Below are positions 1-64,000 of a stretch of 64,000 nucleotides of DNA, one piece after another (position 1 is the stretch's first letter; every line of letters begins with the position of its first letter). Origin of the DNA: Aurantiacibacter spongiae (GTDB lineage Bacteria; Pseudomonadota; Alphaproteobacteria; Sphingomonadales; Sphingomonadaceae); assembly GCF_003815535.1 (NCBI RefSeq), contig NZ_RPFZ01000001.1, positions 186,001 through 250,000 of the forward strand, in the 5' to 3' direction. Under the pieces are notes generated by a model. It saw only the letters and a program-made list of their open reading frames with translations, was not told the DNA's origin and made no database searches. The translations under genes and the position numbers were made by a program.

Positions 1-531
1 CTCGTGTTCGATGTGGGCGACATCACGCCAAGCGCGGTCGCACCGCTCGCTGAAATCCGCGACCTCGCCGTTGCACAATGGCGGCGCGACCGGGGAATGG
101 CCGCGGCGGGAGAGGCCGCTGCCCGCATTCTTCAACGGATGAAGAACGGGCAGACGATGGCGCAAGCCGTCGCGGCGGAAGACGTGCGCATCCCCCCGCC
201 CCAGAACCTTAGCCTCGATCGCGAGCAATTGGCGCAGCAGCAGGTTCTCACGCGCGCCGACATCCTGTTCTTCAACATGGCCGAAGGCAGCGCAAAGCGG
301 GTCAAACTCGACCGGACGCCTGCATGGTTCGTGGTCGAACTGGACGAGATCCGGCCGGGTGAACCCGCCGATCAGCAGCAGCTGGCCGGCTTCGCGCAGC
401 AGCTCTCCGGCGCTGCGGGCAACGAGTATATCCAGCAATTCGTCGCCGCCGCGCGCAACGGTCTCGATGTCGAGACCAACCAGGCCGCCATCGATGCCGT
501 GCGCGCGCAGCTGACCAATCGCGGCCAGTAG
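1..531 (+). CDS. ppiD: PpiD-like periplasmic peptidyl-prolyl isomerase / folding factor, C-terminal part (partial)
   Basis: The frame is open from the first base of the window, so only the last ~176 residues are present. The fragment is a hydrophilic, alanine- and glutamine-rich helical segment with a PAWFVVELDEI-type strand near residue 108 and a Q-rich C-terminus. This matches the C-terminal chaperone half of the SurA/PpiD family in sphingomonads, where ppiD lies directly upstream of trpE. PpiD is membrane-anchored and helps fold secreted proteins in the periplasm. The N-terminal membrane anchor and parvulin domain lie outside the window, so the assignment rests on this tail and on gene order. 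The stop (TAG) is 10 bases before the likely trpE start, and the SD-like bases for trpE overlap this stop. Confidence 0.75.
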   Translation, partial: LVFDVGDITPSAVAPLAEIRDLAVAQWRRDRGMAAAGEAAARILQRMKNGQTMAQAVAAEDVRIPPPQNLSLDREQLAQQQVLTRADILFFNMAEGSAKRVKLDRTPAWFVVELDEIRPGEPADQQQLAGFAQQLSGAAGNEYIQQFVAAARNGLDVETNQAAIDAVRAQLTNRGQ

Positions 532-541
532 GATCGCGGCC

Positions 542-2056
542 CTGCCCGCTTCGCTCTCCAATGCCGAGGCGGCGCGCGACGCGCTCGCTGCAGATCGCAA
601 TGCGCTGGTCTGGCGACAGGTGGTAGCGGATACCGAAACCCCCGTGGGCGCCGGGCTCAAGCTGATCGAGCCCGGACGCGGCGATTTTCTGCTCGAATCG
701 GTGGAAGGGGGCGAGGTACGCGGGCGCTACAGCCTGCTCGGCCTCGATCCCGACCTGATCTTCCGGGGAACCGGAACGCGTGCGGAGATCAATCGCGACT
801 GGCGGCGGGAACGAACGGCCTTTTCGGTATTGCCCGGCGACACCATGGCGCAACTGCGCGAGCTGGTGCGGGCATGCCGGATCGACATCCCGGACGAACT
901 GCCCCCCGCCCTCGCCTGCCTGGTCGGATATTTCGGCTACGAGACCATCGGCCTCGTCGAGAAGCTACCCCGCGCCCCCGAAAGCGACCTGGCCGTGCCC
1001 GACATGCTGTTCGCCCGCCCCGCGCTGGTGCTGGTGTTCGACAACCTGACCGATGCCTTGTGGCTCGTCGCCCCGTTATACACCGATAGCGCGGGCGATC
1101 CGGACGCAGCTGTCGCGGGCGCGGGCGAACGGATCGACGAAGCGCTGCGGACTCTTGGCGGGCGCCTGCCCGAACCCCCGCGTATGTCCGCTCCGCAAGA
1201 TCCCCTGCTCGAACCGGTCATGGACGAAGCGGAATACGAACGCATGGTCCTTGCAGCCAAGGACTACATCGTGGCCGGAGACATCTTCCAGGTCGTGCTG
1301 GCCCAGAGATTTACCTGTCCGTTCCCACTGCCGCCGATGGCACTTTATCGCGCGTTACGAAGGGTAAACCCTTCTCCCTTCCTCTACTTTCTCGATCTGC
1401 CAGGGTTCGCCGTCGTGGGTTCGAGCCCCGAGATTCTCGTGCGCGTGCGCGATGGTGAGGTGACTATCCGCCCCATTGCCGGCACCCGCCCCCGCGGTCG
1501 CAACGATGCCGAAGATCGCCTGAACGAGGCGAACCTTCTGGCTGATCCCAAGGAATGCGCCGAGCATCTGATGCTGCTCGATCTGGGTCGCAACGATGTC
1601 GGACGGATGGCGAAGGCGGATAGCGTCCGCGTGACCGACAGCTTCACGATCGAACGCTACAGCCACGTCATGCACATCGTCAGCAACGTGGTCGGCGAAC
1701 TCGCGCCGGACCGCGACGCCCTCAATGCGTTGTTCGCGGGTTTTCCCGCCGGCACGGTGTCCGGCGCGCCGAAGATCCGCGCCTGCCAGATCATCGCCGA
1801 GCTGGAACCAGAAACGCGCGGTGCTTACGCCGGGGGCGTCGGCTACTTTGCACCCGACGGATCGGTCGACAGCTGCATCGTACTGCGCACCGCGGTGGTG
1901 AAGGACGGCTTGATGCACGTTCAGGCCGGGGCCGGGATCGTCGCCGATTCCGACCCGGCGAGCGAAGCCGCCGAATGCCGACACAAGGCGAGCGCGCTGA
2001 TCGCCGCAGCACGCGAAGCGCTGCGCGTCGCAGGCGAGGCGGGTTTCGGCCAGTGA
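542..2056 (+). CDS. trpE: Anthranilate synthase component I (TrpE), probable CTG start
   Basis: TrpE converts chorismate plus ammonia (from TrpG glutaminase) to anthranilate, the first step of tryptophan synthesis. The family signature is clear: the N-terminal ETPVGAGLKLIEPG and LLESVEGG motifs, then the chorismate-binding domain with AGTRPRGR, LLDLGRNDVGR, GAPKIRA and QAGAGIVADS. The first ATG/GTG/TTG in frame is GTG at 620, but that cuts off coding sequence of the DALAADRNALVWRQ type that TrpE proteins normally carry. The frame is open back to 515 and holds no ATG, GTG or TTG there. A CTG at 542, eight bases after AGTAGGA, is the best start and gives 504 residues. The final TGA overlaps the GTG of the next gene. 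The start is inferred; the function is near certain. Confidence 0.9.
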   Translation: MPASLSNAEAARDALAADRNALVWRQVVADTETPVGAGLKLIEPGRGDFLLESVEGGEVRGRYSLLGLDPDLIFRGTGTRAEINRDWRRERTAFSVLPGDTMAQLRELVRACRIDIPDELPPALACLVGYFGYETIGLVEKLPRAPESDLAVPDMLFARPALVLVFDNLTDALWLVAPLYTDSAGDPDAAVAGAGERIDEALRTLGGRLPEPPRMSAPQDPLLEPVMDEAEYERMVLAAKDYIVAGDIFQVVLAQRFTCPFPLPPMALYRALRRVNPSPFLYFLDLPGFAVVGSSPEILVRVRDGEVTIRPIAGTRPRGRNDAEDRLNEANLLADPKECAEHLMLLDLGRNDVGRMAKADSVRVTDSFTIERYSHVMHIVSNVVGELAPDRDALNALFAGFPAGTVSGAPKIRACQIIAELEPETRGAYAGGVGYFAPDGSVDSCIVLRTAVVKDGLMHVQAGAGIVADSDPASEAAECRHKASALIAAAREALRVAGEAGFGQ

Positions 2057-2829
2057 GGTGGGTGCCCCTTATCCTCGCGGTTTTTCTGCTCGCCGCATGC
2101 GAAGCGCGCTTCGAAAGGCAGGATGCGGAAGTCGCCGCTGTTTCGATCTGCCAACCCCTCATGTTCGAGGATACGCCCTTCACGCACTGCATCGCCGAAC
2201 CGGGGAAGCAGACGGTCCGCACCGCACTCTCTCGGCCCGGCGGCCCGCCGTATCGATCGTTGCGCAAGCTTTCACGCGCGATGGGACCGGAAACGAAGGT
2301 GGCGATGGCAATGAACGCCGGCATGTACGATGAGGACGGTCAGCCCATTGGCTACTACGTCGAGAATGGCGAGCGCCTGCACCCGCTCAACCAGGCAGAC
2401 GGGCCGGGAAATTTTCATCTCTTGCCCAACGGGATCTTCTTCGGTCGCACCGCCGGGCCTTGGCGGGTATACTCCACGCGGCGGTTCGCCGCGGAAGTCG
2501 ATAAGCGCCCCGATTTTGCCACGCAGTCTGGCCCCATGCTGGTAATCGACGGAGAACTGCATCCCGCCTTCGATCCCGACGGCGAGAGTCGCAAGATCAG
2601 GAACGCTGTCGGCGTCGATGCCGGCGGACGAGCCCACTTCCTGCTTAGCGAGGCACCGGTCAGCTTCGGCAAGATGGCGCGTCTTTATCGCGACGTGCTG
2701 CGTGTGGACAACGCGCTGTTCCTCGACGGGAGCGTGTCGCAGATGTGGGATCCGGCAAAAGGACGAATGGATTCCGGTCCACAGATCGGACCGATGCTGG
2801 TTGTGACGAACAGGAAGGACGCCCGATGA
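2053..2829 (+). CDS. Phosphodiester glycosidase (NAGPA-domain) family lipoprotein
   Basis: I start this gene at GTG 2053, which overlaps the trpE stop (GTGA) and gives a 258-residue protein beginning with a short hydrophobic signal and an LLAAC lipobox (Cys16). It is therefore predicted to be a lipid-anchored, exported protein. The body carries the hallmarks of the phosphodiester glycosidase domain (PF09992): AMNAGMYDEDGQPIG near residue 90, NGIFFG, FATQSGPMLVIDG, IRNAVGVDA and ALFLDGSVSQMW. The eukaryotic relative uncovers mannose-6-phosphate; the bacterial substrate is unknown. It overlaps pip at its 3' end (ATGA), so it sits translationally coupled between trpE and pip, with no obvious tie to tryptophan synthesis. 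Confidence 0.8.
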   Translation: MRWVPLILAVFLLAACEARFERQDAEVAAVSICQPLMFEDTPFTHCIAEPGKQTVRTALSRPGGPPYRSLRKLSRAMGPETKVAMAMNAGMYDEDGQPIGYYVENGERLHPLNQADGPGNFHLLPNGIFFGRTAGPWRVYSTRRFAAEVDKRPDFATQSGPMLVIDGELHPAFDPDGESRKIRNAVGVDAGGRAHFLLSEAPVSFGKMARLYRDVLRVDNALFLDGSVSQMWDPAKGRMDSGPQIGPMLVVTNRKDAR

Positions 2830-3785
2830 CAGACTATCGCGATCTTTATCCGGAAATCGAACCGTTCGAGACCGGGATGCTCGATGTGGGCGATGGTCAT
2901 TCGCTCTACTGGGAGCGAGTCGGGACGAGGGGCGGAAAACCGGCGGTATTCCTTCATGGCGGCCCGGGTGGCGGAATTTCCCCCACGCACCGCCGGCAAT
3001 GGAACCCCGACGCATACGACGTACTGCTGTTCGACCAGCGCGGGTGCGGCAAATCCACGCCGTTCGCCGAACTCCGCGCCAACGACACCTGGACGATCGT
3101 CGCCGACATGGAGCGGTTGCGCACGATGATGGGTGTCGAGAAATGGCAGGTCCTGGGTGGCAGCTGGGGCGTGACCCTGGCCCTCGCCTATGCAGAGCAA
3201 CATCCCGAACGTGTCAGCGAACTCGTGCTGCGCGGCGTATTCCTCGCACGGCAGAAGGAGAAGGACTGGCTGTATCGGTATGGTGCCAGCGAAATCATGG
3301 CGGAAGCCTGGGAGGATTTCCTCTCGATCATTCCCGAGGCGGAACGCGAAGATATCGTTTCCGCCTATCATCGCCGCCTGACCGGCGAAGACGAAGACGC
3401 CAAGCTCGAAGCCGCGCGCGCCTGGTCCATATGGGAGGGCAATGTCGCCACTCTTCTGCCGAACGAGGCGCTACTCGGTGATTTCGCCGACGCCGCCAAG
3501 GCCGTGCCGATGGCGCGGATAGCGGCGCAGTTCTTCCTCGACGACTTCTATCTGGAGGACGGCCAGCTCCTCAACAACGCGGGCCGGTTGCGCGGCATCC
3601 CCGGCATAATCGTACAGGGACGTCACGACATCTGCACACCGCCCACTTCGGCATACGAGCTATCGAAGGTCTGGCCGGAGGGCGAATTGTGGATCGTGCC
3701 CGATGCAGGGCATAGCGGGTTCGAAGCCGGCATCATCGATGGCCACGTTCGCGCCACGGACAAGTTCGCGGACACGACCCGATAA
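2826..3785 (+). CDS. pip: Proline iminopeptidase (alpha/beta hydrolase, family S33)
   Basis: This 319-residue enzyme should remove N-terminal proline from peptides in the cytoplasm. It has the S33 oxyanion motif HGGPGGG at residues 44-50, DQRGCGKS at 70-77, and the nucleophile elbow GGSWG with Ser113. The acid residue lies in GRHDICTP and the His in DAGHSG near the C-terminus. The ATG overlaps the stop of the preceding lipoprotein gene by four bases, implying translational coupling. No signal peptide is seen. After its stop comes a 169-base gap before trpG. Confidence 0.93.
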   Translation: MTDYRDLYPEIEPFETGMLDVGDGHSLYWERVGTRGGKPAVFLHGGPGGGISPTHRRQWNPDAYDVLLFDQRGCGKSTPFAELRANDTWTIVADMERLRTMMGVEKWQVLGGSWGVTLALAYAEQHPERVSELVLRGVFLARQKEKDWLYRYGASEIMAEAWEDFLSIIPEAEREDIVSAYHRRLTGEDEDAKLEAARAWSIWEGNVATLLPNEALLGDFADAAKAVPMARIAAQFFLDDFYLEDGQLLNNAGRLRGIPGIIVQGRHDICTPPTSAYELSKVWPEGELWIVPDAGHSGFEAGIIDGHVRATDKFADTTR

Positions 3786-3867
3786 CCCCGAACGGCCGGG
3801 CCATTAACCCGGTCAAGGCGGCTTTGGTCACACGGCATGTGAAGCGAGAAAACCGGCGCCCTTTACA

Positions 3868-3891
3868 ATGGAGCCGCATGTCGGGCTCCAT
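3868..3891 (+). promoter_or_regulatory. Inverted repeat in the trpG leader region
   Basis: ATGGAGCC and GGCTCCAT form a perfect 8-bp inverted repeat around an 8-base loop, in the 169-base gap between pip and trpG. No T-run follows, so it is not a standard intrinsic terminator. It lies 63 bases before the trpG ATG and could be an operator, a leader hairpin or a factor-dependent stop site. I see no Trp-codon leader peptide here. Confidence 0.35.
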
Positions 3892-3954
3892 GTGCGGCGC
3901 ACGCACGGGGATTGCGCTTGGCTAACCATCCGCAACATCATAGATGGCCGGGCC

Positions 3955-4578
3955 ATGAGCGGCAGCGGCACGATCCTCGTCATCGACAATTATGACAGCT
4001 TCACCTTCAACCTTGTCCACTACCTGATGGAACTGGGTGTCGGCGTCGAGGTGGCGCGCAACGATGCCATTACGCCTGGCGAAGCGCTGGAGACGGGTGC
4101 TGCGGGTATCCTGATCTCGCCCGGTCCGTGTACGCCGGACGAGGCGGGCATCAGTCTCGACCTCGTCGCCGCCTGCGCCCGGTCACGCCGCCCGCTGCTC
4201 GGCGTATGCCTGGGGCATCAAGCTATCGGCCAGTACTTTGGCGGCCGCGTGGTGCGCGGCGGGCTGATGCACGGCAAGACGAGCGCGGTGGAGCATGACG
4301 GCACGGGCGTGTTCGCCGACCTGCCCTCTCCCTTCATGGCCACGCGCTATCACTCGCTGGTGGTGGAAGATGTGCCGGAATGCCTTCTCGTCAATGCGAG
4401 GAGCGAGACACCGGGGCTCGATGGTACGAGCGTCATGGGTTTCCGCCACGTCGATCTGCCCATTCACGGAGTGCAGTTCCACCCGGAAAGCATCGCGACG
4501 CAGCACGGCCACGCTTTGCTCGGCAATTTTGCGCGCGTCTGCGGACTTGCCGTCCATACGCCGGAGAAAGCAGCGTGA
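3955..4578 (+). CDS. trpG: Anthranilate synthase component II, glutamine amidotransferase (TrpG)
   Basis: TrpG (207 residues) is the class I glutamine amidotransferase that supplies ammonia to TrpE. The catalytic triad is visible: Cys85 in [12 protein letters not shown], and His176 and Glu178 in GVQFHPESI. The N-terminus [15 protein letters not shown] is classical for TrpG/PabA. The frame extends 87 bases upstream, but the ATG at 3955 gives the normal family N-terminus. The stop TGA overlaps the GTG start of trpD, so trpG, trpD and trpC form one unit. trpG is separated from trpE by two unrelated genes. A PabA role in folate synthesis as well cannot be excluded. Confidence 0.95.
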
Positions 4579-5567
4579 CCGACCTGCCGGGAGTAGAGGA
4601 TGCCTTTACCGAAACCGAGGCTCATCGTGTGTTTGGTGCCATCCTCGATGGCGAACCATCGGAAACCGAGATTGCCCGCTTCCTTTCGGACCTTTCGGAT
4701 CGGGGAGAGCGGGCGGAGGAGATCGCCGGTGCCGCCCGCGCCCTGCGCGAACGGCTGATCCCCATCGACGCCCCCGACACTGCGATCGACGTCTGCGGAA
4801 CGGGGGGAGACGGACACCATACGCTGAACGTTTCCACCGCCGTCAGCCTGGTCGTCGCCGCCTGCGGCGTGCCGGTGGCCAAGCATGGCAATCGCGCGGC
4901 GTCGTCCAAGGCCGGCGCGGCGGACACGCTCGAGGTTCTGGGCCTCGACATGGACGCCGCGGGTCGCACGGCGGAACGGACGCTGGCCGAGATCGGCATC
5001 TGCTTCCTGTTCGCCAGGAACCATCATCCGGCGATGGCGCGCATCCAGCCAATCCGGCAGAAGCTGGGCAAGCGAACGATCTTCAATCTCATGGGTCCGC
5101 TCTCCAATCCGGCCCGCGTACGGCGTCAGCTGATCGGAATAGCCCGGCCCGCCTACGTGCCGATTTACGCCAATGCGCTGGCGCGGCTGGGAACGGAGCG
5201 GACCTTCATCGTCTCGGGCGACGAAGGGCTGGACGAACTCAGTCTTGACGAAGGCAACGAGCTGGCTGAAGTGCGGGGAACGCAGGTGCGCATGCAGCGT
5301 GTGAGCGCGGAACAGGCCGGCCTTCCCCACCGGCCGGTCAGCGCGATCCGGGGCGGTGAGGCGGCGGACAATGCCGATGCGTTGAGACGGCTTTTGCTGG
5401 GGGACACGGGCGCCTACCGCGATGCCGTCCTCTTCAATGCAGCCGGGGCATTGCTGGTCGCCGGAGCAGTGGAAAGCTGGGAAGCGGGTGTGGAGGAAGC
5501 GGGCGAAGCGCTCGACAAGGGCCTGGCCAAGGCTCTGCTCGACTGCTGGATCGCGTCATGTTCGTGA
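4575..5567 (+). CDS. trpD: Anthranilate phosphoribosyltransferase (TrpD)
   Basis: TrpD transfers phosphoribose from PRPP to anthranilate. The 330-residue protein shows the PRPP/diphosphate loop [16 protein letters not shown] at about residues 73-88, [12 protein letters not shown] at 103-114 and [11 protein letters not shown]. The GTG start overlaps the trpG stop (GTGA) and gives the expected length. A much longer upstream extension in this frame is antisense-like noise through trpG. It is followed after 25 bases by trpC. Confidence 0.96.
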
Positions 5568-5592
5568 CCTTTCAATCTTGCAAGGGATGGGC

Positions 5593-6381
5593 GTGAACAA
5601 GCTTCAGGAAATCTGCGCTACCAAGCGCGCCGAGGTCGCTGCCCGCCGCGCTGTCACGACGGTGTCCGACCTCGACCGTATGGCCGCCGACGTCGCGGTG
5701 CCCAGGGGGTTCCGCCGAGCGCTGGAAGACAAGGCGCGAGAGGGCTTCGCCCTGATCGCCGAGATAAAGAAGGCAAGTCCGTCAAAGGGGCTGATCCGCG
5801 CCGATTTTCGCCCCCATCAACACGCGATGGACTATGCCTCGGGCGGCGCTGCCTGCCTGTCGGTCCTGACCGACGCTCCCTTCTTCCAGGGTCATGAACA
5901 ATATCTGATGGATGCCCGGGCGAGCTGCGCGCTACCCGTCCTGCGCAAGGACTTCATGGTCGATCCCTGGCAGGTCGCGGAATCCCGGGCGATCGGCGCC
6001 GACGCGATTCTGGTTATCGTCGCCGCGCTGGAAAACGCGCAGATGCGAGAGATCGAGGCCGCGGCGGTCGAGCGGGGGATGGACGTTCTGGTCGAAGTTC
6101 ATGACGAGGCGGAACTCGAACGTGCGGTGACCAATCTCGCAACCACCCTCGTCGGGATCAACAACCGCGATCTGCGCTCCTTCAGGACCGATCTGGCAAC
6201 GACCGAACGCCTGGCCCCGCGGGTTCCCGACGGTGCGCTGCTGGTAGGTGAGAGCGGCATCTCGACCTGTGCGGATTGCAAGCGCCTTGCCGAAGTCGGG
6301 GTGAGGTGTTTCCTCGTCGGCGAAAGCCTGATGCGCCAGGACGACATCGAGAAGGCGACGCGCGAGCTGCTCGGCGTCTGA
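5593..6381 (+). CDS. trpC: Indole-3-glycerol-phosphate synthase (TrpC)
   Basis: TrpC closes the indole ring of CdRP in the fourth step of tryptophan synthesis. It is a 262-residue beta/alpha barrel with [12 protein letters not shown] (substrate-binding Lys), [32 protein letters not shown] and LVGESGI. I chose GTG 5593 (protein start [12 protein letters not shown]) over the ATG six bases upstream: AAGGG at 5582-5586 sits six bases from the GTG but directly against the ATG, and family members begin at this point. A hairpin right after the stop probably ends the trpGDC unit. Confidence 0.95.
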
Positions 6382-6412
6382 CCGGCGGGATATATTCGCC
6401 GGTCGTGCGTTT
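6381..6412 (+). terminator. Putative terminator after trpC
   Basis: ACCGGCG and CGCCGGT (6381-6387 and 6397-6403) form a perfect 7-bp stem around an AT-rich 9-base loop, starting at the last base of the trpC stop. It is followed by a modest T-rich stretch (GTTTCTTCC). The stem is strong but the T tract imperfect. Confidence 0.5.
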
Positions 6413-6457
6413 CTTCCTCGACGCCCTCTTCCTCGGGCACCTTCAGAAAGGATGAAC

Positions 6458-6838
6458 ATGAGCATTTTCGGCAAGATCAAGGACGCAATCTTCGGCCAGA
6501 AGGCCAGCGCGCAGGAAGCCGCACCCGCGCCCCGCTCCGCCCCGCGCGAGAGCACTCCCTTCAATCGCCCCGCCCCGACGGCGATGGACGAAGTCGATGT
6601 CGAACAACGGCTCGATGCGATGGAGGGTGCGGACAAGCTGAACTGGCGCACGTCCATCGTCGATCTGATGAAGCTGGTCGATCTCGATCCCAGTTTCGAC
6701 AATCGCAAGGAACTTGCGCACGAGATGGGCGACGCCGACTATTCGGGCAAGGCGGAAGAGAACATCTGGCTGCACGGCAAGGTCATGGACAAGCTCGCCG
6801 AGAATGGCGGCCGGGTGCCAAGCTCTCTGCGGAGCTGA
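6458..6838 (+). CDS. DUF3597 domain protein
   Basis: This is a 126-residue soluble protein with an N-terminal IFGKIKDAIFG helix, a Pro/Ala-rich linker to about residue 45, and a C-terminal helical domain with DEVDVEQRLDAMEG, KLNWRTSIVDLMKLVDLD and ENIWLHGKVMDKLAENGG. The pattern matches family DUF3597, whose function is unknown. Two ATGs lie close together; the second (6458) is about seven bases from AGAAAGG, while the first is only one base from it, so I use the second. It stands alone between the trpC terminator and the moa genes. Confidence 0.85.
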   Translation: MSIFGKIKDAIFGQKASAQEAAPAPRSAPRESTPFNRPAPTAMDEVDVEQRLDAMEGADKLNWRTSIVDLMKLVDLDPSFDNRKELAHEMGDADYSGKAEENIWLHGKVMDKLAENGGRVPSSLRS

Positions 6839-6880
6839 AACGCTTGGCAAGCGGGTCGGGGCGCGGCTAGGCACAGGACC

Positions 6881-7048
6881 ATGCACGTGACGCCCGATCC
6901 GTTAAAACCGGCAGCGCCGGAAATCAATGTCGGGGCTCTCCGCACTTCCGATATTCGCCCTGGCACGGTCGTAAGGGCACAGACCATCGAACTGGCGCGC
7001 GGGCCGGCCTGCAAGCTGGCGGCCGATTATTCCGAGACGCGGACTTGA
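6881..7048 (+). pseudogene. Truncated CsaA-like tRNA-binding protein (probable remnant)
   Basis: A 55-codon frame ends in TGA exactly at the moaC start. Residues 21-52 ([30 protein letters not shown]) line up by eye with the first third of CsaA/YgjH-type tRNA-binding proteins, whose pattern is DIRxGTIVxAxxFPEARxPAxKLxxDFG. Those proteins are about 110 residues; here the sequence stops after the matching D-Y/F-x motif and runs straight into moaC. The OB-fold strands and the SSAQIT and NFPPRQI motifs are missing. A GTG at 6887 is better spaced from AGGA (6875-6878) than the ATG at 6881. I infer a csaA gene truncated by deletion; a retained short peptide coupled to moaC is the alternative. Confidence 0.55.
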
Positions 7049-7512
7049 ACGACCTTACTCACCTCGACGATACCGGAGCGGCGCGCATGGTCGATGTCGG
7101 CGAGAAGCCGGAAAGCGCGAGAAGCGCGGTCGCCAGCGGGCGGATCCTCATGGCCCCCGCGACGCTGGACGCCATACGCGATGGGAGTGGACCCAAGGGC
7201 GACGTCCTCGCGACGGCGCGGATCGCCGGGATCATGGCGGCAAAGCGAACGGGCGAGCTGATCCCCCTGTGCCATCCGCTCGCGCTCGAAAGCGTAGGCG
7301 TCGATTTCGAATTCCGGACCGACGGGCTGGACGTGACGGCGCGAGCCGCGCTGACGGGAAAAACCGGGGTGGAGATGGAAGCGCTCACCGCCGCGACCGT
7401 CGCGCTTCTGACAATCTACGACATGGCCAAGGCTCTCGAAAAGGGCATGCTCATCGAACATGTGCGCCTGGTCGAGAAGACAGGCGGCAGGAGCGGGGAC
7501 TGGCACGCATGA
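7045..7512 (+). CDS. moaC: Cyclic pyranopterin monophosphate synthase (MoaC)
   Basis: MoaC makes cyclic pyranopterin monophosphate in molybdenum cofactor synthesis. The 155-residue protein has the family start [17 protein letters not shown], the [13 protein letters not shown] motif at about 72-84, [13 protein letters not shown] and a C-terminal [12 protein letters not shown]. The start codon is TTG, overlapping the TGA of the upstream csaA-like remnant. No in-frame ATG gives a better N-terminus. The stop overlaps the moeA ATG (ATGA). Confidence 0.95.
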
Positions 7513-8723
7513 GCGCGGAGCGTGCCCCGCCCGTGCCCTTCGATGTCGCGCAGGATCGCCTGATGGCGCTCTGCCGACCGCTGGGCACCGAACTGATCCC
7601 TTCGCGCGAATGCCTTGGCCGCTACACCCGTGCTGGCCTGGCGGCCGAGCGCGACCAGCCCGCCCTCGACCTTTCGGCGATGGACGGTTACGCGCTGTGC
7701 GGAGAGGGTATGGAAACGTGGCGGATCGTCGGAGAAAGCGCCGCCGGTCGACCCTATCCCGAAGAGCTGTTGCAAGGTGAGGCGGTTCGCATCAGCACGG
7801 GCGCACCGATGCCGCGCGGCGGGGAGCGAATTGTCCTGAAAGAGGACGCGATCGTCGAGGGCAACCGTCTCGTGACAGCTCCGGGCAGTGAGGCGAGCGC
7901 GCGTCATATCCGCCGGCGCGGCCTCGATTTTCACGCCGGGGACATTGTTCTCGGGAAGGGTGTGCGCATCGGCCCTGCGCAACTTGCGCTCGTGATTTCA
8001 GCCGGCTTCGGGTCGGGCAGGCTGACGGTCGGGCGCTTGCCGGGCGTGGCGGTGATCGACAGCGGCAACGAGCTGTCCGACGATCCGATCACCATGACGC
8101 CGAGCCAGATACCGGCAAGCAATGGCGTGATGCTGGCAGCGATGGCGGCGCCCTTCGCCGCCTCGGTGAAACGGATCGGACCGGTGGCCGACACGATGGA
8201 AGCGCTGGCGGACGCGCTCGATCAGGCGGGAGACGCGGACGTCGTCGTGACGAGCGGCGGAGCATCCATTGGCGATCATGATCTCGTGCGACCTTCGCTC
8301 GACGCCTGGGGCGCCCGCCTGGACTTCTGGCGCATCGCCATGAAACCGGGCAAACCCCTCCTTGTCGCACGGCGGGGCAACCAGCTCGTGCTGGGACTTC
8401 CCGGCAATCCCGTCTCAAGTTTCGTAACCGCGTGGATGTTCCTGCTACCCGTGCTCCGCCGTCTGGCCGGCGCTGCAGCGCCGCTTCCCGAGATGTTCGA
8501 TCTTCCACTGGCCGAAGATATGCCGGCTGCGGAGACAAGGACCGAATTCGTCCGCGGCTCGCTGACCCGGACAGGCGTCGCCCCACTCGGTCAACAGGAC
8601 AGCAGCGCCCTGGGCGCCCTGGCCCGCGCCGATGTGCTGATCCGCCGCGACGCGAACGCCCCCGAGGCCCGCGCGGGAGAGATGGTCGGAACTTATTGGC
8701 TCCAAACTGGCGGAATTGCTTGA
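7509..8723 (+). CDS. moeA: Molybdopterin molybdenumtransferase (MoeA)
   Basis: MoeA inserts molybdate into adenylylated molybdopterin. The 404-residue protein carries [10 protein letters not shown] (residues ~57-66), [29 protein letters not shown] and LPGNPVSSF, covering the MoeA N-terminal, molybdopterin-binding and C-terminal domains. The ATG overlaps the moaC stop by four bases, making a moaC-moeA pair. The long in-frame extension upstream runs through moaC and is not used. Confidence 0.95.
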
Positions 8724-8773
8724 CGTGGCACGATCTGTTTCATAATTGTTCCGTATTCGTTCCGAACCGGAAC
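8720..8773 (+). promoter_or_regulatory. lexA promoter with alphaproteobacterial LexA (SOS) box
   Basis: TTGACG (8720-8725), a 17-base spacer and TAATTG (8743-8748) make a plausible promoter. Overlapping its -10 and start region is GTTC-N7-GTTC (8748-8751 and 8759-8762), the direct-repeat LexA box of alphaproteobacteria. The second GTTC also forms one arm of an inverted repeat, GTTCCG-N3-CGGAAC (8759-8764 and 8768-8773). The position fits repression of lexA by its own product. Confidence 0.8.
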
Positions 8774-8791
8774 ACTTGACGGAGTGACGCC

Positions 8792-9469
8792 ATGTTGACT
8801 GCGAAGCAGCACGAACTTCTGCTCTTCATCAACCGACGGCTGGAGGCATCGGGTATCTCCCCCAGTTTCGAGGAAATGAAGGAAGCGCTCGATCTCAAGA
8901 GCAAGTCGGGCGTGCACCGGCTCATTTCCGCTCTGGAGGAACGGGGTTTCATCCGTCGCCTGCCCAACAGGGCCCGCGCGCTCGAAGTCGTGAAGATGCC
9001 TGAGAATTCCGCCGGCAGGGCGGTTGCCGGCGATCCGGTGGCGAAGGCGACAAGGCCTCCTGCCCGGCAACCCGACGCGGCAAACGACGTGGTCGAGATC
9101 CCCCTGCACGGGCGCATCGCTGCGGGCGTACCGATCGAGGCGCTCGAAGATCATCAGGTATTGCCGGTCCCGGCCGCGTTGCTTGGCGCAGGAGAGCATT
9201 ACGCGCTCGAGGTGTCCGGAGATTCGATGGTCGAAGCCGGCATCTTTGACGGCGATTATGCGCTGGTGAAGAAGGCCGATACCGCGCGGGACGGCGATAT
9301 CGTGGTCGCTTTGGTGCGCGGAGAGGAAGCGACGCTCAAATACCTCTATCATGATGGCGGCCACATTCGTCTGGACCCGGCCAACTCGGCCTACGATGCC
9401 CAGGTCTACGCCGATGCCGAAGTGCAGGTCCAGGGCAAGCTTGCCGGGCTTCTCAGGCGTTACCACTAG
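8792..9469 (+). CDS. lexA: LexA repressor / self-cleaving protease
   Basis: LexA (225 residues) represses the SOS regulon and self-cleaves when RecA filaments form. Residues 1-70 are the winged-helix DNA-binding domain ([36 protein letters not shown]). The self-cleavage bond is Ala111-Gly112 in GRIAAGVPI. The catalytic dyad is Ser145 in VSGDSM and Lys183 in EATLKYL. It is monocistronic, 68 bases after moeA, with a LexA box in its promoter. A GC-rich hairpin follows before the convergent comEC. Confidence 0.96.
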
Positions 9470-9502
9470 GTCGTGCGGGCCTTCGGGGCTGTGTCTTGTT
9501 GC

Positions 9503-9525
9503 AAAGCGGCCCCGGGGCGGCTTTT
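9503..9525. terminator. Bidirectional terminator between lexA and comEC
   Basis: AAAGC and GCTTT bracket GGCCCCGGGGCG, which can extend the stem by GCC/GGC around a CCGG loop. The + strand ends in TTTT and the - strand in an equivalent T-rich arm. It lies in the 57-base gap between convergent lexA and comEC, as expected for a shared terminator. Confidence 0.5.
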
Positions 9526-9526
9526 C

Positions 9527-11704
9527 TCACCGATAGCCGCGCCACCATCCGTGATGGCCCTGCCGCTGCGCAACGGTAGCGATCTCCTGCTGCGTCAGGT
9601 TTATCGCCAGTCCGCCCGTTTCGGCGAGCATTCGCCCGTCCGCTCTCAACCAGCGGGGAGCACACGATCGCGGCAGCCACCGGTCTGACACGACGATGTC
9701 CGCCCGTTCGCACGCGGCAGCGAGCGCGCGCTCGCCCACGATGTCGCGGCTACGGCTCATGAGAACATGCCAGTCCCGTCCTGCTCGCTGGAGAGTAACG
9801 ACGCAGAAGTCCGGGCTGCATGTTGCGCCGGGCCATTCGGCCAAAGTGACAGCCTCGCCGGTCGTTCCGGCGAGTTCCATCAAGTTGTCGCGGGTAAAGT
9901 CGCTGCGCGTATCTCGCAAGACGAGCAGCCTGTCGTCCTCTCCGGTAATGGCAACGTGCCGCCCGTCGCCGGAAACCAGCAGGTCGGGAACCGGCGTCAG
10001 CAGAACCAGCACGGTGCCGAGCATGGCCGGCAAGAACCCGAGCAACCGCATCCTGCCCCGCCAGAGAGCGAGCCATAAGCCTCCGCACACGAAGAGCATG
10101 ACAGTTGCGAGATCCATCTGCGGTATCAGCTTCACCGCTCCGGGCTGTGACGAGGTGAAATGTGCGATACCAAGCAAAAGCTCCAGCGATTTGCCCTCGA
10201 GCCACCAGACCGGGGCCCCCAGGCCGACAACGTCCAAGGCAAGCGCGGTAGCGATCAGGGGCATGGAAACGAACGTGACAAGGGGGATGGCAACGACGTT
10301 CGCGAACGCGCCGTAGACCCCGGCCCTGTGGAAGTGAAACAACACGATCGGCATCAGCGCCAGCTCGATGATCAGGCCTGTCACCAGCAGCATCGCGGAA
10401 CGGCGCCCGGCGCGAACCAGCCAGGATTCCTCGCGCGGGGCGAGGAAGTTGCGCACCGGTGCCGCATTGTGCAGGGCGACGATGGCAATCACCGCGCTGA
10501 AACTCATCTGAAAGCTAGGCCCGACAAGGCTTTCGGGCCATAGCAGGAGAACCACCGCGGCGGCGACCGCGACCATTCGTAGCGACAAGGGTTCACGCCC
10601 GAGCGCCAAGGCGACGAGAACCAGCAAGGCTCCGATGCAACTGCGGACCGTGGGCACTTCGGCCCCGGTCAGCAAGGTGTAGGCGATGCCCGTCAGCGCA
10701 GCCATGCCGGCAGCGACCAGGGGCAGCCGTATGCGCAGCGTCAGCCAGGGCCACAAGGCCAGCAACTTCACCGCGAGAAAATAGGTCGCGGCGATGACTG
10801 CGCTCACATGCAGGCCGCTGATCGAAAGGAGATGCGTCAATCCGGCATCACGCATCGCTTCCTGATCCCCTTCGGTTATCGCGCCCCTGTCGCCGCTCGC
10901 AAAAGCGGCGGCGATCGCTCCGGCAGACCCGTCGAGGCGGTTGCGGACGTGGGTCGACAATCGCCGCTGTAGTGGTGCGATCAGTGCATCATCTGCCGCT
11001 GGAGGGTCCAGGACCGCGATGTCGCCCTGCACACTTCCGGTCGCAGCATAGCCTTCGAACCAGGCTGTGCGCGCGAAGTCGTATCCCCCGGGAAGCATTG
11101 GCGAGGCGGGCGGCATGAGGCGTACCTGCGCTTCCACGAGGGCGCCTTCCCGAAGGCCCGCATCGTCTTCGGCAAGCGGTACGTTGATCCGGACCTTCAA
11201 GGCATCTTCGCGTTCGGGCAGGCGCGTCGCGAGGACCAGTCTGACCCGGTCTTCTGCCGGCTGTTCGATCCGCTCTAGCACGCGGCCGCGAACGTTCTCG
11301 AACACTGGCCTATCAAGTGCTTCGGTCCCGACCATCCCGGACCGTGCCCACGCAAGGCCCACCCCGAACGCGAACACGAGGCCGCAGGCCGTTATTGCGA
11401 GGACGATCTGCGCGCGGTCGTCCCGCCCTTTCCAGACCGCCTGTGCGCCCAGCGCGGCCATCAGTCCCGCTGCCATGCTGCCGACCCACCAGGCCGCATC
11501 AGGGGCCGCGAACCATGTTCCGATGCCCGCCGCCAGCGCCACCGCGATCCACGGTCCGCGATCGAAACCCGAGCGGCCAAGAAACCCTTCCGCGCGGTCT
11601 GCGATGCTGGACAAAGAGGCACGCTTTCGCCAAGGCGAGTGCTGCATCGCACCATCGCCTGCGTCCTCCCCCAGCGGAACCAAAGGCGGCTGTTGCGTTG
11701 CCAT
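9527..11704 (-). CDS. comEC: ComEC/Rec2-family inner-membrane DNA-uptake channel
   Basis: This is a ~725-residue polytopic membrane protein. It has an N-terminal pair of hydrophobic segments, an OB-like soluble region (about residues 120-220: [36 protein letters not shown]), and the competence domain with [30 protein letters not shown] and [13 protein letters not shown]. ComEC carries single-stranded DNA across the inner membrane. The C-terminal ~130 residues ([20 protein letters not shown] onward) show no HxHxDH motif, so no active metallo-beta-lactamase domain is present. I use ATG 11704, which lies only 29 bases from the divergent gltX start; an internal Met about 20 codons in is possible. 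Confidence 0.88.
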
Positions 11705-11733
11705 TGCAGATACGAGACAGGAAACAGGCAGGC

Positions 11734-13167
11734 ATGGCAAGTTCGAGTGGCGACGGTTCGCCAGCGCAGGCACCGGTGGTGACGCGTTTCGCACCCAGCC
11801 CGACTGGCTTCCTGCATATCGGCAACGCGCGAACCGGTCTGTTTTCCTGGCTTTACGCCCGTCACCACGGCGGCAAGGCCCTTCTCAGGATCGAGGATAC
11901 GGACAAGAAGCGCTCCACGCAGGAAGCGATCGAGGTCATTCTCGACGGGCTCGATTGGCTCGGGCTCGATTTCGACGACGATACCGTCTTCCAGTCGCAG
12001 CGGGCGGACCGTCATGCCGAGGTAGCCCGCAAGCTGCTCGAGGCGGGCAAGGCCTACAAGTGCTTCGCGACCCCGGAGGAGCTGGTACAGATGCGCGAAG
12101 ACCAACGCGCGGCGAAGCAGCCGATGCGCTATGACGGGCGCTGGCGCGACCGGGATCCGGGCGATGCGCCGCAAGGCGCGCCCTACACGGTTCGCATCAA
12201 GACGCCCGAGAGCGGCGAGACGGTGATCGAGGATGCGGTTCAGGGCCGGGTGAAGGTCGATAACCGCGAGATCGACGACTTCATCCTTCTGCGCGCCGAC
12301 GGCACGCCCACCTACATGCTGGCCGTCGTGGTCGACGACATGGACATGGGGTGTACCCACATCATTCGCGGCGACGACCATCTCAACAACGCCTTTCGGC
12401 AGGTTCAGGTGATACGCGCGATGCAGGATGTCGAGGAAGGCTGGACCGAGCCGACCTACGCCCACGTTCCGTTGATCCACGGGAATGACGGGGCCAAGCT
12501 GTCGAAGCGGCATGGCGCCTTGGGCGTTCGCGACTACCGTGAGATGGGCATTCTGCCGGAAGCGCTGTTCAACTACCTGCTCCGGCTTGGTTGGGGTCAC
12601 GGGGATCAGGAAGAATTTTCGCGCGCGGAAGCGATCTCGCTGTTCGACATTGCCGGGGTGAACAAGGGGCCCAGTCGCTTCGACATGAAGAAGCTGCTGA
12701 ACATGAACGGCACCTATATTCGCGAAGCCGACGACGCACGGCTGGCGAGGCTGGTTGCCGACCGGATCGGCCCGGATACCGATATCGCGCTGCTGACCGA
12801 AGCCATGCCCGTCCTGAAGACGCGGGCGCGCGATCTCAACGAACTGGCGGACGGGGCGACCTTCCTGTTTACGCGGCGACCGCTCGAATTGACCGAGAAG
12901 GCGCAAGCGCTGCTGGACGATGAAGCCCGCGGGCGGCTGGCGACACTGGCGGAACGGTTGCAGTCGGAAACGGACTGGACATTGGAAGCGCTGGAGGCCA
13001 GTTTGAAGGCCTATGCCGAGGAACTGGGGCTTGGCCTCGGGAAACTCGCGCAACCGCTTCGCGCGGCGCTCACAGGGCAAACCACATCGCCCGGCATATT
13101 CGACGTGCTGGTTCTTCTCGGCAAGGAGGAAAGCCTTGCGCGAATAAAGGCGCAGGCGAGCACCTGA
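11734..13167 (+). CDS. gltX: Glutamyl-tRNA synthetase
   Basis: This 477-residue class I synthetase charges tRNA-Glu (and possibly tRNA-Gln, if the organism uses GatCAB). The HIGH-type motif is [16 protein letters not shown] near residue 16; [12 protein letters not shown] and the KMSKS-type loop KLSKRHG are in place, followed by a helical anticodon-binding domain. The ATG at 11734 has AGG bases closely upstream; the frame extends further 5' but that part is antisense to comEC. The two genes diverge with only 29 bases between starts, so at least one promoter must lie inside the other gene. Confidence 0.96.
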
Positions 13168-13226
13168 ACCGATACAATTGAGCCGGAAAACCGGCGAACA
13201 CGATACCAATCTGAAGGAGACACATT

Positions 13227-14513
13227 TTGGCTGACAAGCAGGCGGAACTCACGGTCGACGGCGACCAGCACGACTTCCCCACTCTGCAGGGCAGCTGCGG
13301 ACCGGACGTCGTCGATATACGCAAGCTCTATGGCAAGACCGGGATGTTCACCTTCGATCCCGGGTACAAGTCGACGGCATCGTGCGAAAGCGCACTGACC
13401 TTCATCGATGGTGAGGAAGGCGTGCTGCTGCATCGCGGCTATCCCATCGGCCAGCTGGCGGAACAGTCGAGCTTCATGGAAGTCGCCTATCTGATGCTGA
13501 ACGGCGAACTGCCGAGCCAGGACGAATATGCCGACTTTACCAACACCATCACCTATCACACGATGCTGCACGATCAGATGCGGCAATTCTATCAGGGTTT
13601 CCGCCGCGATGCGCACCCGATGGCGATCATGTGCGGGGTGGTCGGAGCCCTGAGTGCGTTCTATCACGACAGCACCGATATTTCCGATCCGGAACACCGC
13701 AAGATTTCCAGCCACCGGCTGATTGCGAAGATGCCCACCATCGCTGCCAACGCGTTCAAGTATGCCGTTGGCCAGCCCTTCATGCAGCCGCAGAATTCCT
13801 TGAGCTACACCGGGAATTTCCTGCGCATGACCTTCGGCGTGCCGGCGGAGGAATACGAGATCGAACCGGCGGTCGAAAAGGCGATGGACCGCATCTTCAT
13901 CCTCCACGCCGATCACGAACAGAATGCCTCCACCTCGACCGTGCGGCTGGCCGGGTCTTCCGGCGCCAATCCGTTCGCCTGTATTTCTGCCGGGATCGCC
14001 TGCCTGTGGGGCCCGGCGCATGGCGGGGCGAACGAGGCGGCGCTCAACATGCTGCGCGAAATCGGTACGCCCGACCGCATTCCGCATTACATCGAGCGCG
14101 CCAAGGACAAGAACGATCCGTTCCGCCTGATGGGCTTCGGGCACCGCGTCTACAAGAATTACGATCCGCGGGCCACGGTCATGCAGAAGACCGTGCGCGA
14201 GGTGTTCGACGCCTTGAACGTCAAGGATCCGGTCTTCGAAACGGCGCTTCAGCTCGAGGAGATGGCGCTTAACGACGACTATTTCATCGAAAAGAAGCTG
14301 TTCCCCAACGTGGATTTCTATTCCGGCGTCATCCTGTCGGCGATCGGGTTCCCCACGACCATGTTCACCGCTCTGTTCGCCCTTGCTCGCACGGTCGGCT
14401 GGGTTGCGCAGTGGAACGAGATGATCTCGGATCCCGGCCAGGTCATCGGGCGTCCGCGTCAGCTTTATACCGGGCCAACGCAGCGTGACTACGTGCCTAT
14501 CGCCGAGCGATAG
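13227..14513 (+). CDS. gltA: Citrate synthase (type II)
   Basis: Citrate synthase (428 residues) condenses oxaloacetate and acetyl-CoA. The catalytic residues are visible: [27 protein letters not shown] and the Asp in NVDFYSG. The N-terminal extension ahead of LRHRGYPI-type sequence (here [11 protein letters not shown]) is that of the long, NADH-regulated Gram-negative form. The start is TTG (13227) preceded by AAGGAGA, which supports this choice. It lies 59 bases after gltX and converges with the kinase-like gene, whose stop is only two bases away. Confidence 0.97.
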
Positions 14514-14516
14514 GTT

Positions 14517-15884
14517 TCAACCGTCCTCGGCCCGGTCAGCCGGGATGGAAAGCGTGAAGCGGGCTCCCTGCCCCTTCGCGCTTTCGACGGTAAGCGAACC
14601 GTTCATCGCCTCGGCGAGCCGCCGCGAGATGTACAGGCCCAGACCGGATCCGCCGTCTCCGCTGCGGCCCAGGCGCTCGAACTTGGCGAAGACGCGCGCC
14701 TGTTCGTCCTCGGTCAATCCCTCGCCCTCGTCGGCGACGGTAATGCTGGCCATATCGCCCGTCATGCTTACGCGCAGGTCAACCCGGCCGCCCTCGGGAG
14801 AATAACGGATCGCGTTCCCGACAAGATTCAGGAGAACCTGGAGAACCCGTCGAAACTCGCCGATGGCCGGAGCCCGAATCGTTTCGTCCGGCGCGCGGAG
14901 CGTCAGACCACGTTCGCTGGCGCGCACGCCGAGTATACCTGCGGCGCGACGCGCGACGTCGGCCAGGTCGATCTCGTCCGGAGCGGGATCGAAATCCTCA
15001 TCCTCCACCATTTCAAGGGTGGTCAGATCGTCGATCAAGGCGAGAAGGTGCTCCCCCGCGGAGGCGATATCGGCCGCGTAATTGCTGTACTCTTCCGCAA
15101 GGGGACCGGCGAGCTGGGTCCGGATCGTTTCCGCATTGGCGATAATCCGGCTGACGGGCTGACGCAGGACCGGCGCAATATCGCGACCGATCCCGGCCGT
15201 GCGGTCAGGCTCGTCATGGCGGGCGGGCGGCACTTCCGGGAGCGGCGTTTCCGGAAGAAGAAGGAGCTCGAAACCCTTGCTACCATCCGCGCTTCCCAGC
15301 GGGGCTATGCGGGCAATCCAGCGACGCGGTGATCCGGAGACGTCGAAGGTCGCGCCTGAAAGTAATCGCCAGTGGACAGGGGCCGAGAGGCGCGAAGCTT
15401 CCTCTCGCAGGCACTCCGTCCAGGCCCGCCCCCGCCGATCGGCCATGCGCCTGGCACACTCGACCAGATCGGATGCATGGGCGTCGGCGATAAGCACTTC
15501 CTGCGCCGGGCCGAGACGAGCTGTCAGTCCGGCAAGGTGGCGGGCCAGGGCCAGTTCCCTGCTTTCCCGCTGGACGCGCGTATCCGCGGGAAGCGCTTCG
15601 GCCTGCCAGTTGACGATGCCGATAGCCACGCCCTCACCGTCCGGTTCCACCTCGATCCACGCATTGACCAGGTCGCGATCGTCCTGCGCGCGAACGGGAC
15701 GGGCGAGGCGCAGACCGAATTCCCGGGACTTGCGGACCAATTCCAGCAGGGACGGGGTTACGATCGGCCCCGGCAGTTCGCCTCCTGACCGTCGATGAAA
15801 GCCGGCCAGGGGCTCATCTGCCTCTACCAGGCGGTCATGCGCATCGGTGCGGGCCCGCGCGGTAAAGGCTCGGTCGGCAACCAT
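14517..15884 (-). CDS. PAS-containing histidine-kinase-like protein lacking the phospho-acceptor His
   Basis: The start ATG at 15884 follows the DUF2336 stop by four bases and gives 455 residues. Residues ~20-215 look like two PAS-type sensor regions. Residues 230-295 align with a HisKA helical hairpin (PLAEEYSNYAADIASAGEHL, LIDDLTTLEMVED). In the H-box, however, the usual SHELRTPL reads APVLRQPV, so Pro238 stands where His should be. The ATPase domain is intact: N-box LLNLVGNAIRYSPEGG (~351-366), G1 VADEGEGL, F-box FAKFERLG and G2 GSGLGLYISRRLAEA. No transmembrane segment is seen, so it should be cytoplasmic. It may be a pseudokinase, a phosphatase-only protein, or one phosphorylated elsewhere. 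The frame extends upstream, but that part overlaps DUF2336. Confidence 0.85.
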   Translation of the reverse strand: MVADRAFTARARTDAHDRLVEADEPLAGFHRRSGGELPGPIVTPSLLELVRKSREFGLRLARPVRAQDDRDLVNAWIEVEPDGEGVAIGIVNWQAEALPADTRVQRESRELALARHLAGLTARLGPAQEVLIADAHASDLVECARRMADRRGRAWTECLREEASRLSAPVHWRLLSGATFDVSGSPRRWIARIAPLGSADGSKGFELLLLPETPLPEVPPARHDEPDRTAGIGRDIAPVLRQPVSRIIANAETIRTQLAGPLAEEYSNYAADIASAGEHLLALIDDLTTLEMVEDEDFDPAPDEIDLADVARRAAGILGVRASERGLTLRAPDETIRAPAIGEFRRVLQVLLNLVGNAIRYSPEGGRVDLRVSMTGDMASITVADEGEGLTEDEQARVFAKFERLGRSGDGGSGLGLYISRRLAEAMNGSLTVESAKGQGARFTLSIPADRAEDG

Positions 15885-15888
15885 GGAT

Positions 15889-16845
15889 TCAATGAAGCGC
15901 CTCGGGCGAGGAAGACGCCAGCAACTCCGCCGCCTTGTCGGCGCGCAGCGTATCGAACCCGGCGGGCAGGGACAATTCGGGGTGCAGATAGACGAATTGC
16001 TCTTCGACATCGCCCTGATCGAGTCCCGAAGCGCGAAGTGACAGGGCAAGCCGGGCAAACTGGTTTTCGCCGAGCGATAGAATTACGGTATCGCGCTCCT
16101 GCTCCGACCCCATCGCCAGCGCGGTCGCGAAGATTGCAAGGCCGGAATTTCCGATCGCGAGGGCTCGTTTGGCGCGATGCTGCAGCTTCATCAGCAAGCG
16201 GTTGATCTGGTTCACGCGGCGCTCGCTTTCGTCGTATTCGGAACGAAGCGAGGCTGCGACAGCCCGTGCGTCCTGTTGGAAAGCGCCGGCCTGCGACACG
16301 AGCGTTTCGATGGCCGCATGGAAAAGTTCGCCCGGCAGTTCTCCAAACGGCAACTCCATGCGCCGCTGATGCTGCACGAAGCGCGCCTGGGCGGCCAGCA
16401 CCCGCATGGCTGCCGCCGCTTCCGCCTGGTCGGACGAGGCGGCCAGCTCCTGCAAGAGTGGCGAGAGAACCGGATCGATGCCGCGCGCGTTCAGCTTGTC
16501 GGCGAGCCGCGCCTCGATCGTCAGAGCGTGAGAATGCGTCAGCAGTCCCGTCTCTTCGAGCAGCGCGACGGCCAGGTCATCCTCGCGCTCCACCGCGAAG
16601 GCTGCTGGATCGCGCATGTCGGCTTGCCTTGCCAGGGCGAAAAGCAGTTGTCGGGCGAGGTCGAGCATCATCCCGCGAATTCTGGCGATCACTTCATCGC
16701 TGAACATCGCCTGATCGTCATTGGCGAGAAGATGTCGCAGGATCGGCCGCGCCGTGGCGATGATGACATCGCCTTGCGCCAGTTCGGCGCGAAGCACATC
16801 CTCCACCGACCGGGTGGGAAGAGTGTCGGAAACAGAGTCGTTCAT
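15889..16845 (-). CDS. DUF2336 domain protein
   Basis: This 318-residue, almost entirely alpha-helical protein lacks a signal peptide or membrane segments. It shows the DUF2336 pattern: paired helical repeats with FSDEVIARIRGMMLDLARQLLFAL, DLAVALLEETGLLTHSHALTIEARLA, and a C-terminal GNSGLAIFATALAMGSEQERDTV / NQFARLALSLRASGLD repeat. The role is unknown. It is placed four bases upstream of the histidine-kinase-like gene in one transcription unit, which suggests a partner or input protein for it. ATG 16845 is chosen because the longer frame upstream runs antisense-like through the neighbouring gene. Confidence 0.8.
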   Translation of the reverse strand: MNDSVSDTLPTRSVEDVLRAELAQGDVIIATARPILRHLLANDDQAMFSDEVIARIRGMMLDLARQLLFALARQADMRDPAAFAVEREDDLAVALLEETGLLTHSHALTIEARLADKLNARGIDPVLSPLLQELAASSDQAEAAAAMRVLAAQARFVQHQRRMELPFGELPGELFHAAIETLVSQAGAFQQDARAVAASLRSEYDESERRVNQINRLLMKLQHRAKRALAIGNSGLAIFATALAMGSEQERDTVILSLGENQFARLALSLRASGLDQGDVEEQFVYLHPELSLPAGFDTLRADKAAELLASSSPEALH

Positions 16846-16879
16846 AACGCCGCGATAGCGCAACAGGGTTAAGCCTGCG

Positions 16880-18040
16880 TTAGCCGCGTTGCCCGGATCG
16901 ATCGACAAGGCGCGCGACCAAGACGAGAGTGGCCGCAATGATGACGGCGATCTCCGGCAGGAGGATTGCGCTGAGAACAGCGCACAGCACCGCCACCAGG
17001 CCGCGATCGCCAATCGAGCGTGTGAGCCAAGTCGCGGGGTGTCGGTCCGAAAGGATGAGCCCGGCGAGAAGGACGAATGGCGGGAACGCTTCGCGATACC
17101 ACAGCCCGTCGATCGCCAGTATCGCGGTGGCCAGTAGCGCGAGATCGAGAAGGCGGCGAAGCAACGGCCAGCGACCGGCAGACCCGAAGGGTGCACGCGC
17201 AAGACGCTTCGCTTCCAGCAACAGCTCGACGACGGGAGAGGCGAAAGCGAGAAGAGCGAATGCGACGACCGGTGTTTCGCGGGTGGCGGCAAGGATCGCG
17301 CCACCGAGCAAGACTACCGACGCTATCGCGATCGCCGGTATTGCCCGATCGGACGCCAGCAGGCTCGCTCCGAACCTCATGAGCGTCGTGCTGGCCAGGT
17401 AAGGCGAAATCGCCCCGGCTTTCCCTTCACCCATATGCGTGCGTAACCAGTCACGCTCTCGGGCTTGCGCTGCTGCCCGGTTCGCAACGACGGACCATCG
17501 GCCGCTGTCGAGAATATCATCCTGCAACCGCGCTTCCGGAAGACGGTTTTGAAGGGCAATTCGAAGTATCGCGGCGACCGGCGCGGCGTCTTCCGGCAAG
17601 GTTCGGAGCCTGTCGAGCATTCGACCGGGCACTTTCATCGCACCGGCCCAAGCTCTGTCCAGGTCAATCCTCTCAAATCCGGCGGCCGCGCCCGGGCCGG
17701 CGCTGACGACCAGCACGCGGTTGCCTTGCGCCCGTAGCAGTTCGAGCGCGGTCCGTGCCTCGGGCAGCAGTCCGGGCTGGAGGACGAGCAGGCTGTCGTC
17801 GTCTCCGACCGCGGCGATCAAAGCGTGGCTGCTGGCAAACGCCTCGAACCGCATGCCCAGCCGTTCGGCCTGCCGGCGCGCCGCGATCGAAGCCGGCGAG
17901 GCACCGCTCCCGTGGAAGAATACGCGCTCGCAGCCGATCTCGTTCGCGAACAGCAGCTGCCGCTCGGCGACCGTTCTCCCCGCGACCACGGGGGCGATGT
18001 CCGCATCAGATGACGGCGAGGATATCAGCACTGCGTGCAT
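16880..18040 (-). CDS. Orphan two-part protein: Rossmann-like N-terminus plus ~6 TM segments
   Basis: I do not recognise this 386-residue protein with confidence. Residues 1-150 look like an alpha/beta domain loosely like nucleotidyltransferases (HAVLISSP, VAERQLLFANEIGCERVFFHG, DDSLLVLQPG, RVLVVSAGPG). Residues ~180-220 form a linker with RDWLRTHMGEGKAGAISPYLAS. Residues ~233-380 hold about six hydrophobic segments. NTP-transferase/CDP-alcohol phosphatidyltransferase fusions share this layout, but the CDP-alcohol DGxxAR-type motif is absent. It leads the minus-strand group with the DUF2336 and kinase-like genes (34 bases to DUF2336), so it is probably co-transcribed with them. Confidence 0.7.
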   Translation of the reverse strand: MHAVLISSPSSDADIAPVVAGRTVAERQLLFANEIGCERVFFHGSGASPASIAARRQAERLGMRFEAFASSHALIAAVGDDDSLLVLQPGLLPEARTALELLRAQGNRVLVVSAGPGAAAGFERIDLDRAWAGAMKVPGRMLDRLRTLPEDAAPVAAILRIALQNRLPEARLQDDILDSGRWSVVANRAAAQARERDWLRTHMGEGKAGAISPYLASTTLMRFGASLLASDRAIPAIAIASVVLLGGAILAATRETPVVAFALLAFASPVVELLLEAKRLARAPFGSAGRWPLLRRLLDLALLATAILAIDGLWYREAFPPFVLLAGLILSDRHPATWLTRSIGDRGLVAVLCAVLSAILLPEIAVIIAATLVLVARLVDRSGQRG

Positions 18041-18337
18041 CGGTCCGGTTCGGCATTTCCCTCGTCAAGCGCCGCACGACTACGAATACCCCGCCGGCCT
18101 GCCAAGGGCGGGGACCATAATTGACAGGATAAGGCGTGCTTCCGAAGCGGGCAGGCTCTCCAAGCCGGGCCTTGAGAGCGAGATTACACCGCAAAAGACC
18201 AAATCCGCGTCGCAGCTTCCTATCGCGTGGGAGCCGGATTTCCCGGGGCGAGCGGATGACGCAATCCCGAGTGTTTATTGGTGGAAGATCGGTTAAGACA
18301 GGGTTTTCCGATCACGGTTGCGTGATATTGTCCCCGG
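18041..18337. other. 297-base divergent intergenic region
   Basis: It lies between the divergent starts of the orphan membrane protein (minus) and the coiled-coil protein (plus) and must carry promoters for both. A TTGACA at 18121-18126 has no convincing -10 partner at 16-18 bases. I see no tRNA, small RNA signature or strong repeat. Confidence 0.4.
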
Positions 18338-20935
18338 ATGACACGGCGACGAAATCTATTGTCCGTCCATGAGGGCGAAGCGGGAGACCGGGAAAACCAT
18401 GCGACCGCACATGAGGAAGAACATCTTTCCGTCGAGTACGAGGAAGCATCCTGGGAAGACCTCCGCGAGGCGGACGAACATATCGTCGAGTTCGACGATG
18501 AGCCCGTTTCTTCCGGCAAGGGTGGCTGGGTGATACCCGCTCTCGCCGTTCTGGCCGGACTGGCCTGGACGGCGTTCTTCCTGTTCGCGAATCTTCGAGA
18601 CATGCTCGCCGGTGCCCCCCCCTCGCAGTGGGCGGACTGGATCGTTGCCTGGTCGGTCCCACTGATCCTCATCGTCGGACTTTGGCTGCTTGCCATGCGC
18701 AACAGCCGCCGCGAGTCAGCACGCTTTGCCGATGTTGCGCGAGGGCTTTCACATGAATCGGCGCGGCTCGAGGAACGACTGATCGTCGTCAATCGCGAGT
18801 TGAGTCTCGCACGCGATTTCATCGCCGCGCAGTCGCGAGACCTGGAATCGCTGGGAAGGGTCGCGGTCGAACGGATTTCCGGAAGCGCCGACCGGTTGCA
18901 GGCTCTGGTGCGCGATAACGGCGGTCAGGTGGAAAGCATCGGACGGGTAAGCGACACGGCGCTCGCCAACATGGAAACATTGCGCGACCAGCTGCCGGTT
19001 CTCTCGAACGCGGCCCGCGACATGAGCAATCAGATCGGCAATGCCGGCAATATCGCACAAGGCCATGTCGAGGATCTGGTCGCCGCTTTCGACCGCCTGA
19101 ACCAGTTCGGCGAAGCCGGCGAAAAGCACGTCAAGACAATCTCTGAGGGCGTGCGCGACACGCTGTCGGCGTTCGAGGACCAGGTCGATGCAATGGGCGG
19201 CATCATGGAACGTCGCTTCACCCGGTTGCGGGACGAAAGCGGGCGATTCCGCGACGATCTCGAACGCCATCAGGACGATGCTTTCGCTATCATTCGCGAA
19301 GGCGCCGCCAGGATCGCGGCGGACATCGCCGGGCAGCAGGAAGCGCTGCGGGCTCAGGAGGACGAGGCCATGTCCGCAATGACCGATCGCCTCGCGGTTC
19401 TTGGCGCGGAAGGGGATCGCCTGCTCGCGGTCATGGGCGAAGGGAGGGATGAGGCGGGGGCCGCCTGGACTGCCGCCATCCAGGGTCTGGAAGACCGGAT
19501 GCGCGAAGCTATCGCTCGTGTGGCCGAGGTGGACGAGAACGCCATGGCAAGTGCCCGAAAGCGGCTGGTCGATCTTTTCGATGAAGCCGGGCGTATCGAT
19601 GATCGCATCGCCGCCGGCATCGCTTCGTTCGACGAGGATATGGCCCGTCGCCGAAGGCTGGCGGACGAGCACCAGGACGATGCCGTAGCTGCCCTGGATG
19701 AACGCATCGCGGACCTCGACCGCCGCGTCGCAGAACGGCAGGAGGAGCATCTCGCCCATATCGCTGGCCTGGCCGAGCGTGGAGAAGCGCTGGGGGAGCG
19801 CCTGGCGAGACTCGACAGCCACATACGAGCGCTCGGTTCGCAAGCGGAAGACACCCGGAACGGTCTTGCCGAGGCAGCGGATGCGCTGATGGATCGACTT
19901 TCGCAAACGCGGGCGGCCCTGGAGGAAAACGATGCGCATATCCAGCGACTGACCGATGGCGGCGTACGTCTGCTCGAACTCATCCGCGCCAGCGCGGAGC
20001 ATTCCGAAACCGATCTGTCCGAAACGCTCGGCAGTGCCGAGCGTCGGCTCGGCGCATTCGCCGCCCAGGCCGACGAGTTGCACCAGGTCGTACAACGGGC
20101 GGAAGAGCGCGGAGCGTCTCTTTCGGATCACCTGCAAAGGGCAAAGGCGGAAGGATCGGCCTCGCTGGACGAACTCGCTGCGCTCGAGAGCCGCCTCGCC
20201 TCGGTCGCGCAGGAGGCTGAACGGCTCGCCGAACGCACGGGAGACGAGTTGCGTGAAGCGATAGAAATGCTGACGCGCTCCTCGGCCGACGTGCTTGCGA
20301 ATCTGCGCAAGGGTCAGGCCGACGCCGTGCGTGATCTCGCAGAGAGGATCGCAGAGGACAGCAGGGCCCAGATCGGCGAGGCGCTACGCCGCGATGCTGG
20401 CGAGACGCTTGCCGAGCTGGAGGAAGCGACGACCCGCGCGGGCGAAGCCGGACGCGACACGGCGATCATGCTGCGCGATCAGCTCGCACGCGTGAACGAA
20501 CTCGCCGCCAACCTCGAACAGCGGGTTGCGCACGCAAGAGAACGGGCGGAAGAGCACGTCGACAGCGACTTCGCGCGGCGCATGGCGCTCATCACCGAAG
20601 CGCTGAACTCGACCGCCATCGACATTTCGAAGGCGTTCGACAACGAGGTCAGCGATACGCAGTGGGCGAATTATCTCCGCGGCGACCGCGGCATTTTCAC
20701 GCGCCGCGCCGTCCGTCTGCTCGACAAGCAGGAGGCGCGCAGCGTCTCGGACGTCTACGAGGACGACGCCGACTTCCGCGAAACGGTCAACCGCTACATT
20801 CACGACTTCGAGGCGATGTTGCGCTCCGTTCTGTCCACTCGCGACGGAAATGCGATGGCGGTGACGCTGCTTTCGTCGGATATGGGCAAGCTCTACGTCG
20901 TTCTGGCGCAGGCTATCGAGCGGCTTCGATCCTAG
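18338..20935 (+). CDS. Large inner-membrane coiled-coil protein of unknown function
   Basis: This is an 865-residue protein. Residues 1-60 are acidic and hydrophilic; two hydrophobic helices lie at about 64-84 and 101-120; then comes about 600 residues of heptad-rich, Glu/Ala/Arg/Asp-dominated coiled coil. The compositional look is of apolipoprotein- or chemoreceptor-like helices. A more conserved-looking C-terminal block (~750-865) holds WANYLRGDRGIFTRRAVRLL, FRETVNRYIHDFEAML and LLSSDMGKLYVVLAQAIERL. No enzymatic motif is visible. The topology predicts both ends in the cytoplasm with the coiled coil inside the cell. It is monocistronic and converges with the DUF1467 gene. A structural, polarity or division role is possible but unproven. 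Confidence 0.8.
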   Translation: MTRRRNLLSVHEGEAGDRENHATAHEEEHLSVEYEEASWEDLREADEHIVEFDDEPVSSGKGGWVIPALAVLAGLAWTAFFLFANLRDMLAGAPPSQWADWIVAWSVPLILIVGLWLLAMRNSRRESARFADVARGLSHESARLEERLIVVNRELSLARDFIAAQSRDLESLGRVAVERISGSADRLQALVRDNGGQVESIGRVSDTALANMETLRDQLPVLSNAARDMSNQIGNAGNIAQGHVEDLVAAFDRLNQFGEAGEKHVKTISEGVRDTLSAFEDQVDAMGGIMERRFTRLRDESGRFRDDLERHQDDAFAIIREGAARIAADIAGQQEALRAQEDEAMSAMTDRLAVLGAEGDRLLAVMGEGRDEAGAAWTAAIQGLEDRMREAIARVAEVDENAMASARKRLVDLFDEAGRIDDRIAAGIASFDEDMARRRRLADEHQDDAVAALDERIADLDRRVAERQEEHLAHIAGLAERGEALGERLARLDSHIRALGSQAEDTRNGLAEAADALMDRLSQTRAALEENDAHIQRLTDGGVRLLELIRASAEHSETDLSETLGSAERRLGAFAAQADELHQVVQRAEERGASLSDHLQRAKAEGSASLDELAALESRLASVAQEAERLAERTGDELREAIEMLTRSSADVLANLRKGQADAVRDLAERIAEDSRAQIGEALRRDAGETLAELEEATTRAGEAGRDTAIMLRDQLARVNELAANLEQRVAHARERAEEHVDSDFARRMALITEALNSTAIDISKAFDNEVSDTQWANYLRGDRGIFTRRAVRLLDKQEARSVSDVYEDDADFRETVNRYIHDFEAMLRSVLSTRDGNAMAVTLLSSDMGKLYVVLAQAIERLRS

Positions 20936-20959
20936 ACGCGAACACTTCAGGGCCGGTTG

Positions 20960-21232
20960 TCAAGCGGTGGCCGTTCCGAACAGATCGATGTCTTGCAGCG
21001 TGACCCACCCATACGTGTAATTCGCGACGTACAATGCGCAAAGCACGGCTGCCAGGACGCTGGCGCGCAGCATCAGGCGGCCGGGGCGAAAGTTGATGGG
21101 CGCGCTATCCGCCTGCCCGGGCACCATCTCGACATCGTGTTCGCTGGCAGTGCGAATACCCACCGGCAGGAGAATGAAGGCGCACATGACCCAAAGCAGC
21201 GCATAGATCGCGAGAATGGAAGTCCATTGCAT
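20960..21232 (-). CDS. DUF1467 family small membrane protein
   Basis: This 90-residue protein has two hydrophobic segments (QWTSILAIYALLWVMCAFIL at the N-terminus and VLAAVLCALYVANYTYGWV near the C-terminus), separated by LPVGIRTASEHDVEMVPGQADSAP, the DUF1467 signature. The function is unknown. ATG 21232 lies eight bases after the rnj stop, and a longer frame would start inside rnj, so the short form is used. It is the last gene of the nuo-birA-coaX-rnj array. Confidence 0.85.
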   Translation of the reverse strand: MQWTSILAIYALLWVMCAFILLPVGIRTASEHDVEMVPGQADSAPINFRPGRLMLRASVLAAVLCALYVANYTYGWVTLQDIDLFGTATA

Positions 21233-21240
21233 GACGCTGT

Positions 21241-22890
21241 TCAGCCGTCCAACATGACAATTCTGGTCTGCGGCTTCTTGCCAGACCAACGTTGCGCCGC
21301 GCGGCGAGCGGCAAGCCGCGCAGCCTCGTGAACGACCTCGGGATCTTTCCGCCGAGCGCCCTTCAGCTTGCTCAGCGCGGCCGAAACGTCTTCCGTGGCC
21401 TCGGCGATGAAATCATCGTGATCCTCGTCCAGGGGCAGGCCCATGCTCTCGATATGAACGGCGCCACGCGCATCCAGCACTACGATGACCAGGCCATCGC
21501 GTGACAACCTCCGTCGCGCGGTTACGGCTTCTCCATCGGCGGGCACGATGATGTCGCCGTCCAGAACCAGGCGCCCGGTATAAATCTGAGCCAGCACTTC
21601 CGGTCTTCCGGGAGCCAGTCGCACGATATCGCCGTTCTTCTGGACGATGGTGCTACCAATCCCCGCCGCTTCGCCCAGGCGCGCCTGTTCGGTCATGTGA
21701 CGCATCTCGCCGTGGACCGGAACGAGGATGTCGGGGCGCAGCCAGCCATAGAGCGCTTCGAGTTCGGGGCGCCCGGGATGGCCGGAAACATGGATCTCGC
21801 TCTGGCGATCGGTCACCATGGTAATGCCGCGCTCGGCGAGCATGTTCTGCACCCTGCCGATGGACAATTCATTGCCCGGGATCTGGCGGCTCGAAAACAG
21901 GATAACGTCCCCTTCTTCCAGGTCGAGCGGATGATTTTTCTCCGCAATTCGCGAGAGCGCAGCCCGCGGTTCGCCCTGCCCGCCGGTCGCGACGATCATG
22001 ATTTCGCCGCGGGGCAAGCGCATCGCGCTATCGAAATCGACCGTCTGGGGAAAGTCGTCGAGATAGCCATTCGCCTTCGACACCTCGATCATCCGGTCGA
22101 GCGAACGGCCCGCGACGCACAGCCGGCGGTTGGTATGGTCCGCCACCGCGCCCAGTGTCTTGAGCCGGGCCACATTGGAGGCGAAGGTCGTCACGAGCAC
22201 GCGCTTGCCCGCGTGGCGCTGCACTTCTTCCAGCAGACCCCGATAGACCGCGCCCTCGCTGCCCGACGGCACGGGATTGAAGACATTGGTCGAATCGCAG
22301 ACGAGCGCCAGCACGCCTTCGTCGCCAATCTCTGCGAGTTCGTTTTCGGTGGTGGGTGAGCCTATCTGCGGCTCGTCATCGAGCTTCCAGTCGCCGGTAT
22401 GGAAAACGCGGCCGTGGGGCGTGTCGATGAGCAGAGCGTTCCCCTCTGCAATGGAGTGCGCAAGGGGAATGTACGTTATCGTGAAGGGACCAAGCTCGAA
22501 CGAGCCATGATCGTCCTCGATGACATTGAGTTCGACTTCGCGCGTGAGGCCGGCCTCGTCCAGCTTGCGACGAATGAGGTCCGCCGTGAAGGGTGTGGCA
22601 TAGAGCGGGACGCCGAAATCGGCGGCGAAATACGGTATCGCGCCGATATGATCCTCGTGTGCATGGGTAAGCACTATGCCGAGCAGATCGTCCACACGCT
22701 CCTCGATGAATTCGGGATCGGCGAACATCAGTTCGGTGCCCGGGTATTCGTTCGATCCGAAGCTCATGCCCAGATCGACCATCAGCCACTTGCCACGGCA
22801 CCCGTACAGGTTGACGTTCATCCCAATCTCGCCCGACCCGCCGAGAGCGAGGAACAGCAATTCGTCTTCGGGTTGCAAATTCTTCTTCAT
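21241..22890 (-). CDS. rnj: Ribonuclease J
   Basis: RNase J (549 residues) is a zinc-dependent endo- and 5'-exoribonuclease of the beta-CASP metallo-beta-lactamase family, active in mRNA and rRNA processing. The metal motif is LTHAHEDHIGAIPYF with His76, His78, Asp80 and His81. GDWKLDD, VCDSTN, the beta-CASP ATGGQGEPRAAL and PVHGEMRHM follow. The ATG directly abuts the coaX stop (TGAATG), so translation is probably coupled. Confidence 0.95.
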   Translation of the reverse strand: MKKNLQPEDELLFLALGGSGEIGMNVNLYGCRGKWLMVDLGMSFGSNEYPGTELMFADPEFIEERVDDLLGIVLTHAHEDHIGAIPYFAADFGVPLYATPFTADLIRRKLDEAGLTREVELNVIEDDHGSFELGPFTITYIPLAHSIAEGNALLIDTPHGRVFHTGDWKLDDEPQIGSPTTENELAEIGDEGVLALVCDSTNVFNPVPSGSEGAVYRGLLEEVQRHAGKRVLVTTFASNVARLKTLGAVADHTNRRLCVAGRSLDRMIEVSKANGYLDDFPQTVDFDSAMRLPRGEIMIVATGGQGEPRAALSRIAEKNHPLDLEEGDVILFSSRQIPGNELSIGRVQNMLAERGITMVTDRQSEIHVSGHPGRPELEALYGWLRPDILVPVHGEMRHMTEQARLGEAAGIGSTIVQKNGDIVRLAPGRPEVLAQIYTGRLVLDGDIIVPADGEAVTARRRLSRDGLVIVVLDARGAVHIESMGLPLDEDHDDFIAEATEDVSAALSKLKGARRKDPEVVHEAARLAARRAAQRWSGKKPQTRIVMLDG

Positions 22891-23667
22891 TCAGCCTTTC
22901 GCCTTTCCGGCGAGGATAGCGAGACCCTTCAACGTCAGGTCCGTATCGACCGCGTCGAAGATCTCGGTGTGTTCGTCAAACAGCAGCGCAAGACCGCCGG
23001 TTGCCACGACCTTCGCCGGGCGTCCGATTTCCGCGCGTAGACGGGCGATCAGACCCTCCATCAGCGCGACGTAGCCCCAGAAGACGCCGATCGCCATCTG
23101 GTCTTCAGTATTGCGACCGACCACCGATCTGGTGCGGGGCTTCTCGATTGCAATGCGCGGAAGCTTGGCTGCCTGGTTGACCAGGGCATCGAGCGAAAGG
23201 TTGATGCCCGGCGCGATGATTCCGCCCTTGTAGGTACCGCTGTAGTCGACGACATCGAAGGTGGTGGCCGTGCCGAAATCGATTACGATGAGGTCGCCGC
23301 GGTGATCGGCGTGTGCCGCGATGGCGTTCACGGCGCGATCCGCCCCCAGGGAGCGGGGTTCCTCGACGTCTATGGCGATGCCCCAGCCCCCGGCTCCTTC
23401 GCCGGCGAAATGCGGATCGACCTCGAAATATTTCTGCGCGAGTACCGTGAGGTTGTGACGTGCGCGTGGAACGACGCTGGATATGATGATCGCATCGATG
23501 GCGCTGCGGTGAACGCCTTCCATCGCCAGCAGCTGAAACAACCAGACCGCATACTCGTCCCCCGTGCGCCGGGGATCGGTGGCGATGCGCCAGCGGGCGC
23601 GGATATTCGATGCTTGGATCAACGCGAAGACCACGTTGGTATTGCCTACGTCCACCGCCAGCAGCAT
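22891..23667 (-). CDS. coaX: Type III pantothenate kinase (CoaX)
   Basis: CoaX phosphorylates pantothenate in the first step of CoA synthesis. The 258-residue protein has the ASKHA-fold phosphate motif [15 protein letters not shown] at the N-terminus, [27 protein letters not shown] and [15 protein letters not shown]. The start at 23667 forms TGATG with the birA stop and has GGGAGA about eight bases upstream. A slightly longer start at 23682 is less well supported. Confidence 0.95.
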
Positions 23668-24404
23668 CACCGTGTCTCCCATTCGACGTCGCCTGCGTGG
23701 ATGGCATGAACGCTGCCGTCATCCAAGAGAAGGCGAAGCGATCCGTCTTCCGCAAGACCCCCGAAACGGCCCGAGATGCGGTGGCCGGGTCCATCGTGAA
23801 CGGTGAGACGCGCGCCCCGAGGATGAGCCCGGCTTTCCCATTCCGACAGCGTCTCCCGCAAGGGCTCGGTCCGCCAGCGGTGCAACCGCCTGGCAAAACA
23901 GGGCGCAAGTGTTTCCAGCACCTCGGCGGCATTCGGGTTGGGGCTACCCGTGACGGCGGCGATCGAGGTCGTCGGTCGGTGCAATGAGGCGGGCGGGCTG
24001 GCGACATTGACGCCTATCCCCACGATGACCGTATCGAGAACCCTTTCACACAGGATCCCCGCAACCTTCGCCCCGCCGATCAAGACGTCGTTCGGCCATT
24101 TGAGCCAGCGCCCTGCGTCGCTACCCGGTACGGTTTGCGACAACGCCTCGCGCAGCAAATCATGAACGCCCAGTCCGGCGACAAGGGACAGCGTTTGCGG
24201 TAGCGGATCGCCGGTTTGCACGCCGACGACCGTGGAACAATACAGGTTTCCCGGCGCGCTCGACCAGCTGCGCCCTGCCCTGCCCTTTCCACAGGTTTGC
24301 TCGACAGCGCGCAGCCAATGGCCTTCACGCACAGTTCCGCCTGCGCGCAACCGTTCAGCGAGCAACGTATTGGTCGATGCGGTCCTGGAAATCGTTTCGA
24401 TCAA
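23667..24404 (-). CDS. birA: Biotin--[acetyl-CoA-carboxylase] ligase (BirA, catalytic-only form)
   Basis: BirA activates biotin with ATP and attaches it to the carboxylase carrier protein. The 245-residue protein has the biotinoyl-AMP loop GKGRAGRSW at residues 39-47, [20 protein letters not shown] and VGIGVNV. It starts with a TTG overlapping the nuoN stop (TTGA); the protein opens [18 protein letters not shown], the normal catalytic-domain start. No N-terminal DNA-binding domain exists, so it cannot act as a biotin-operon repressor. Long upstream in-frame sequence belongs to nuoN's shadow. Confidence 0.94.
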
Positions 24405-25864
24405 ATCACCGGCAACAGCGAGGCCGCGGCCATGTCGGCCACCCTGCCCAACCAGGGCGTCAGAAGAAAACCGAACGGCGATATCAGTATCGTGGAAACG
24501 GCGAGGACGACCCAATGAGCCGTGTCGCCCCTGCCGGTCAGCGTACCTGCCGCCTCGTCGAAGAACATCACCTTGACGATCTTGATGTAGTAGAAGGCTC
24601 CGATGACGCTCGCCGCAATGCCGATGACTGCGAGCGCCAGTAGGTTCGCCTCGACCGCGGCCTGGAACACCACCAGCTTGGCCCAGAAGCCCAGGAATGG
24701 CGGGATGCCGGCGAGGCTGAACATCAGCGCGGCAAGGCACCAGGCGAGCGCGGGGCGCGTAGTGGAGAGACCGGCAAGGTCGGCAATGCCCTCGACGGGA
24801 TTGCCGTCAGCGCCGCGCATCAGCAGAACGGCGACGAAACTGCCCACGGTCATCGCGACATAGATGGCCAGATAGATCAACATCGCACTCGCGCCGGTGA
24901 CGGTTCCGGCGGCCAGACCGATGAGGATGAAGCCGACATTGTTGATCGAGGAATAGGCCAGTAGCCGCTTGACGTTGCTCTGCCCGATGGCCCCCAGAGC
25001 GCCCACGACAATCGAGGCAAGGGCAGCAAAGATAACAACCTGACGCCAGGCATCGGCCTGGGTACCGAAGGCCTCGATGGCCACCCGCGCGGTCAGCGCG
25101 ATGGCAGCGACCTTGGGTGCGGTGGCGAAGAACATCGTCGTGGGGGTTGGCGCGCCTTCGTAAACATCGGGGGTCCACATATGGAAGGGCACCGCGCTGA
25201 TCTTGAACGCGAGCCCCGCCAGCACGAACGTCAGCCCGAACAGCATCCCGGTGTTCAGGTCGCCCGTAACGGCAAGCTTGATGCCTTCGAAACTGGTCGT
25301 ACCGGTAAAGCCGTAGGTCAGGCTCATCCCGAACAGCAGGATGCCGCTGGCGAGCGCTCCGAGAACGAAATACTTCAGCCCTGCCTCGGCGCTCCGTTCG
25401 TCATCGCGGAGAAAGGCGGCCAGGACGTAGGCGGACAGCGAATTCAGTTCGAGGCCGATATACAGCGTCAGCAGGTCCGCGGCCGACACCATGACCCCCA
25501 TGCCCAGCGCAGCAAACAGAATCAGGACCGGATATTCGGGGCGCATGGCCCGAAGGCGATCGAAGAACCGGGGGGCTATCACGAGCACGGCGATGCTGGC
25601 CGCGTAGATCATCCATTTCGCCACCGCCGCGAAGGCATCGGCCCGGAACTGGCCACCGAACGCCACGGTATCGGGACCGGAAGACCCGGTGACGGCCGTC
25701 GGGGTGACGAGAGCGAACGCCGCGCCGAGAGCGACGCAGGTCAGGATCGAGACAAGTCTCGACGACTTCTCTCCGCCCCACGCGGCAATGAGCAGGAGGA
25801 CCAGACCCGACAGCGACAGGACGATTTCTGGTGCGACCAGCGACAGGGAATTGCCGTAATCCAT
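24401..25864 (-). CDS. nuoN: NADH-quinone oxidoreductase subunit N
   Basis: NuoN (487 residues) is one of three antiporter-like membrane subunits of complex I. It has about 14 hydrophobic segments with MVSAADLLTLYIGLELNSLSAYVLAAF, PFHMWTPDVYEGAPTP and LLAYSSINNVGFILIGL, including the conserved charged helices used for proton pumping. Its ATG forms TGATG with the nuoM stop and its own stop overlaps birA. Confidence 0.96.
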   Translation of the reverse strand: MDYGNSLSLVAPEIVLSLSGLVLLLIAAWGGEKSSRLVSILTCVALGAAFALVTPTAVTGSSGPDTVAFGGQFRADAFAAVAKWMIYAASIAVLVIAPRFFDRLRAMRPEYPVLILFAALGMGVMVSAADLLTLYIGLELNSLSAYVLAAFLRDDERSAEAGLKYFVLGALASGILLFGMSLTYGFTGTTSFEGIKLAVTGDLNTGMLFGLTFVLAGLAFKISAVPFHMWTPDVYEGAPTPTTMFFATAPKVAAIALTARVAIEAFGTQADAWRQVVIFAALASIVVGALGAIGQSNVKRLLAYSSINNVGFILIGLAAGTVTGASAMLIYLAIYVAMTVGSFVAVLLMRGADGNPVEGIADLAGLSTTRPALAWCLAALMFSLAGIPPFLGFWAKLVVFQAAVEANLLALAVIGIAASVIGAFYYIKIVKVMFFDEAAGTLTGRGDTAHWVVLAVSTILISPFGFLLTPWLGRVADMAAASLLPVI

Positions 25865-27399
25865 CAGTGGGCACCCCCGTCTTCGGCGCCGGGTGCGACA
25901 GGTGGGGCCGCATCGGCAATCGTCAGACGTGCGTCGCCGGCCGGCGCAGCGTCTGCGAGGCGGGCATCTAGCAACTGGATATCGTTACGCATCGGGGCAA
26001 GGAAACTTTCGGGATAGATCCCCATCCACAGGACCACCGCTGCGATCGGGGCGAGCAGCAGATATTCGCGTCGGTCGAGATCGGGCATGGCAGCCGCGTC
26101 CGCGTTCGTCTGACCACCGAACGCGACGCGCCGATAGAGATAGAGCATATAGGCCGCGCCCAGGATGATTCCGGTCGTGGAGACGAAGGCGACCCAGCTG
26201 TTCGCCTGATAGATACCGACGAGTGAGAGGAATTCGCCGACGAAATTGCTTGTGCCGGGCAGTCCGATGCTGGCCATCGTGAATAGCAGGAACAAGGTGG
26301 CGTAAGCCGGCATGTTGATGGCAAGTCCGCCATACCGGCTGATTTCGCGCGTATGCAGCCGGTCGTAGATCACGCCGACACAAAGGAACAGCGCGCCCGA
26401 CACAAGACCGTGGCCAAGCATGATCATCATCGCGCCTTCGAGCCCCTGGACGTTGAAAGCGAACAGGCCGACCGTGACGATGGCCATGTGCGCCACGGAC
26501 GAATAGGCGATCAGTTTCTTCATGTCGTGCTGCACCAGTGCGATCAGGCTGGTCGCCACAACAGCTACCATGCTCAGCCCCCATATGAGCCATGCGAACT
26601 GCGCGCTCGCATCCGGGAACATCGGGAGGCTGAAGCGGATGAACCCGTATCCGCCCAGTTTCAGAAGCACGCCCGCGAGGATGACCGATCCTGCCGTGGG
26701 TGCCTGCACATGCGCGTCGGGCAGCCATGTGTGCACCGGCCACATCGGCATCTTCACCGCGAAACTGGCGAAGAAGGCCAGCCACAACCAGGTCTGCGCC
26801 GCGGCGGGAAAATCGTACTGCATCAGCACGGGCACGGAAGTCGTGCCTGCCTCGTTCGCCATCCATAGCATGGCGATCAGCATCAGGACCGAGCCGAGCA
26901 GGGTGTAGAGGAAGAACTTGTAGCTGGCGTAGATCCGGTTGTCCCCGCCCCACACGCCGATGATGAGATACATCGGAATGAGTCCGGCCTCGAAGAAGAT
27001 GTAGAACAGGAACAGATCCTGCGCGGCGAAAACGCCGATCATCAGCACTTCCATCAGCAGGAAGGCGGCCATGTACTCGCCAACCCGCGACGTGATCGCC
27101 CGCCAGCTCGCACCGATGCAGACCGGCATGAGGAACACGCTGAGCATGATGAGCATGAGAGCAATTCCGTCTATGCCGAGGGCATATTCGAAACCGGAAA
27201 ATATCTCGGCTCGCTCGGTGAATTGCCATTGTGCGCCGCCGATGTCGTAATTCGCCCACAGCACGATGCCCAGCACGAGGTTCGCCAGCGTCGTGGACAG
27301 GGCCACAAGCCGCGCGGCCTCGGGGCGGAGGAACAGGCAGGCGATCGCTCCGACGAGCGGAACGAGCAGCATGATCGAGAGGATCGGAAAACCGCCCAT
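25864..27399 (-). CDS. nuoM: NADH-quinone oxidoreductase subunit M
   Basis: NuoM (511 residues) is an antiporter-like membrane subunit of complex I. The sequence includes FEAGLIPMYLIIGVWGG, VKMPMWPVHTWLPDAHVQAP, KKLIAYSSVAHM and ASIGLPGTSNFVGEFL. The start is ATG 27399, giving GGFPILSIMLLVPL; the longer open frame upstream is a shadow of nuoL. It overlaps nuoL (TGATG) and nuoN (TGATG). The C-terminal ~30 residues are Ala/Pro/Asp-rich. Confidence 0.96.
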   Translation of the reverse strand: MGGFPILSIMLLVPLVGAIACLFLRPEAARLVALSTTLANLVLGIVLWANYDIGGAQWQFTERAEIFSGFEYALGIDGIALMLIMLSVFLMPVCIGASWRAITSRVGEYMAAFLLMEVLMIGVFAAQDLFLFYIFFEAGLIPMYLIIGVWGGDNRIYASYKFFLYTLLGSVLMLIAMLWMANEAGTTSVPVLMQYDFPAAAQTWLWLAFFASFAVKMPMWPVHTWLPDAHVQAPTAGSVILAGVLLKLGGYGFIRFSLPMFPDASAQFAWLIWGLSMVAVVATSLIALVQHDMKKLIAYSSVAHMAIVTVGLFAFNVQGLEGAMMIMLGHGLVSGALFLCVGVIYDRLHTREISRYGGLAINMPAYATLFLLFTMASIGLPGTSNFVGEFLSLVGIYQANSWVAFVSTTGIILGAAYMLYLYRRVAFGGQTNADAAAMPDLDRREYLLLAPIAAVVLWMGIYPESFLAPMRNDIQLLDARLADAAPAGDARLTIADAAPPVAPGAEDGGAH

Positions 27400-29465
27400 C
27401 AGAAAAGCACCCAGGTGATGGCGGCAACAAGGCCCAGCAGCATAATCAGGGCGTAACTCGTGAGATATCCTGACTGCACCCGCTTTGCGAGACCGGCACC
27501 CTCCGACACGAGCCAGGCGGCCCCGTCCGGTCCGAACCGGTTGATCGTGCCCTCGTCTCCCTTCTTCCAGAACAGGCGACCGAGCCAGAACGCCGGCCGG
27601 ACGAATAGGAAATTGTACAACTCGTCGAAATACCACTTGTTGAGAACGAAGCGATAGATGGGACCGAGTTGCTCCGCCGTCTGCTCGGGCAGGTCCGTAC
27701 TTTTCATGTAGGCGAGCCAGGCGAAGAACAGGCCAGTCAGCATGGCGATGGTTGCCGACAGCTTGACCAGCACCGGAACCACCTCCGCATCGTGGAGCGA
27801 GTGCATGAAATGCTCGTTATACGCGATAGAGCCGTTCCAGAAGGACGCGGTATCGAGAAACGCCGGGTAGAAGATGAAACCCGCGAAAATCGCTCCGAGG
27901 CTCAAGACGCCAAGGGGAACAAGCATCGTCCACGGACTTTCGTGCGGATGGTAGCCCGCCGTCCCCTCGCGTTCCTCGGGTTCGGGCACCGGGTGAGCGA
28001 CCGAATGGCCGGAATCTTCCTGCTTCGCCGGATTGTGATCCTCCGGCTCGTCGTGACCGTGCCGAACGGCGTGACGTATATGCTCGCTCTCCGCCCAGCG
28101 CGGCTTCCCCCAAAAGGTCAGGAACATCAGACGCCAGCTGTAGAAGCTTGTGAGGAGGGCGGCGATTGCGCCCAGCCAGAAAGCGAGATTGGAAAAGCTG
28201 CCATTCGCTGCCCAGGCCGCTTCGAGGATGGCGTCTTTCGAATGGAACCCGGCGAAGCCCGCATGAACCCAGTACACGCCGACGCCGGTGATCGCCAGCG
28301 TACCGGCCATCATGGCCCAGAAGGTGACTGGGATCTCTTTCCGCAATCCGCCGTAATATCGCATGTCCTGTTCGTGGTGCATCGCGTGAATGACACTGCC
28401 CGCTCCCAGAAACAGCAGTGCCTTGAAGAAGGCATGCGTGAACAGATGGAACATGGCCGCGCCATAGGCGCCAACACCGGCGGCGAAGAACATGTATCCC
28501 AGTTGGGAGCAGGTGGAATAGGCAATCACTCGCTTGATGTCCCACTGCGTCGTACCGATGGTCGCCGCGAAGAAGCAGGTCGCCGCGCCGACCACCGTGA
28601 CCACGGCTAGCGCGGTCGGCGCGGCCTCGAACATAGGCGACAGGCGGCAGACCATGAACACGCCCGCGGTCACCATCGTGGCCGCATGGATCAGCGCGGA
28701 GACGGGCGTCGGCCCCTCCATCGCGTCGGGCAGCCAGGTATGCAGACCCAGCTGCGCGCTCTTGCCCATCGCCCCGACGAACAGCAGCAGGCACAGAACC
28801 GTCATCGTGTCGAACCGCATGCCGAGAAACCCGATGGTGCTCGCACCCCGCATCGCCGGAGCGGCACCCAGGATCTCGGGAATGCTCGTTGTCTGGAAGA
28901 CCAGGAACGTCCCGAAGATACCGAGCATGAAACCCAGATCACCGACCCGGTTGACCACGAAAGCCTTGATGGCGGCGGCGTTTGCGGACGGCTTCTTGTA
29001 CCAGAATCCGATCAGCAGGTAGCTGGCGAGGCCAACCCCTTCCCATCCGAAAAACATCTGAACGAGGTTGTCCGCCGTCACCAGCATCAGCATGGCGAAG
29101 GTGAACAGCGAAAGGTAGGCGAAGAACCGGCTCTGATCCGGATCCTCGTCCATGTATCCCCAGCTGTAGAGGTGGACCAGCGCCGAAACCGTGGTGATGA
29201 CGACCAGCATCACCGCGGTCAGCGTGTCCACGCGCAGCGCCCAGTCGAAGCGCATGTCCCCCGACTGTACCCATTGCAGGACCGGAGTTATCGTCGCGGC
29301 GCCATCCCCGCCGAGGTAGCCGAGAAAGATCGGCCAGCTCAGCGCGCAGGACACGAACAGCGCTGCGGTAGTGACCAGCTTGGCACCTGTATGGCCGATC
29401 ACCCGACCGAACAGGCCGGCGACAAGCGCAGCGAGAAGCGGCGCGAAAACGATGATCTGAATCAC
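27399..29465 (-). CDS. nuoL: NADH-quinone oxidoreductase subunit L
   Basis: NuoL (688 residues) is the distal proton-pumping subunit with the long lateral helix. Typical motifs are [50 protein letters not shown] and [17 protein letters not shown]. Residues ~455-508 form a hydrophilic His/Glu/Asp-rich loop (DNA 27942-28103), a variable insertion of the family. The ATG is six bases from the nuoK stop and the stop overlaps nuoM. Confidence 0.96.
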
Positions 29466-29471
29466 GTGCGC

Positions 29472-29777
29472 CTACCCCTTCATCCGGTTGACATCGTCCA
29501 CCGCGATGGTGCCGCGCGAACGGAAATAGATGACCAGGATGGCCAGACCGATCGCTGCCTCTCCCGCCGCGACGGTCAGCACGAACATGGCGAACACCTG
29601 CCCCGTGAGATCGGCGAGGAAGGCGCTGAAGGCGACGAAATTGATGTTCACCGCCAGAAGGATGAGCTCGATGGCCATCAGGATGACGATGATGTTCTTG
29701 CGGTTGAGGAAGATACCAAGAACGCCGAGCACGAACAGGATCGAACTGACGATGATGTAATGCTCGATACCGATCAC
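29472..29777 (-). CDS. nuoK: NADH-quinone oxidoreductase subunit K
   Basis: NuoK (101 residues) is a three-helix membrane subunit with the conserved buried glutamates in [10 protein letters not shown] (Glu37) and [10 protein letters not shown] (Glu73). The start is GTG 29777, overlapping the nuoJ stop (GTGA), and gives the standard [12 protein letters not shown]-terminus. Longer frames upstream are shadows of nuoJ. Confidence 0.95.
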
Positions 29778-30391
29778 AGGTCGATTCCCTCGCCAATGGT
29801 GGGCCGGGTCATGCGGGTCGCTTCCTTCGGATTTCTCGCAACCTGTTTGGCGATGTTCTGCTGGCCCCGCTGGCTGCGAACCTCGCGATGGGTCAGGACG
29901 ATCGCCCCGATCATGGCGACAAGCAGGATGATACCCGCGGTTTCGAACAGGAACAGGTACTGCCCGTAGAGCACGATGCCGATATCCTGGATGTTGCTCT
30001 GCCCGACGATGGGTGCGGCGGTCCCGCTCGGGGCTCCGAGCTTCAGCGCCCCGGCGCGGTAGGCACCCACACCCAGCACCAGCTCGGCCAGCAGGACGAG
30101 CGCGATGGCGAACCCCAGCGGCGCGTTTTTCATGAAGCCTGCGCGTAGTTCGGCGAAATCGATGTTCAGCATCATCACCACGAACAGGAACAGCACTGCG
30201 ACCGCGCCGACATAGACGACGACCAGCAACATCGCGAGAAACTCCGCCCCCACCAGCACCATCAGGCCGGCGGCGTTGAAGAACGCAAGGATCAGCCACA
30301 GCACCGAATGCACGGGGTTGCGCGCGAGTACCGTGAAAGCGCCCGACGCGACAACCAGTACGGCAAAAAGGTAGAAGGCGAATACCTGCAT
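29774..30391 (-). CDS. nuoJ: NADH-quinone oxidoreductase subunit J
   Basis: NuoJ (205 residues) is a five-helix membrane subunit of complex I with [21 protein letters not shown] and [27 protein letters not shown] use ATG 30391 (MQVFAFYLF) rather than TTG 30400, because a GGAG element is about ten bases from the ATG and only one from the TTG. A 56-base gap separates it from nuoI, one of the few gaps in the operon. Confidence 0.94.
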
Positions 30392-30447
30392 CAGGCTCAA
30401 GCTCCGCCGGCCGGAAAAATGGTGAACCCTGTCGTCACGCGCGCCCC

Positions 30448-30933
30448 CTAGCGATACGGTGCGTCGGCTTCAAGGTTCGCGGCGATCGCCCGCTCCCACT
30501 TGTCCCCGTTCGCCAGCAGCTTCGCCTTGTCGTATAACAGTTCTTCGCGCGTTTCGGTCGAATATTCGAAATTCGGCCCCTCGACCACGGCATCGACCGG
30601 GCAGGCTTCCTGGCAGAAGCCGCAGAAGATGCACTTGGTCATGTCGATGTCGTAGCGAGTCGTGCGCCGCGAACCGTCCGAGCGCGGTTCGCTCTCGATG
30701 GTGATGGCCTGCGCCGGGCACACCGCCTCGCACAATTTGCACGCAATGCACCGCTCCTCGCCATTGGGATAGCGCCGCAGCGCGTGCTCGCCGCGGAAGC
30801 GGGGGCTGAGGGGGTTCTTTTCGAAGGGGTAGTTGATCGTCACCTTGGGCTTGAAGAAATACTTCAGAGTGAGGGCATGCGCCTTCAGGAATTCCCACAG
30901 GGTGAAGGATTTGACGAGTTGGGCGACGGTCAT
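30448..30933 (-). CDS. nuoI: NADH-quinone oxidoreductase subunit I (two [4Fe-4S] clusters)
   Basis: NuoI (161 residues) carries clusters N6a and N6b. The two ferredoxin motifs are [12 protein letters not shown] and [12 protein letters not shown], separated by about 40 residues. The ATG has GGAGG six bases upstream and overlaps the nuoH stop (ATGA). The long open frame upstream is antisense-like noise through nuoH. Confidence 0.96.
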
Positions 30934-31982
30934 GCTGCACCTCCATAGCGAGTAAGCATCAGCCAGCCCGAGGTGAGCACCACGAACACCAGACTGATCG
31001 GCAGGAATACCTTCCATCCAAGGCGCATCAGCTGATCGTACCGGTAGCGCGGGACTGTCGCCATCACCCAGCTGAACATGAAGAAGAAGAAGAATGTCTT
31101 GAGAAGGAACCAGATGATCCCCGGTACCCAGTAGAGCGGCGCCCAATCGACCGGCGGTAGCCAACCACCGAAGAACAGCGTCGTGTTGAGCGCACACATC
31201 AGGAGGATGTTGGCGTACTCGCCAAGCCAGAACAGCGCGAAGCTCATCGACGAATACTCCGTCTGGTATCCGGCTACCAGCTCGCTCTCCGCCTCGGTCA
31301 GGTCGAACGGAACGCGCTGCGTTTCCGCGAGACTGGAGATGAAGAACATCACCCACATGGGAAACAGCAGAATGTTGAACCAGTACCCGTTGACGAAACC
31401 GAACCCGTAGCCGCGCTGCGCTTCGACGATGCCCGACAGGCTGAACGTGCCGGCGAACAACACGACGCAAATCAGGATGAAACCGATCGAGACTTCATAG
31501 GAAATCATCTGCGCGGCGGCGCGCATGGCGGAAAAGAACGGGTATTTCGAATTCGATGCCCAGCCCGCCATCGTCACGCCGTAGACGCTGAGCGAACTTA
31601 TCGCGAGGATGTAGAGCAGCCCGACATTGATGTCCGCAAGCACGACCCCGGTGTCGAAGGGAATGACCGCCCATGCCGCCAGCGCCACGGTGAAGGTGAC
31701 GATGGGGGCTAGCAGGAAGATGCCCTTGTTCGACGCCGACGGAATGATCGTTTCCTGCAGGAAAACCTTCAACCCGTCAGCAAAGCTTTGCAGGACGCCG
31801 AACGGGCCGACCACGTTCGGTCCGCGCCTGAGATTGATGGCCGCCCATACCTTGCGGTCGACATAGATGACGATCGCAACCGCGAGCATCAGGGGAAAGG
31901 CGATGACGAGGGAGCCGATAATGGCCGAAAGCGCCAGCGCCCAGCCGTAGATCATGCCCTGATCAACGAAAAACTCGGTCAT
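30930..31982 (-). CDS. nuoH: NADH-quinone oxidoreductase subunit H
   Basis: NuoH (350 residues) is the eight-helix subunit forming part of the quinone chamber. Motifs include [63 protein letters not shown] and [17 protein letters not shown]. The ATG overlaps the nuoG stop and its stop overlaps nuoI. Confidence 0.96.
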
Positions 31983-34012
31983 TCCGCCGCCTCCTGCAAG
32001 GTGCCGCCGTGGACCAGTTCATCCGAGCAACGCTGCATCACCAGGCTCGCCCGGGCTATGGAGTTGGTGAGGTAGAAATCCCTCACCGGATAGGCAATCT
32101 CACCCGCGGGCGACGTGTCCGACCGAGCGGAGGGTAGCGATCCGTAATCGGCCAGCCCCTCCTCGCCCAGTGCGGGGATCTCGGCCACCATCGCGGAGCG
32201 CAACTGGTCGAAGCTGTCGAAGCCGACATTGACGCCCAGCGCATCGGCCAGCGCCCGCAGGATCGTCCAGTCTTCCCGCGCGTCTCCCGGTGCGAAGACC
32301 GCCTTGTCTGCGAATTGAACGCGGCCTTCGGTGTTGACGTAGGTTCCGGCCTTTTCGGTGTATGCGCTGCCGGGCAGGATGATGTCCGCCGCGTGCGCGC
32401 CCTTGTCGCCGTGATGCCCGATATAGACTTTGAGCGAACCGGCGAAGCGCGCGTAGTCCACCTCGTCCGCCCCCAGCGCCAGAACTACCGCAGGCGATGC
32501 TTCGGCCAGGTCGGTAAGGCCACCCTCGCTGGCGAAGCCGAGCATGAGCGCGCCCATCCGTGCCGCCGCGGTGTGAAGGGCGTTGAAGCCGTTCCACCCG
32601 CCCGGCAGACCGACGCTGTCGGAATCCTTCACGAGGCCGAGCTTGTCAACGAGGCCGAGCGCCGCACCGTGTGCGCCGGCGGCGAAGCCGCCTGCGCCGA
32701 GGATCAGGGCAGGTCGCGACGCCTTGGCGAACACGTCCGTGACGGTCCGGGGGAGATCGCCGAGAATGGCGATATCGGTACCGAGGAATTCAGCCGGGAA
32801 GGTCGTATCCCATTGCGGGCCGACAACGAACACCTTCGCACCGCGCTTCGCCGCCTTGCGCAGCCGAACGTTCACGAGCGGAGCTTCGTGCCGGACCTGG
32901 CTGCCGACGATGAGGACGGCGTCGGCATTCTCGATTTCGTTGAAGGTCGTGTTGAAGGCGACACCGGCGAGGTTCGATACGTCGTAATCCATGCCGGTCT
33001 GCCGACTTTCGACGAGATCGGAACCGGTCACCTGCAACAACGCTTTCGCCGCGAACATCGTCTCGCAATCGACCATGTCGCCCGCGACCGCGGCGATACG
33101 CCCCTGACTGGCGCGCTCGGCGATGGCGGCGAAGGCCGCGTCCCAGCCAGCCTGCGCCAGCTTGCCGTCCGCCCCGCGAATCCAGACCTTGTCGAGCCGG
33201 CGGCGTGTCAGACCGTCAACCTGATAGCGCGCCTTGTCGGAGATCCATTCCTCGTTCACGTCGTCGTTGATGCGCGGCAACACGCGCATGACTTCCCGCC
33301 CGCGCGAATGAACCGTGATGTTGGACCCCACCGCATCGGAAACGTCGATGCCGAGCGTCTTCTTCAGCTCCCACGGCCGTGCCTCGTAAGCGTAAGGTCC
33401 GCTCGTCAGCGCACCGACCGGGCACAGATCGATGACATTGGCCGACAATTCATGTTGAGCCGCCTGTTCGAGATAGGTGGTGATCTGCATGTCCTCGCCG
33501 CGGTAGAGCGCGCCGATCTCGTCCACGCCGGCGATCTCCTCGGAGAAACGAACGCAGCGCGTGCAGTGGATGCAGCGGGTCATGATCGTCTTGATCAGCG
33601 GACCCATGTATTTCTCGGTCACCGCGCGCTTGTTCTCGTGGTAGCGGGTGGCGCCCCGGCCATACATCATTGCCTGGTCCTGCAGGTCGCATTCGCCACC
33701 CTGGTCGCAGATGGGGCAGTCCAGCGGATGGTTGATGAGCAGGAACTCCATCACCCCCTCGCGCGCCTTCTTGACCATCTCCGTATCGGTACGGATTTCC
33801 TGCCCTTCGGTCGCCGGCAGCGCGCAACTCGCCTGTGGCTTGGGCGGCCCGGGCTTCACCTCGACCAGGCACATGCGGCAATTGCCGGCAATGCTCAGCC
33901 GCTCGTGATAGCAGAAGCGCGGGATCTCCTTCCCGGCCATCTCGCAGGCCTGCAGCACGGTGGCGCCATCGGGCACCTCGATCTGTTCGCCGTCTACGGT
34001 GACATTAGGCAT
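31979..34012 (-). CDS. nuoG: NADH-quinone oxidoreductase subunit G
   Basis: NuoG (677 residues) is the large iron-sulfur subunit of the NADH module. The N-terminus has a [2Fe-2S] ferredoxin domain ([17 protein letters not shown]...GNCRMCLVE), then the His-ligated cluster and [4Fe-4S] motifs ([32 protein letters not shown]), then a molybdopterin-oxidoreductase-like domain without metal ligands. The ATG forms TGATG with the stop of the 93-residue unknown gene, so its translation is linked to that gene. Confidence 0.96.
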
Positions 34013-34293
34013 CAGCGGATGACCTCAATCTTATCGGCTCCATAAAGCCCCTCGATGCGCCGGCGCCTCCCACTGATGGTGAGAACCTCACTTCTCATCC
34101 TGACCATGTATCCTTTGCCCATGTAGGGAAGAACTTCGTCCAAGGTGTCCAACGCAAGCTCATTCTCGACGCGGTTATCGCCCTTCGCCACCTTATAGGC
34201 TCCGGCTTTCTTGTACGCCGAGAGACGCGCTGCGGTGGACGATCCATCGCGGTGCTTCGTGACGTGATCACATTCAAGAGCTTTCACGGTCAC
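34012..34293 (-). CDS. 93-residue unknown protein embedded between nuoF and nuoG
   Basis: The GTG start overlaps the nuoF stop (GTGA) and the stop overlaps the nuoG start (TGATG), so the frame is exactly fitted into the operon. The protein is soluble and basic: [13 protein letters not shown] at the N-terminus, [21 protein letters not shown] in the middle, [16 protein letters not shown] and [17 protein letters not shown] at the end. I recognise no domain. Base composition looks visibly lower in GC than the flanking nuo genes, suggesting later acquisition. A complex I assembly or accessory role is possible only by position. A longer in-frame start (34401) lies inside nuoF and is not used. Confidence 0.7.
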
Positions 34294-35600
34294 TCTGCCG
34301 CCTCCGCCATCGCCGCGCCAGATAGGCCGGCGCCCTCGCGTTCCGCGATGCGGCGTTCGAGTTCCGGGCGGAAATGGCGCAGCAGGCCCTGGATCGGCCA
34401 CGCGGCGGCATCGCCGAGCGCGCAGATCGTATGGCCCTCCACCTGTTTCGTCACTTCGTAAAGCATGTCTATCTCGCCGGGCGACGATTCACCTTCCCGC
34501 AGACGTTCCATCACCCGCCACATCCACCCCGTGCCTTCGCGGCACGGCGTGCACTGGCCGCAACTCTCGTGCTTGTAGAAATAGCTGATCCGGCTGATCG
34601 CACGCACGATGTCGGTGGACTTGTCCATCACGATAACCGCCGCCGTGCCAAGGCCGCTGCCCAGTTCCTTCAGGCCGTCGAAATCCATCGGCGCGTCCAT
34701 GATCTGCTCCGCCGGAACCAGCGGCACGGACGACCCGCCGGGGATGACAGCAAGGAGATTGTCCCATCCCCCGGTGATGCCGCCCGCATGTTTTTCGATC
34801 AGGTCGCGGAAGGGAATGCTCATGGCTTCCTCGACCACGCAGGGCCGCTCGACGTGCCCGCTGATCTGAAACAGCTTCGTGCCGGCATTGCCCTCCCGCC
34901 CGAAGCTGGAGAACCAGCTGGCCCCGCGCCTGAGGATGGTTGGCACGACCGCGATGCTCTCGACGTTGTTGACCGTCGTCGGGCAGCCGTAGAGCCCCGC
35001 CCCCGCCGGAAATGGCGGCTTGAGACGAGGCTGGCCCTTCTTGCCTTCCAGGCTTTCGATCATCGCGGTTTCCTCACCGCAGATGTAGGCGCCCGCGCCG
35101 CGGTGCATGTAGACGTCGAAATCGTATCCCGAACCGCTGGCATTCCGGCCCAGCAGCCCGGCATCGTAAGCCTCGTCGATAGCGGCCTGAAGCGTCTCTG
35201 CCTCGCGGATATATTCGCCGCGGATGTAGATGTAGGCGGCGCGTGCCCGCATCGCGTAACCCGCGACCAGCGCGCCCTCGATCAGCTTGTGCGGATCATG
35301 GCGGATGATCTCGCGGTCCTTGCACGAACCGGGTTCGGATTCGTCGGCGTTGATGACCAGGAAGCTGGGACGTCCATCCTTCGATTCCTTCGGCATGAAG
35401 GACCATTTCATCCCGGTCGGGAACCCCGCCCCGCCCCGGCCGCGCAGGCCCGATGCCTTCATCTCTTCTATGATGGCATCGTGTCCACGCCCGATCAGCG
35501 CCTTTGTATCGTCCCAGTCGCCGCGCGCCTCGGCAGCCTTCAGGCCCCAGTCCTGGAAGCCGTAGAGATTGGTGAAGATCCGATCCTTATCGGCGAGCAT
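34290..35600 (-). CDS. nuoF: NADH-quinone oxidoreductase subunit F (NADH/FMN-binding)
   Basis: NuoF (436 residues) binds NADH, FMN and cluster N3. The FMN/NADH motifs [16 protein letters not shown] and [15 protein letters not shown] are present, with cluster ligands [15 protein letters not shown] and a later Cys in [12 protein letters not shown]. Two ATGs are adjacent; I take the second (35600), five bases from GGGGGA. The start overlaps the 3' end of the 66-residue membrane protein, and the stop overlaps the 93-residue gene. Confidence 0.96.
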
Positions 35601-35787
35601 CATCGTCCCCCGTGGGTGAGTTGGCGAGCAGTTGCGCGCCGAGCACCAGCATGACGCCGCCGATGCCCATGAGTATCTGTCCGGTCGTAGCGTGGTGAAG
35701 ATATGCCGTGGCGGCGCCCGCGATCAGGCCAAGGCTGCCGATCGAGGTGAGATAGCGCGCCAGCTTGCGGTTGCGCCGCGAAAGCAT
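35587..35787 (-). CDS. 66-residue two-helix membrane protein in the nuo operon
   Basis: The ATG forms TGATG with the stop of the 48-residue gene and the frame runs into the nuoF start. The protein has a basic N-terminus ([12 protein letters not shown]), hydrophobic helices at ~12-30 and ~36-53, and an acidic tail (GDDDARR). I recognise no family. It is probably an inner-membrane protein made together with complex I. Confidence 0.65.
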
Positions 35788-35933
35788 CAGCCAATTCCTC
35801 CTCCGAACACGACAAGCGCCGCGACGACGAGAATGCCGACGAGCACCACCGTTTTGATCACGCCCTTCAGGAACTTCCACGCGATGACGATGGCAAGCAG
35901 CGCCACGACGAGCGTGATGATCGAGCTATCCAT
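35787..35933 (-). CDS. 48-residue two-helix membrane protein in the nuo operon
   Basis: This short frame reads DSSIITLVVALLAIVIAW, then a KFLKGVIK turn, then a second hydrophobic helix ending in VVFGGGIG. Two transmembrane helices with a positive loop predict both ends outside the cytoplasm. It starts 39 bases after the nuoE stop and its stop overlaps the next ATG (TGATG). The clean hydrophobic pattern and coupling support a real gene. No family is recognised. Confidence 0.65.
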   Translation of the reverse strand: MDSSIITLVVALLAIVIAWKFLKGVIKTVVLVGILVVAALVVFGGGIG

Positions 35934-35972
35934 GCGATCCGCCCCCTGCATGCCGGGATTGAAGCAACGACA

Positions 35973-36641
35973 TCACCACTCGCTCCGGTAGTCGTGATTG
36001 GCGTCGACCATTTCCTTCAGGGTAGTCGGACCGCCAACGGGTTCGGACGTGTGACGGCCAGGCTCCTGCGTACCGGCCCTGGGTTCCTCGCCCGCGGCCA
36101 GCGCGTCGAGCACGGTGTCGAGGCGCTCGGCGGTCAGGTCCTCGTAATTGTCGTCGTTGATCTGGACCATCGGCGCGGTGGCGCAATTGCCCATGCACTC
36201 GACTTCGGTGAGGGTCCACAACCCGTCATCGGTCGTGTGGCCCTTCCTCATGCCGCGCGCGTAGCAGGCGTCGAGCAGATCGTCCGAGCCGCGCAGCATG
36301 CACGGCGTGGTGCCGCAGACCTGCACGTGAAAGCGCCCGACGGGTACGAGGTTGTACATGGTGTAGAAGGTCGCGACCTCGAGCACGCGGATCACCGGCA
36401 TATCGAGATAGTCGGCGACGTATTCGATCACCGGCAGCGGCAGCCAGCCTTGCGTGTTCGTCTCCGCCCCGACCTGCCTTTGCGCGAGGTCGAGCAATGG
36501 CATCACCGCGCTTTTCTGGCGACCGTCGGGATATTTGGCGATATGCCAGTCAGCCTTGGCCTTCAGTTCCTTCGTAAACGCGAAGCCGCCCCAGCGCTGA
36601 CGCAGTTCGGGCGTATCGGGCGCGATATTTCTAGCGGCCAT
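35973..36641 (-). CDS. nuoE: NADH-quinone oxidoreductase subunit E ([2Fe-2S] cluster N1a)
   Basis: NuoE (222 residues) has the thioredoxin-like fold with ligands in VCGTTPCMLRG and VECMGNCATAPMVQIND. The N-terminal helical part (FTKELKAKADWHIAKYPDGRQKSAVMPLLDLAQRQ) is typical. The C-terminal ~35 residues are an EPRAGTQEPGRHTSEPVGG linker. ATG 36641 overlaps the last codons of the upstream 82-residue membrane protein. Confidence 0.95.
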   Translation of the reverse strand: MAARNIAPDTPELRQRWGGFAFTKELKAKADWHIAKYPDGRQKSAVMPLLDLAQRQVGAETNTQGWLPLPVIEYVADYLDMPVIRVLEVATFYTMYNLVPVGRFHVQVCGTTPCMLRGSDDLLDACYARGMRKGHTTDDGLWTLTEVECMGNCATAPMVQINDDNYEDLTAERLDTVLDALAAGEEPRAGTQEPGRHTSEPVGGPTTLKEMVDANHDYRSEW

Positions 36642-36879
36642 CGGTGCGCGCTCCTGCAATACCGCCGACGAACCTTGCCAGGTTGGCAACTATCACGGCG
36701 AGAACGAATAGAACGAAGGGCAGCACGATAGCGGCCGCGGGGCCGCTGGAAACGTCGTCGAGCGACGGGCCGATGATGAAACAGGCGAGTCCGGCGGTTA
36801 ACCAGGTAGCTGCCGCAAGGCGCGCGAAAAGAGGCCAGGATCGGGTCCGCGCACTGATCAGGGCGAAAAGGCCGCTCAC
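36631..36879 (-). CDS. 82-residue two-helix membrane protein between nuoD and nuoE
   Basis: The GTG start overlaps the nuoD stop (GTGA) and the 3' end overlaps the nuoE start by 11 bases. The protein is [20 protein letters not shown], a helix at ~18-37, an SLDDVSSGP loop, a second helix at ~47-67 and a short RTDGR tail. No family is recognised. Position and coupling make it a candidate accessory membrane factor of complex I. Confidence 0.65.
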
Positions 36880-38099
36880 CGGTCGCACTCCCCGAAAACC
36901 ACGTCGATCGCACCGAGGATAGCGGTTGCGTCGGGCAGCATGTGGCCCCTCGACATGAAATCCATCGCCTGCAGGTGGCTGAACGCGGTCGGGCGGATCT
37001 TGCATCGGTAGGGTTTGTTCGACCCGTCCGAGACCAGATAGACGCCGAATTCGCCCTTGGGGCTTTCGGTGGCGACGTACACCTCGCCCGCGGGTACGTG
37101 GAAACCCTCCGTATACAGCTTGAAGTGGTGGATCAGCGCTTCCATCGACTGCTTCATCTCGGCGCGCTTGGGCGGGGCGACCTTGCGGTCATCTGACGCT
37201 ATTGGGCCTTCGGGCATCTCGGCGAGGCACTGCTTGATGATCTTCGCGCTTTCGTAAACTTCCTTCACGCGCACCATGAAGCGGTCGTAGCAGTCCGAAT
37301 TGGTGCCGACGGGGATGTCGAACTCCATCCGGTCGTAGACGTCGTAAGGCTGCGACTTGCGCAGATCCCACGGGATTCCGGCGGCGCGGATCATCGGGCC
37401 GGAGAACCCCCAACGGATCGCGTCTTCCTTGCTCACAACGGCGATATCGACGTTGCGCTGCTTGAAGATGCGGTTGTCCGTCACGAGGCTCATCGCGTCG
37501 CCGAACAGTTCGGGCAGGCGCGTGTCGACCCAGTCGCCGATGTCGGTCAGCAGCTTGAGTGGCGCGTCCTCATGCACCCCGCCGGGGCGGAACCAGGCCG
37601 CATGCATTCGGGCGCCGGAAACGCGCTCGAAGAAGTTCATGCAGTCCTCACGCAGTTCGAACACCCACAGGTTCGGCGTCATCGCGCCGACATCCATGAC
37701 ATGCGCCCCGATATTGAGCATGTGGTTGCAGATGCGCGTCAGCTCCGCGAACAGCACGCGCAGGTACTGGGCGCGGATCGGCACGTCGACGTTCAGCAGC
37801 TTCTCTATCGCGAGGACGTAGCTGTGCTCCATGCACAGGGGCGAGCAGTAGTCGAGCCGGTCGAAATACGGCAGCGCCTGGAGGTAGGTCTTGTACTCGA
37901 TCAGCTTTTCGGTTCCGCGATGAAGCAGGCCGACATGCGGATCGATCCGCTCGATGATCTCGCCATCGAGTTCCATCACCATGCGCAGCACGCCGTGGGC
38001 CGCAGGGTGCTGGGGCCCGAAATTGATCGTGTAGTTGGTGATCTCGTCGCCCTCGGTCGTGGGCGACTTTTCTATGGTGAGTCCGCTGGAGTCCGTCAT
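36876..38099 (-). CDS. nuoD: NADH-quinone oxidoreductase subunit D
   Basis: NuoD (407 residues) lines the quinone-binding site with NuoB. The family signature [21 protein letters not shown] is near residue 30, followed by [18 protein letters not shown] and [10 protein letters not shown]-type sequence (here [17 protein letters not shown]); the C-terminus ends [17 protein letters not shown] 38099 overlaps the upstream lipoprotein stop (ATGA); the Met five codons earlier is unlikely. Confidence 0.96.
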
Positions 38100-38662
38100 A
38101 CGCCGCAGGTCCATGTTCCGGGGGCATAGCGCACATCGCTGCGCGCATCCTTGCTGACCACCAGTTCGGCCGGCCAGCGTGTGCTTTCGGCTCCGACGCG
38201 CTCGCCGTCGCCGGAACCTCGATCGATCGTAACGGTGTATTCGCCGTCAGTCATTGTCGGGCCATCCATGATGCCTTCGGGGCCGGTCATGTCGGCTCCG
38301 GCCAGCACGCGGTCGCGCCCGGCAATCTGTATCACGCCGCGCCCTCGCGCCCGGTCGCTACCTTCCGACCCGGCGATGAAGAGCACCTTGTCATTCGACG
38401 CGAACGAGCACGCGCCAACCATCTCGCCGAGGTCGAGATCGTCCGGATCGCCGAGTTCTTCGAGCGCCGGTATCGGATCGTCGATCCCCTCCACGCGCTC
38501 GCTGGCGATATTATCGACCGCAACTCCCGTCTCATCGGGCGCTTCCTCGCGCGCCTCATCCGCGATGGCCAGTCCCTGTTCGGGATCGGCCCCGTCATTG
38601 CACGCCGCCAGCGTCGCGGCACTGAAAGCCAGAATCGTGACAAGCCTTAGCGGACCGCTCAT
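38096..38662 (-). CDS. 188-residue lipoprotein between nuoC and nuoD
   Basis: The ATG overlaps the nuoC stop (ATGA) and the stop overlaps nuoD (ATGA). The N-terminus [20 protein letters not shown] is a signal peptide with a lipobox and Cys21, predicting export and lipid anchoring. The mature part is acidic up to about residue 80, then has [38 protein letters not shown] and [13 protein letters not shown], with a final TWTCGV. I recognise no family. A periplasmic lipoprotein fused into the core of a complex I operon is unusual. Confidence 0.75.
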
Positions 38663-39537
38663 GTCGCGCCCCCGTCCTCGTGCCTGTCCGGATCGGTGGC
38701 AGGCTTCGTATCGATGGTATCGCCTTCCCGGGCCGGACGATCCGGGCGATCCTCGGTAGGTTCGGGAGACCCTTCACGAACGATGCCGGTATCCTCTTCC
38801 GCGGGAGCGCCGTTGCTGACCGTCTCGGCCGCGTCCTCGTCCGCTTTCGGCCCCGCACCGGTCTTTTTCGGGCTGTCAGTGACCTTGGGTTCGTCGACCG
38901 GCGAAGGCGCCGGGTTCTGCGCCACCTTCTCGTCACCGGGCAGCACGTAGTCGGCCCCTTCCCACGGGCTCATGAAATCGAACGTGCGAAAATCCTGCGC
39001 CAGATCAACCGGTTCGTAAACCACGCGCTTCTCCTCTTCGGAATAGCGCACCTCGGTGTAGCCGGTCAGGGGGAAGTCCTTACGGAAGGGGTGTCCTTCG
39101 AAGCCGTAATCGGTGAGGATTCGGCGCAGATCGGTATTGCCGTCGAAAGTGACGCCGTACATGTCGAACACTTCGCGTTCGAGCCAGCCGGCGACCGGCC
39201 ACAACGTCGTAACGGTCGGAACGGGCGTGTCTTCGGCCGCTGTGACCTTCACCATCACGCGGTGGTTCTTCGTCAGACTGAGAAGCATGTAGACGACTTC
39301 GAACCGTTCCGGACGACCGGGATAGTCGACACCGGCAATCTCGACCAGCTGCTGGTACGCGTACTCGTCACGCAGCAATCGCAGCGCATCCTCGATCCGC
39401 TCGCGTTCGACGCTGATAACGATTTCGCCATGCTCTTCGCGCTGGCCGACCACCATGTCGCCAAGCGCATCACACAGCCTCTCGCGAACGCCTTCGTTGG
39501 ACGCGAAGCGCGGAGCCGGATGGAATACCCTCGTCAT
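38659..39537 (-). CDS. nuoC: NADH-quinone oxidoreductase subunit C with long acidic C-terminal tail
   Basis: NuoC (292 residues) is part of the connecting module of complex I. The core to about residue 200 has the expected motifs: EIAGVDYPGRPERFEVVYMLLS, GWLEREVFDMYGVTF, HPFRKDFPLTGYTEVRY and FDFMSPWEGADYVLPGDEK. Residues ~204-292 are a low-complexity, Pro/Glu/Asp/Lys/Thr-rich tail with no fold signal. ATG 39537 is chosen over a Met 11 codons upstream, as it gives the standard N-terminus. It follows nuoB by ten bases and overlaps the lipoprotein. Confidence 0.94.
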   Translation of the reverse strand: MTRVFHPAPRFASNEGVRERLCDALGDMVVGQREEHGEIVISVERERIEDALRLLRDEYAYQQLVEIAGVDYPGRPERFEVVYMLLSLTKNHRVMVKVTAAEDTPVPTVTTLWPVAGWLEREVFDMYGVTFDGNTDLRRILTDYGFEGHPFRKDFPLTGYTEVRYSEEEKRVVYEPVDLAQDFRTFDFMSPWEGADYVLPGDEKVAQNPAPSPVDEPKVTDSPKKTGAGPKADEDAAETVSNGAPAEEDTGIVREGSPEPTEDRPDRPAREGDTIDTKPATDPDRHEDGGAT

Positions 39538-39547
39538 TGCCCCGCCC

Positions 39548-40165
39548 TCATCGCTCGACCGTGCCGACACGCCGGATCTTGCGCTGCAATTGCATCACGC
39601 CATACAACAGCGCCTCGGCCGTGGGAGGACAGCCGGGAATGTAGATGTCCACCGGCACGATGCGGTCGCAGCCGCGCACCACCGAGTAGCTGTAGTGGTA
39701 ATAACCCCCGCCATTGGCGCAGCTACCCATCGAAATCACATATTTCGGGTCAGACATCTGATCGTAAACGCGGCGCAAGGCAGGGGCCATCTTGTTGCAC
39801 AAGGTACCCGCCACGATCATCACGTCCGACTGGCGCGGCGATGCGCGCGGGGCGACGCCGAACCGCTCCATGTCGTAACGCGGCATATTGACGTGAATCA
39901 TCTCCACCGCACAGCAAGCGAGCCCGAAAGTCATCCACCAGAGGCTGCCCGTCCTCGCCCACTGGAACAGTTCCTCGGTGCTCGTGACGAGAAAGCCCTT
40001 GTCGTTCACCTCCGTCTGAAGTGCGTTGAAATAGTCGGCGTCGGGCTGGCGGATCTCGCCTCCCCTGGCGGTCGGCAATTCGCCCTGTCCGGGCTGATCC
40101 TGATAGGGGGGATAGAGAGCCGGCTCTCCCGGCATTTCCAGCGTCTTGTCGTCGGTCACTCCCAT
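39548..40165 (-). CDS. nuoB: NADH-quinone oxidoreductase subunit B (cluster N2)
   Basis: NuoB (205 residues) holds the terminal [4Fe-4S] cluster N2. The ligands lie in [19 protein letters not shown] (nearby), [17 protein letters not shown] and [17 protein letters not shown] 40165 has AAGGGAG about seven bases upstream. A GTG at 40159 overlapping the nuoA stop is less likely. The N-terminal ~60 residues are a Pro-rich extension. Confidence 0.95.
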
Positions 40166-40530
40166 TCCAGAGCTCCCTTCTTCCATGCGTAAGCCAAACC
40201 GATGGCAAGTTCGCCTAGGAACACCATCATGGTAATCCAGCCTGGCCATCCGGTAACATCGAGGCTGACAGCCCAGGGGAACAGGAACGCAGCCTCCAGA
40301 TCGAAGATGATGAACAGGATCGCGACGAGATAGAAGCGCACGTCAAACTGGCTCCGGGGATCCTCGAAGGCGGGAAAGCCGCACTCGTACTCGGTCAGCT
40401 TGTTTGCTTGCGGGTTGTGCGTCCCGGTGAGCCGGGAAACGCCCATCGGCAGAAAGACGAACGCCGCTGACAACCCCAGCGCGATGCCGAGAAAGATCAG
40501 TATCGGAAAATATTCGGTGAGGTCGACCAC
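40156..40530 (-). CDS. nuoA: NADH-quinone oxidoreductase subunit A
   Basis: NuoA (124 residues) has three membrane helices and the family motif [44 protein letters not shown]. It is the first gene of the nuo operon and starts at GTG 40530, preceded by AGGGAA. The 97 bases between it and the aldehyde dehydrogenase gene must hold the operon promoter; a GGGGC/GCCCC inverted repeat lies there at 40544-40562, but I see no clear -10/-35 pair. Confidence 0.95.
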
Positions 40531-40627
40531 TACGATTCCCTATGGGGCTGGTATCTGGCCCCGCCTCTAGGCCTCGCATCGTTGTGGCGCAAGGGCGGGC
40601 CGGACCGGCTATTCATGCAATGTTCCG

Positions 40628-42058
40628 CTATTTCATCAGCATCCTCGCCGCCTTGCGGGCGCTGTTACCGTACGGGGGTTTGAAACCGGCGAGCCGAGCG
40701 ACATCGACCCTCGCCTGCGTATAGACGCCCCGCGCATGGCTGAATTCGCGAAAGCCTTCCTCTCCGTGATAGCACCCCATACCTGACGTTCCCACCCCGC
40801 CGAATGGAAGATCGTCCACGGTCAGGTGGAAAATCGTGTCGTTCACGGTGACGCCGCCTGACGAGGTGCGGGTCAATACGCGCTCGCGCTCCCCGCTTTC
40901 ATCGCCAAAATAGTACAACCCCAACGGACGATCACCTGCGTTCACGAACGCGATCGCCTCGTCGATGTCGCGGTACGTCACGACGGGCAGAATCGGACCG
41001 AAGATCTCTTCCTTCAACGCCCGCATGTCCTTCGTCACCCCGCGCAGCACGGTTGGCGCCATCTTGCGGGAATCGGCTGAAGAAAAGTCCTCGCTTGCGG
41101 GGTTGATCTCGATGACCTCGGCCCCCTTGTCGCGTGCGTCTGCAACCAGCGAATTGAGGCGTGCAATGTGATCGTCGCTTACGATCGAAGCGTAATCGTC
41201 GTTGCCGAGTAGCGAGGGATACATGTCGCGAACCCCGAGTTCGAACGCGGCGATCGCACCGTCCTCCAGATGCTCGGGCACCAGAAGATAGTCCGGCGCA
41301 AGGCAGATCTGCCCGGCATTCAACGTCTTGCCAAGAGCGATGCGGTTGCCGGCTTTCGTCAGATCGGCGCCCCGGCCGATGATCGCCGGAGACTTTCCTC
41401 CCAGTTCGAGGGTCACCGGCACGAGGTTCTGCGCCGCCGCTGCCATGACCTTGCGGCCTACCGCGCTCGAGCCGGTGTAGACGAGGTGATCGAATGCCAG
41501 CTTGGTGAAGGCTTCCGCAACGTCCGGCCCGCCCGTTACCACCGTCAGTTCCGCCGGGTCGAAAGCCTCCGAAACCAACCGCTGCATAAGCGCGCTCGTT
41601 CGCTCGGTAAACTCGCTGGGCTTCAGAATTGCCCGGTTGCCGGCGGCGAAAACCTGCATGAGCGGCGAAAGGGTAAGATTGACGGGGAAGTTCCACGGGG
41701 AAATTATTCCTACCACGCCCTTCGGTTCGAAACGCAATTCGGCTTTCGCGCCGAGCAGGCGTAGCGGAAACCGCGGAGCGCGGCTGCTCGCCTGGGCCCA
41801 CGTGTCGAGGTTCTTCAGGCAGTAGCGGCCGAAACCGACCGTGGCAGCTATGTCGGTCATCATCGACTGCAGCGGACTACGGTTGCCGAAATCCGCGCTC
41901 ATCGCAGCACAGAGAGCTTCAGCATTGATCTTCAGCAGCGCGATCGCTCTTTCGATACGGTCGCGACGAATATCGAGCCGCTCGGGCCGTGAATTGATGA
42001 AAGCCCTGCGCTGAGCATCGAGCAGCGCCTGCATTTTCTCCGATGCCTCGTCGGTCAT
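40628..42058 (-). CDS. Aldehyde dehydrogenase, coniferyl-aldehyde-dehydrogenase-like
   Basis: This 476-residue NAD(P)-dependent aldehyde dehydrogenase has the family motifs: VVGIISPWNFPVNLTLSPL, LKPSEFTERTSALM, YTGSSAVGRKVM, the general base Glu in TLELGGKSPAII, the nucleophile Cys in NAGQICLAPDYLL, and KEEIFGPILPVVTY. The overall style, with a short N-terminus and a C-terminal SGMGCYHGEEGFREFSHARGVY, matches coniferyl aldehyde dehydrogenases that oxidise aromatic or medium-chain aldehydes; the true substrate is not shown. ATG 42058 is used; the upstream frame extension lacks family sequence. It diverges from the thiolase gene across 151 bases. Confidence 0.9.
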   Translation of the reverse strand: MTDEASEKMQALLDAQRRAFINSRPERLDIRRDRIERAIALLKINAEALCAAMSADFGNRSPLQSMMTDIAATVGFGRYCLKNLDTWAQASSRAPRFPLRLLGAKAELRFEPKGVVGIISPWNFPVNLTLSPLMQVFAAGNRAILKPSEFTERTSALMQRLVSEAFDPAELTVVTGGPDVAEAFTKLAFDHLVYTGSSAVGRKVMAAAAQNLVPVTLELGGKSPAIIGRGADLTKAGNRIALGKTLNAGQICLAPDYLLVPEHLEDGAIAAFELGVRDMYPSLLGNDDYASIVSDDHIARLNSLVADARDKGAEVIEINPASEDFSSADSRKMAPTVLRGVTKDMRALKEEIFGPILPVVTYRDIDEAIAFVNAGDRPLGLYYFGDESGERERVLTRTSSGGVTVNDTIFHLTVDDLPFGGVGTSGMGCYHGEEGFREFSHARGVYTQARVDVARLAGFKPPYGNSARKAARMLMK

Positions 42059-42209
42059 GAGACGGTCCTTCGTCGGTGTGCCAGCGGAACCCCCATGTCG
42101 TAGCTCGATGCCGAAGCGCAACCGACAGGCGCGCTCGTTTGCGTTCGACAAGGGCGCGCACTACATCGCTGGCAGACACGTCCTACAATTCGCGGAAGGC
42201 AATCCTGCT

Positions 42210-43406
42210 ATGAGCACTTTCAACGAAACCGATCCGGTGGTCATCCTCTCCTATGCGCGTACGCCGATGGGGTCGATGCAGGGCGCCCTCTCCGATGTTT
42301 CCGCGACCGACCTCGGCGCCACGGTCGTCAAGGCGGCGGTGGAACGTGCCGGCGTTTCGGGAGACGACGTGGATCGCGTCTATATGGGCTGCGTGCTGCC
42401 CGCGGGTCTGGGCCAGGCGCCCGCACGCCAGGCTGCGATCAAAGCAGGGCTTCCGAAGAGCGCGCAGGCAACCACTGTCAACAAGGTCTGCGGAAGCGGA
42501 ATGCAGACCGTGATAATGGGTAGCGAAGCTCTCGCGACCGGCGGCGCGGATATCATCGTGGCGGGTGGCATGGAAAGCATGACGAACGCGCCGTACCTGC
42601 TCAAGAAACACCGTTCAGGCGCGCGGATCGGTCACGACACGGCTTACGATCACATGTTTCTCGACGGGTTGGAAGACGCCTACGAGGAAGGTCGCGCGAT
42701 GGGAACCTTCGCGCAGGATATGGCCGACAAGTATCAGCTCACCCGGGAAGAAATGGACGATTATTCCATCACTTCGCTCAACCGAGCGAACGAGGCGATA
42801 GAAAGCGGCGCCTTCGCTGACGAGGTCGTTCCGGTGACATACTCGTCGCGCAAGGGCGATGTGACAGTCGAAACGGACGAGGCGCCGGGGCGCGGCAATC
42901 CGGACAAGATACCGCAGTTGAAGCCTGCCTTCGCCAAGGATGGTACGATCACGGCGGCGACATCGTCCTCGATCTCGGACGGGGCGGCGGCGCTGGTCCT
43001 GTCGCGCAAGAGCGTAGCCGACGATCAGGGTCTCAGCCCGGTCGCGACTATCGTCGGAATGACCGCCCATGCCCAGGCGCCCGAGGAATTCACCATTGCC
43101 CCGGTCGGCGCCATCGAGAAACTGCTCGAGCAAACCGGCTGGAGCGTCGAGGATGTCGATCTGTGGGAGGTCAACGAGGCGTTTGCATGCGTCGCGATGT
43201 TTGCGATGCGTGACATCGGCATTCCGCATGACAAGATCAACGTCAACGGGGGCGGCACGGCCCTGGGGCACCCCATCGGCGCAAGCGGCACGCGGATCGT
43301 CGTGACCTTGCTCAATGCGCTGAAGCAGCAGGGAAAGAAGCGCGGCATCGCTTCGCTGTGCATCGGCGGCGGGGAGGCAACGGCCGTCGCGGTGGAGATG
43401 ACCTGA
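42210..43406 (+). CDS. Acetyl-CoA C-acyltransferase (thiolase)
   Basis: This 398-residue thiolase joins or cleaves acyl-CoA units. The acyl-accepting Cys94 lies in NKVCGSGMQTVIMG, His in GGGTALGHPIGASGTR, the second Cys in ASLCIGGGEATA, and the NEAFA motif in WEVNEAFACVAMFAM. It is closest in style to acetyl-CoA acetyltransferases. ATG 42210 gives the normal N-terminus (VVILSYARTPMGSMQGAL about ten residues in). The substrate range cannot be told from sequence; roles in beta-oxidation or acetoacetyl-CoA synthesis are open. Confidence 0.93.
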   Translation: MSTFNETDPVVILSYARTPMGSMQGALSDVSATDLGATVVKAAVERAGVSGDDVDRVYMGCVLPAGLGQAPARQAAIKAGLPKSAQATTVNKVCGSGMQTVIMGSEALATGGADIIVAGGMESMTNAPYLLKKHRSGARIGHDTAYDHMFLDGLEDAYEEGRAMGTFAQDMADKYQLTREEMDDYSITSLNRANEAIESGAFADEVVPVTYSSRKGDVTVETDEAPGRGNPDKIPQLKPAFAKDGTITAATSSSISDGAAALVLSRKSVADDQGLSPVATIVGMTAHAQAPEEFTIAPVGAIEKLLEQTGWSVEDVDLWEVNEAFACVAMFAMRDIGIPHDKINVNGGGTALGHPIGASGTRIVVTLLNALKQQGKKRGIASLCIGGGEATAVAVEMT

Positions 43407-43520
43407 GACCACTCTACCAAATATGGTCGGCCCGGTAATTTCGACGAGAGAGTATCAGGTCGGATACTTCCGCATCCCTCGAACGTTCACGTCTGGCACT
43501 ACCAGATCGGAAGGATAGTC

Positions 43521-43922
43521 ATGACCAAACTCGTCGCCCTTACCGCCGCGTCCGTACTCGCGCTTGCTACCTCCGCTTGTGGCAATGATGCCGACGCGCC
43601 TTCGGAGGCGCAGATCGACGAAACCGCGCTAGACGGAGGCCTCAGCGCCAATGACGCCACGCAGTATCCGGTAACGACCGCAGGGACCTACGAAGGGGGC
43701 GGCGTGACGATGACGCTGAGCGAGGATGGCAGTTTTCTCGAACGCAACGGCGATGCCACGCGCGAAGGAACCTGGGAATACGATACCATTCGCGGCACCT
43801 GCCTGACCGACCAGGGATCCGACCAAGAGCAATGCTACAACATGGGTGAAGTGCAGGATGATGGCACGGTAAGCGTTACGGGCCCGGATGGAACAACGAC
43901 AACAATGACGAAGGTCAGCTAA
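43521..43922 (+). CDS. Small lipoprotein of unknown function
   Basis: This 133-residue protein has a signal sequence TKLVALTAASVLALATSAC with a lipobox and Cys20. The mature part is acidic, with a short beta-rich repeat look (TYEGGGVTMTLSEDGSFLERNGD, TREGTWEYDTIRGTCLTDQG, DGTVSVTGPDGTTTTM). AAGGA lies about seven bases before the ATG. Two extra Cys could form a disulfide. No family is recognised with confidence. It is monocistronic. Confidence 0.8.
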   Translation: MTKLVALTAASVLALATSACGNDADAPSEAQIDETALDGGLSANDATQYPVTTAGTYEGGGVTMTLSEDGSFLERNGDATREGTWEYDTIRGTCLTDQGSDQEQCYNMGEVQDDGTVSVTGPDGTTTTMTKVS

Positions 43923-43947
43923 CCCCGAACGGTCTGTACTTCACCGA

Positions 43948-44418
43948 TCACGGGTCGCCATCGCCCCAGAGACGGTCAGAGTCGACCCATCCCCTCCTGC
44001 CGTTGACCTCGAACTCGCACCAGCCGTTCTCGCATTCGCCCAGCGCCCCGATAACCCCGGGTTCGACTTTCCACATTAACCGCGAACTGCCCGTGGGTTC
44101 TGCCCGGATGTCTGTGGTCCCCTCGCCCGTTACGATGGCGCCCCGGTCGCGGCTGAGAAGACTGGCCGAAATCCAGCCCTGGGTGCCGTCGGGCTCTTCC
44201 ACGTAGCGCCAGCCCTGGTTGAACCGGATGACCTTCACCGGCAGGCCTTCGGCATGATAGACCCAGCTGATCGGGAACTTCTCCCCCGCACCGACCCGCA
44301 TGTTCGCCTCCTGCGTGTCGATGCTGGCCCAATAGGGTAGATCGTCCTCCTGCGCAGCGGCTGGCGCGCACAGCATAGCCGCAAGGCCGGCGATCATACT
44401 TGCGATAATTCGCGACAT
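43948..44418 (-). CDS. Secreted bacterial SH3-domain protein
   Basis: This 156-residue protein has an N-terminal signal peptide ending APAAAQ and two SH3_3-like units: SIDTQEANMRVGAGEKFPISWVYH through TQGWISASLLS, then TTDIRAEPTGSSRLMWKVEPG through RRGWVDSDRLWG. Such domains bind cell-wall peptide or act as targeting modules in the periplasm. ATG 44418 is chosen because it starts the signal peptide; the long open frame upstream is non-coding in look. Confidence 0.88.
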   Translation of the reverse strand: MSRIIASMIAGLAAMLCAPAAAQEDDLPYWASIDTQEANMRVGAGEKFPISWVYHAEGLPVKVIRFNQGWRYVEEPDGTQGWISASLLSRDRGAIVTGEGTTDIRAEPTGSSRLMWKVEPGVIGALGECENGWCEFEVNGRRGWVDSDRLWGDGDP

Positions 44419-44591
44419 GGCGGTGTCCGGATAGCGGATGCGGCAGGAGCGTTGCAATGGGTCACTGCATGCGTTCCGACATATTCGACAAGGGATTTCG
44501 GCTTGTCGTCTGCCGCGCATGGCAGGTTGACCGCCCTGTTTCATGCGACAAAACCTCGACATATCACCCACAATGCCGCAGGGCAGGCCCG

Positions 44592-45140
44592 ATGCGCGAG
44601 AAGCCTGAAACACCGATATTCGGGCCCGAAGCAAAAGTGCTCGATCCGACCCATCCTCCCCAGGTCAAGCAGTGGCGGCGTATCGTCAAGGCGGTTTCCT
44701 GGCGCGCTGTCGGGACCGTCGACACGTTCGTTCTTTCCTTTCTTCTGATCACCTATCTCGGCCCTCTCTTCGGTCGCGAGCCGCAGGGCAATCAGGCACA
44801 TGTCGCCGGTCTGATCGCGATCACCGAAGTCGCCACCAAACTCGTCCTCTACTTTCTCCATGAATGGATCTGGGATCGGTTTCGCTGGGGCGTGGCGAGC
44901 AAGAAGGGACGCCGGCGCGAGACGATCAGGCGAAGTTCGGTCAAGACCGTTACCTGGCGCGCGATTGCGTCAGCCGATACAGTGATGCTTGCATGGCTCT
45001 ATACCGGGAATATCGAGACCGCCCTGTCCATCGGCGGATTGGAAATCTTCACGAAGATGACACTCTACTTCGTTCATGAACGGATCTGGGCGAGGCTGCC
45101 GTTCGGTATCGAACGGCATGGCACGGGTTCGAGTACGTGA
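44592..45140 (+). CDS. Membrane protein with tandem DUF2061 repeats
   Basis: This 182-residue protein carries two DUF2061 units in tandem: KAVSWRAVGTVDTFVLSF through TEVATKLVLYFLHEWIWDR (~33-96) and KTVTWRAIASADTVMLAW through LEIFTKMTLYFVHERIWAR (~118-168). Each has two membrane helices. The linker is very basic (KKGRRRETIRR). The function is unknown; in some species DUF2061 proteins sit near cysteine or sulfate genes. ATG 44592 is used because the earlier in-frame Met adds cysteine-rich sequence unlike the family. It diverges from the SH3 gene. Confidence 0.88.
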   Translation: MREKPETPIFGPEAKVLDPTHPPQVKQWRRIVKAVSWRAVGTVDTFVLSFLLITYLGPLFGREPQGNQAHVAGLIAITEVATKLVLYFLHEWIWDRFRWGVASKKGRRRETIRRSSVKTVTWRAIASADTVMLAWLYTGNIETALSIGGLEIFTKMTLYFVHERIWARLPFGIERHGTGSST

Positions 45141-45262
45141 CGTAGCGAATGCTCCTGGCGATACGTCCAACGGGATCGGCAGTTTGAAAACCGAACGCTT
45201 AAGGGGCGAAAGCAAAGTGCGGGTGCCCCTGAGATGCCCGCCCGGGTGCGAGACAAACGGGT

Positions 45263-46039
45263 CTAGCTGGACTTCTCGCGCTCGGCATCCACTTCGGCAA
45301 TCGCGGCGATCAGTTTCTCGATACAGGCACGAGATGTTCCGATGGTGAAATGCGGCGCATCGATACGCACCTGATAATCGCTTTCGTCCTGTTTACCCCG
45401 GCAGCATTCAGGTGCGACAATTCCATCCGCGCCGGACCACACGGCGATGGTCGGCACGGGAGGCTTGGCCGCTATGTCATCTTCGAACGGCGGATCGTCC
45501 ACCGAGTGATCGTTCAGTTTCTCGTACACTTTCCATGCCCGGTTGGCGCGTCGATCGCCTGAGAACGGACTGGCAACGGTCATCACGAGATCGAGATGCT
45601 GGGGAATCCGATGTCCGAGGACACGTGCATACAGCCCGCCCAGGCTCCACCCTATCAGCAAGACCTTCGCATCATGCTTGGCATGAAGATGGCGGATGCG
45701 GTTTTCCAGCTGACCAAGCTTGGCTGGATCGGCGCCCGTGTTGATGCCCTGCCGCCATCCCTCGGCAACGAACCCCCGGGCATTCAGCGTGCGACGCAGC
45801 AACGTCGTTGATATGTCGCCCGTTGTCAGCCCCGGTATGACGACGACCGGTCGCCCTTTTCCGATCAGCTTCCCCCGGCGTGGTACGCGCAACGGATTGA
45901 GCAAAACGCGGGGCACGGCGAGCCCTTCGCGAAGCGTCCGGGCAAGCGCCGGCGGTTGCGGTGCGTCTGTGCTAGCTTGCGACACGACTACCGAATGGCG
46001 ATTGCCGCGTTCGGGTTCCCGTCCCTTTCTAGTCGCCAT
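45263..46039 (-). CDS. Alpha/beta hydrolase (lipase-like)
   Basis: This 258-residue protein has [15 protein letters not shown] as oxyanion strand, the nucleophile elbow [25 protein letters not shown], an acid in [13 protein letters not shown] and a His in [12 protein letters not shown]. It lacks an obvious signal peptide. The fold and G-x-S-x-G motif support an esterase or lipase; the substrate is unknown. The ATG at 46039 overlaps the end of tgt by 11 bases, so it is probably co-transcribed as the last gene of this group. Confidence 0.85.
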
Positions 46040-47174
46040 TCTTCGCGCGTCCCAGGTAGTCGCGGCGGAAGTTGGTGGCAAAGCTGGCGAAGCGAGCTTC
46101 CACGATGGCGTCCCGCATCGCTTGCATCAGTTGCTGGTAGAAGAACAGGTTGTGCTCGGTAACCAGCATGGCACCGAGAATCTCTCCCGCTTTTTGCAAA
46201 TGATGCAGGTAAGCGCGGGAAAACGTCGCGCAGGTTGAACACGGACAGGCCGGATCGAGCGGGGATGAATTTTCCGCGTGCCTGGCATTGCGCAGGTTCA
46301 GCGGACCATTCCAGGTAAAAGCCTGTCCGTTGCGACCCGACCGGGTCGGCAGAACGCAGTCGAACATATCGACGCCGCGCTCCACAGCCCCCACCAGATC
46401 GTCGGGCTTGCCTACGCCCATGAGATAGCGGGGTGCGTCCTCGGGAAGCTGGGCCGGGGCGAAATCGAGCGTGGCGAACATTGCTTCCTGTCCTTCGCCC
46501 ACCGCCAGACCGCCGATGGCGTATCCGTCAAAACCGATCTCGCGCAACGCTTCGGCGGACCGGCCACGCAGGTTTTCGTCGAGCGCGCCCTGCTGGATGC
46601 CGAAAAGCGCTGCCCTCGCGGCATGATCCCTCCCACCATCGAACGCCTCACGACTTCGTCTCGCCCAGCGCATCGACAGCGCCATGCTGGACGCGATTTC
46701 TTCGCGGGGTCGGTCGGCACGTGGACACTCATCGAAAGCCATGACGATGTCCGATCCGAGAAGACGCTGTATCTCCATCGATCGCTCCGGTGTAAGCATG
46801 TGCCTCGAGCCGTCGAGATGGCTGCGAAACTCAACGCCTTCCTCGCTCAGACGGTTAAGGTCGGACAGGCTCATCACCTGATAGCCACCACTGTCCGTCA
46901 AGATCGGACGCTTCCATTGCATGAACTCGTGGAGGCCGCCCAAACGCGCAATACGTTCGGCACTCGGGCGCAACATCAGGTGATAGGTATTTCCGAGAAT
47001 GACATCGGCGCCTGTCGCCCTCACACTGTCAGGCTTCATCGCCTTCACAGTAGCCGCCGTCCCGACCGGCATGAAGGCGGGCGTACGGATGGTACCGCGG
47101 CGCATGGCGATTGTCCCGCACCGCGCACGTCCATCGACGGCTGACAGCGTAAATTCGAAGCGGGGTGGCATCAT
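46029..47174 (-). CDS. tgt: Queuine tRNA-ribosyltransferase (Tgt)
   Basis: Tgt exchanges guanine 34 for preQ1 in GUN-anticodon tRNAs. The 381-residue protein shows [33 protein letters not shown], the nucleophile region [20 protein letters not shown], the second catalytic Asp in [18 protein letters not shown], and the zinc motif CPCSTC followed by His in VTEHNLFF. Two adjacent ATGs (47174, 47171) are equally possible. queA, the next enzyme of the pathway, lies 2.7 kb upstream in the same direction. Confidence 0.95.
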
Positions 47175-47196
47175 TGCAGAAGCGCTCGACCTCGGA

Positions 47197-48144
47197 TCAG
47201 AACCCGTAGACCAATGTGAAGCGCGAGAGCGTATCGGTCGAAGCGGCACCCGACGGTGGATTGCTGTCATAATCGAGTTGGTAGGAGAACCGCGCGGTAA
47301 GCCTATCGAGCAGTCCAGCCTCCAGCCCGGTCACCAGATTGAGAGTGGTGTTCGAGCTGTCGACGAGGATGAGGGCTTCCCCCCCCGTTTCGGCGACGGC
47401 ATTGGTGCTCTGTGTGAACTTCAGGGTATCCGTGATCCGCCACGAGAAATCGGCCCCGGCAAGGGCAGCGAGGCGCTCTTCGGTCGGACCATCGATGTAA
47501 TCGGTAATGCGGTAAGCTGGACCCGCCTTGATCGACAGTTCCAGATCGTCGCTATCGAGAACCTTGTATCCAAACCCACCCGAAACGGCATAGCGGGCAT
47601 TAAGCCGCTGACGGGTATCGCGTTCATATTGGGCAAGACCGTAAGCAAAAAGATTTTCGCCGATCTGGTATCGCGGCTCATAGACACCGAGGAACTGCTC
47701 TCGTGTGGTTACACCATCTCCGCGGCGGTAATCGACGGCGGCACGAAGCTTGTGAGTCCAGTCGATCCCTTCGCGCTCGAGCTTCAGGGCGGCGCTGACC
47801 CCGAACTCCTCCGTGTTTCCGGATGACTGGAAGGCACCGATCTGCCCTTCGCCGTGCCATCGCTCGAACAGGCCAGCCGTGCGGATCGCCTCTTCTTCCT
47901 GCGCCGCCTCGGCGGCGGCGATTTCCCGCCGTTCGGCGACAAAGGCATTCCACCGATCATCGATCTCCGCCTTGTCGTCCGGAAATGTCGCCCGCGCCGT
48001 ATCGATCACAGCTTTCACCGTATCGCGGTTCCCGGTCTCGATCGCAGCGTCGATCATGGCGCGCACCGGTTCCGGCAATTCCGCCGATGCGGGGGCGGAC
48101 ATCACGAGGACCGGGACGACTAGCAAGGCGGGACGCGGGCTCAT
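47197..48144 (-). CDS. DUF481 family outer-membrane beta-barrel protein (YdiY-like)
   Basis: This 315-residue protein has a signal peptide cleaved near SAPASA, then a helical N-terminal segment (~25-90: [37 protein letters not shown]) that may be an oligomerising spacer. A beta-rich C-terminal domain follows with [50 protein letters not shown] and a terminal aromatic-rich FTLVYGF, typical of outer-membrane insertion. DUF481 members form small barrels of unknown cargo. It lies between the ABC permease and tgt. Confidence 0.85.
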
Positions 48145-48162
48145 GCCGGTTTTCTTACAAAT

Positions 48163-48936
48163 TCAATCGCGCAACCGCCAGCCCGTCCGGAAAATCCACC
48201 AGATCACTCCGGTGCACAATGCCAGAAAGCCGACCGTGAACCCCAGGGACAACGCTATCGAGAAGTCCGATTCACCCAGAAACGTCCAGCGCAATCCGCT
48301 CACCAGGTAGACGATCGGGTTGATCATCGCGACGGTCTGCCAAGGCTCCGGCAACAGGCTGAGGGGGTAGAAGGTACCCCCGAGAAAGGTTAGCGGCATC
48401 AATACGAGCAGCGGCACGATCTGCAATTTCTCGAACCCGTCCGCCCACAGCCCGATGATGAACCCGAACAGGGAGAAGCTGGCGGATACCAATACGATGA
48501 AGAGAAATGCGAAAAACGGATGGACGACATGATAGTCCACGATCAGCGCCGCGGTACCCATGATGATGCCAGCCAGAATCAGAGATTTGACCGCCGCTGC
48601 TCCAACGAACCCGACCAGTGTTTCGCCTACTCCGACAGGAGCGGAAAGCAGTTCGTAGATCGCTCCGGTGAATTTCGGCATGTAGATTCCGAAGCTGGCA
48701 TTGCTGGTGCTTTCGGAAAGCAGGGTAAGCATCAGCAGTCCTGGCACGATGAAGGCTCCGTATTCGACTCCGGGCCCCAGTTCCATGCGCTCGCCCATCG
48801 CCGCACCGAATACGACGAGGTAGAGACTTGTGGTGATGACGGGCGAGAGAATTGACCCGAAGATCGTCCGGAACATCCGCATCAGTTCGTTGCGAAAGAT
48901 TGCGAATGCGCCGCGTGCGTTGAAAAGGTCGCTCAC
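48163..48936 (-). CDS. ABC-2 type transporter permease
   Basis: This 257-residue protein has six hydrophobic segments of the ABC-2 permease fold (FRTIFGSILSPVITTSLYLVVFG; EYGAFIVPGLLMLTLLSEST; SFSLFGFIIGLWADGFEKLQIVPLLVLMPLTFLGGTFYPLSLLP; MINPIVYLVSGLRW). It should form an efflux or export channel with the ATPase encoded just upstream. The start is GTG 48936, overlapping the ATPase stop (GTGA); the longer upstream frame is a shadow of the ATPase gene. The cargo is unknown. Confidence 0.93.
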   Translation of the reverse strand: MSDLFNARGAFAIFRNELMRMFRTIFGSILSPVITTSLYLVVFGAAMGERMELGPGVEYGAFIVPGLLMLTLLSESTSNASFGIYMPKFTGAIYELLSAPVGVGETLVGFVGAAAVKSLILAGIIMGTAALIVDYHVVHPFFAFLFIVLVSASFSLFGFIIGLWADGFEKLQIVPLLVLMPLTFLGGTFYPLSLLPEPWQTVAMINPIVYLVSGLRWTFLGESDFSIALSLGFTVGFLALCTGVIWWIFRTGWRLRD

Positions 48937-49877
48937 CGGGCTTCCTTCCGGTGTTCCAGGAGATCGACGAAGATGTCTTCGAGCGTGCTTTCCCTGGTAT
49001 CGAGACCCACGAAACCGACATTCGCCCGCGTCATCGCCTGCGCGAGTTCGGCAACGTCGCGCTTGCCCTTTCCAGTCCCGTCTCCGCCGCGATAGACCAG
49101 ACGCGTTCCACCACCCTCCAGATGAACGGGATAATTCTTGGTGAATGCCGGCAGTCGGTCCAGGGGCGGGTCTAGAGTGAAATGCGCCTCCGTCCGGCCC
49201 AGCTTGGCCATGATGGCGTCCTTTCCGTCCACCAGCAGGATGCGACCCTTGTTGATGACTCCGACGCGGTCGGCCATCTCCTCCGCTTCCTCGATGTAGT
49301 GCGTGGTGAGTACGATCGTCACCCCCCGCTCGCGCAACATGTCGATCTGTCGCCACATGTCGCGCCTCAATTCGACGTCCACCCCCGCCGTGGGTTCGTC
49401 CAGAAAGAGGAGTTCAGGATCGTGAGCCAGCGCCTTGGCGATCATGACCCGGCGCTTCATTCCGCCCGAAAGCGCGCGGATCTCTGTATTGCGCTTGTCC
49501 CAGAGACTGAGGGAACGCAGCACCTCCTCGATCCTCGCTTCATTTGGCGGGCAGCCGAACATCCCGCGCGAATAGCGCACCTGCCGGTGGACCTTGTCGA
49601 ACATGTCGAAACTGAGTTCCTGCGGGACCAGGCCTATGCGGCGGCGCACGGATTTCCATTGCTTCGCAATGTCCAGGCCGAAAGCCTCGATACGGCCGCC
49701 GGTGGGATTGACCATGCCGCAAACCGCCCCGATCAAGGTGGTCTTGCCAGCTCCGTTGGGCCCGAGAAGCGCAAAGATTTCGCCTCGGCGAATAGTCAGG
49801 TCGACCCCGTCCAGCGCCGTGACCCCGCCCTTGTAAGTCTTTTCCAGCCCGCGGATATCGAGAATCGGATCGGTCAT
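48933..49877 (-). CDS. ABC transporter ATP-binding protein
   Basis: This 314-residue ATPase has the Walker A motif LLGPNGAGKTTLIGAV (~37-52), the signature ALSGGMKRRVMIAKAL, Walker B LLFLDEPTAGVD and the switch His in LTTHYIEEAEEMADRVG. The N-terminal layout and a ~90-residue C-terminal extension are as in drug/Nod-factor-type (CcmA/DrrA) ATPases. It pairs with the ABC-2 permease and lies 43 bases downstream of queA in the same direction. Confidence 0.94.
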   Translation of the reverse strand: MTDPILDIRGLEKTYKGGVTALDGVDLTIRRGEIFALLGPNGAGKTTLIGAVCGMVNPTGGRIEAFGLDIAKQWKSVRRRIGLVPQELSFDMFDKVHRQVRYSRGMFGCPPNEARIEEVLRSLSLWDKRNTEIRALSGGMKRRVMIAKALAHDPELLFLDEPTAGVDVELRRDMWRQIDMLRERGVTIVLTTHYIEEAEEMADRVGVINKGRILLVDGKDAIMAKLGRTEAHFTLDPPLDRLPAFTKNYPVHLEGGGTRLVYRGGDGTGKGKRDVAELAQAMTRANVGFVGLDTRESTLEDIFVDLLEHRKEAR

Positions 49878-49920
49878 CGTCGGCCCGACATCGGCGAGCT
49901 ACCGGGCTTTTACAAGCGGC

Positions 49921-50958
49921 CTAGTCGTCGTCCGGGATCAACAGGCTGGAATCCCCGTAGGAATAGAAGCGGTAGCCCGCTGCGATCGCATGAGCATAGG
50001 CAGCCATCATGCGGTCCCGCCCCATCATTGCGGACACGAGCATCATCAAGGTGGATCTGGGAAGATGGAAGTTGGTCATCAGCCCATCTACCGCGCGAAA
50101 ACGGTACCCGGGCGTGATGAAGATCTCGGTGTCTCCGGCAAACTGCGCAATTCGTCCGTCCGGGCGCGCCGCACTTTCCAGCAAACGCAAGCTGGTCGTG
50201 CCTACTGCGATCAATCGTCCGCCATCGCTCCGGATATCGTTAAGCCGTTCAGCAGTCGCCCCGTCGATCCGACCCCATTCGGCATGCATGACATGGTCGG
50301 CGGTGTCTTGTGCCTTGACCGGCAGGAAGGTGCCCGCACCGACATGCAGGGTCAGCATTTCTCGCTTCACGCCCACTTCGTCCAGCGAAGCAATCAGGCG
50401 GTCGGTGAAGTGGAGCGCGGCGGTCGGTGCGGCCACGGCACCGTCTTCGCGCGCGAACATGGTCTGATAGTCCTCTCGGTCGGCGGCGTCGGTTTCCCGT
50501 TTACCCGCAATATAGGGCGGTAGCGGCATCCTGCCCGCCCGTTCCAGAAGAACCTCGACAGGCTCTTCCCCTTCGAAACCAAGTAGGAAACTCCCGTCCG
50601 GACGACGTTCCTCCGCGATTGCCGACACATCGGCAGCGAATGTGATGCGATCGCCCTCTTTCACGCGTTTTGCGTTGCGGATGAAGGCCTGCCACCGCCG
50701 GAGGTCGATCCGTTTGTGCAACGTCGCACCGATCCGCGCATCGCCCCGTCGACCCTCGAGTTGTGCGGGGATGACGCGCGTATCATTGAAGACCAGTACG
50801 TCCCCGGCCCGAAGTATGCCAGGCAGGTCTAGCACGGTTCGGTCCGCAAGGTCACGATCGCCAGTGACGACCAGCAATCGCGCCGTATCGCGCGGCCGGG
50901 CCGGACGCAGCGCGATCAGTTCGGGCGGAAGGTCGAAGTCGAAGTCGCTGACGAGCAT
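49921..50958 (-). CDS. queA: S-adenosylmethionine:tRNA ribosyltransferase-isomerase (QueA)
   Basis: QueA makes epoxyqueuosine from preQ1-tRNA using SAM. The 345-residue protein has the family opening [68 protein letters not shown] and [20 protein letters not shown]. The start ATG at 50958 gives the full N-terminus. With tgt 2.7 kb on, this region holds two steps of queuosine formation. The cyclophilin gene ends 22 bases upstream. Confidence 0.95.
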
Positions 50959-50980
50959 CGCGGGGCAGGCCGCGACGCGG

Positions 50981-51691
50981 CTATTCGCTCTCCGAGTTGT
51001 TCAGCATGTCGAGCGTAATCGCCTCTTCGCGAGCCGGGGCGGTTTGCGGCATCGCCTGAGGAACGTTGTCCGAAGCGATGCTCGCCTGAAGGATGCGGGT
51101 CGGGTTAGCTGGCGGCTCTCCCCGGGCGATGGCGTCGACTGCAGGCATGTTCGCGATGACCCGGCCGAAATTCGTGTACCGCTTGTCGAGCGCGAAGCGC
51201 GGGTAGAAAACGATGAAGAACTGGCTGTTGGCACTATCGTCACCCTGGGCACGCGCCATTGAAACGGTGCCTCGTACATGCGGCAGGCTGTTGAACTCCT
51301 CCTCCAGATCGGGGAGCGTACTGCCGCCCTGGCCCGTACCGGTGGGGTCGCCGGTTTGTGCCATGAAGCCATCGATCACGCGATGGAAGGGCACCCCGTC
51401 GTAGAACCCGTCCCGCGCAAGCGTCTTGATCCGCTCCACATGATGCGGCGCCCAGCGTGGCATGAGCCGAATAGCGACCCGTTCTCCTGTCGAAAGATCG
51501 AGAAGCAGGATATTCTCGGGGTCGTGCGCTATGTCGAAATCGACCTGAAGCGGCAGATTGCGCACCTCGGCGTTTGCCTGTTCCTGCGCCGCGACCGCAG
51601 GCGCGAGGTCGAGGTCCTGGGCCGCGGCGGGCGCGCTGGTAGCGAGGGTCAGGATGGCGGTAGCGACCGACAGTGCGAAATGGCGGAACAT
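50981..51691 (-). CDS. Cyclophilin-type peptidyl-prolyl isomerase, exported
   Basis: This 236-residue protein has a signal peptide ending SAPAAAQ, then a spacer, then a cyclophilin domain: [60 protein letters not shown] and [20 protein letters not shown]. The catalytic Arg lies in FHRVI. It should act as a periplasmic folding catalyst. ATG 51691 starts the signal peptide; the upstream frame is not used. Confidence 0.93.
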
Positions 51692-51778
51692 GAGTTCGAT
51701 CCCGGAAATGTTCAGATAGAGCGAGCGCCTAATCGCCCCACGCTGACGTTTCAATGAACATAATGCGCGAACGCTTGG

Positions 51779-52294
51779 CTAGAGGCGGCCGCGCCGACCG
51801 AGTCTTTCGACCCGCATATCCACCTGAGCCTTCACGTCGGGCGCCACGAACGGAGCGATGTCACCACCGTATAGCGCAATTTCCTTCACGAGTTTGCTGG
51901 CGATCGGTTGCAGGGAAATGTCGGCCATCAAAAAGACGGTCTCGATGCCATTATTGATCTGCTGGTTCATGCCAGCCATCTGATATTCGTATTCGAAATC
52001 GGCCACCGCACGCAGGCCGCGAACGATGATGCTGGCATTCCGGTGTTCGGCGTAGGCCATCAGCAGCGCATCGAAACCCTCGACCTCGACATTGGGCAGC
52101 CCAAGACGCGCGACCTCGGCCTCGACCATCGCTATGCGTTCTTCGGGCGTGAACATGGGGTTCTTGCTCGGGTTGGTGGTGACGCCGATCACCAGCCGAT
52201 CGACCAGCTTCGCCCCGCGCCGGATTATATCGGCGTGGCCGAGCGTGACCGGATCGAACGTGCCCGGGTAAAGACCGATGCGCTCGGCACTCAA
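51779..52294 (-). CDS. coaD: Phosphopantetheine adenylyltransferase (CoaD)
   Basis: CoaD makes dephospho-CoA from phosphopantetheine and ATP. The 171-residue protein has GLYPGTFDPVTLGHADII with the TxGH motif near residue 18, ITTNPSKNPMFTPEERI, ASIIVRGLRAVADFEYEYQMAGMN and ISSxLVKE-type sequence (here ASKLVKEIALYGGDI). The start is TTG overlapping the ispA stop (TTGA). Confidence 0.95.
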   Translation of the reverse strand: MSAERIGLYPGTFDPVTLGHADIIRRGAKLVDRLVIGVTTNPSKNPMFTPEERIAMVEAEVARLGLPNVEVEGFDALLMAYAEHRNASIIVRGLRAVADFEYEYQMAGMNQQINNGIETVFLMADISLQPIASKLVKEIALYGGDIAPFVAPDVKAQVDMRVERLGRRGRL

Positions 52295-53196
52295 CGATCG
52301 CGCTCCACGACGAAGCGGGCGAGCGCTCGCAACACATCCGCCTCGCTGCCGTGCTGTGCGAGATGACCGATGGCCTGTTTCGACAAGGCTTGAGCCTGCG
52401 CGCGAGCATCCGCGATGCCCATCAGAGAGACGAAGGTAGCTTTTCCCGCCTGTGCATCCTTTCGAAGTGCCTTTCCGGCCAGCGCCTCGTCCCCTTCCTC
52501 GTCCAGCAGATCATCGGCGATCTGAAAGGCGAGGCCAATGTCGCGGGCGTAGTTGCGAAGGTGCGAACGGCTGTCTTCGGGCACCTTCCCGAGAATGGCT
52601 CCCATCTCCACCGCCGCACCCAGCAGCGCACCGGTCTTGAGCTGTTGCAGCCGCGTCACGGAATGCAGATCGTATTCCTGTTCGTCCGCCACGATATCCA
52701 TGACCTGGCCGCCGGCCATGCCGTTGTGACCGCTCGCAGAAGCGAGCGCGCTTACGAGATCGGCCCGGACGTATGGATCGGCGCTCACCCTCGTGTCAGC
52801 GAGCAGTTCGAATGCCAGTGCATGCAGAGAATCGCCTGCCAGCACAGCGATGGCGTCTCCGAACTTGCGATGCACGGTCGGCTTCCCGTGACGCATATCG
52901 TCATCGTCCATGCACGGCAGGTCGTCATGGATCAGCGAATAGACGTGAATTGATTCGACTGCACAGGCGGCACGCACCGCGCTGGCCCTGTCCGCGCCGT
53001 ACATCTGTGCAACGGTGACCAGCAGAAGCGGGCGTACGCGCTTGCCTCCGCCAATCGCGGCATACCGCATGGCCTCGACCAGCGGAGCACGCGAATCCAC
53101 GGGAACGGGAAGGATCGCATCGAACGCGTCATCGACCTCACGCTGGATGCGCTGGAAACCGCGCCCGAGAATGTCGTCAGCCAGCAACAGTCCCAC
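52291..53196 (-). CDS. ispA: Farnesyl/geranyl diphosphate synthase (IspA)
   Basis: This 301-residue prenyl transferase condenses IPP with DMAPP and GPP. The first Asp-rich motif is [18 protein letters not shown], the second [13 protein letters not shown], with GGKRVRPLL near the N-terminus. Sequence next to DDxxD with the two-residue insertion (DDLPCMD) is that of bacterial FPP synthases. The most economical start is GTG 53196, five bases after the xseB stop, but no strong SD is seen. xseB-ispA is a common gene pair. Confidence 0.93.
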
Positions 53197-53200
53197 CGCG

Positions 53201-53449
53201 TCAGCCCGCGTCGAAGGGCGCGGTGGCGACGGGCTTGCCATCGGCACCGGTCACGATCTTCTCGATCCGCTCCTGGGCCGCGTCCAACCTGGCCTGGCAG
53301 TGACGGCGCAACGCCTCGCCGCGTTCGTACAGCGCTATCGATTCGTCCAGGGGCACATCCCCGCCCTCCAACCGTCGCACGACATCCTCCAGCGCCTTGA
53401 GCGCCTGTTCGAAGGTCAGGTCTGCGATTTCTGCGGGCTTCTCGTCCAT
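53201..53449 (-). CDS. xseB: Exodeoxyribonuclease VII small subunit
   Basis: This 82-residue protein has the XseB pattern [55 protein letters not shown], two helices that bind the large subunit. The large subunit is not in the window. It leads the minus-strand group and diverges from purL across 96 bases. Confidence 0.93.
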
Positions 53450-53545
53450 CTAGGCTGGTTTGGCGCTCTCGATGGCGCGGGTCAACCGTCGTTGCACCGG
53501 CGTGGGGCTGGCGCTGTTCTTCGGCCCCGGCTAGAGGGCTGCGCC

Positions 53546-55780
53546 ATGTCCGACATCACTCCCGAAACCGTCGAGGCACACGGCCTCAGTCAAGACGAAT
53601 ACGAGCGCGTCCTGCATGCCCTGGGACGCGAGCCGAACCTGGTGGAACTCGGAATTTTTTCCGTCATGTGGTCGGAGCACTGCAGCTACAAGTCGAGCCG
53701 CCTTCACCTCAAGAAGCTGCCGACCGAAGCGCCGTGGGTCATCTGCGGCCCGGGCGAGAACGCCGGCGTGATCGACATCGGCGACGGGCAAGCGGCAATC
53801 TTCAAGATGGAGAGCCACAACCACCCCAGCTACATCGAGCCCTACCAGGGCGCGGCAACGGGCGTCGGCGGTATCCTGCGCGATGTCTTTACAATGGGCG
53901 CACGGCCGGTAGCGAACGCCAACGCGCTGCGCTTCGGGCGCCCAGAACATCCGAAGATGAAACATCTCGTGCAGGGCGTGGTCGCCGGGATCGGTGGTTA
54001 CGGAAACTGCGTGGGAGTGCCGACGATTGCGGGCGAGACGAACTTCCATCCCGCTTACGACGGCAACATTCTCGTCAACGCGATGACGGTCGGCATCGCC
54101 GATGTCGACAAGATCTTCTACAGCGCCGCCACGGGCGTCGGAAACCCGATCGTCTACGTAGGATCGAAGACCGGACGCGACGGCATCCACGGGGCGACAA
54201 TGGCCAGCGCGGATTTCGGTGAGGATGCAGAAGCCAAGCGCCCCACCGTCCAGGTTGGCGACCCGTTCACCGAGAAGCTTCTGATCGAGGCGTGCCTGGA
54301 ACTCATGGCCACGGACGCGATCGTCGCCATTCAGGATATGGGAGCGGCCGGGCTGACTTCATCCAGCGTGGAAATGGCAACGAACGGCAAAACCGGCATC
54401 CGCCTCGACATGGACAAGGTGCCCTGCCGGGAAGACGGCATGACGCCATACGAGATGATGCTGAGCGAAAGCCAGGAACGCATGCTGATGGTGCTGAAGC
54501 CCGGCAAGGAAGGGATGGCCGCGGCGATCTTCGAGAAATGGGAGCTTGATTTCGCGGTGATCGGCGAAGTCACCAATACGCAGCACATGGTTCTCGAATT
54601 CGGTGGTGAGGTGGTTTGCGACATTCCACTCGGCCCGCTCGCTGCGGACGCGCCCGAATATGACCGTCCCTTCATGTCGATGCACGACTACCTGGATTGG
54701 GCCGGCATCGCTCCGCTGCGCGATCGCCCCGATACGACGGATGTCGGATCGGATTTGCTGAGGTTGCTGGCAACTCCCGATCTTGCGTCGCGACGGTGGA
54801 TCGCAGAACAATACGACAGCCAGGTCGGGGCGGACACTCTTCAGACGGGAGGGGACGCGGGCGTCGTTCGCGTGCACGGCACGCGCAAGGCTTTGGCGAT
54901 CACCACCGACTGCACTCCGCGATATGTGCAGGCCAATCCCAGAGAGGGCGGCAAACAGGCCATCGCCGAAGCGTTTCGCAATCTGTGCGCTGTCGGTGCG
55001 CGTCCGCTCGCGGTGACCAACTGCCTCAATTTCGCCAATCCGCAACGACCCGAAATCATGGCGCAGTTCGTCCACGGGCTCGACGGCATGGGAGCGGCTT
55101 GCCGAGCGCTCGATTTCCCGATCGTCTCTGGCAACGTCTCGCTCTACAACGAAAGCAAGGCGACGGGCGGCGGCAGCGCCATCCTGCCCACTCCCGCGAT
55201 TGGCGGCGTTGGCCTGATCGACGATTACGCCAAGATGATGACGATGGGCTTCAAGAAGGCGGGCGATACGATTTACCTGATCTGGCCCGAAGCCTGGGCG
55301 ACCCCCGATCCGGAGCGTTCGCATCTCGGCAAATCGTTATGGTTGCGCGAACTCCACGACCGCGACGAGGGCCGGGCTCCTCCGGTCGATCTCGCCTTGG
55401 AGAAAGCGGCGGGAGAGATAGTCCGCCAGCTGATCGCGGACGGCCTCGTCAGCGCCGTCCACGACATCAGCGACGGAGGTATGGCGGTCGCACTGGCTGA
55501 AATGGCCTTGGCCGGCGGTCTCGGGGCGGATGTCGAAACCCACCCCGACTACACCGCCGCGCAATGGTGGTTCGGAGAGGATCAGGGCCGATATCTCATC
55601 ACGGTCCCCGACACCGACGCACTCAATCGAAAACTGGCCGAAGGTACGCAGGACGAGAATCACGCCCGGGTCGGATTCCGGCGGCTGGGAATTGTCGGCG
55701 GCAATGACCTGTTTGGCGTTGCCCTGTCCCGTCTGGCCGCAGCGCGCGAAAGCTTCTTCAGCGGATGGATAAATGACTGA
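53546..55780 (+). CDS. purL: Phosphoribosylformylglycinamidine synthase II (PurL, short form)
   Basis: PurL (744 residues) makes FGAM from FGAR in purine synthesis, with PurQ and PurS. The N-terminal [82 protein letters not shown] and the C-terminal [16 protein letters not shown] are typical. ATG 53546 is the standard start; the longer frame upstream crosses xseB. A nitroreductase gene follows nine bases after its stop. Confidence 0.96.
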
Positions 55781-55789
55781 AACCCGCGC

Positions 55790-56476
55790 GTGAACGACGA
55801 CGATCATCCCTTCCCTCGCTATCCGGTCCATTCCGATGCGGACCGCATCGCTATTGCGCGAACGGCGTTCGAGCGACTGGAAAACCGACGTTCCTGCCGC
55901 GCCTTCGCCACGACGGCGGTGCCGCGCGAGGTAATTGGATACGCGATTCGCGCAGCGGGAACCGCTCCCAGCGGGGCCAATCACCAGCCGTGGCATTTTG
56001 CTGCCGTATCGTCCGTTGAAACGAAGCAGCGAATTCGAACAGCTGCGGAAGAAGAGGAACGCCGCTTTTACGGCGATGGCGACATGACCGCGAAAGCCAG
56101 CCAGGAATGGCTCGATGCCCTTGCGCCGATCGGTGCCAACTCCAACAAGCCGTTTCTCAAAACCGCCCCTTGGCTCATCGTGTGTTTCGCTCAACGCAGC
56201 GGTGGCATTGAGGAAGACGGCAAGGCGCAGAACTACTACGTTACCGAGAGTGTCGGCATCGCGTGTGGGATGCTGTTGGCGACGCTGCACGAAGCCGGCG
56301 TGGCAACCCTGACGCATACCCCCTCACCGATGGGCTTCCTGCGCGAAATCTGCGAGCGTCCGGCTCACGAAAAGCCGGTCATGATCATTGCGGCAGGGAT
56401 GCCGGCGAACGATGCGACCGTCCCCGGTCATGCGCTCAGGAAGAAGGGACTCGCCCGGATCGCAAGCTGGTTCTGA
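55790..56476 (+). CDS. Nitroreductase-family FMN oxidoreductase
   Basis: This 228-residue protein has the family opening LENRRSCRAFATTAVPREVIGYAIRAAGTAPSGANHQPWHF, the FMN-contacting TLHEAGVATLTHTPSPMGFL and a C-terminal AGMPANDATVPGHALRKKGL. It should bind FMN and use NAD(P)H; some relatives reduce nitroaromatics or deiodinate. GTG 55790, nine bases after purL, is the start. The substrate is unknown. Confidence 0.9.
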   Translation: MNDDDHPFPRYPVHSDADRIAIARTAFERLENRRSCRAFATTAVPREVIGYAIRAAGTAPSGANHQPWHFAAVSSVETKQRIRTAAEEEERRFYGDGDMTAKASQEWLDALAPIGANSNKPFLKTAPWLIVCFAQRSGGIEEDGKAQNYYVTESVGIACGMLLATLHEAGVATLTHTPSPMGFLREICERPAHEKPVMIIAAGMPANDATVPGHALRKKGLARIASWF

Positions 56477-56489
56477 CACCGGTCCAGAA

Positions 56490-56504
56490 CTCCGGAAACC
56501 GGAG
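56490..56504. terminator. Hairpin between convergent nitroreductase and serB genes
   Basis: CTCCGG-AAA-CCGGAG is a perfect 6-bp stem with a 3-base loop, 14 bases after the nitroreductase stop. It is followed by GCCGGCTTGCTTCC, a weak T tract. It may act as a terminator; a factor-dependent site is as likely. Confidence 0.35.
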
Positions 56505-56570
56505 GCCGGCTTGCTTCCTCGCTATCGTTCCAACGTCGCCCAACCCATAAGCGGGTCGCGACCGGAGTAA

Positions 56571-57455
56571 TCAGCCTGCGAACCAGGTATCCTCCCGGAT
56601 TTCGAGCATTTTGAGAATGGCCGTCAGGTTTCCACGGTCAACCCAACCATTCGCCGCCTCGCGAGCCTTGGGCTTTGCGCGAAAGGCGATACCGTAGTCG
56701 GCCGCCTGCAGCATGGGAATGTCGTTCGCCCCATCGCCCGCGGCCATCGTAACCGCGCCGCCGCCGAGCGATGCACGTTCTTCTTCTAGCACGCGTCGCT
56801 TGGTCGCGCTGTCGGTGATCGCTCCGGCCAGATGGCCATTCAGCTTGCCCGCACTCACCTCGAGCCTGTTTCCCACGACGCGATCGAACCCGATCCGGTC
56901 GGCTACGACATCGGCGAAATGGTGAAAACCGCCCGTGACCAAAACAGTGCGACAACCGCGCGACTTCAGTGTCTCGACCAGCGTGCGGGCACCTTCGGTC
57001 GGCGTGATGCGCTCTTCCAGACAACGGGTTATCGCATCCTCAGGCAGCCCTTCGAGCAAGCTTACGCGCTCGCGCAAGGCACTTTCGAAATCGAGTTCAC
57101 CCTGCATGGCGCGCTCTGTAATGCCGCTGATCTTTTCCTTGAGGCCCGCGAAATCGGCGAGTTCGTCGATACATTCCTGGCCGATCATGGTAGAGTCCAT
57201 GTCGGAGACGAAGAGGTCGGGAACGCGAAATGCGTCGCGTGCGATAATACAATCGGCAGGGTCGAATGCGCTGGAAAGAACCCGCCGCAACAGCGGAACG
57301 TCATCCCCAGCGAACTCCATCTGCAAGACCTCCCCGCAGAAATCGAGCATTCCCGCATGGGCCAGGGGCATGCCGGCAACCTCGAGGGTATCACGCATCT
57401 CCTCCACCCGTGTTTCCAGCGTGGCCGGGTCTGCTATCAGCCGCACGATGAGCAA
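56571..57455 (-). CDS. serB: Phosphoserine phosphatase (SerB)
   Basis: SerB (294 residues) hydrolyses phosphoserine in serine synthesis. An N-terminal ACT-like region (~1-78) precedes the HAD domain with DMDSTMIGQECIDELADFAG (nucleophile Asp85 and acid Asp87), VLVTGGFHHFADVVA and MAAGDGANDIPML. The start is TTG 57455, seven bases from a strong AGGAGG, and gives the family N-terminus LIVRLIADPATLE. This start region overlaps the miaA start on the other strand. Confidence 0.92.
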   Translation of the reverse strand: MLIVRLIADPATLETRVEEMRDTLEVAGMPLAHAGMLDFCGEVLQMEFAGDDVPLLRRVLSSAFDPADCIIARDAFRVPDLFVSDMDSTMIGQECIDELADFAGLKEKISGITERAMQGELDFESALRERVSLLEGLPEDAITRCLEERITPTEGARTLVETLKSRGCRTVLVTGGFHHFADVVADRIGFDRVVGNRLEVSAGKLNGHLAGAITDSATKRRVLEEERASLGGGAVTMAAGDGANDIPMLQAADYGIAFRAKPKAREAANGWVDRGNLTAILKMLEIREDTWFAG

Positions 57456-58389
57456 GGAAAAACCTCCTGTCGAGAAACCGGTCGCGCTCATCGCAGGGCC
57501 GACCGCCAGCGGCAAGAGCGATCTGGCCGTGCGGTTGGCACTAGCCCTGCGTGACGCCGGGCGGACAGCGGTAATCATCAATGCGGACAGTGCCCAGGTT
57601 TACGCAGACTTGCGCGTGCTGAGCGCTCGGCCAACCGAGGTCGAGATGCAGGATGTTCCGCATCACCTGTTCGGTGCCTGGGACGGGTCAACGCCCTGTT
57701 CAGCGGTCGATTGGGCGAAAGCCGCCAGGGGTGAGATCGACGATGCACATGCGAACGATACGATCCCGATCCTCGTCGGCGGTACAGGTCTGTATATCCG
57801 CACTCTGTTGGAAGGCATCGCGCCCGTTCCGGACATCGACCCCGAGATACGAACGAGCGTTCGCGCCATGTCCCGGGAAGACGCTTACACCGCGTTGAAA
57901 TCCGAGGATCCCGATCGCGCGAGCAAACTGACCGGGACTGACAGCCAGCGGATCGCGCGCGCACTGGAAGTGGTCCGATCGACGGGACATCCACTTGGCG
58001 AGTGGCAAAAACGCAAGACAGGAGGCATCGGCAGCCGGGTTCAACTTCACCCGCTCATCCTTCTACCCGATCGGACAACGCTATACGAACGTTGCGATCG
58101 CCGCTTCCGGACCATGATCGCTGAGGGGGCAACCGAGGAAGTCGAAGCTCTGCTGGCCCGCGACCTCCCACCCGAACTGCCAGTCATGCGCGCCATTGGC
58201 GTGCCCGAAATTGTCGGCTGGCTGAACGGCGATTGGTCGCGCGACGAGGCTCTCGAACGCGCGTGCCGCGCGACGCGAAACTACGCCAAGCGACAATACA
58301 CCTGGTTCGCCCGCCAGCCCCCTAAAACGTGGTCTAAAGCCCACTCACCCACCCTGGAACGCGAATTCGCAACTTTATTGCGCGTTTGA
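57448..58389 (+). CDS. miaA: tRNA dimethylallyltransferase (MiaA)
   Basis: MiaA (313 residues) adds a dimethylallyl group to adenosine 37 of UNN-codon tRNAs. Motifs: Walker A LIAGPTASGKSDLAVRLA (~14-31), IINADSAQVYADLRVLSARPT, LVGGTGLYIRTLLEGIAPVP, and the C-terminal RNYAKRQYTWFARQ. The ATG at 57448 lies five bases inward of the serB start codon on the other strand, so the two genes overlap at their 5' ends. A terminator-like hairpin lies downstream. Confidence 0.94.
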   Translation: MSKEKPPVEKPVALIAGPTASGKSDLAVRLALALRDAGRTAVIINADSAQVYADLRVLSARPTEVEMQDVPHHLFGAWDGSTPCSAVDWAKAARGEIDDAHANDTIPILVGGTGLYIRTLLEGIAPVPDIDPEIRTSVRAMSREDAYTALKSEDPDRASKLTGTDSQRIARALEVVRSTGHPLGEWQKRKTGGIGSRVQLHPLILLPDRTTLYERCDRRFRTMIAEGATEEVEALLARDLPPELPVMRAIGVPEIVGWLNGDWSRDEALERACRATRNYAKRQYTWFARQPPKTWSKAHSPTLEREFATLLRV

Positions 58390-58443
58390 AGGTTGACTAG
58401 TTATTTTATGACGAATACGGACCCGTCTGGCAAGCGGTAGATG

Positions 58444-58479
58444 ACCCGGCGCGAGTAATCGCTGCCGGGTTCGTTTTTT
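58444..58479 (+). terminator. Factor-independent terminator / possible ilvB attenuator
   Basis: ACCCGGC-GCGA-gtaa-TCGC-t-GCCGGGT gives an 11-bp stem with one bulged T and a 4-base loop, followed by TCGTTTTTTC. This is the strongest intrinsic terminator in the window. It lies between miaA and ilvB, and only 37 bases separate its T-run from the ilvB ATG, with no recognisable promoter there. It may end miaA, or sit inside the ilvB leader as an attenuator. Confidence 0.75.
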
Positions 58480-58516
58480 CTTACCGCGAGGCAAAGCTGG
58501 AAGCGGAGCGATAAGA

Positions 58517-60259
58517 ATGTCCGACGAACGTAGCGGTGCGGCAATCCTCGTTGAAAGCCTCGTGCGGCAAGGCGTCGAGTTCGTCTTTGGCTATCCCGGC
58601 GGTGCGGTCCTGCCAATCTACGACGAATTGTTCACCGATCAGCGAATCCGCCATATTCTGGTACGGCACGAGGCGGGAGCGGCACACGCAGCGGAAGGCT
58701 ATGCCCGATCAACGGGCAAGCCGGGTGTGGTGCTCGTCACATCCGGGCCCGGCGCGACGAACGCGATTACCGGCATCGCGGATGCCTATCTGGATTCGAT
58801 CCCCCTTGTCGTCATCACCGGGCAGGTCGCAACCAACCTGATCGGGACGGACGCCTTCCAGGAAGCCGACACGATCGGACTGACGCGCCACTGTTCGAAG
58901 CACAACTACCTGGTGAAAGATCCGGCAGACCTTGCTTCGACCATCGAAGAAGCCTTCGAGATCGCTACCACCGGGCGCCCCGGACCGGTGGTGATCGACA
59001 TACCGAAGAACGTGCAGGTCGCTACTGCCGATATGCCCGCAGGAGCCTCCTCCCGGCGCCGTCGCTACGCTCCGCAAACTGTCGGCGCGCCCGAGGAAAT
59101 CTTGCATGCCGTGGAGTTGATCGCCGGGGCCGAGCGTCCGGTATTGTACACCGGGGGCGGCATTATCAATTCCGGTCCTCGCGCCTCCGATCTTCTGCGT
59201 CAGCTGCAACAGCGCACGGGGGCGCCGGTTACCTCGACGCTGATGGGTCTCGGAGCCTTCCCGGCCGATCATCCGGACTGGCTAGGCATGCTCGGCATGC
59301 ACGGCACGCTCGAAGCCAACATGGCGATGAACCAATGCGACGTCATGGTCTGCATCGGCGCGCGGTTCGACGACAGGGTCACAGGCCGACTTGAAGCCTT
59401 TTCCCCGGGATCGAAGAAGATTCATATCGATATCGACCGCGCAAGCATCAACAAGGTGGTGCCGGTCGACCTCGGTATAGTCGGCGACTGCGCTTCGGTG
59501 CTGGAGCAGTTGCTGGAGATATGGGGCGAGCGCCGCACCGGCGATATCGGCGAATGGAAAGCGCGGATCGCCGGTTGGCGCGCGCGCGACTGCCTCGCCT
59601 ATCCCGAACGCAAGGACGAGATCATGCCTCAAAAAGCCGTCCAGCGTCTGTTCGATCTGACCCGCGAGCGCGATCCCATCATCACTACCGAGGTCGGCCA
59701 GCACCAGATGTGGGCAGCGCAATATTTCGGTTTCATGGGGCCGAACAAGTGGCTCACCAGCGGCGGTCTCGGCACGATGGGCTACGGTCTGCCCGCCGCC
59801 ATAGGGGCGCAGCTCGGCAACCCCGACAGCCTCGTGATCGACATTGCCGGTGAAGCCTCGATCCAGATGAACATCCAGGAACTTGGCACCGCGGTCCAGT
59901 TTCGACTTCCGGTGAAGGTATTTATCCTCAACAACGAGTATATGGGTATGGTTCGCCAGTGGCAGGAACTGACCTACGAGAGCCGATATTCGAACAGCTA
60001 TTCCGACAGCTTGCCGGATTTCGTGAAACTTGCCGAAGCCTATGGCTGGAAGGGCGTCCGCATCTCTTCCCACTCGGAACTGGACGAGGGCATCGCCGCC
60101 ATGCTGGATCACGACGGTCCGGTAATCGTCGATTGCCATGTGTCGAAGGACGCAAATTGCTTCCCCATGATACCGAGCGGTGCGGCGCATACCGACATGC
60201 TTCTTTATGGCGACATGGTTGCGGGCACGATGGAAGACGAAGCAAAGGCCCTGGTGTGA
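58517..60259 (+). CDS. ilvB: Acetolactate synthase large subunit
   Basis: This 580-residue ThDP enzyme makes acetolactate or acetohydroxybutyrate in valine/leucine/isoleucine synthesis. It has the catalytic Glu region VRHEAGAAHAAEGYARSTGKPG, GPGATNAITGIADAYLDSIPLVVITGQV, FDDRVTGRLEAFSPG, GLGTMGYGLPAAIGAQLG and LNNEYMGMVRQWQE. In the ThDP/Mg motif the usual GDA/GDG reads GEA (Glu446 in place of the metal-binding Asp). GGAG is eight bases before the ATG. The alternative name ilvI would be equally valid. Confidence 0.95.
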   Translation: MSDERSGAAILVESLVRQGVEFVFGYPGGAVLPIYDELFTDQRIRHILVRHEAGAAHAAEGYARSTGKPGVVLVTSGPGATNAITGIADAYLDSIPLVVITGQVATNLIGTDAFQEADTIGLTRHCSKHNYLVKDPADLASTIEEAFEIATTGRPGPVVIDIPKNVQVATADMPAGASSRRRRYAPQTVGAPEEILHAVELIAGAERPVLYTGGGIINSGPRASDLLRQLQQRTGAPVTSTLMGLGAFPADHPDWLGMLGMHGTLEANMAMNQCDVMVCIGARFDDRVTGRLEAFSPGSKKIHIDIDRASINKVVPVDLGIVGDCASVLEQLLEIWGERRTGDIGEWKARIAGWRARDCLAYPERKDEIMPQKAVQRLFDLTRERDPIITTEVGQHQMWAAQYFGFMGPNKWLTSGGLGTMGYGLPAAIGAQLGNPDSLVIDIAGEASIQMNIQELGTAVQFRLPVKVFILNNEYMGMVRQWQELTYESRYSNSYSDSLPDFVKLAEAYGWKGVRISSHSELDEGIAAMLDHDGPVIVDCHVSKDANCFPMIPSGAAHTDMLLYGDMVAGTMEDEAKALV

Positions 60260-60260
60260 C

Positions 60261-60776
60261 ATGAAGATCGAGCATCGCCATGCCGAACGGCACGTCCTCA
60301 ACGTGACTGTCGACAACGAGCCCGGCATCCTCGCCAAGATCACCGGTCTGTTCACCGCGCGCGGTTACAATATCGACAGCCTTACAGTAGCCGACATATC
60401 GGAAGACCATCATATCAGTCGCATCACCGTGGTCACCAACGGGCCGCCCCAGGTCATCGACCAGATCATGGCCCAGCTCGATCGGCTCGTGCCGGTCCAC
60501 AAGGTCGTCGATCTTACAGAGGAAGGTCCGCACGTCGAACGGGAACTTGCCCTGATAAAGGTGCGTGGTCGCGGTGATGACCGTGTGGAAGCGCTGCGCC
60601 TGGCAGATGTATTCCGCGCGCGCCCTGTCGATACCACGACCGAGAGCTTCATCTTCGAGCTCACCGGCCCGCCCGACAAGATCGACAGCTTCGTCGCACT
60701 GATGCGTGAGATCGGTCTCGTAGAGGTCGGACGCACGGGTATCGTCGGAATGATGCGCGGGAGCCAGCCAGCCTGA
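60261..60776 (+). CDS. ilvN: Acetolactate synthase small (regulatory) subunit
   Basis: This 171-residue protein (ilvH type) has an N-terminal ACT domain with HVLNVTVDNEPGILAKITGLFTARGYNIDSLTVAD and a C-terminal half with VRGRGDDRVEALRLADVFRARPVDTTTESFIFELTG. It activates the large subunit and mediates valine feedback. The ATG lies one base after the ilvB stop, so the two are co-translated. Confidence 0.95.
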   Translation: MKIEHRHAERHVLNVTVDNEPGILAKITGLFTARGYNIDSLTVADISEDHHISRITVVTNGPPQVIDQIMAQLDRLVPVHKVVDLTEEGPHVERELALIKVRGRGDDRVEALRLADVFRARPVDTTTESFIFELTGPPDKIDSFVALMREIGLVEVGRTGIVGMMRGSQPA

Positions 60777-61895
<1,119 letters not shown>

Positions 61896-61959
61896 TCCGC
61901 TGGGTGTCGCTCACCCGTGTCGGAATACGCGAGAAAACCGTTGTCGCCGCGGGCGGCTG

Positions 61960-61989
61960 TTGTTCCAGATGTAATCAATTCGGTACTTT
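61960..61989 (+). promoter_or_regulatory. Possible promoter of the leuA leader
   Basis: TTGTTC (61960-61965), an 18-base spacer and TACTTT (61984-61989) resemble a sigma-70-type promoter. A start near 61996 would give an RNA whose first ORF is the Leu-rich leader peptide at 62022. The match is partial and based on eye only. Confidence 0.35.
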
Positions 61990-62021
61990 ACCCGCGATCA
62001 CCACGCCGATAGCATGGATCA

Positions 62022-62069
62022 ATGACGCCCGCCTCGCGCCTCACCCTACTTCGACTTACGCGCCCTTAG
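62022..62069 (+). CDS. Leucine-rich leader peptide of leuA (MTPASRLTLLRLTRP)
   Basis: A 15-codon frame in the 286-base ilvC-leuA gap has four Leu codons within six positions (residues 7, 9, 10 and 12: CTC, CTA, CTT, CTT). CTA and CTT look rare in the neighbouring genes, which favour CTG/CTC. The TAG stop lies inside the 5' arm of a 12-bp inverted repeat. This is the layout of a ribosome-mediated attenuator sensing charged tRNA-Leu, placed directly in front of the committed leucine gene. The SD is weak (GGA three bases before the ATG). Confidence 0.65.
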   Translation: MTPASRLTLLRLTRP

Positions 62070-62140
62070 GCGTGCTACTTTGCCCGTTACGGCGGGACGA
62101 CGCCTAAGGGCTTTCCAACCTTCGCTCATTTCGCTGGTTG
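62062..62140 (+). promoter_or_regulatory. Candidate leuA transcription attenuator (stem-loops)
   Basis: GCCCTTAGGCGT (62062-62073) and ACGCCTAAGGGC (62100-62111) are perfect 12-bp inverted repeats around a 26-base loop that itself holds CCCG/CGGG (62083-62086, 62093-62096). AAGG (62106-62109) can instead pair with CCTT (62119-62122), and CAACC/GGTTG (62116-62120, 62136-62140) forms a later stem. So mutually exclusive folds exist downstream of the Leu codons. No strong T-run follows, so termination, if any, may need Rho. Confidence 0.6.
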
Positions 62141-62181
62141 CATTCCGATCAGCCGGTTTAGTCGAACGAGGCCGCTTTCCC

Positions 62182-63879
62182 ATGCCCATGCTCCGTAACC
62201 CGGCGGCGAAATATCGCCCCTTTCCCCAGATCGACCTTCCCGATCGGCGCTGGCCGAACCGGACGATCGACCGGGCCCCGCGTTGGCTCTCGACCGATCT
62301 TCGCGACGGTAACCAGTCGATCATCGACCCTATGGATCGCGCGAAGAAGACCCGCTTCTTCGATCTTCTCGTCGATGTCGGTTTCAAGGAAATCGAGATT
62401 GGTTTTCCTGCCGCCGGTCAGACCGAGTTCGAGTTCATCAACTGGCTCGTCCACTCGGACAGGGTGCCCGAAGACGTGGTTGTCCAAGTCCTGACCCAAT
62501 CGCGAACGGACCTGATCGGAAGGAGTTTCGAGAGTCTGGAAGGCGCGCGCGAAGCTATCGTTCATCTTTACAATGCAGTCAGTCCTGCCTGGCGCGACAT
62601 CGTCTTCCGCATGAGCCGCGAGCAGGTACGCCAGATCGCGGTGGACGGCGCGCGAATGCTGGTGGACGAGGCCGCGAAACGCCCCGGCACGAAATGGCAT
62701 TTCGAATATTCGCCCGAAACGTTCTCGACGGCCGAACTCGATTTCAGTCTGGAGGTTTGCGCCGCGGTTATGCAGGTCGTTGGTCCAACCAAGGACTGGC
62801 CGATCATTCTCAATCTGCCGGCGACGGTCGAGGCGGCAACCCCCAATATCTACGCTGACCAGATCGAGTACTTCTGCCGCAACCTTCCAGATCGGGAGGC
62901 CGCGATCATATCACTGCATACGCATAACGACCGCGGTACAGGGGTGGCGGCTGCGGAGCTTGGACTGATGGCTGGTGCTGACAGGATCGAGGGATGTCTG
63001 TTCGGAAACGGTGAGCGAACGGGCAATTGCTGCCTCGTCACGATGGCCCTCAACATGTATACGCAAGGGCTGGATCCGAAGCTGGATTTCTCAGACATCG
63101 ACAGCGTTATCGAGACGGTCGAATACTGCAATGAACTGCCCGTTCATCAGCGGCATCCTTACGGTGGGGAACTGGTCTTCACCGCGTTCTCCGGCAGTCA
63201 CCAGGATGCGATCAAAAAAGGCCTTGAAGCGCAGGAAGAGCGCAACGACGAATACTGGCGTGTGCCCTATCTGCCAATCGATCCGGTGGATCTCGGGCGC
63301 AATTACGAAGCCGTGATCCGGGTCAATTCCCAGTCCGGCAAGGGCGGGTTCGCCTGGGTATTGCAACAGGATCAGGGGCTTAAACTGCCGAAAGCCCTGC
63401 AATCCGACTTCAGCAAGCACGTCCAGCATCTTGCCGATAGCCTTGGCAGGGAACTCGATGCCGATGATATATGGCGGTGCTTCCGACAGACCTACTACCT
63501 TCAGGTTGACAGAAGAAAGTTTCGTCTCGTCGACTATAACGAAAGCAGGGCAGCCGATGGAACGCGCGTTTTCGCCGGCACGGTTGAAATCGATGGCGAA
63601 GAGAAGCGGGTTTCCAGCAAGGGCAGCGGTCTGATCTCGTCCGTTCTCGCCACGATCGGGGACAGTTTCGGCCTGGAGTTCGAAGTTGCCGACTATTCCG
63701 AGCACGCGTTGCGGCACGGCGTGGATGCGCGGGCGGCAGCCTATATCGAATGGACTGCGCCCGACGGCAGAAGCGGCTGGGGCGTCGGGATCGACCAGGA
63801 CGTCGCGACGGCCGGCGTGCGCGCCATCCTGAGTGCCGCCAATGCAGTAGCGCACGGACCGGGGACGCCCCGCTTCTAG
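62182..63879 (+). CDS. leuA: 2-isopropylmalate synthase (LeuA, long type 2 form)
   Basis: LeuA (565 residues) condenses 2-ketoisovalerate with acetyl-CoA, the first committed leucine step. The metal/substrate motif is STDLRDGNQSIIDPMD (R41-D42), with EIEIGFPAAGQTEFEF, the HxH metal motif in SLHTHNDRGTGVAAAEL and LFGNGERTGNCCLVTMALN. The C-terminal ~130 residues form the allosteric leucine-sensing domain (DGEEKRVSSKGSGLISSVL). The length and RWPNRTIDRAPRW start are those of the IPMS2 type. Two close ATGs (62182, 62188) are possible. Confidence 0.95.
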   Translation: MPMLRNPAAKYRPFPQIDLPDRRWPNRTIDRAPRWLSTDLRDGNQSIIDPMDRAKKTRFFDLLVDVGFKEIEIGFPAAGQTEFEFINWLVHSDRVPEDVVVQVLTQSRTDLIGRSFESLEGAREAIVHLYNAVSPAWRDIVFRMSREQVRQIAVDGARMLVDEAAKRPGTKWHFEYSPETFSTAELDFSLEVCAAVMQVVGPTKDWPIILNLPATVEAATPNIYADQIEYFCRNLPDREAAIISLHTHNDRGTGVAAAELGLMAGADRIEGCLFGNGERTGNCCLVTMALNMYTQGLDPKLDFSDIDSVIETVEYCNELPVHQRHPYGGELVFTAFSGSHQDAIKKGLEAQEERNDEYWRVPYLPIDPVDLGRNYEAVIRVNSQSGKGGFAWVLQQDQGLKLPKALQSDFSKHVQHLADSLGRELDADDIWRCFRQTYYLQVDRRKFRLVDYNESRAADGTRVFAGTVEIDGEEKRVSSKGSGLISSVLATIGDSFGLEFEVADYSEHALRHGVDARAAAYIEWTAPDGRSGWGVGIDQDVATAGVRAILSAANAVAHGPGTPRF

Positions 63880-63933
63880 GGGAAAGTCGCTAGTCGACCG
63901 TTTGCCATATCGCGGCGGGAGATATGCAACATG

Positions 63934-63962
63934 CTTGGCCAGTTCCGTAACCGGCCAAGAGG
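63934..63962 (+). promoter_or_regulatory. Inverted repeat overlapping a ribosome-binding site
   Basis: CTTGGCC (63934-63940) and GGCCAAG (63953-63959), with GTT/AAC inside, form a hairpin about 55 bases after leuA. Its 3' arm shares AAG with AAGAGG (63957-63962), the likely SD of the next gene. It could be a leuA terminator without a T-run, an operator, or an SD-hiding element. Confidence 0.35.
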
Positions 63963-63968
63963 TCATCA

Positions 63969-64000
63969 ATGCTCGAGCATGTCATACTGGGTGGCACCCT
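63969..64000 (+). CDS. Start of an unidentified gene (partial, runs off the window)
   Basis: ATG at 63969 is six bases after AAGAGG and opens a frame reading MLEHVILGGT that continues past the window edge. With only ten residues, no function can be given. The well-placed SD is the main support. Confidence 0.35.
   Translation, partial: MLEHVILGGT

Follow-up and report, generated by a model that had tools for sequence, protein, structure and literature searches.

A conserved Leu-codon leader upstream of leuA in Aurantiacibacter spongiae: a candidate leucine-responsive translational attenuator

The leuA locus and its leader frame

The region considered here lies between ilvC and leuA, the gene of 2-isopropylmalate synthase, in the window, which is the whole 64,000-nucleotide stretch of the Aurantiacibacter spongiae genome that was analysed. 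Its features are collected in Table 1. The leuA product belongs to the TIGR00970/NF002991 type of the enzyme, TIGR00970 being the actinobacterial and yeast type of LeuA. A short frame, encoding MTPASRLTLLRLTRP, precedes the gene and can be read directly; it is the 15-residue leader peptide with four Leu codons in six positions that the original prediction had described in front of leuA. No other among the 443 ATG-started frames of 8-25 amino acids on both strands of the window contains at least four Leu in six residues.

Table 1. Features of the leuA leader region, in window coordinates
Feature	Position	Strand	Remarks
ilvC stop	61893-61895		precedes the leader region
Promoter-like pair	61986-62013	+	-35 CTTTAC 61986-61991, spacer 16, -10 GATAGC 62008-62013; counterpart conserved in relatives
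Leader peptide frame	62022-62069	+	15 codons; read directly; core in 110/110 fetched loci
Leader ATG; stop TAG	62022-62024; 62067-62069	+	read directly
H2, leader side	62036-62042	+	CCTC 62039-62042 (including the first Leu codon) with GAGG in the minimum-energy fold
Control codons CTC ACC CTA CTT CGA CTT	62040-62057	+	four Leu in six codons
Leader Leu codons	CTC 62040-62042, CTA 62046-62048, CTT 62049-62051, CTT 62055-62057	+	
H1, leader side, TTCGACT	62050-62056	+	perfect 7-bp complement of 62160-62166
P0, local hairpin, CGCGCC-CTTA-GGCGTG	62059-62074	+	-8.4 kcal/mol
P1 stem, 5' arm	62062-62073	+	contains the stop codon; covariation
P1 stem, 3' arm	62100-62111	+	perfect 12 bp with the 5' arm
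H1, leuA side, AGTCGAA	62160-62166	+	just upstream of the Shine-Dalgarno sequence
leuA Shine-Dalgarno, GAGG	62168-62171	+	10 nt 5' of ATG 62182
leuA (2-isopropylmalate synthase)	62182-63879	+	TIGR00970/NF002991 type; NCBIfam, above curated cut-offs

For comparison, 110 leuA loci were assembled, 80 being those with the most similar LeuA among 594 candidates and 30 coming from genomes of the same genus; eight of them repeat another, leaving 102 distinct loci. A spurious short frame is ruled out by the presence of the core in every fetched locus and by the singularity of the frame among the 443. The Leu codons, whose conservation in relatives had been proposed as a check, are indeed kept across the 102 distinct loci. 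Leaders were searched with the pattern L-[R/H]-L-x-[R/K]-P plus a stop, matched in 108/110 loci, while the two outside the pattern (L047 and L108) share the DNA core but encode Phe or Ile ahead of CGA. Since the pattern fixes the amino acids, synonymous codon choice is the informative part, and in the 100 distinct pattern loci it is as follows: the Arg codon is CGA in all 100, the next Leu codon is CTT in 91 and CTA in 9, and the later codons are CGC (100) and CCT or CCC (95 and 5, respectively). The codon after Pro is TAG in 39, TGG in 56 and CGG in 5, so that the frame continues past Pro in 61/100 loci. Within a ten-codon leader window, 4-5 Leu codons are present in 94 of the 102 loci, three in seven and two in one. 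Rare Leu codons are enriched, CTT and CTA making up 47.7% and 15.8% of leader Leu codons versus 14.4% and 2.6% in 42 window frames picked by length and GC3.

The CGA CTT/CTA element (window 62049-62057 and relatives) is invariant in 100/100 loci, although in frames of the window CGA makes up 11.4% of the codons for Arg; CGA CTT is invariant even in many clades where its pairing to the leuA ribosome-binding site is missing. Additionally, one record titled Actinobacteria bacterium 21-64-8 (L059) has a LeuA 73% identical to that of the window and a Novosphingobium-like leader; the name of this record is probably wrong.

As to the possible promoter of the original prediction, an E. coli-type scan gave none, whereas the pair listed in Table 1 is conserved in relatives. 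A -35-like hexamer stands at the expected place in 100/102 loci, compared with 241/4951 control windows. The -10-like element, scored with a loose pattern and no control set, is found in 81/102 loci and begins 13-15 nt before the ATG in 65 of these. Where both elements occur (80 loci), their spacing is 17-18 in 65. A Shine-Dalgarno-like sequence precedes the leader start in only 7/102 loci. With a promoter-like pair just 5' of the leader ATG and no leader Shine-Dalgarno sequence, transcription of leuA probably begins at this ATG or a few bases 5' of it, and the transcript would be near-leaderless, the start being placed by the position of the promoter.

Hairpins and pairing of the leader with the leuA ribosome-binding site

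As originally predicted, the stop codon lies in the 5' arm of a perfect 12-bp inverted repeat, designated P1. Perfect repeats of this length with a loop of 3-60 nt occur twice in the window, P1 being one of them; the other, at window 28582-28625, is GC-rich and without a T-run. From arm to arm P1 folds at -29.2 kcal/mol (z -4.6), while the whole region 61985-62200 has a z of -2.3 only. Compensatory changes, the second check that had been suggested, were found in an alignment of the 73 less similar members, in which 11 pairs were tested: 94.4% of cells are paired, five pairs have two-sided changes and 38 cells carry them, each value being reached in 0/500 shuffles. At least 10 of the 11 positions are paired in 99/102 loci. 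The local hairpin P0 uses the strand of the P1 5' arm, which makes the two hairpins mutually exclusive. For P0, both the count of two-sided cells (21) and the covariation score are above all 500 shuffles; the number of its pairs with two-sided changes is ordinary (338 of 500 shuffles). P1 thus covaries, and P0 does so less broadly. In the mechanism favoured below, P1 would be at least a scaffold.

The alternative pairings anticipated downstream proved real, consisting of P0 on the 5' arm and of a helix between the leader and the leuA ribosome-binding site. In the window this helix has two parts. H1 has a mean pairing probability of 0.94 in the window fold and is kept, with hardly any variation, in the 21 loci of the clade having AGTCGA upstream of leuA. 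For H2, an alternative register in which GCCTCG (62031-62036) pairs with GAGG appears when more 5' sequence is folded (probability 0.02 in the window fold), so that the exact H2 register around the Shine-Dalgarno sequence differs between folds.

Compared with shuffles, the ribosome-binding site is more complementary to the leader, with mean z of -1.47, -1.58 and -0.78 in groups of 22, 41 and 39 loci. The same site is hardly complementary to the P1 3' arm (-0.60, -0.38 and -0.18 in these three groups), and its complementarity to the P1 5' arm is not above shuffles. In the TAG group the leader is also more complementary than shuffles to the region separating P1 from the ribosome-binding site (mean z -0.99). 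A switch of the 2:3/3:4 kind, in which the P1 3' arm would hide the ribosome-binding site, had been suggested by one locus (L004) and is rejected, only 9/102 loci supporting it at p<0.05.

Co-evolution of the two partners was measured by a swap test, in which each leader is matched with each ribosome-binding site and the energies of the duplexes are compared with row and column means. Cognate duplexes are 3.0 kcal/mol better than expected, which occurs in 0/2000 permutations (102 loci). Controls pairing the leader with the P1 3' arm (-0.10), the P1 loop (-0.01) or leuA coding sequence (-0.06) are near zero, while the control immediately 3' of P1 departs from neutrality (-0.51, 11 of 2000). As the controls share the phylogeny, relatedness alone is unlikely to cause the signal. 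Within clades, the values are -1.25 (21 loci, 3 of 5000), -2.42 (22 loci) and -2.70 (39 loci), the latter two with 0 of 5000 each, and in clade B (20 loci) the effect is weak (-0.99, 134 of 5000). A co-evolution map of 51 of the 102 loci places the signal between leader positions -27 to -4 from CGA and about -28 to +2 of leuA, and shows one further spot that is probably P1 itself. Compensations are legible in Novosphingobium-like loci as CTCGG/CCGAG, CTTGG/CCGAG and CTTGG/CCAAG, and in some clades the paired codons precede the Leu run rather than sit in it. On these folds and energies, the predicted sequestration of the leuA ribosome-binding site is well supported.

Output of the leader and rival readings

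The lack of a T-run noted at the outset holds in the window and in 97/102 distinct loci. At least five T in eight bases are found shortly after P1 in 5/102 loci, and 8/102 have an uninterrupted run of five T at some point from P1 to leuA; on these counts P1 is not an intrinsic terminator. Of the attenuator first envisaged, the conserved Leu-codon leader and the covarying stem stand, whereas formation of P1 as a transcription decision is not supported, the 97 loci having no T-run after it. Formation of the 12-bp stem as the event that decides the output is likewise unsupported, the P1 3' arm being hardly complementary to the ribosome-binding site. Because leader codons co-evolve with this site, translation initiation is the better-supported output.

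The main rival is transcription attenuation, in which the ribosome on the leader would pick the RNA fold and termination would occur before leuA, by Rho since there is no T-run. It would account for a leader peptide accompanied by two mutually exclusive and covarying hairpins, P0 and P1, like a pause/antiterminator pair, and it agrees with the T-rich tract of the five loci. The stretch from P1 to leuA is also richer in C than in G (0.342 and 0.222; C>G in 95/102 loci), but leuA coding DNA is similar in this respect (0.414 and 0.281). Moreover, the rival fits poorly with the 97 loci devoid of a T-run and leaves the co-evolution of leader and ribosome-binding site unexplained, while a ribosome stalled upstream would expose the RNA to Rho during starvation, i.e. 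with the wrong sign. We thus hold it unlikely as the main mode of control; Rho-dependent termination may occur as a primary event or follow from a block in the translation of leuA.

The effect of ribosome position was modelled. Ribosomes cover about 27 nt of RNA, and a 27-nt footprint was adopted after coarser masking had been tried, the latter not separating stall from stop (26 up and 17 down of 102). In the window, accessibility of the Shine-Dalgarno sequence is 0.24 in free RNA and 0.50, 0.46 and 0.41 with the footprint at the three earlier positions tested; little release is seen with the footprint at the last Leu codon (0.29) or at the stop (0.28). Relative to free RNA, a footprint at the second-last Leu position raises accessibility in 62 and lowers it in 8 of the 102 loci, and one at the stop raises it in 19 and lowers it in 14. 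Leaders placed on foreign downstream parts still gain 0.065-0.079, versus 0.134 for cognate ones; about half of the gain in these models is generic. Release of the leuA ribosome-binding site by a stalled ribosome is only modestly supported, by the 27-nt footprint and not by the coarser masking.

Given the conserved leader core, the covarying stem, the second hairpin and the promoter-like pair before the leader ATG, the leader is very probably a leucine-sensing element. We regard it as fairly probable, on comparative grounds, that it is a leucine-responsive translational attenuator working like the actinobacterial LEU element. P1 would fold and carry the leuA ribosome-binding site to the leader, with which it would pair through H1 and H2, at codons that precede the Leu run or belong to it. 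With leucine plentiful, ribosomes would reach the stop and leave, the helix would re-form and leuA initiation would be low, as it would be on ribosome-free RNA. With charged tRNA-Leu scarce, a ribosome would wait on the (earlier) Leu codons, its footprint covering the leader side of the helix; the helix would thereby be opened, the Shine-Dalgarno sequence freed and leuA translated. Comparison of the loci shows the leader frame, P1, P0 in part, the promoter position and the co-evolution of leader and ribosome-binding site, while the transcription start, stalling, the direction of control and the absence of a transcriptional decision are presumed in this scheme.

The LEU element of actinobacterial leuA (Seliverstov et al. 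2005, PMC1262725) comprises a leader frame with a Leu run and a base stem in which the Leu-codon region pairs with the leuA Shine-Dalgarno box; it has no obvious terminator and its mechanism is unsettled. LeuL1 of S. lividans is described in an extract of PMC8079986 as leaderless and without a Rho-independent terminator. A Leu-run leader upstream of leuA is found here too, and the base stem joining Leu-codon region and Shine-Dalgarno box is matched here by co-evolution, weakly in clade B. In contrast, a P1 stem with the stop codon in it and a local hairpin P0 are present here, and CGA CTT and RLxxP are absent from the one actinobacterial peptide compared, as given in that extract (MRFGLLLLSCRGEGL, PMC8079986). 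The actinobacterial element further has a conserved pseudoknot within its base stem, whereas the folds computed here were nested ones. The likeness is one of shared logic and is not claimed as homology.

Two further readings were considered. In the first, the RLxxP end and/or CGA CTT would itself stall the ribosome, as a nascent peptide or a codon pair, with leucine or another signal tuning the pause. The constancy of CGA next to CTT/CTA in 100/100 loci, including those where CGACTT is unpaired with the ribosome-binding site, speaks for it, as do the L-R-L-x-x-P frame ends upstream of leuA elsewhere in the Alphaproteobacteria. We nevertheless consider it improbable: a Pro-stop arrest is not kept in the 61/100 loci reading past Pro, the Pro-stop codons sit in P1, which accounts for part of their conservation, and the number and rarity of the Leu codons favour simple Leu hunger. 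In the second, the RNA would be the binding site of a regulatory protein and the leader frame not a sensor, as argued for the actinobacterial LEU element, in which changes of Leu codons did not fit classical attenuation (PMC1262725). The invariant and partly unpaired CGACTT could be such a site, but the open frame, its Leu-rich content and its enrichment in rare Leu codons are all kept. We consider this reading very improbable.

Distribution and related systems

A covariance model of the core gives one strong site in the genome of the window (E 1e-16), the opposite strand of which scores 0.006, all other matches being at 1.7 or above. At E up to 0.01, 106/196 genomes of the order are matched, namely 94/113 in the family of the window and 12 outside it. 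Of the 19 same-family genomes without a model match, nine were searched with TIGR00970, and none is over the cut-off, with one weak match. Same-family genomes without any TIGR00970 match are the other eight (G131, G139, G156, G171, G176, G208, G209 and G224) and G150, which has a weak model match; they may rely on a different LeuA or be auxotrophic for leucine. Eight of the 12 matched genomes outside the family were tested, and in seven the site lies 78-130 nt before a TIGR00970 match far below the cut-off, probably a bacterial-type leuA.

Across the class, CNNCGACT[T/A] occurs within 480 nt in 34/49 TIGR00970-type loci (5.0% in shuffles) and twice in 10/49 (0.08% in shuffles); some of the 34 have the motif in frames that are not Leu-rich. 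Among 20 upstream regions of sub-cut-off TIGR00970 matches in other families, hand-chosen from the matches listed, 11 contain the pattern, in 10 of 11 within frames ending L-R-L-x-x-P before the stop. Frames ending (L/G)RLxxP, with CGACTT, are also seen in L148-L155 and L214-L229 before leuA genes that match TIGR00970 weakly (probably of bacterial type). The leader accordingly goes with more than one type of LeuA.

In 5/10 of the L-R-L-x-x-P frames and 7/8 loci of other Sphingomonadales, a stem like P1 across the stop reaches significance, as against 0/19 TIGR00970-type loci outside the order (4 of 23, whose frames are shorter, were set aside). The leader core pairs significantly with RNA downstream of it in 0/23 loci of other alphaproteobacterial orders. 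Complements of CGACTT of 7-9 bp were seen by eye in L172, L169, L195 and L200. In the alphaproteobacterial loci L161-L212, with TIGR00970-type leuA, motifs lie about 90-350 nt upstream of leuA, and in several the second copy belongs to another short frame, whose end reads LRLIGG.. or LRLSGG..; the doubled motif may represent two leaders in series.

By its sequence pattern the leader looks class-wide, with the proposed mechanism supported only in the family of the window. A broader proposal, which we advance tentatively and hold to be possible rather than probable, is that the window holds one member of a class-wide leuA leader RNA of Alphaproteobacteria, so far uncatalogued, that predates the choice between LeuA enzymes and stands before TIGR00970-type and bacterial-type leuA alike. 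It would consist of a near-leaderless frame ending RLxxP, with an almost invariant CGA CTT and a stop often in a stem; ribosome position would open a leader/Shine-Dalgarno helix, CGA CTT or RLxxP would add a pausing signal, and two frames would act in series in some other orders.

For the amino-acid genes of Proteobacteria, control by a leader peptide is usually presented as a matter of terminating transcription. The enteric leu attenuator has a Leu-codon leader before leuA, in which rare Leu codons are favoured, together with exclusive hairpins and a terminator with a U-run; RF00512 (Leu_leader) is its Rfam family. A rare-Leu-codon leader before leuA and mutually exclusive hairpins (here P0 and P1) are common to both, whereas a terminator with a U-run is lacking here and the leader is probably near-leaderless. 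In ribosome-stall translational attenuators such as ermC, pausing of a ribosome on the leader opens the ribosome-binding site of the gene that follows, the signal being a drug; the freeing of a ribosome-binding site by a paused ribosome would be shared, but the signal here would be the Leu codons of a biosynthesis leader. The trpL attenuator of Sinorhizobium meliloti, as presented in an extract of PMC10117765, is leaderless, responds to tryptophan and acts by transcription attenuation yielding an sRNA. On that description it resembles the present case as a leaderless, short alphaproteobacterial frame before a biosynthesis gene and differs in its terminator, absent here.

No Leu_leader match was obtained with Rfam in ten relatives at E up to 1. 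In a literature search only PMC1262725 was close for leuA and none treated alphaproteobacterial leuA leaders, although Vitreschak et al. 2004, on proteobacterial attenuators, may contain some; an alphaproteobacterial ilvB leader peptide is cited from that work in a passage of PMC1273637. These comparisons suggest a variant of leader-peptide attenuator that works like the LEU element and matches no Rfam family. If this is true, the leader would gauge leucine and act on leuA translation by the logic of the LEU element, the mechanism of which was left open in 2005, and this question would become testable in easily grown Sphingomonadales. Annotators would gain a motif for many unannotated small frames preceding leuA.

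Other observations concern the neighbouring genes. Before ilvB (window 58408-58479), there are a 10-codon frame, MTNTDPSGKR and a stop, and, as seen by eye, a hairpin resembling an intrinsic terminator with six T after it; the frame is without branched-chain codons, and hence nothing there looks like a usual ilv attenuator. Within ilvC lie the only Rfam match of window 60000-64000 at E up to 5, to an unrelated family, and a tRNA-Gly (gcc) called by ARAGORN at window 60934-61022, which is probably a false positive.
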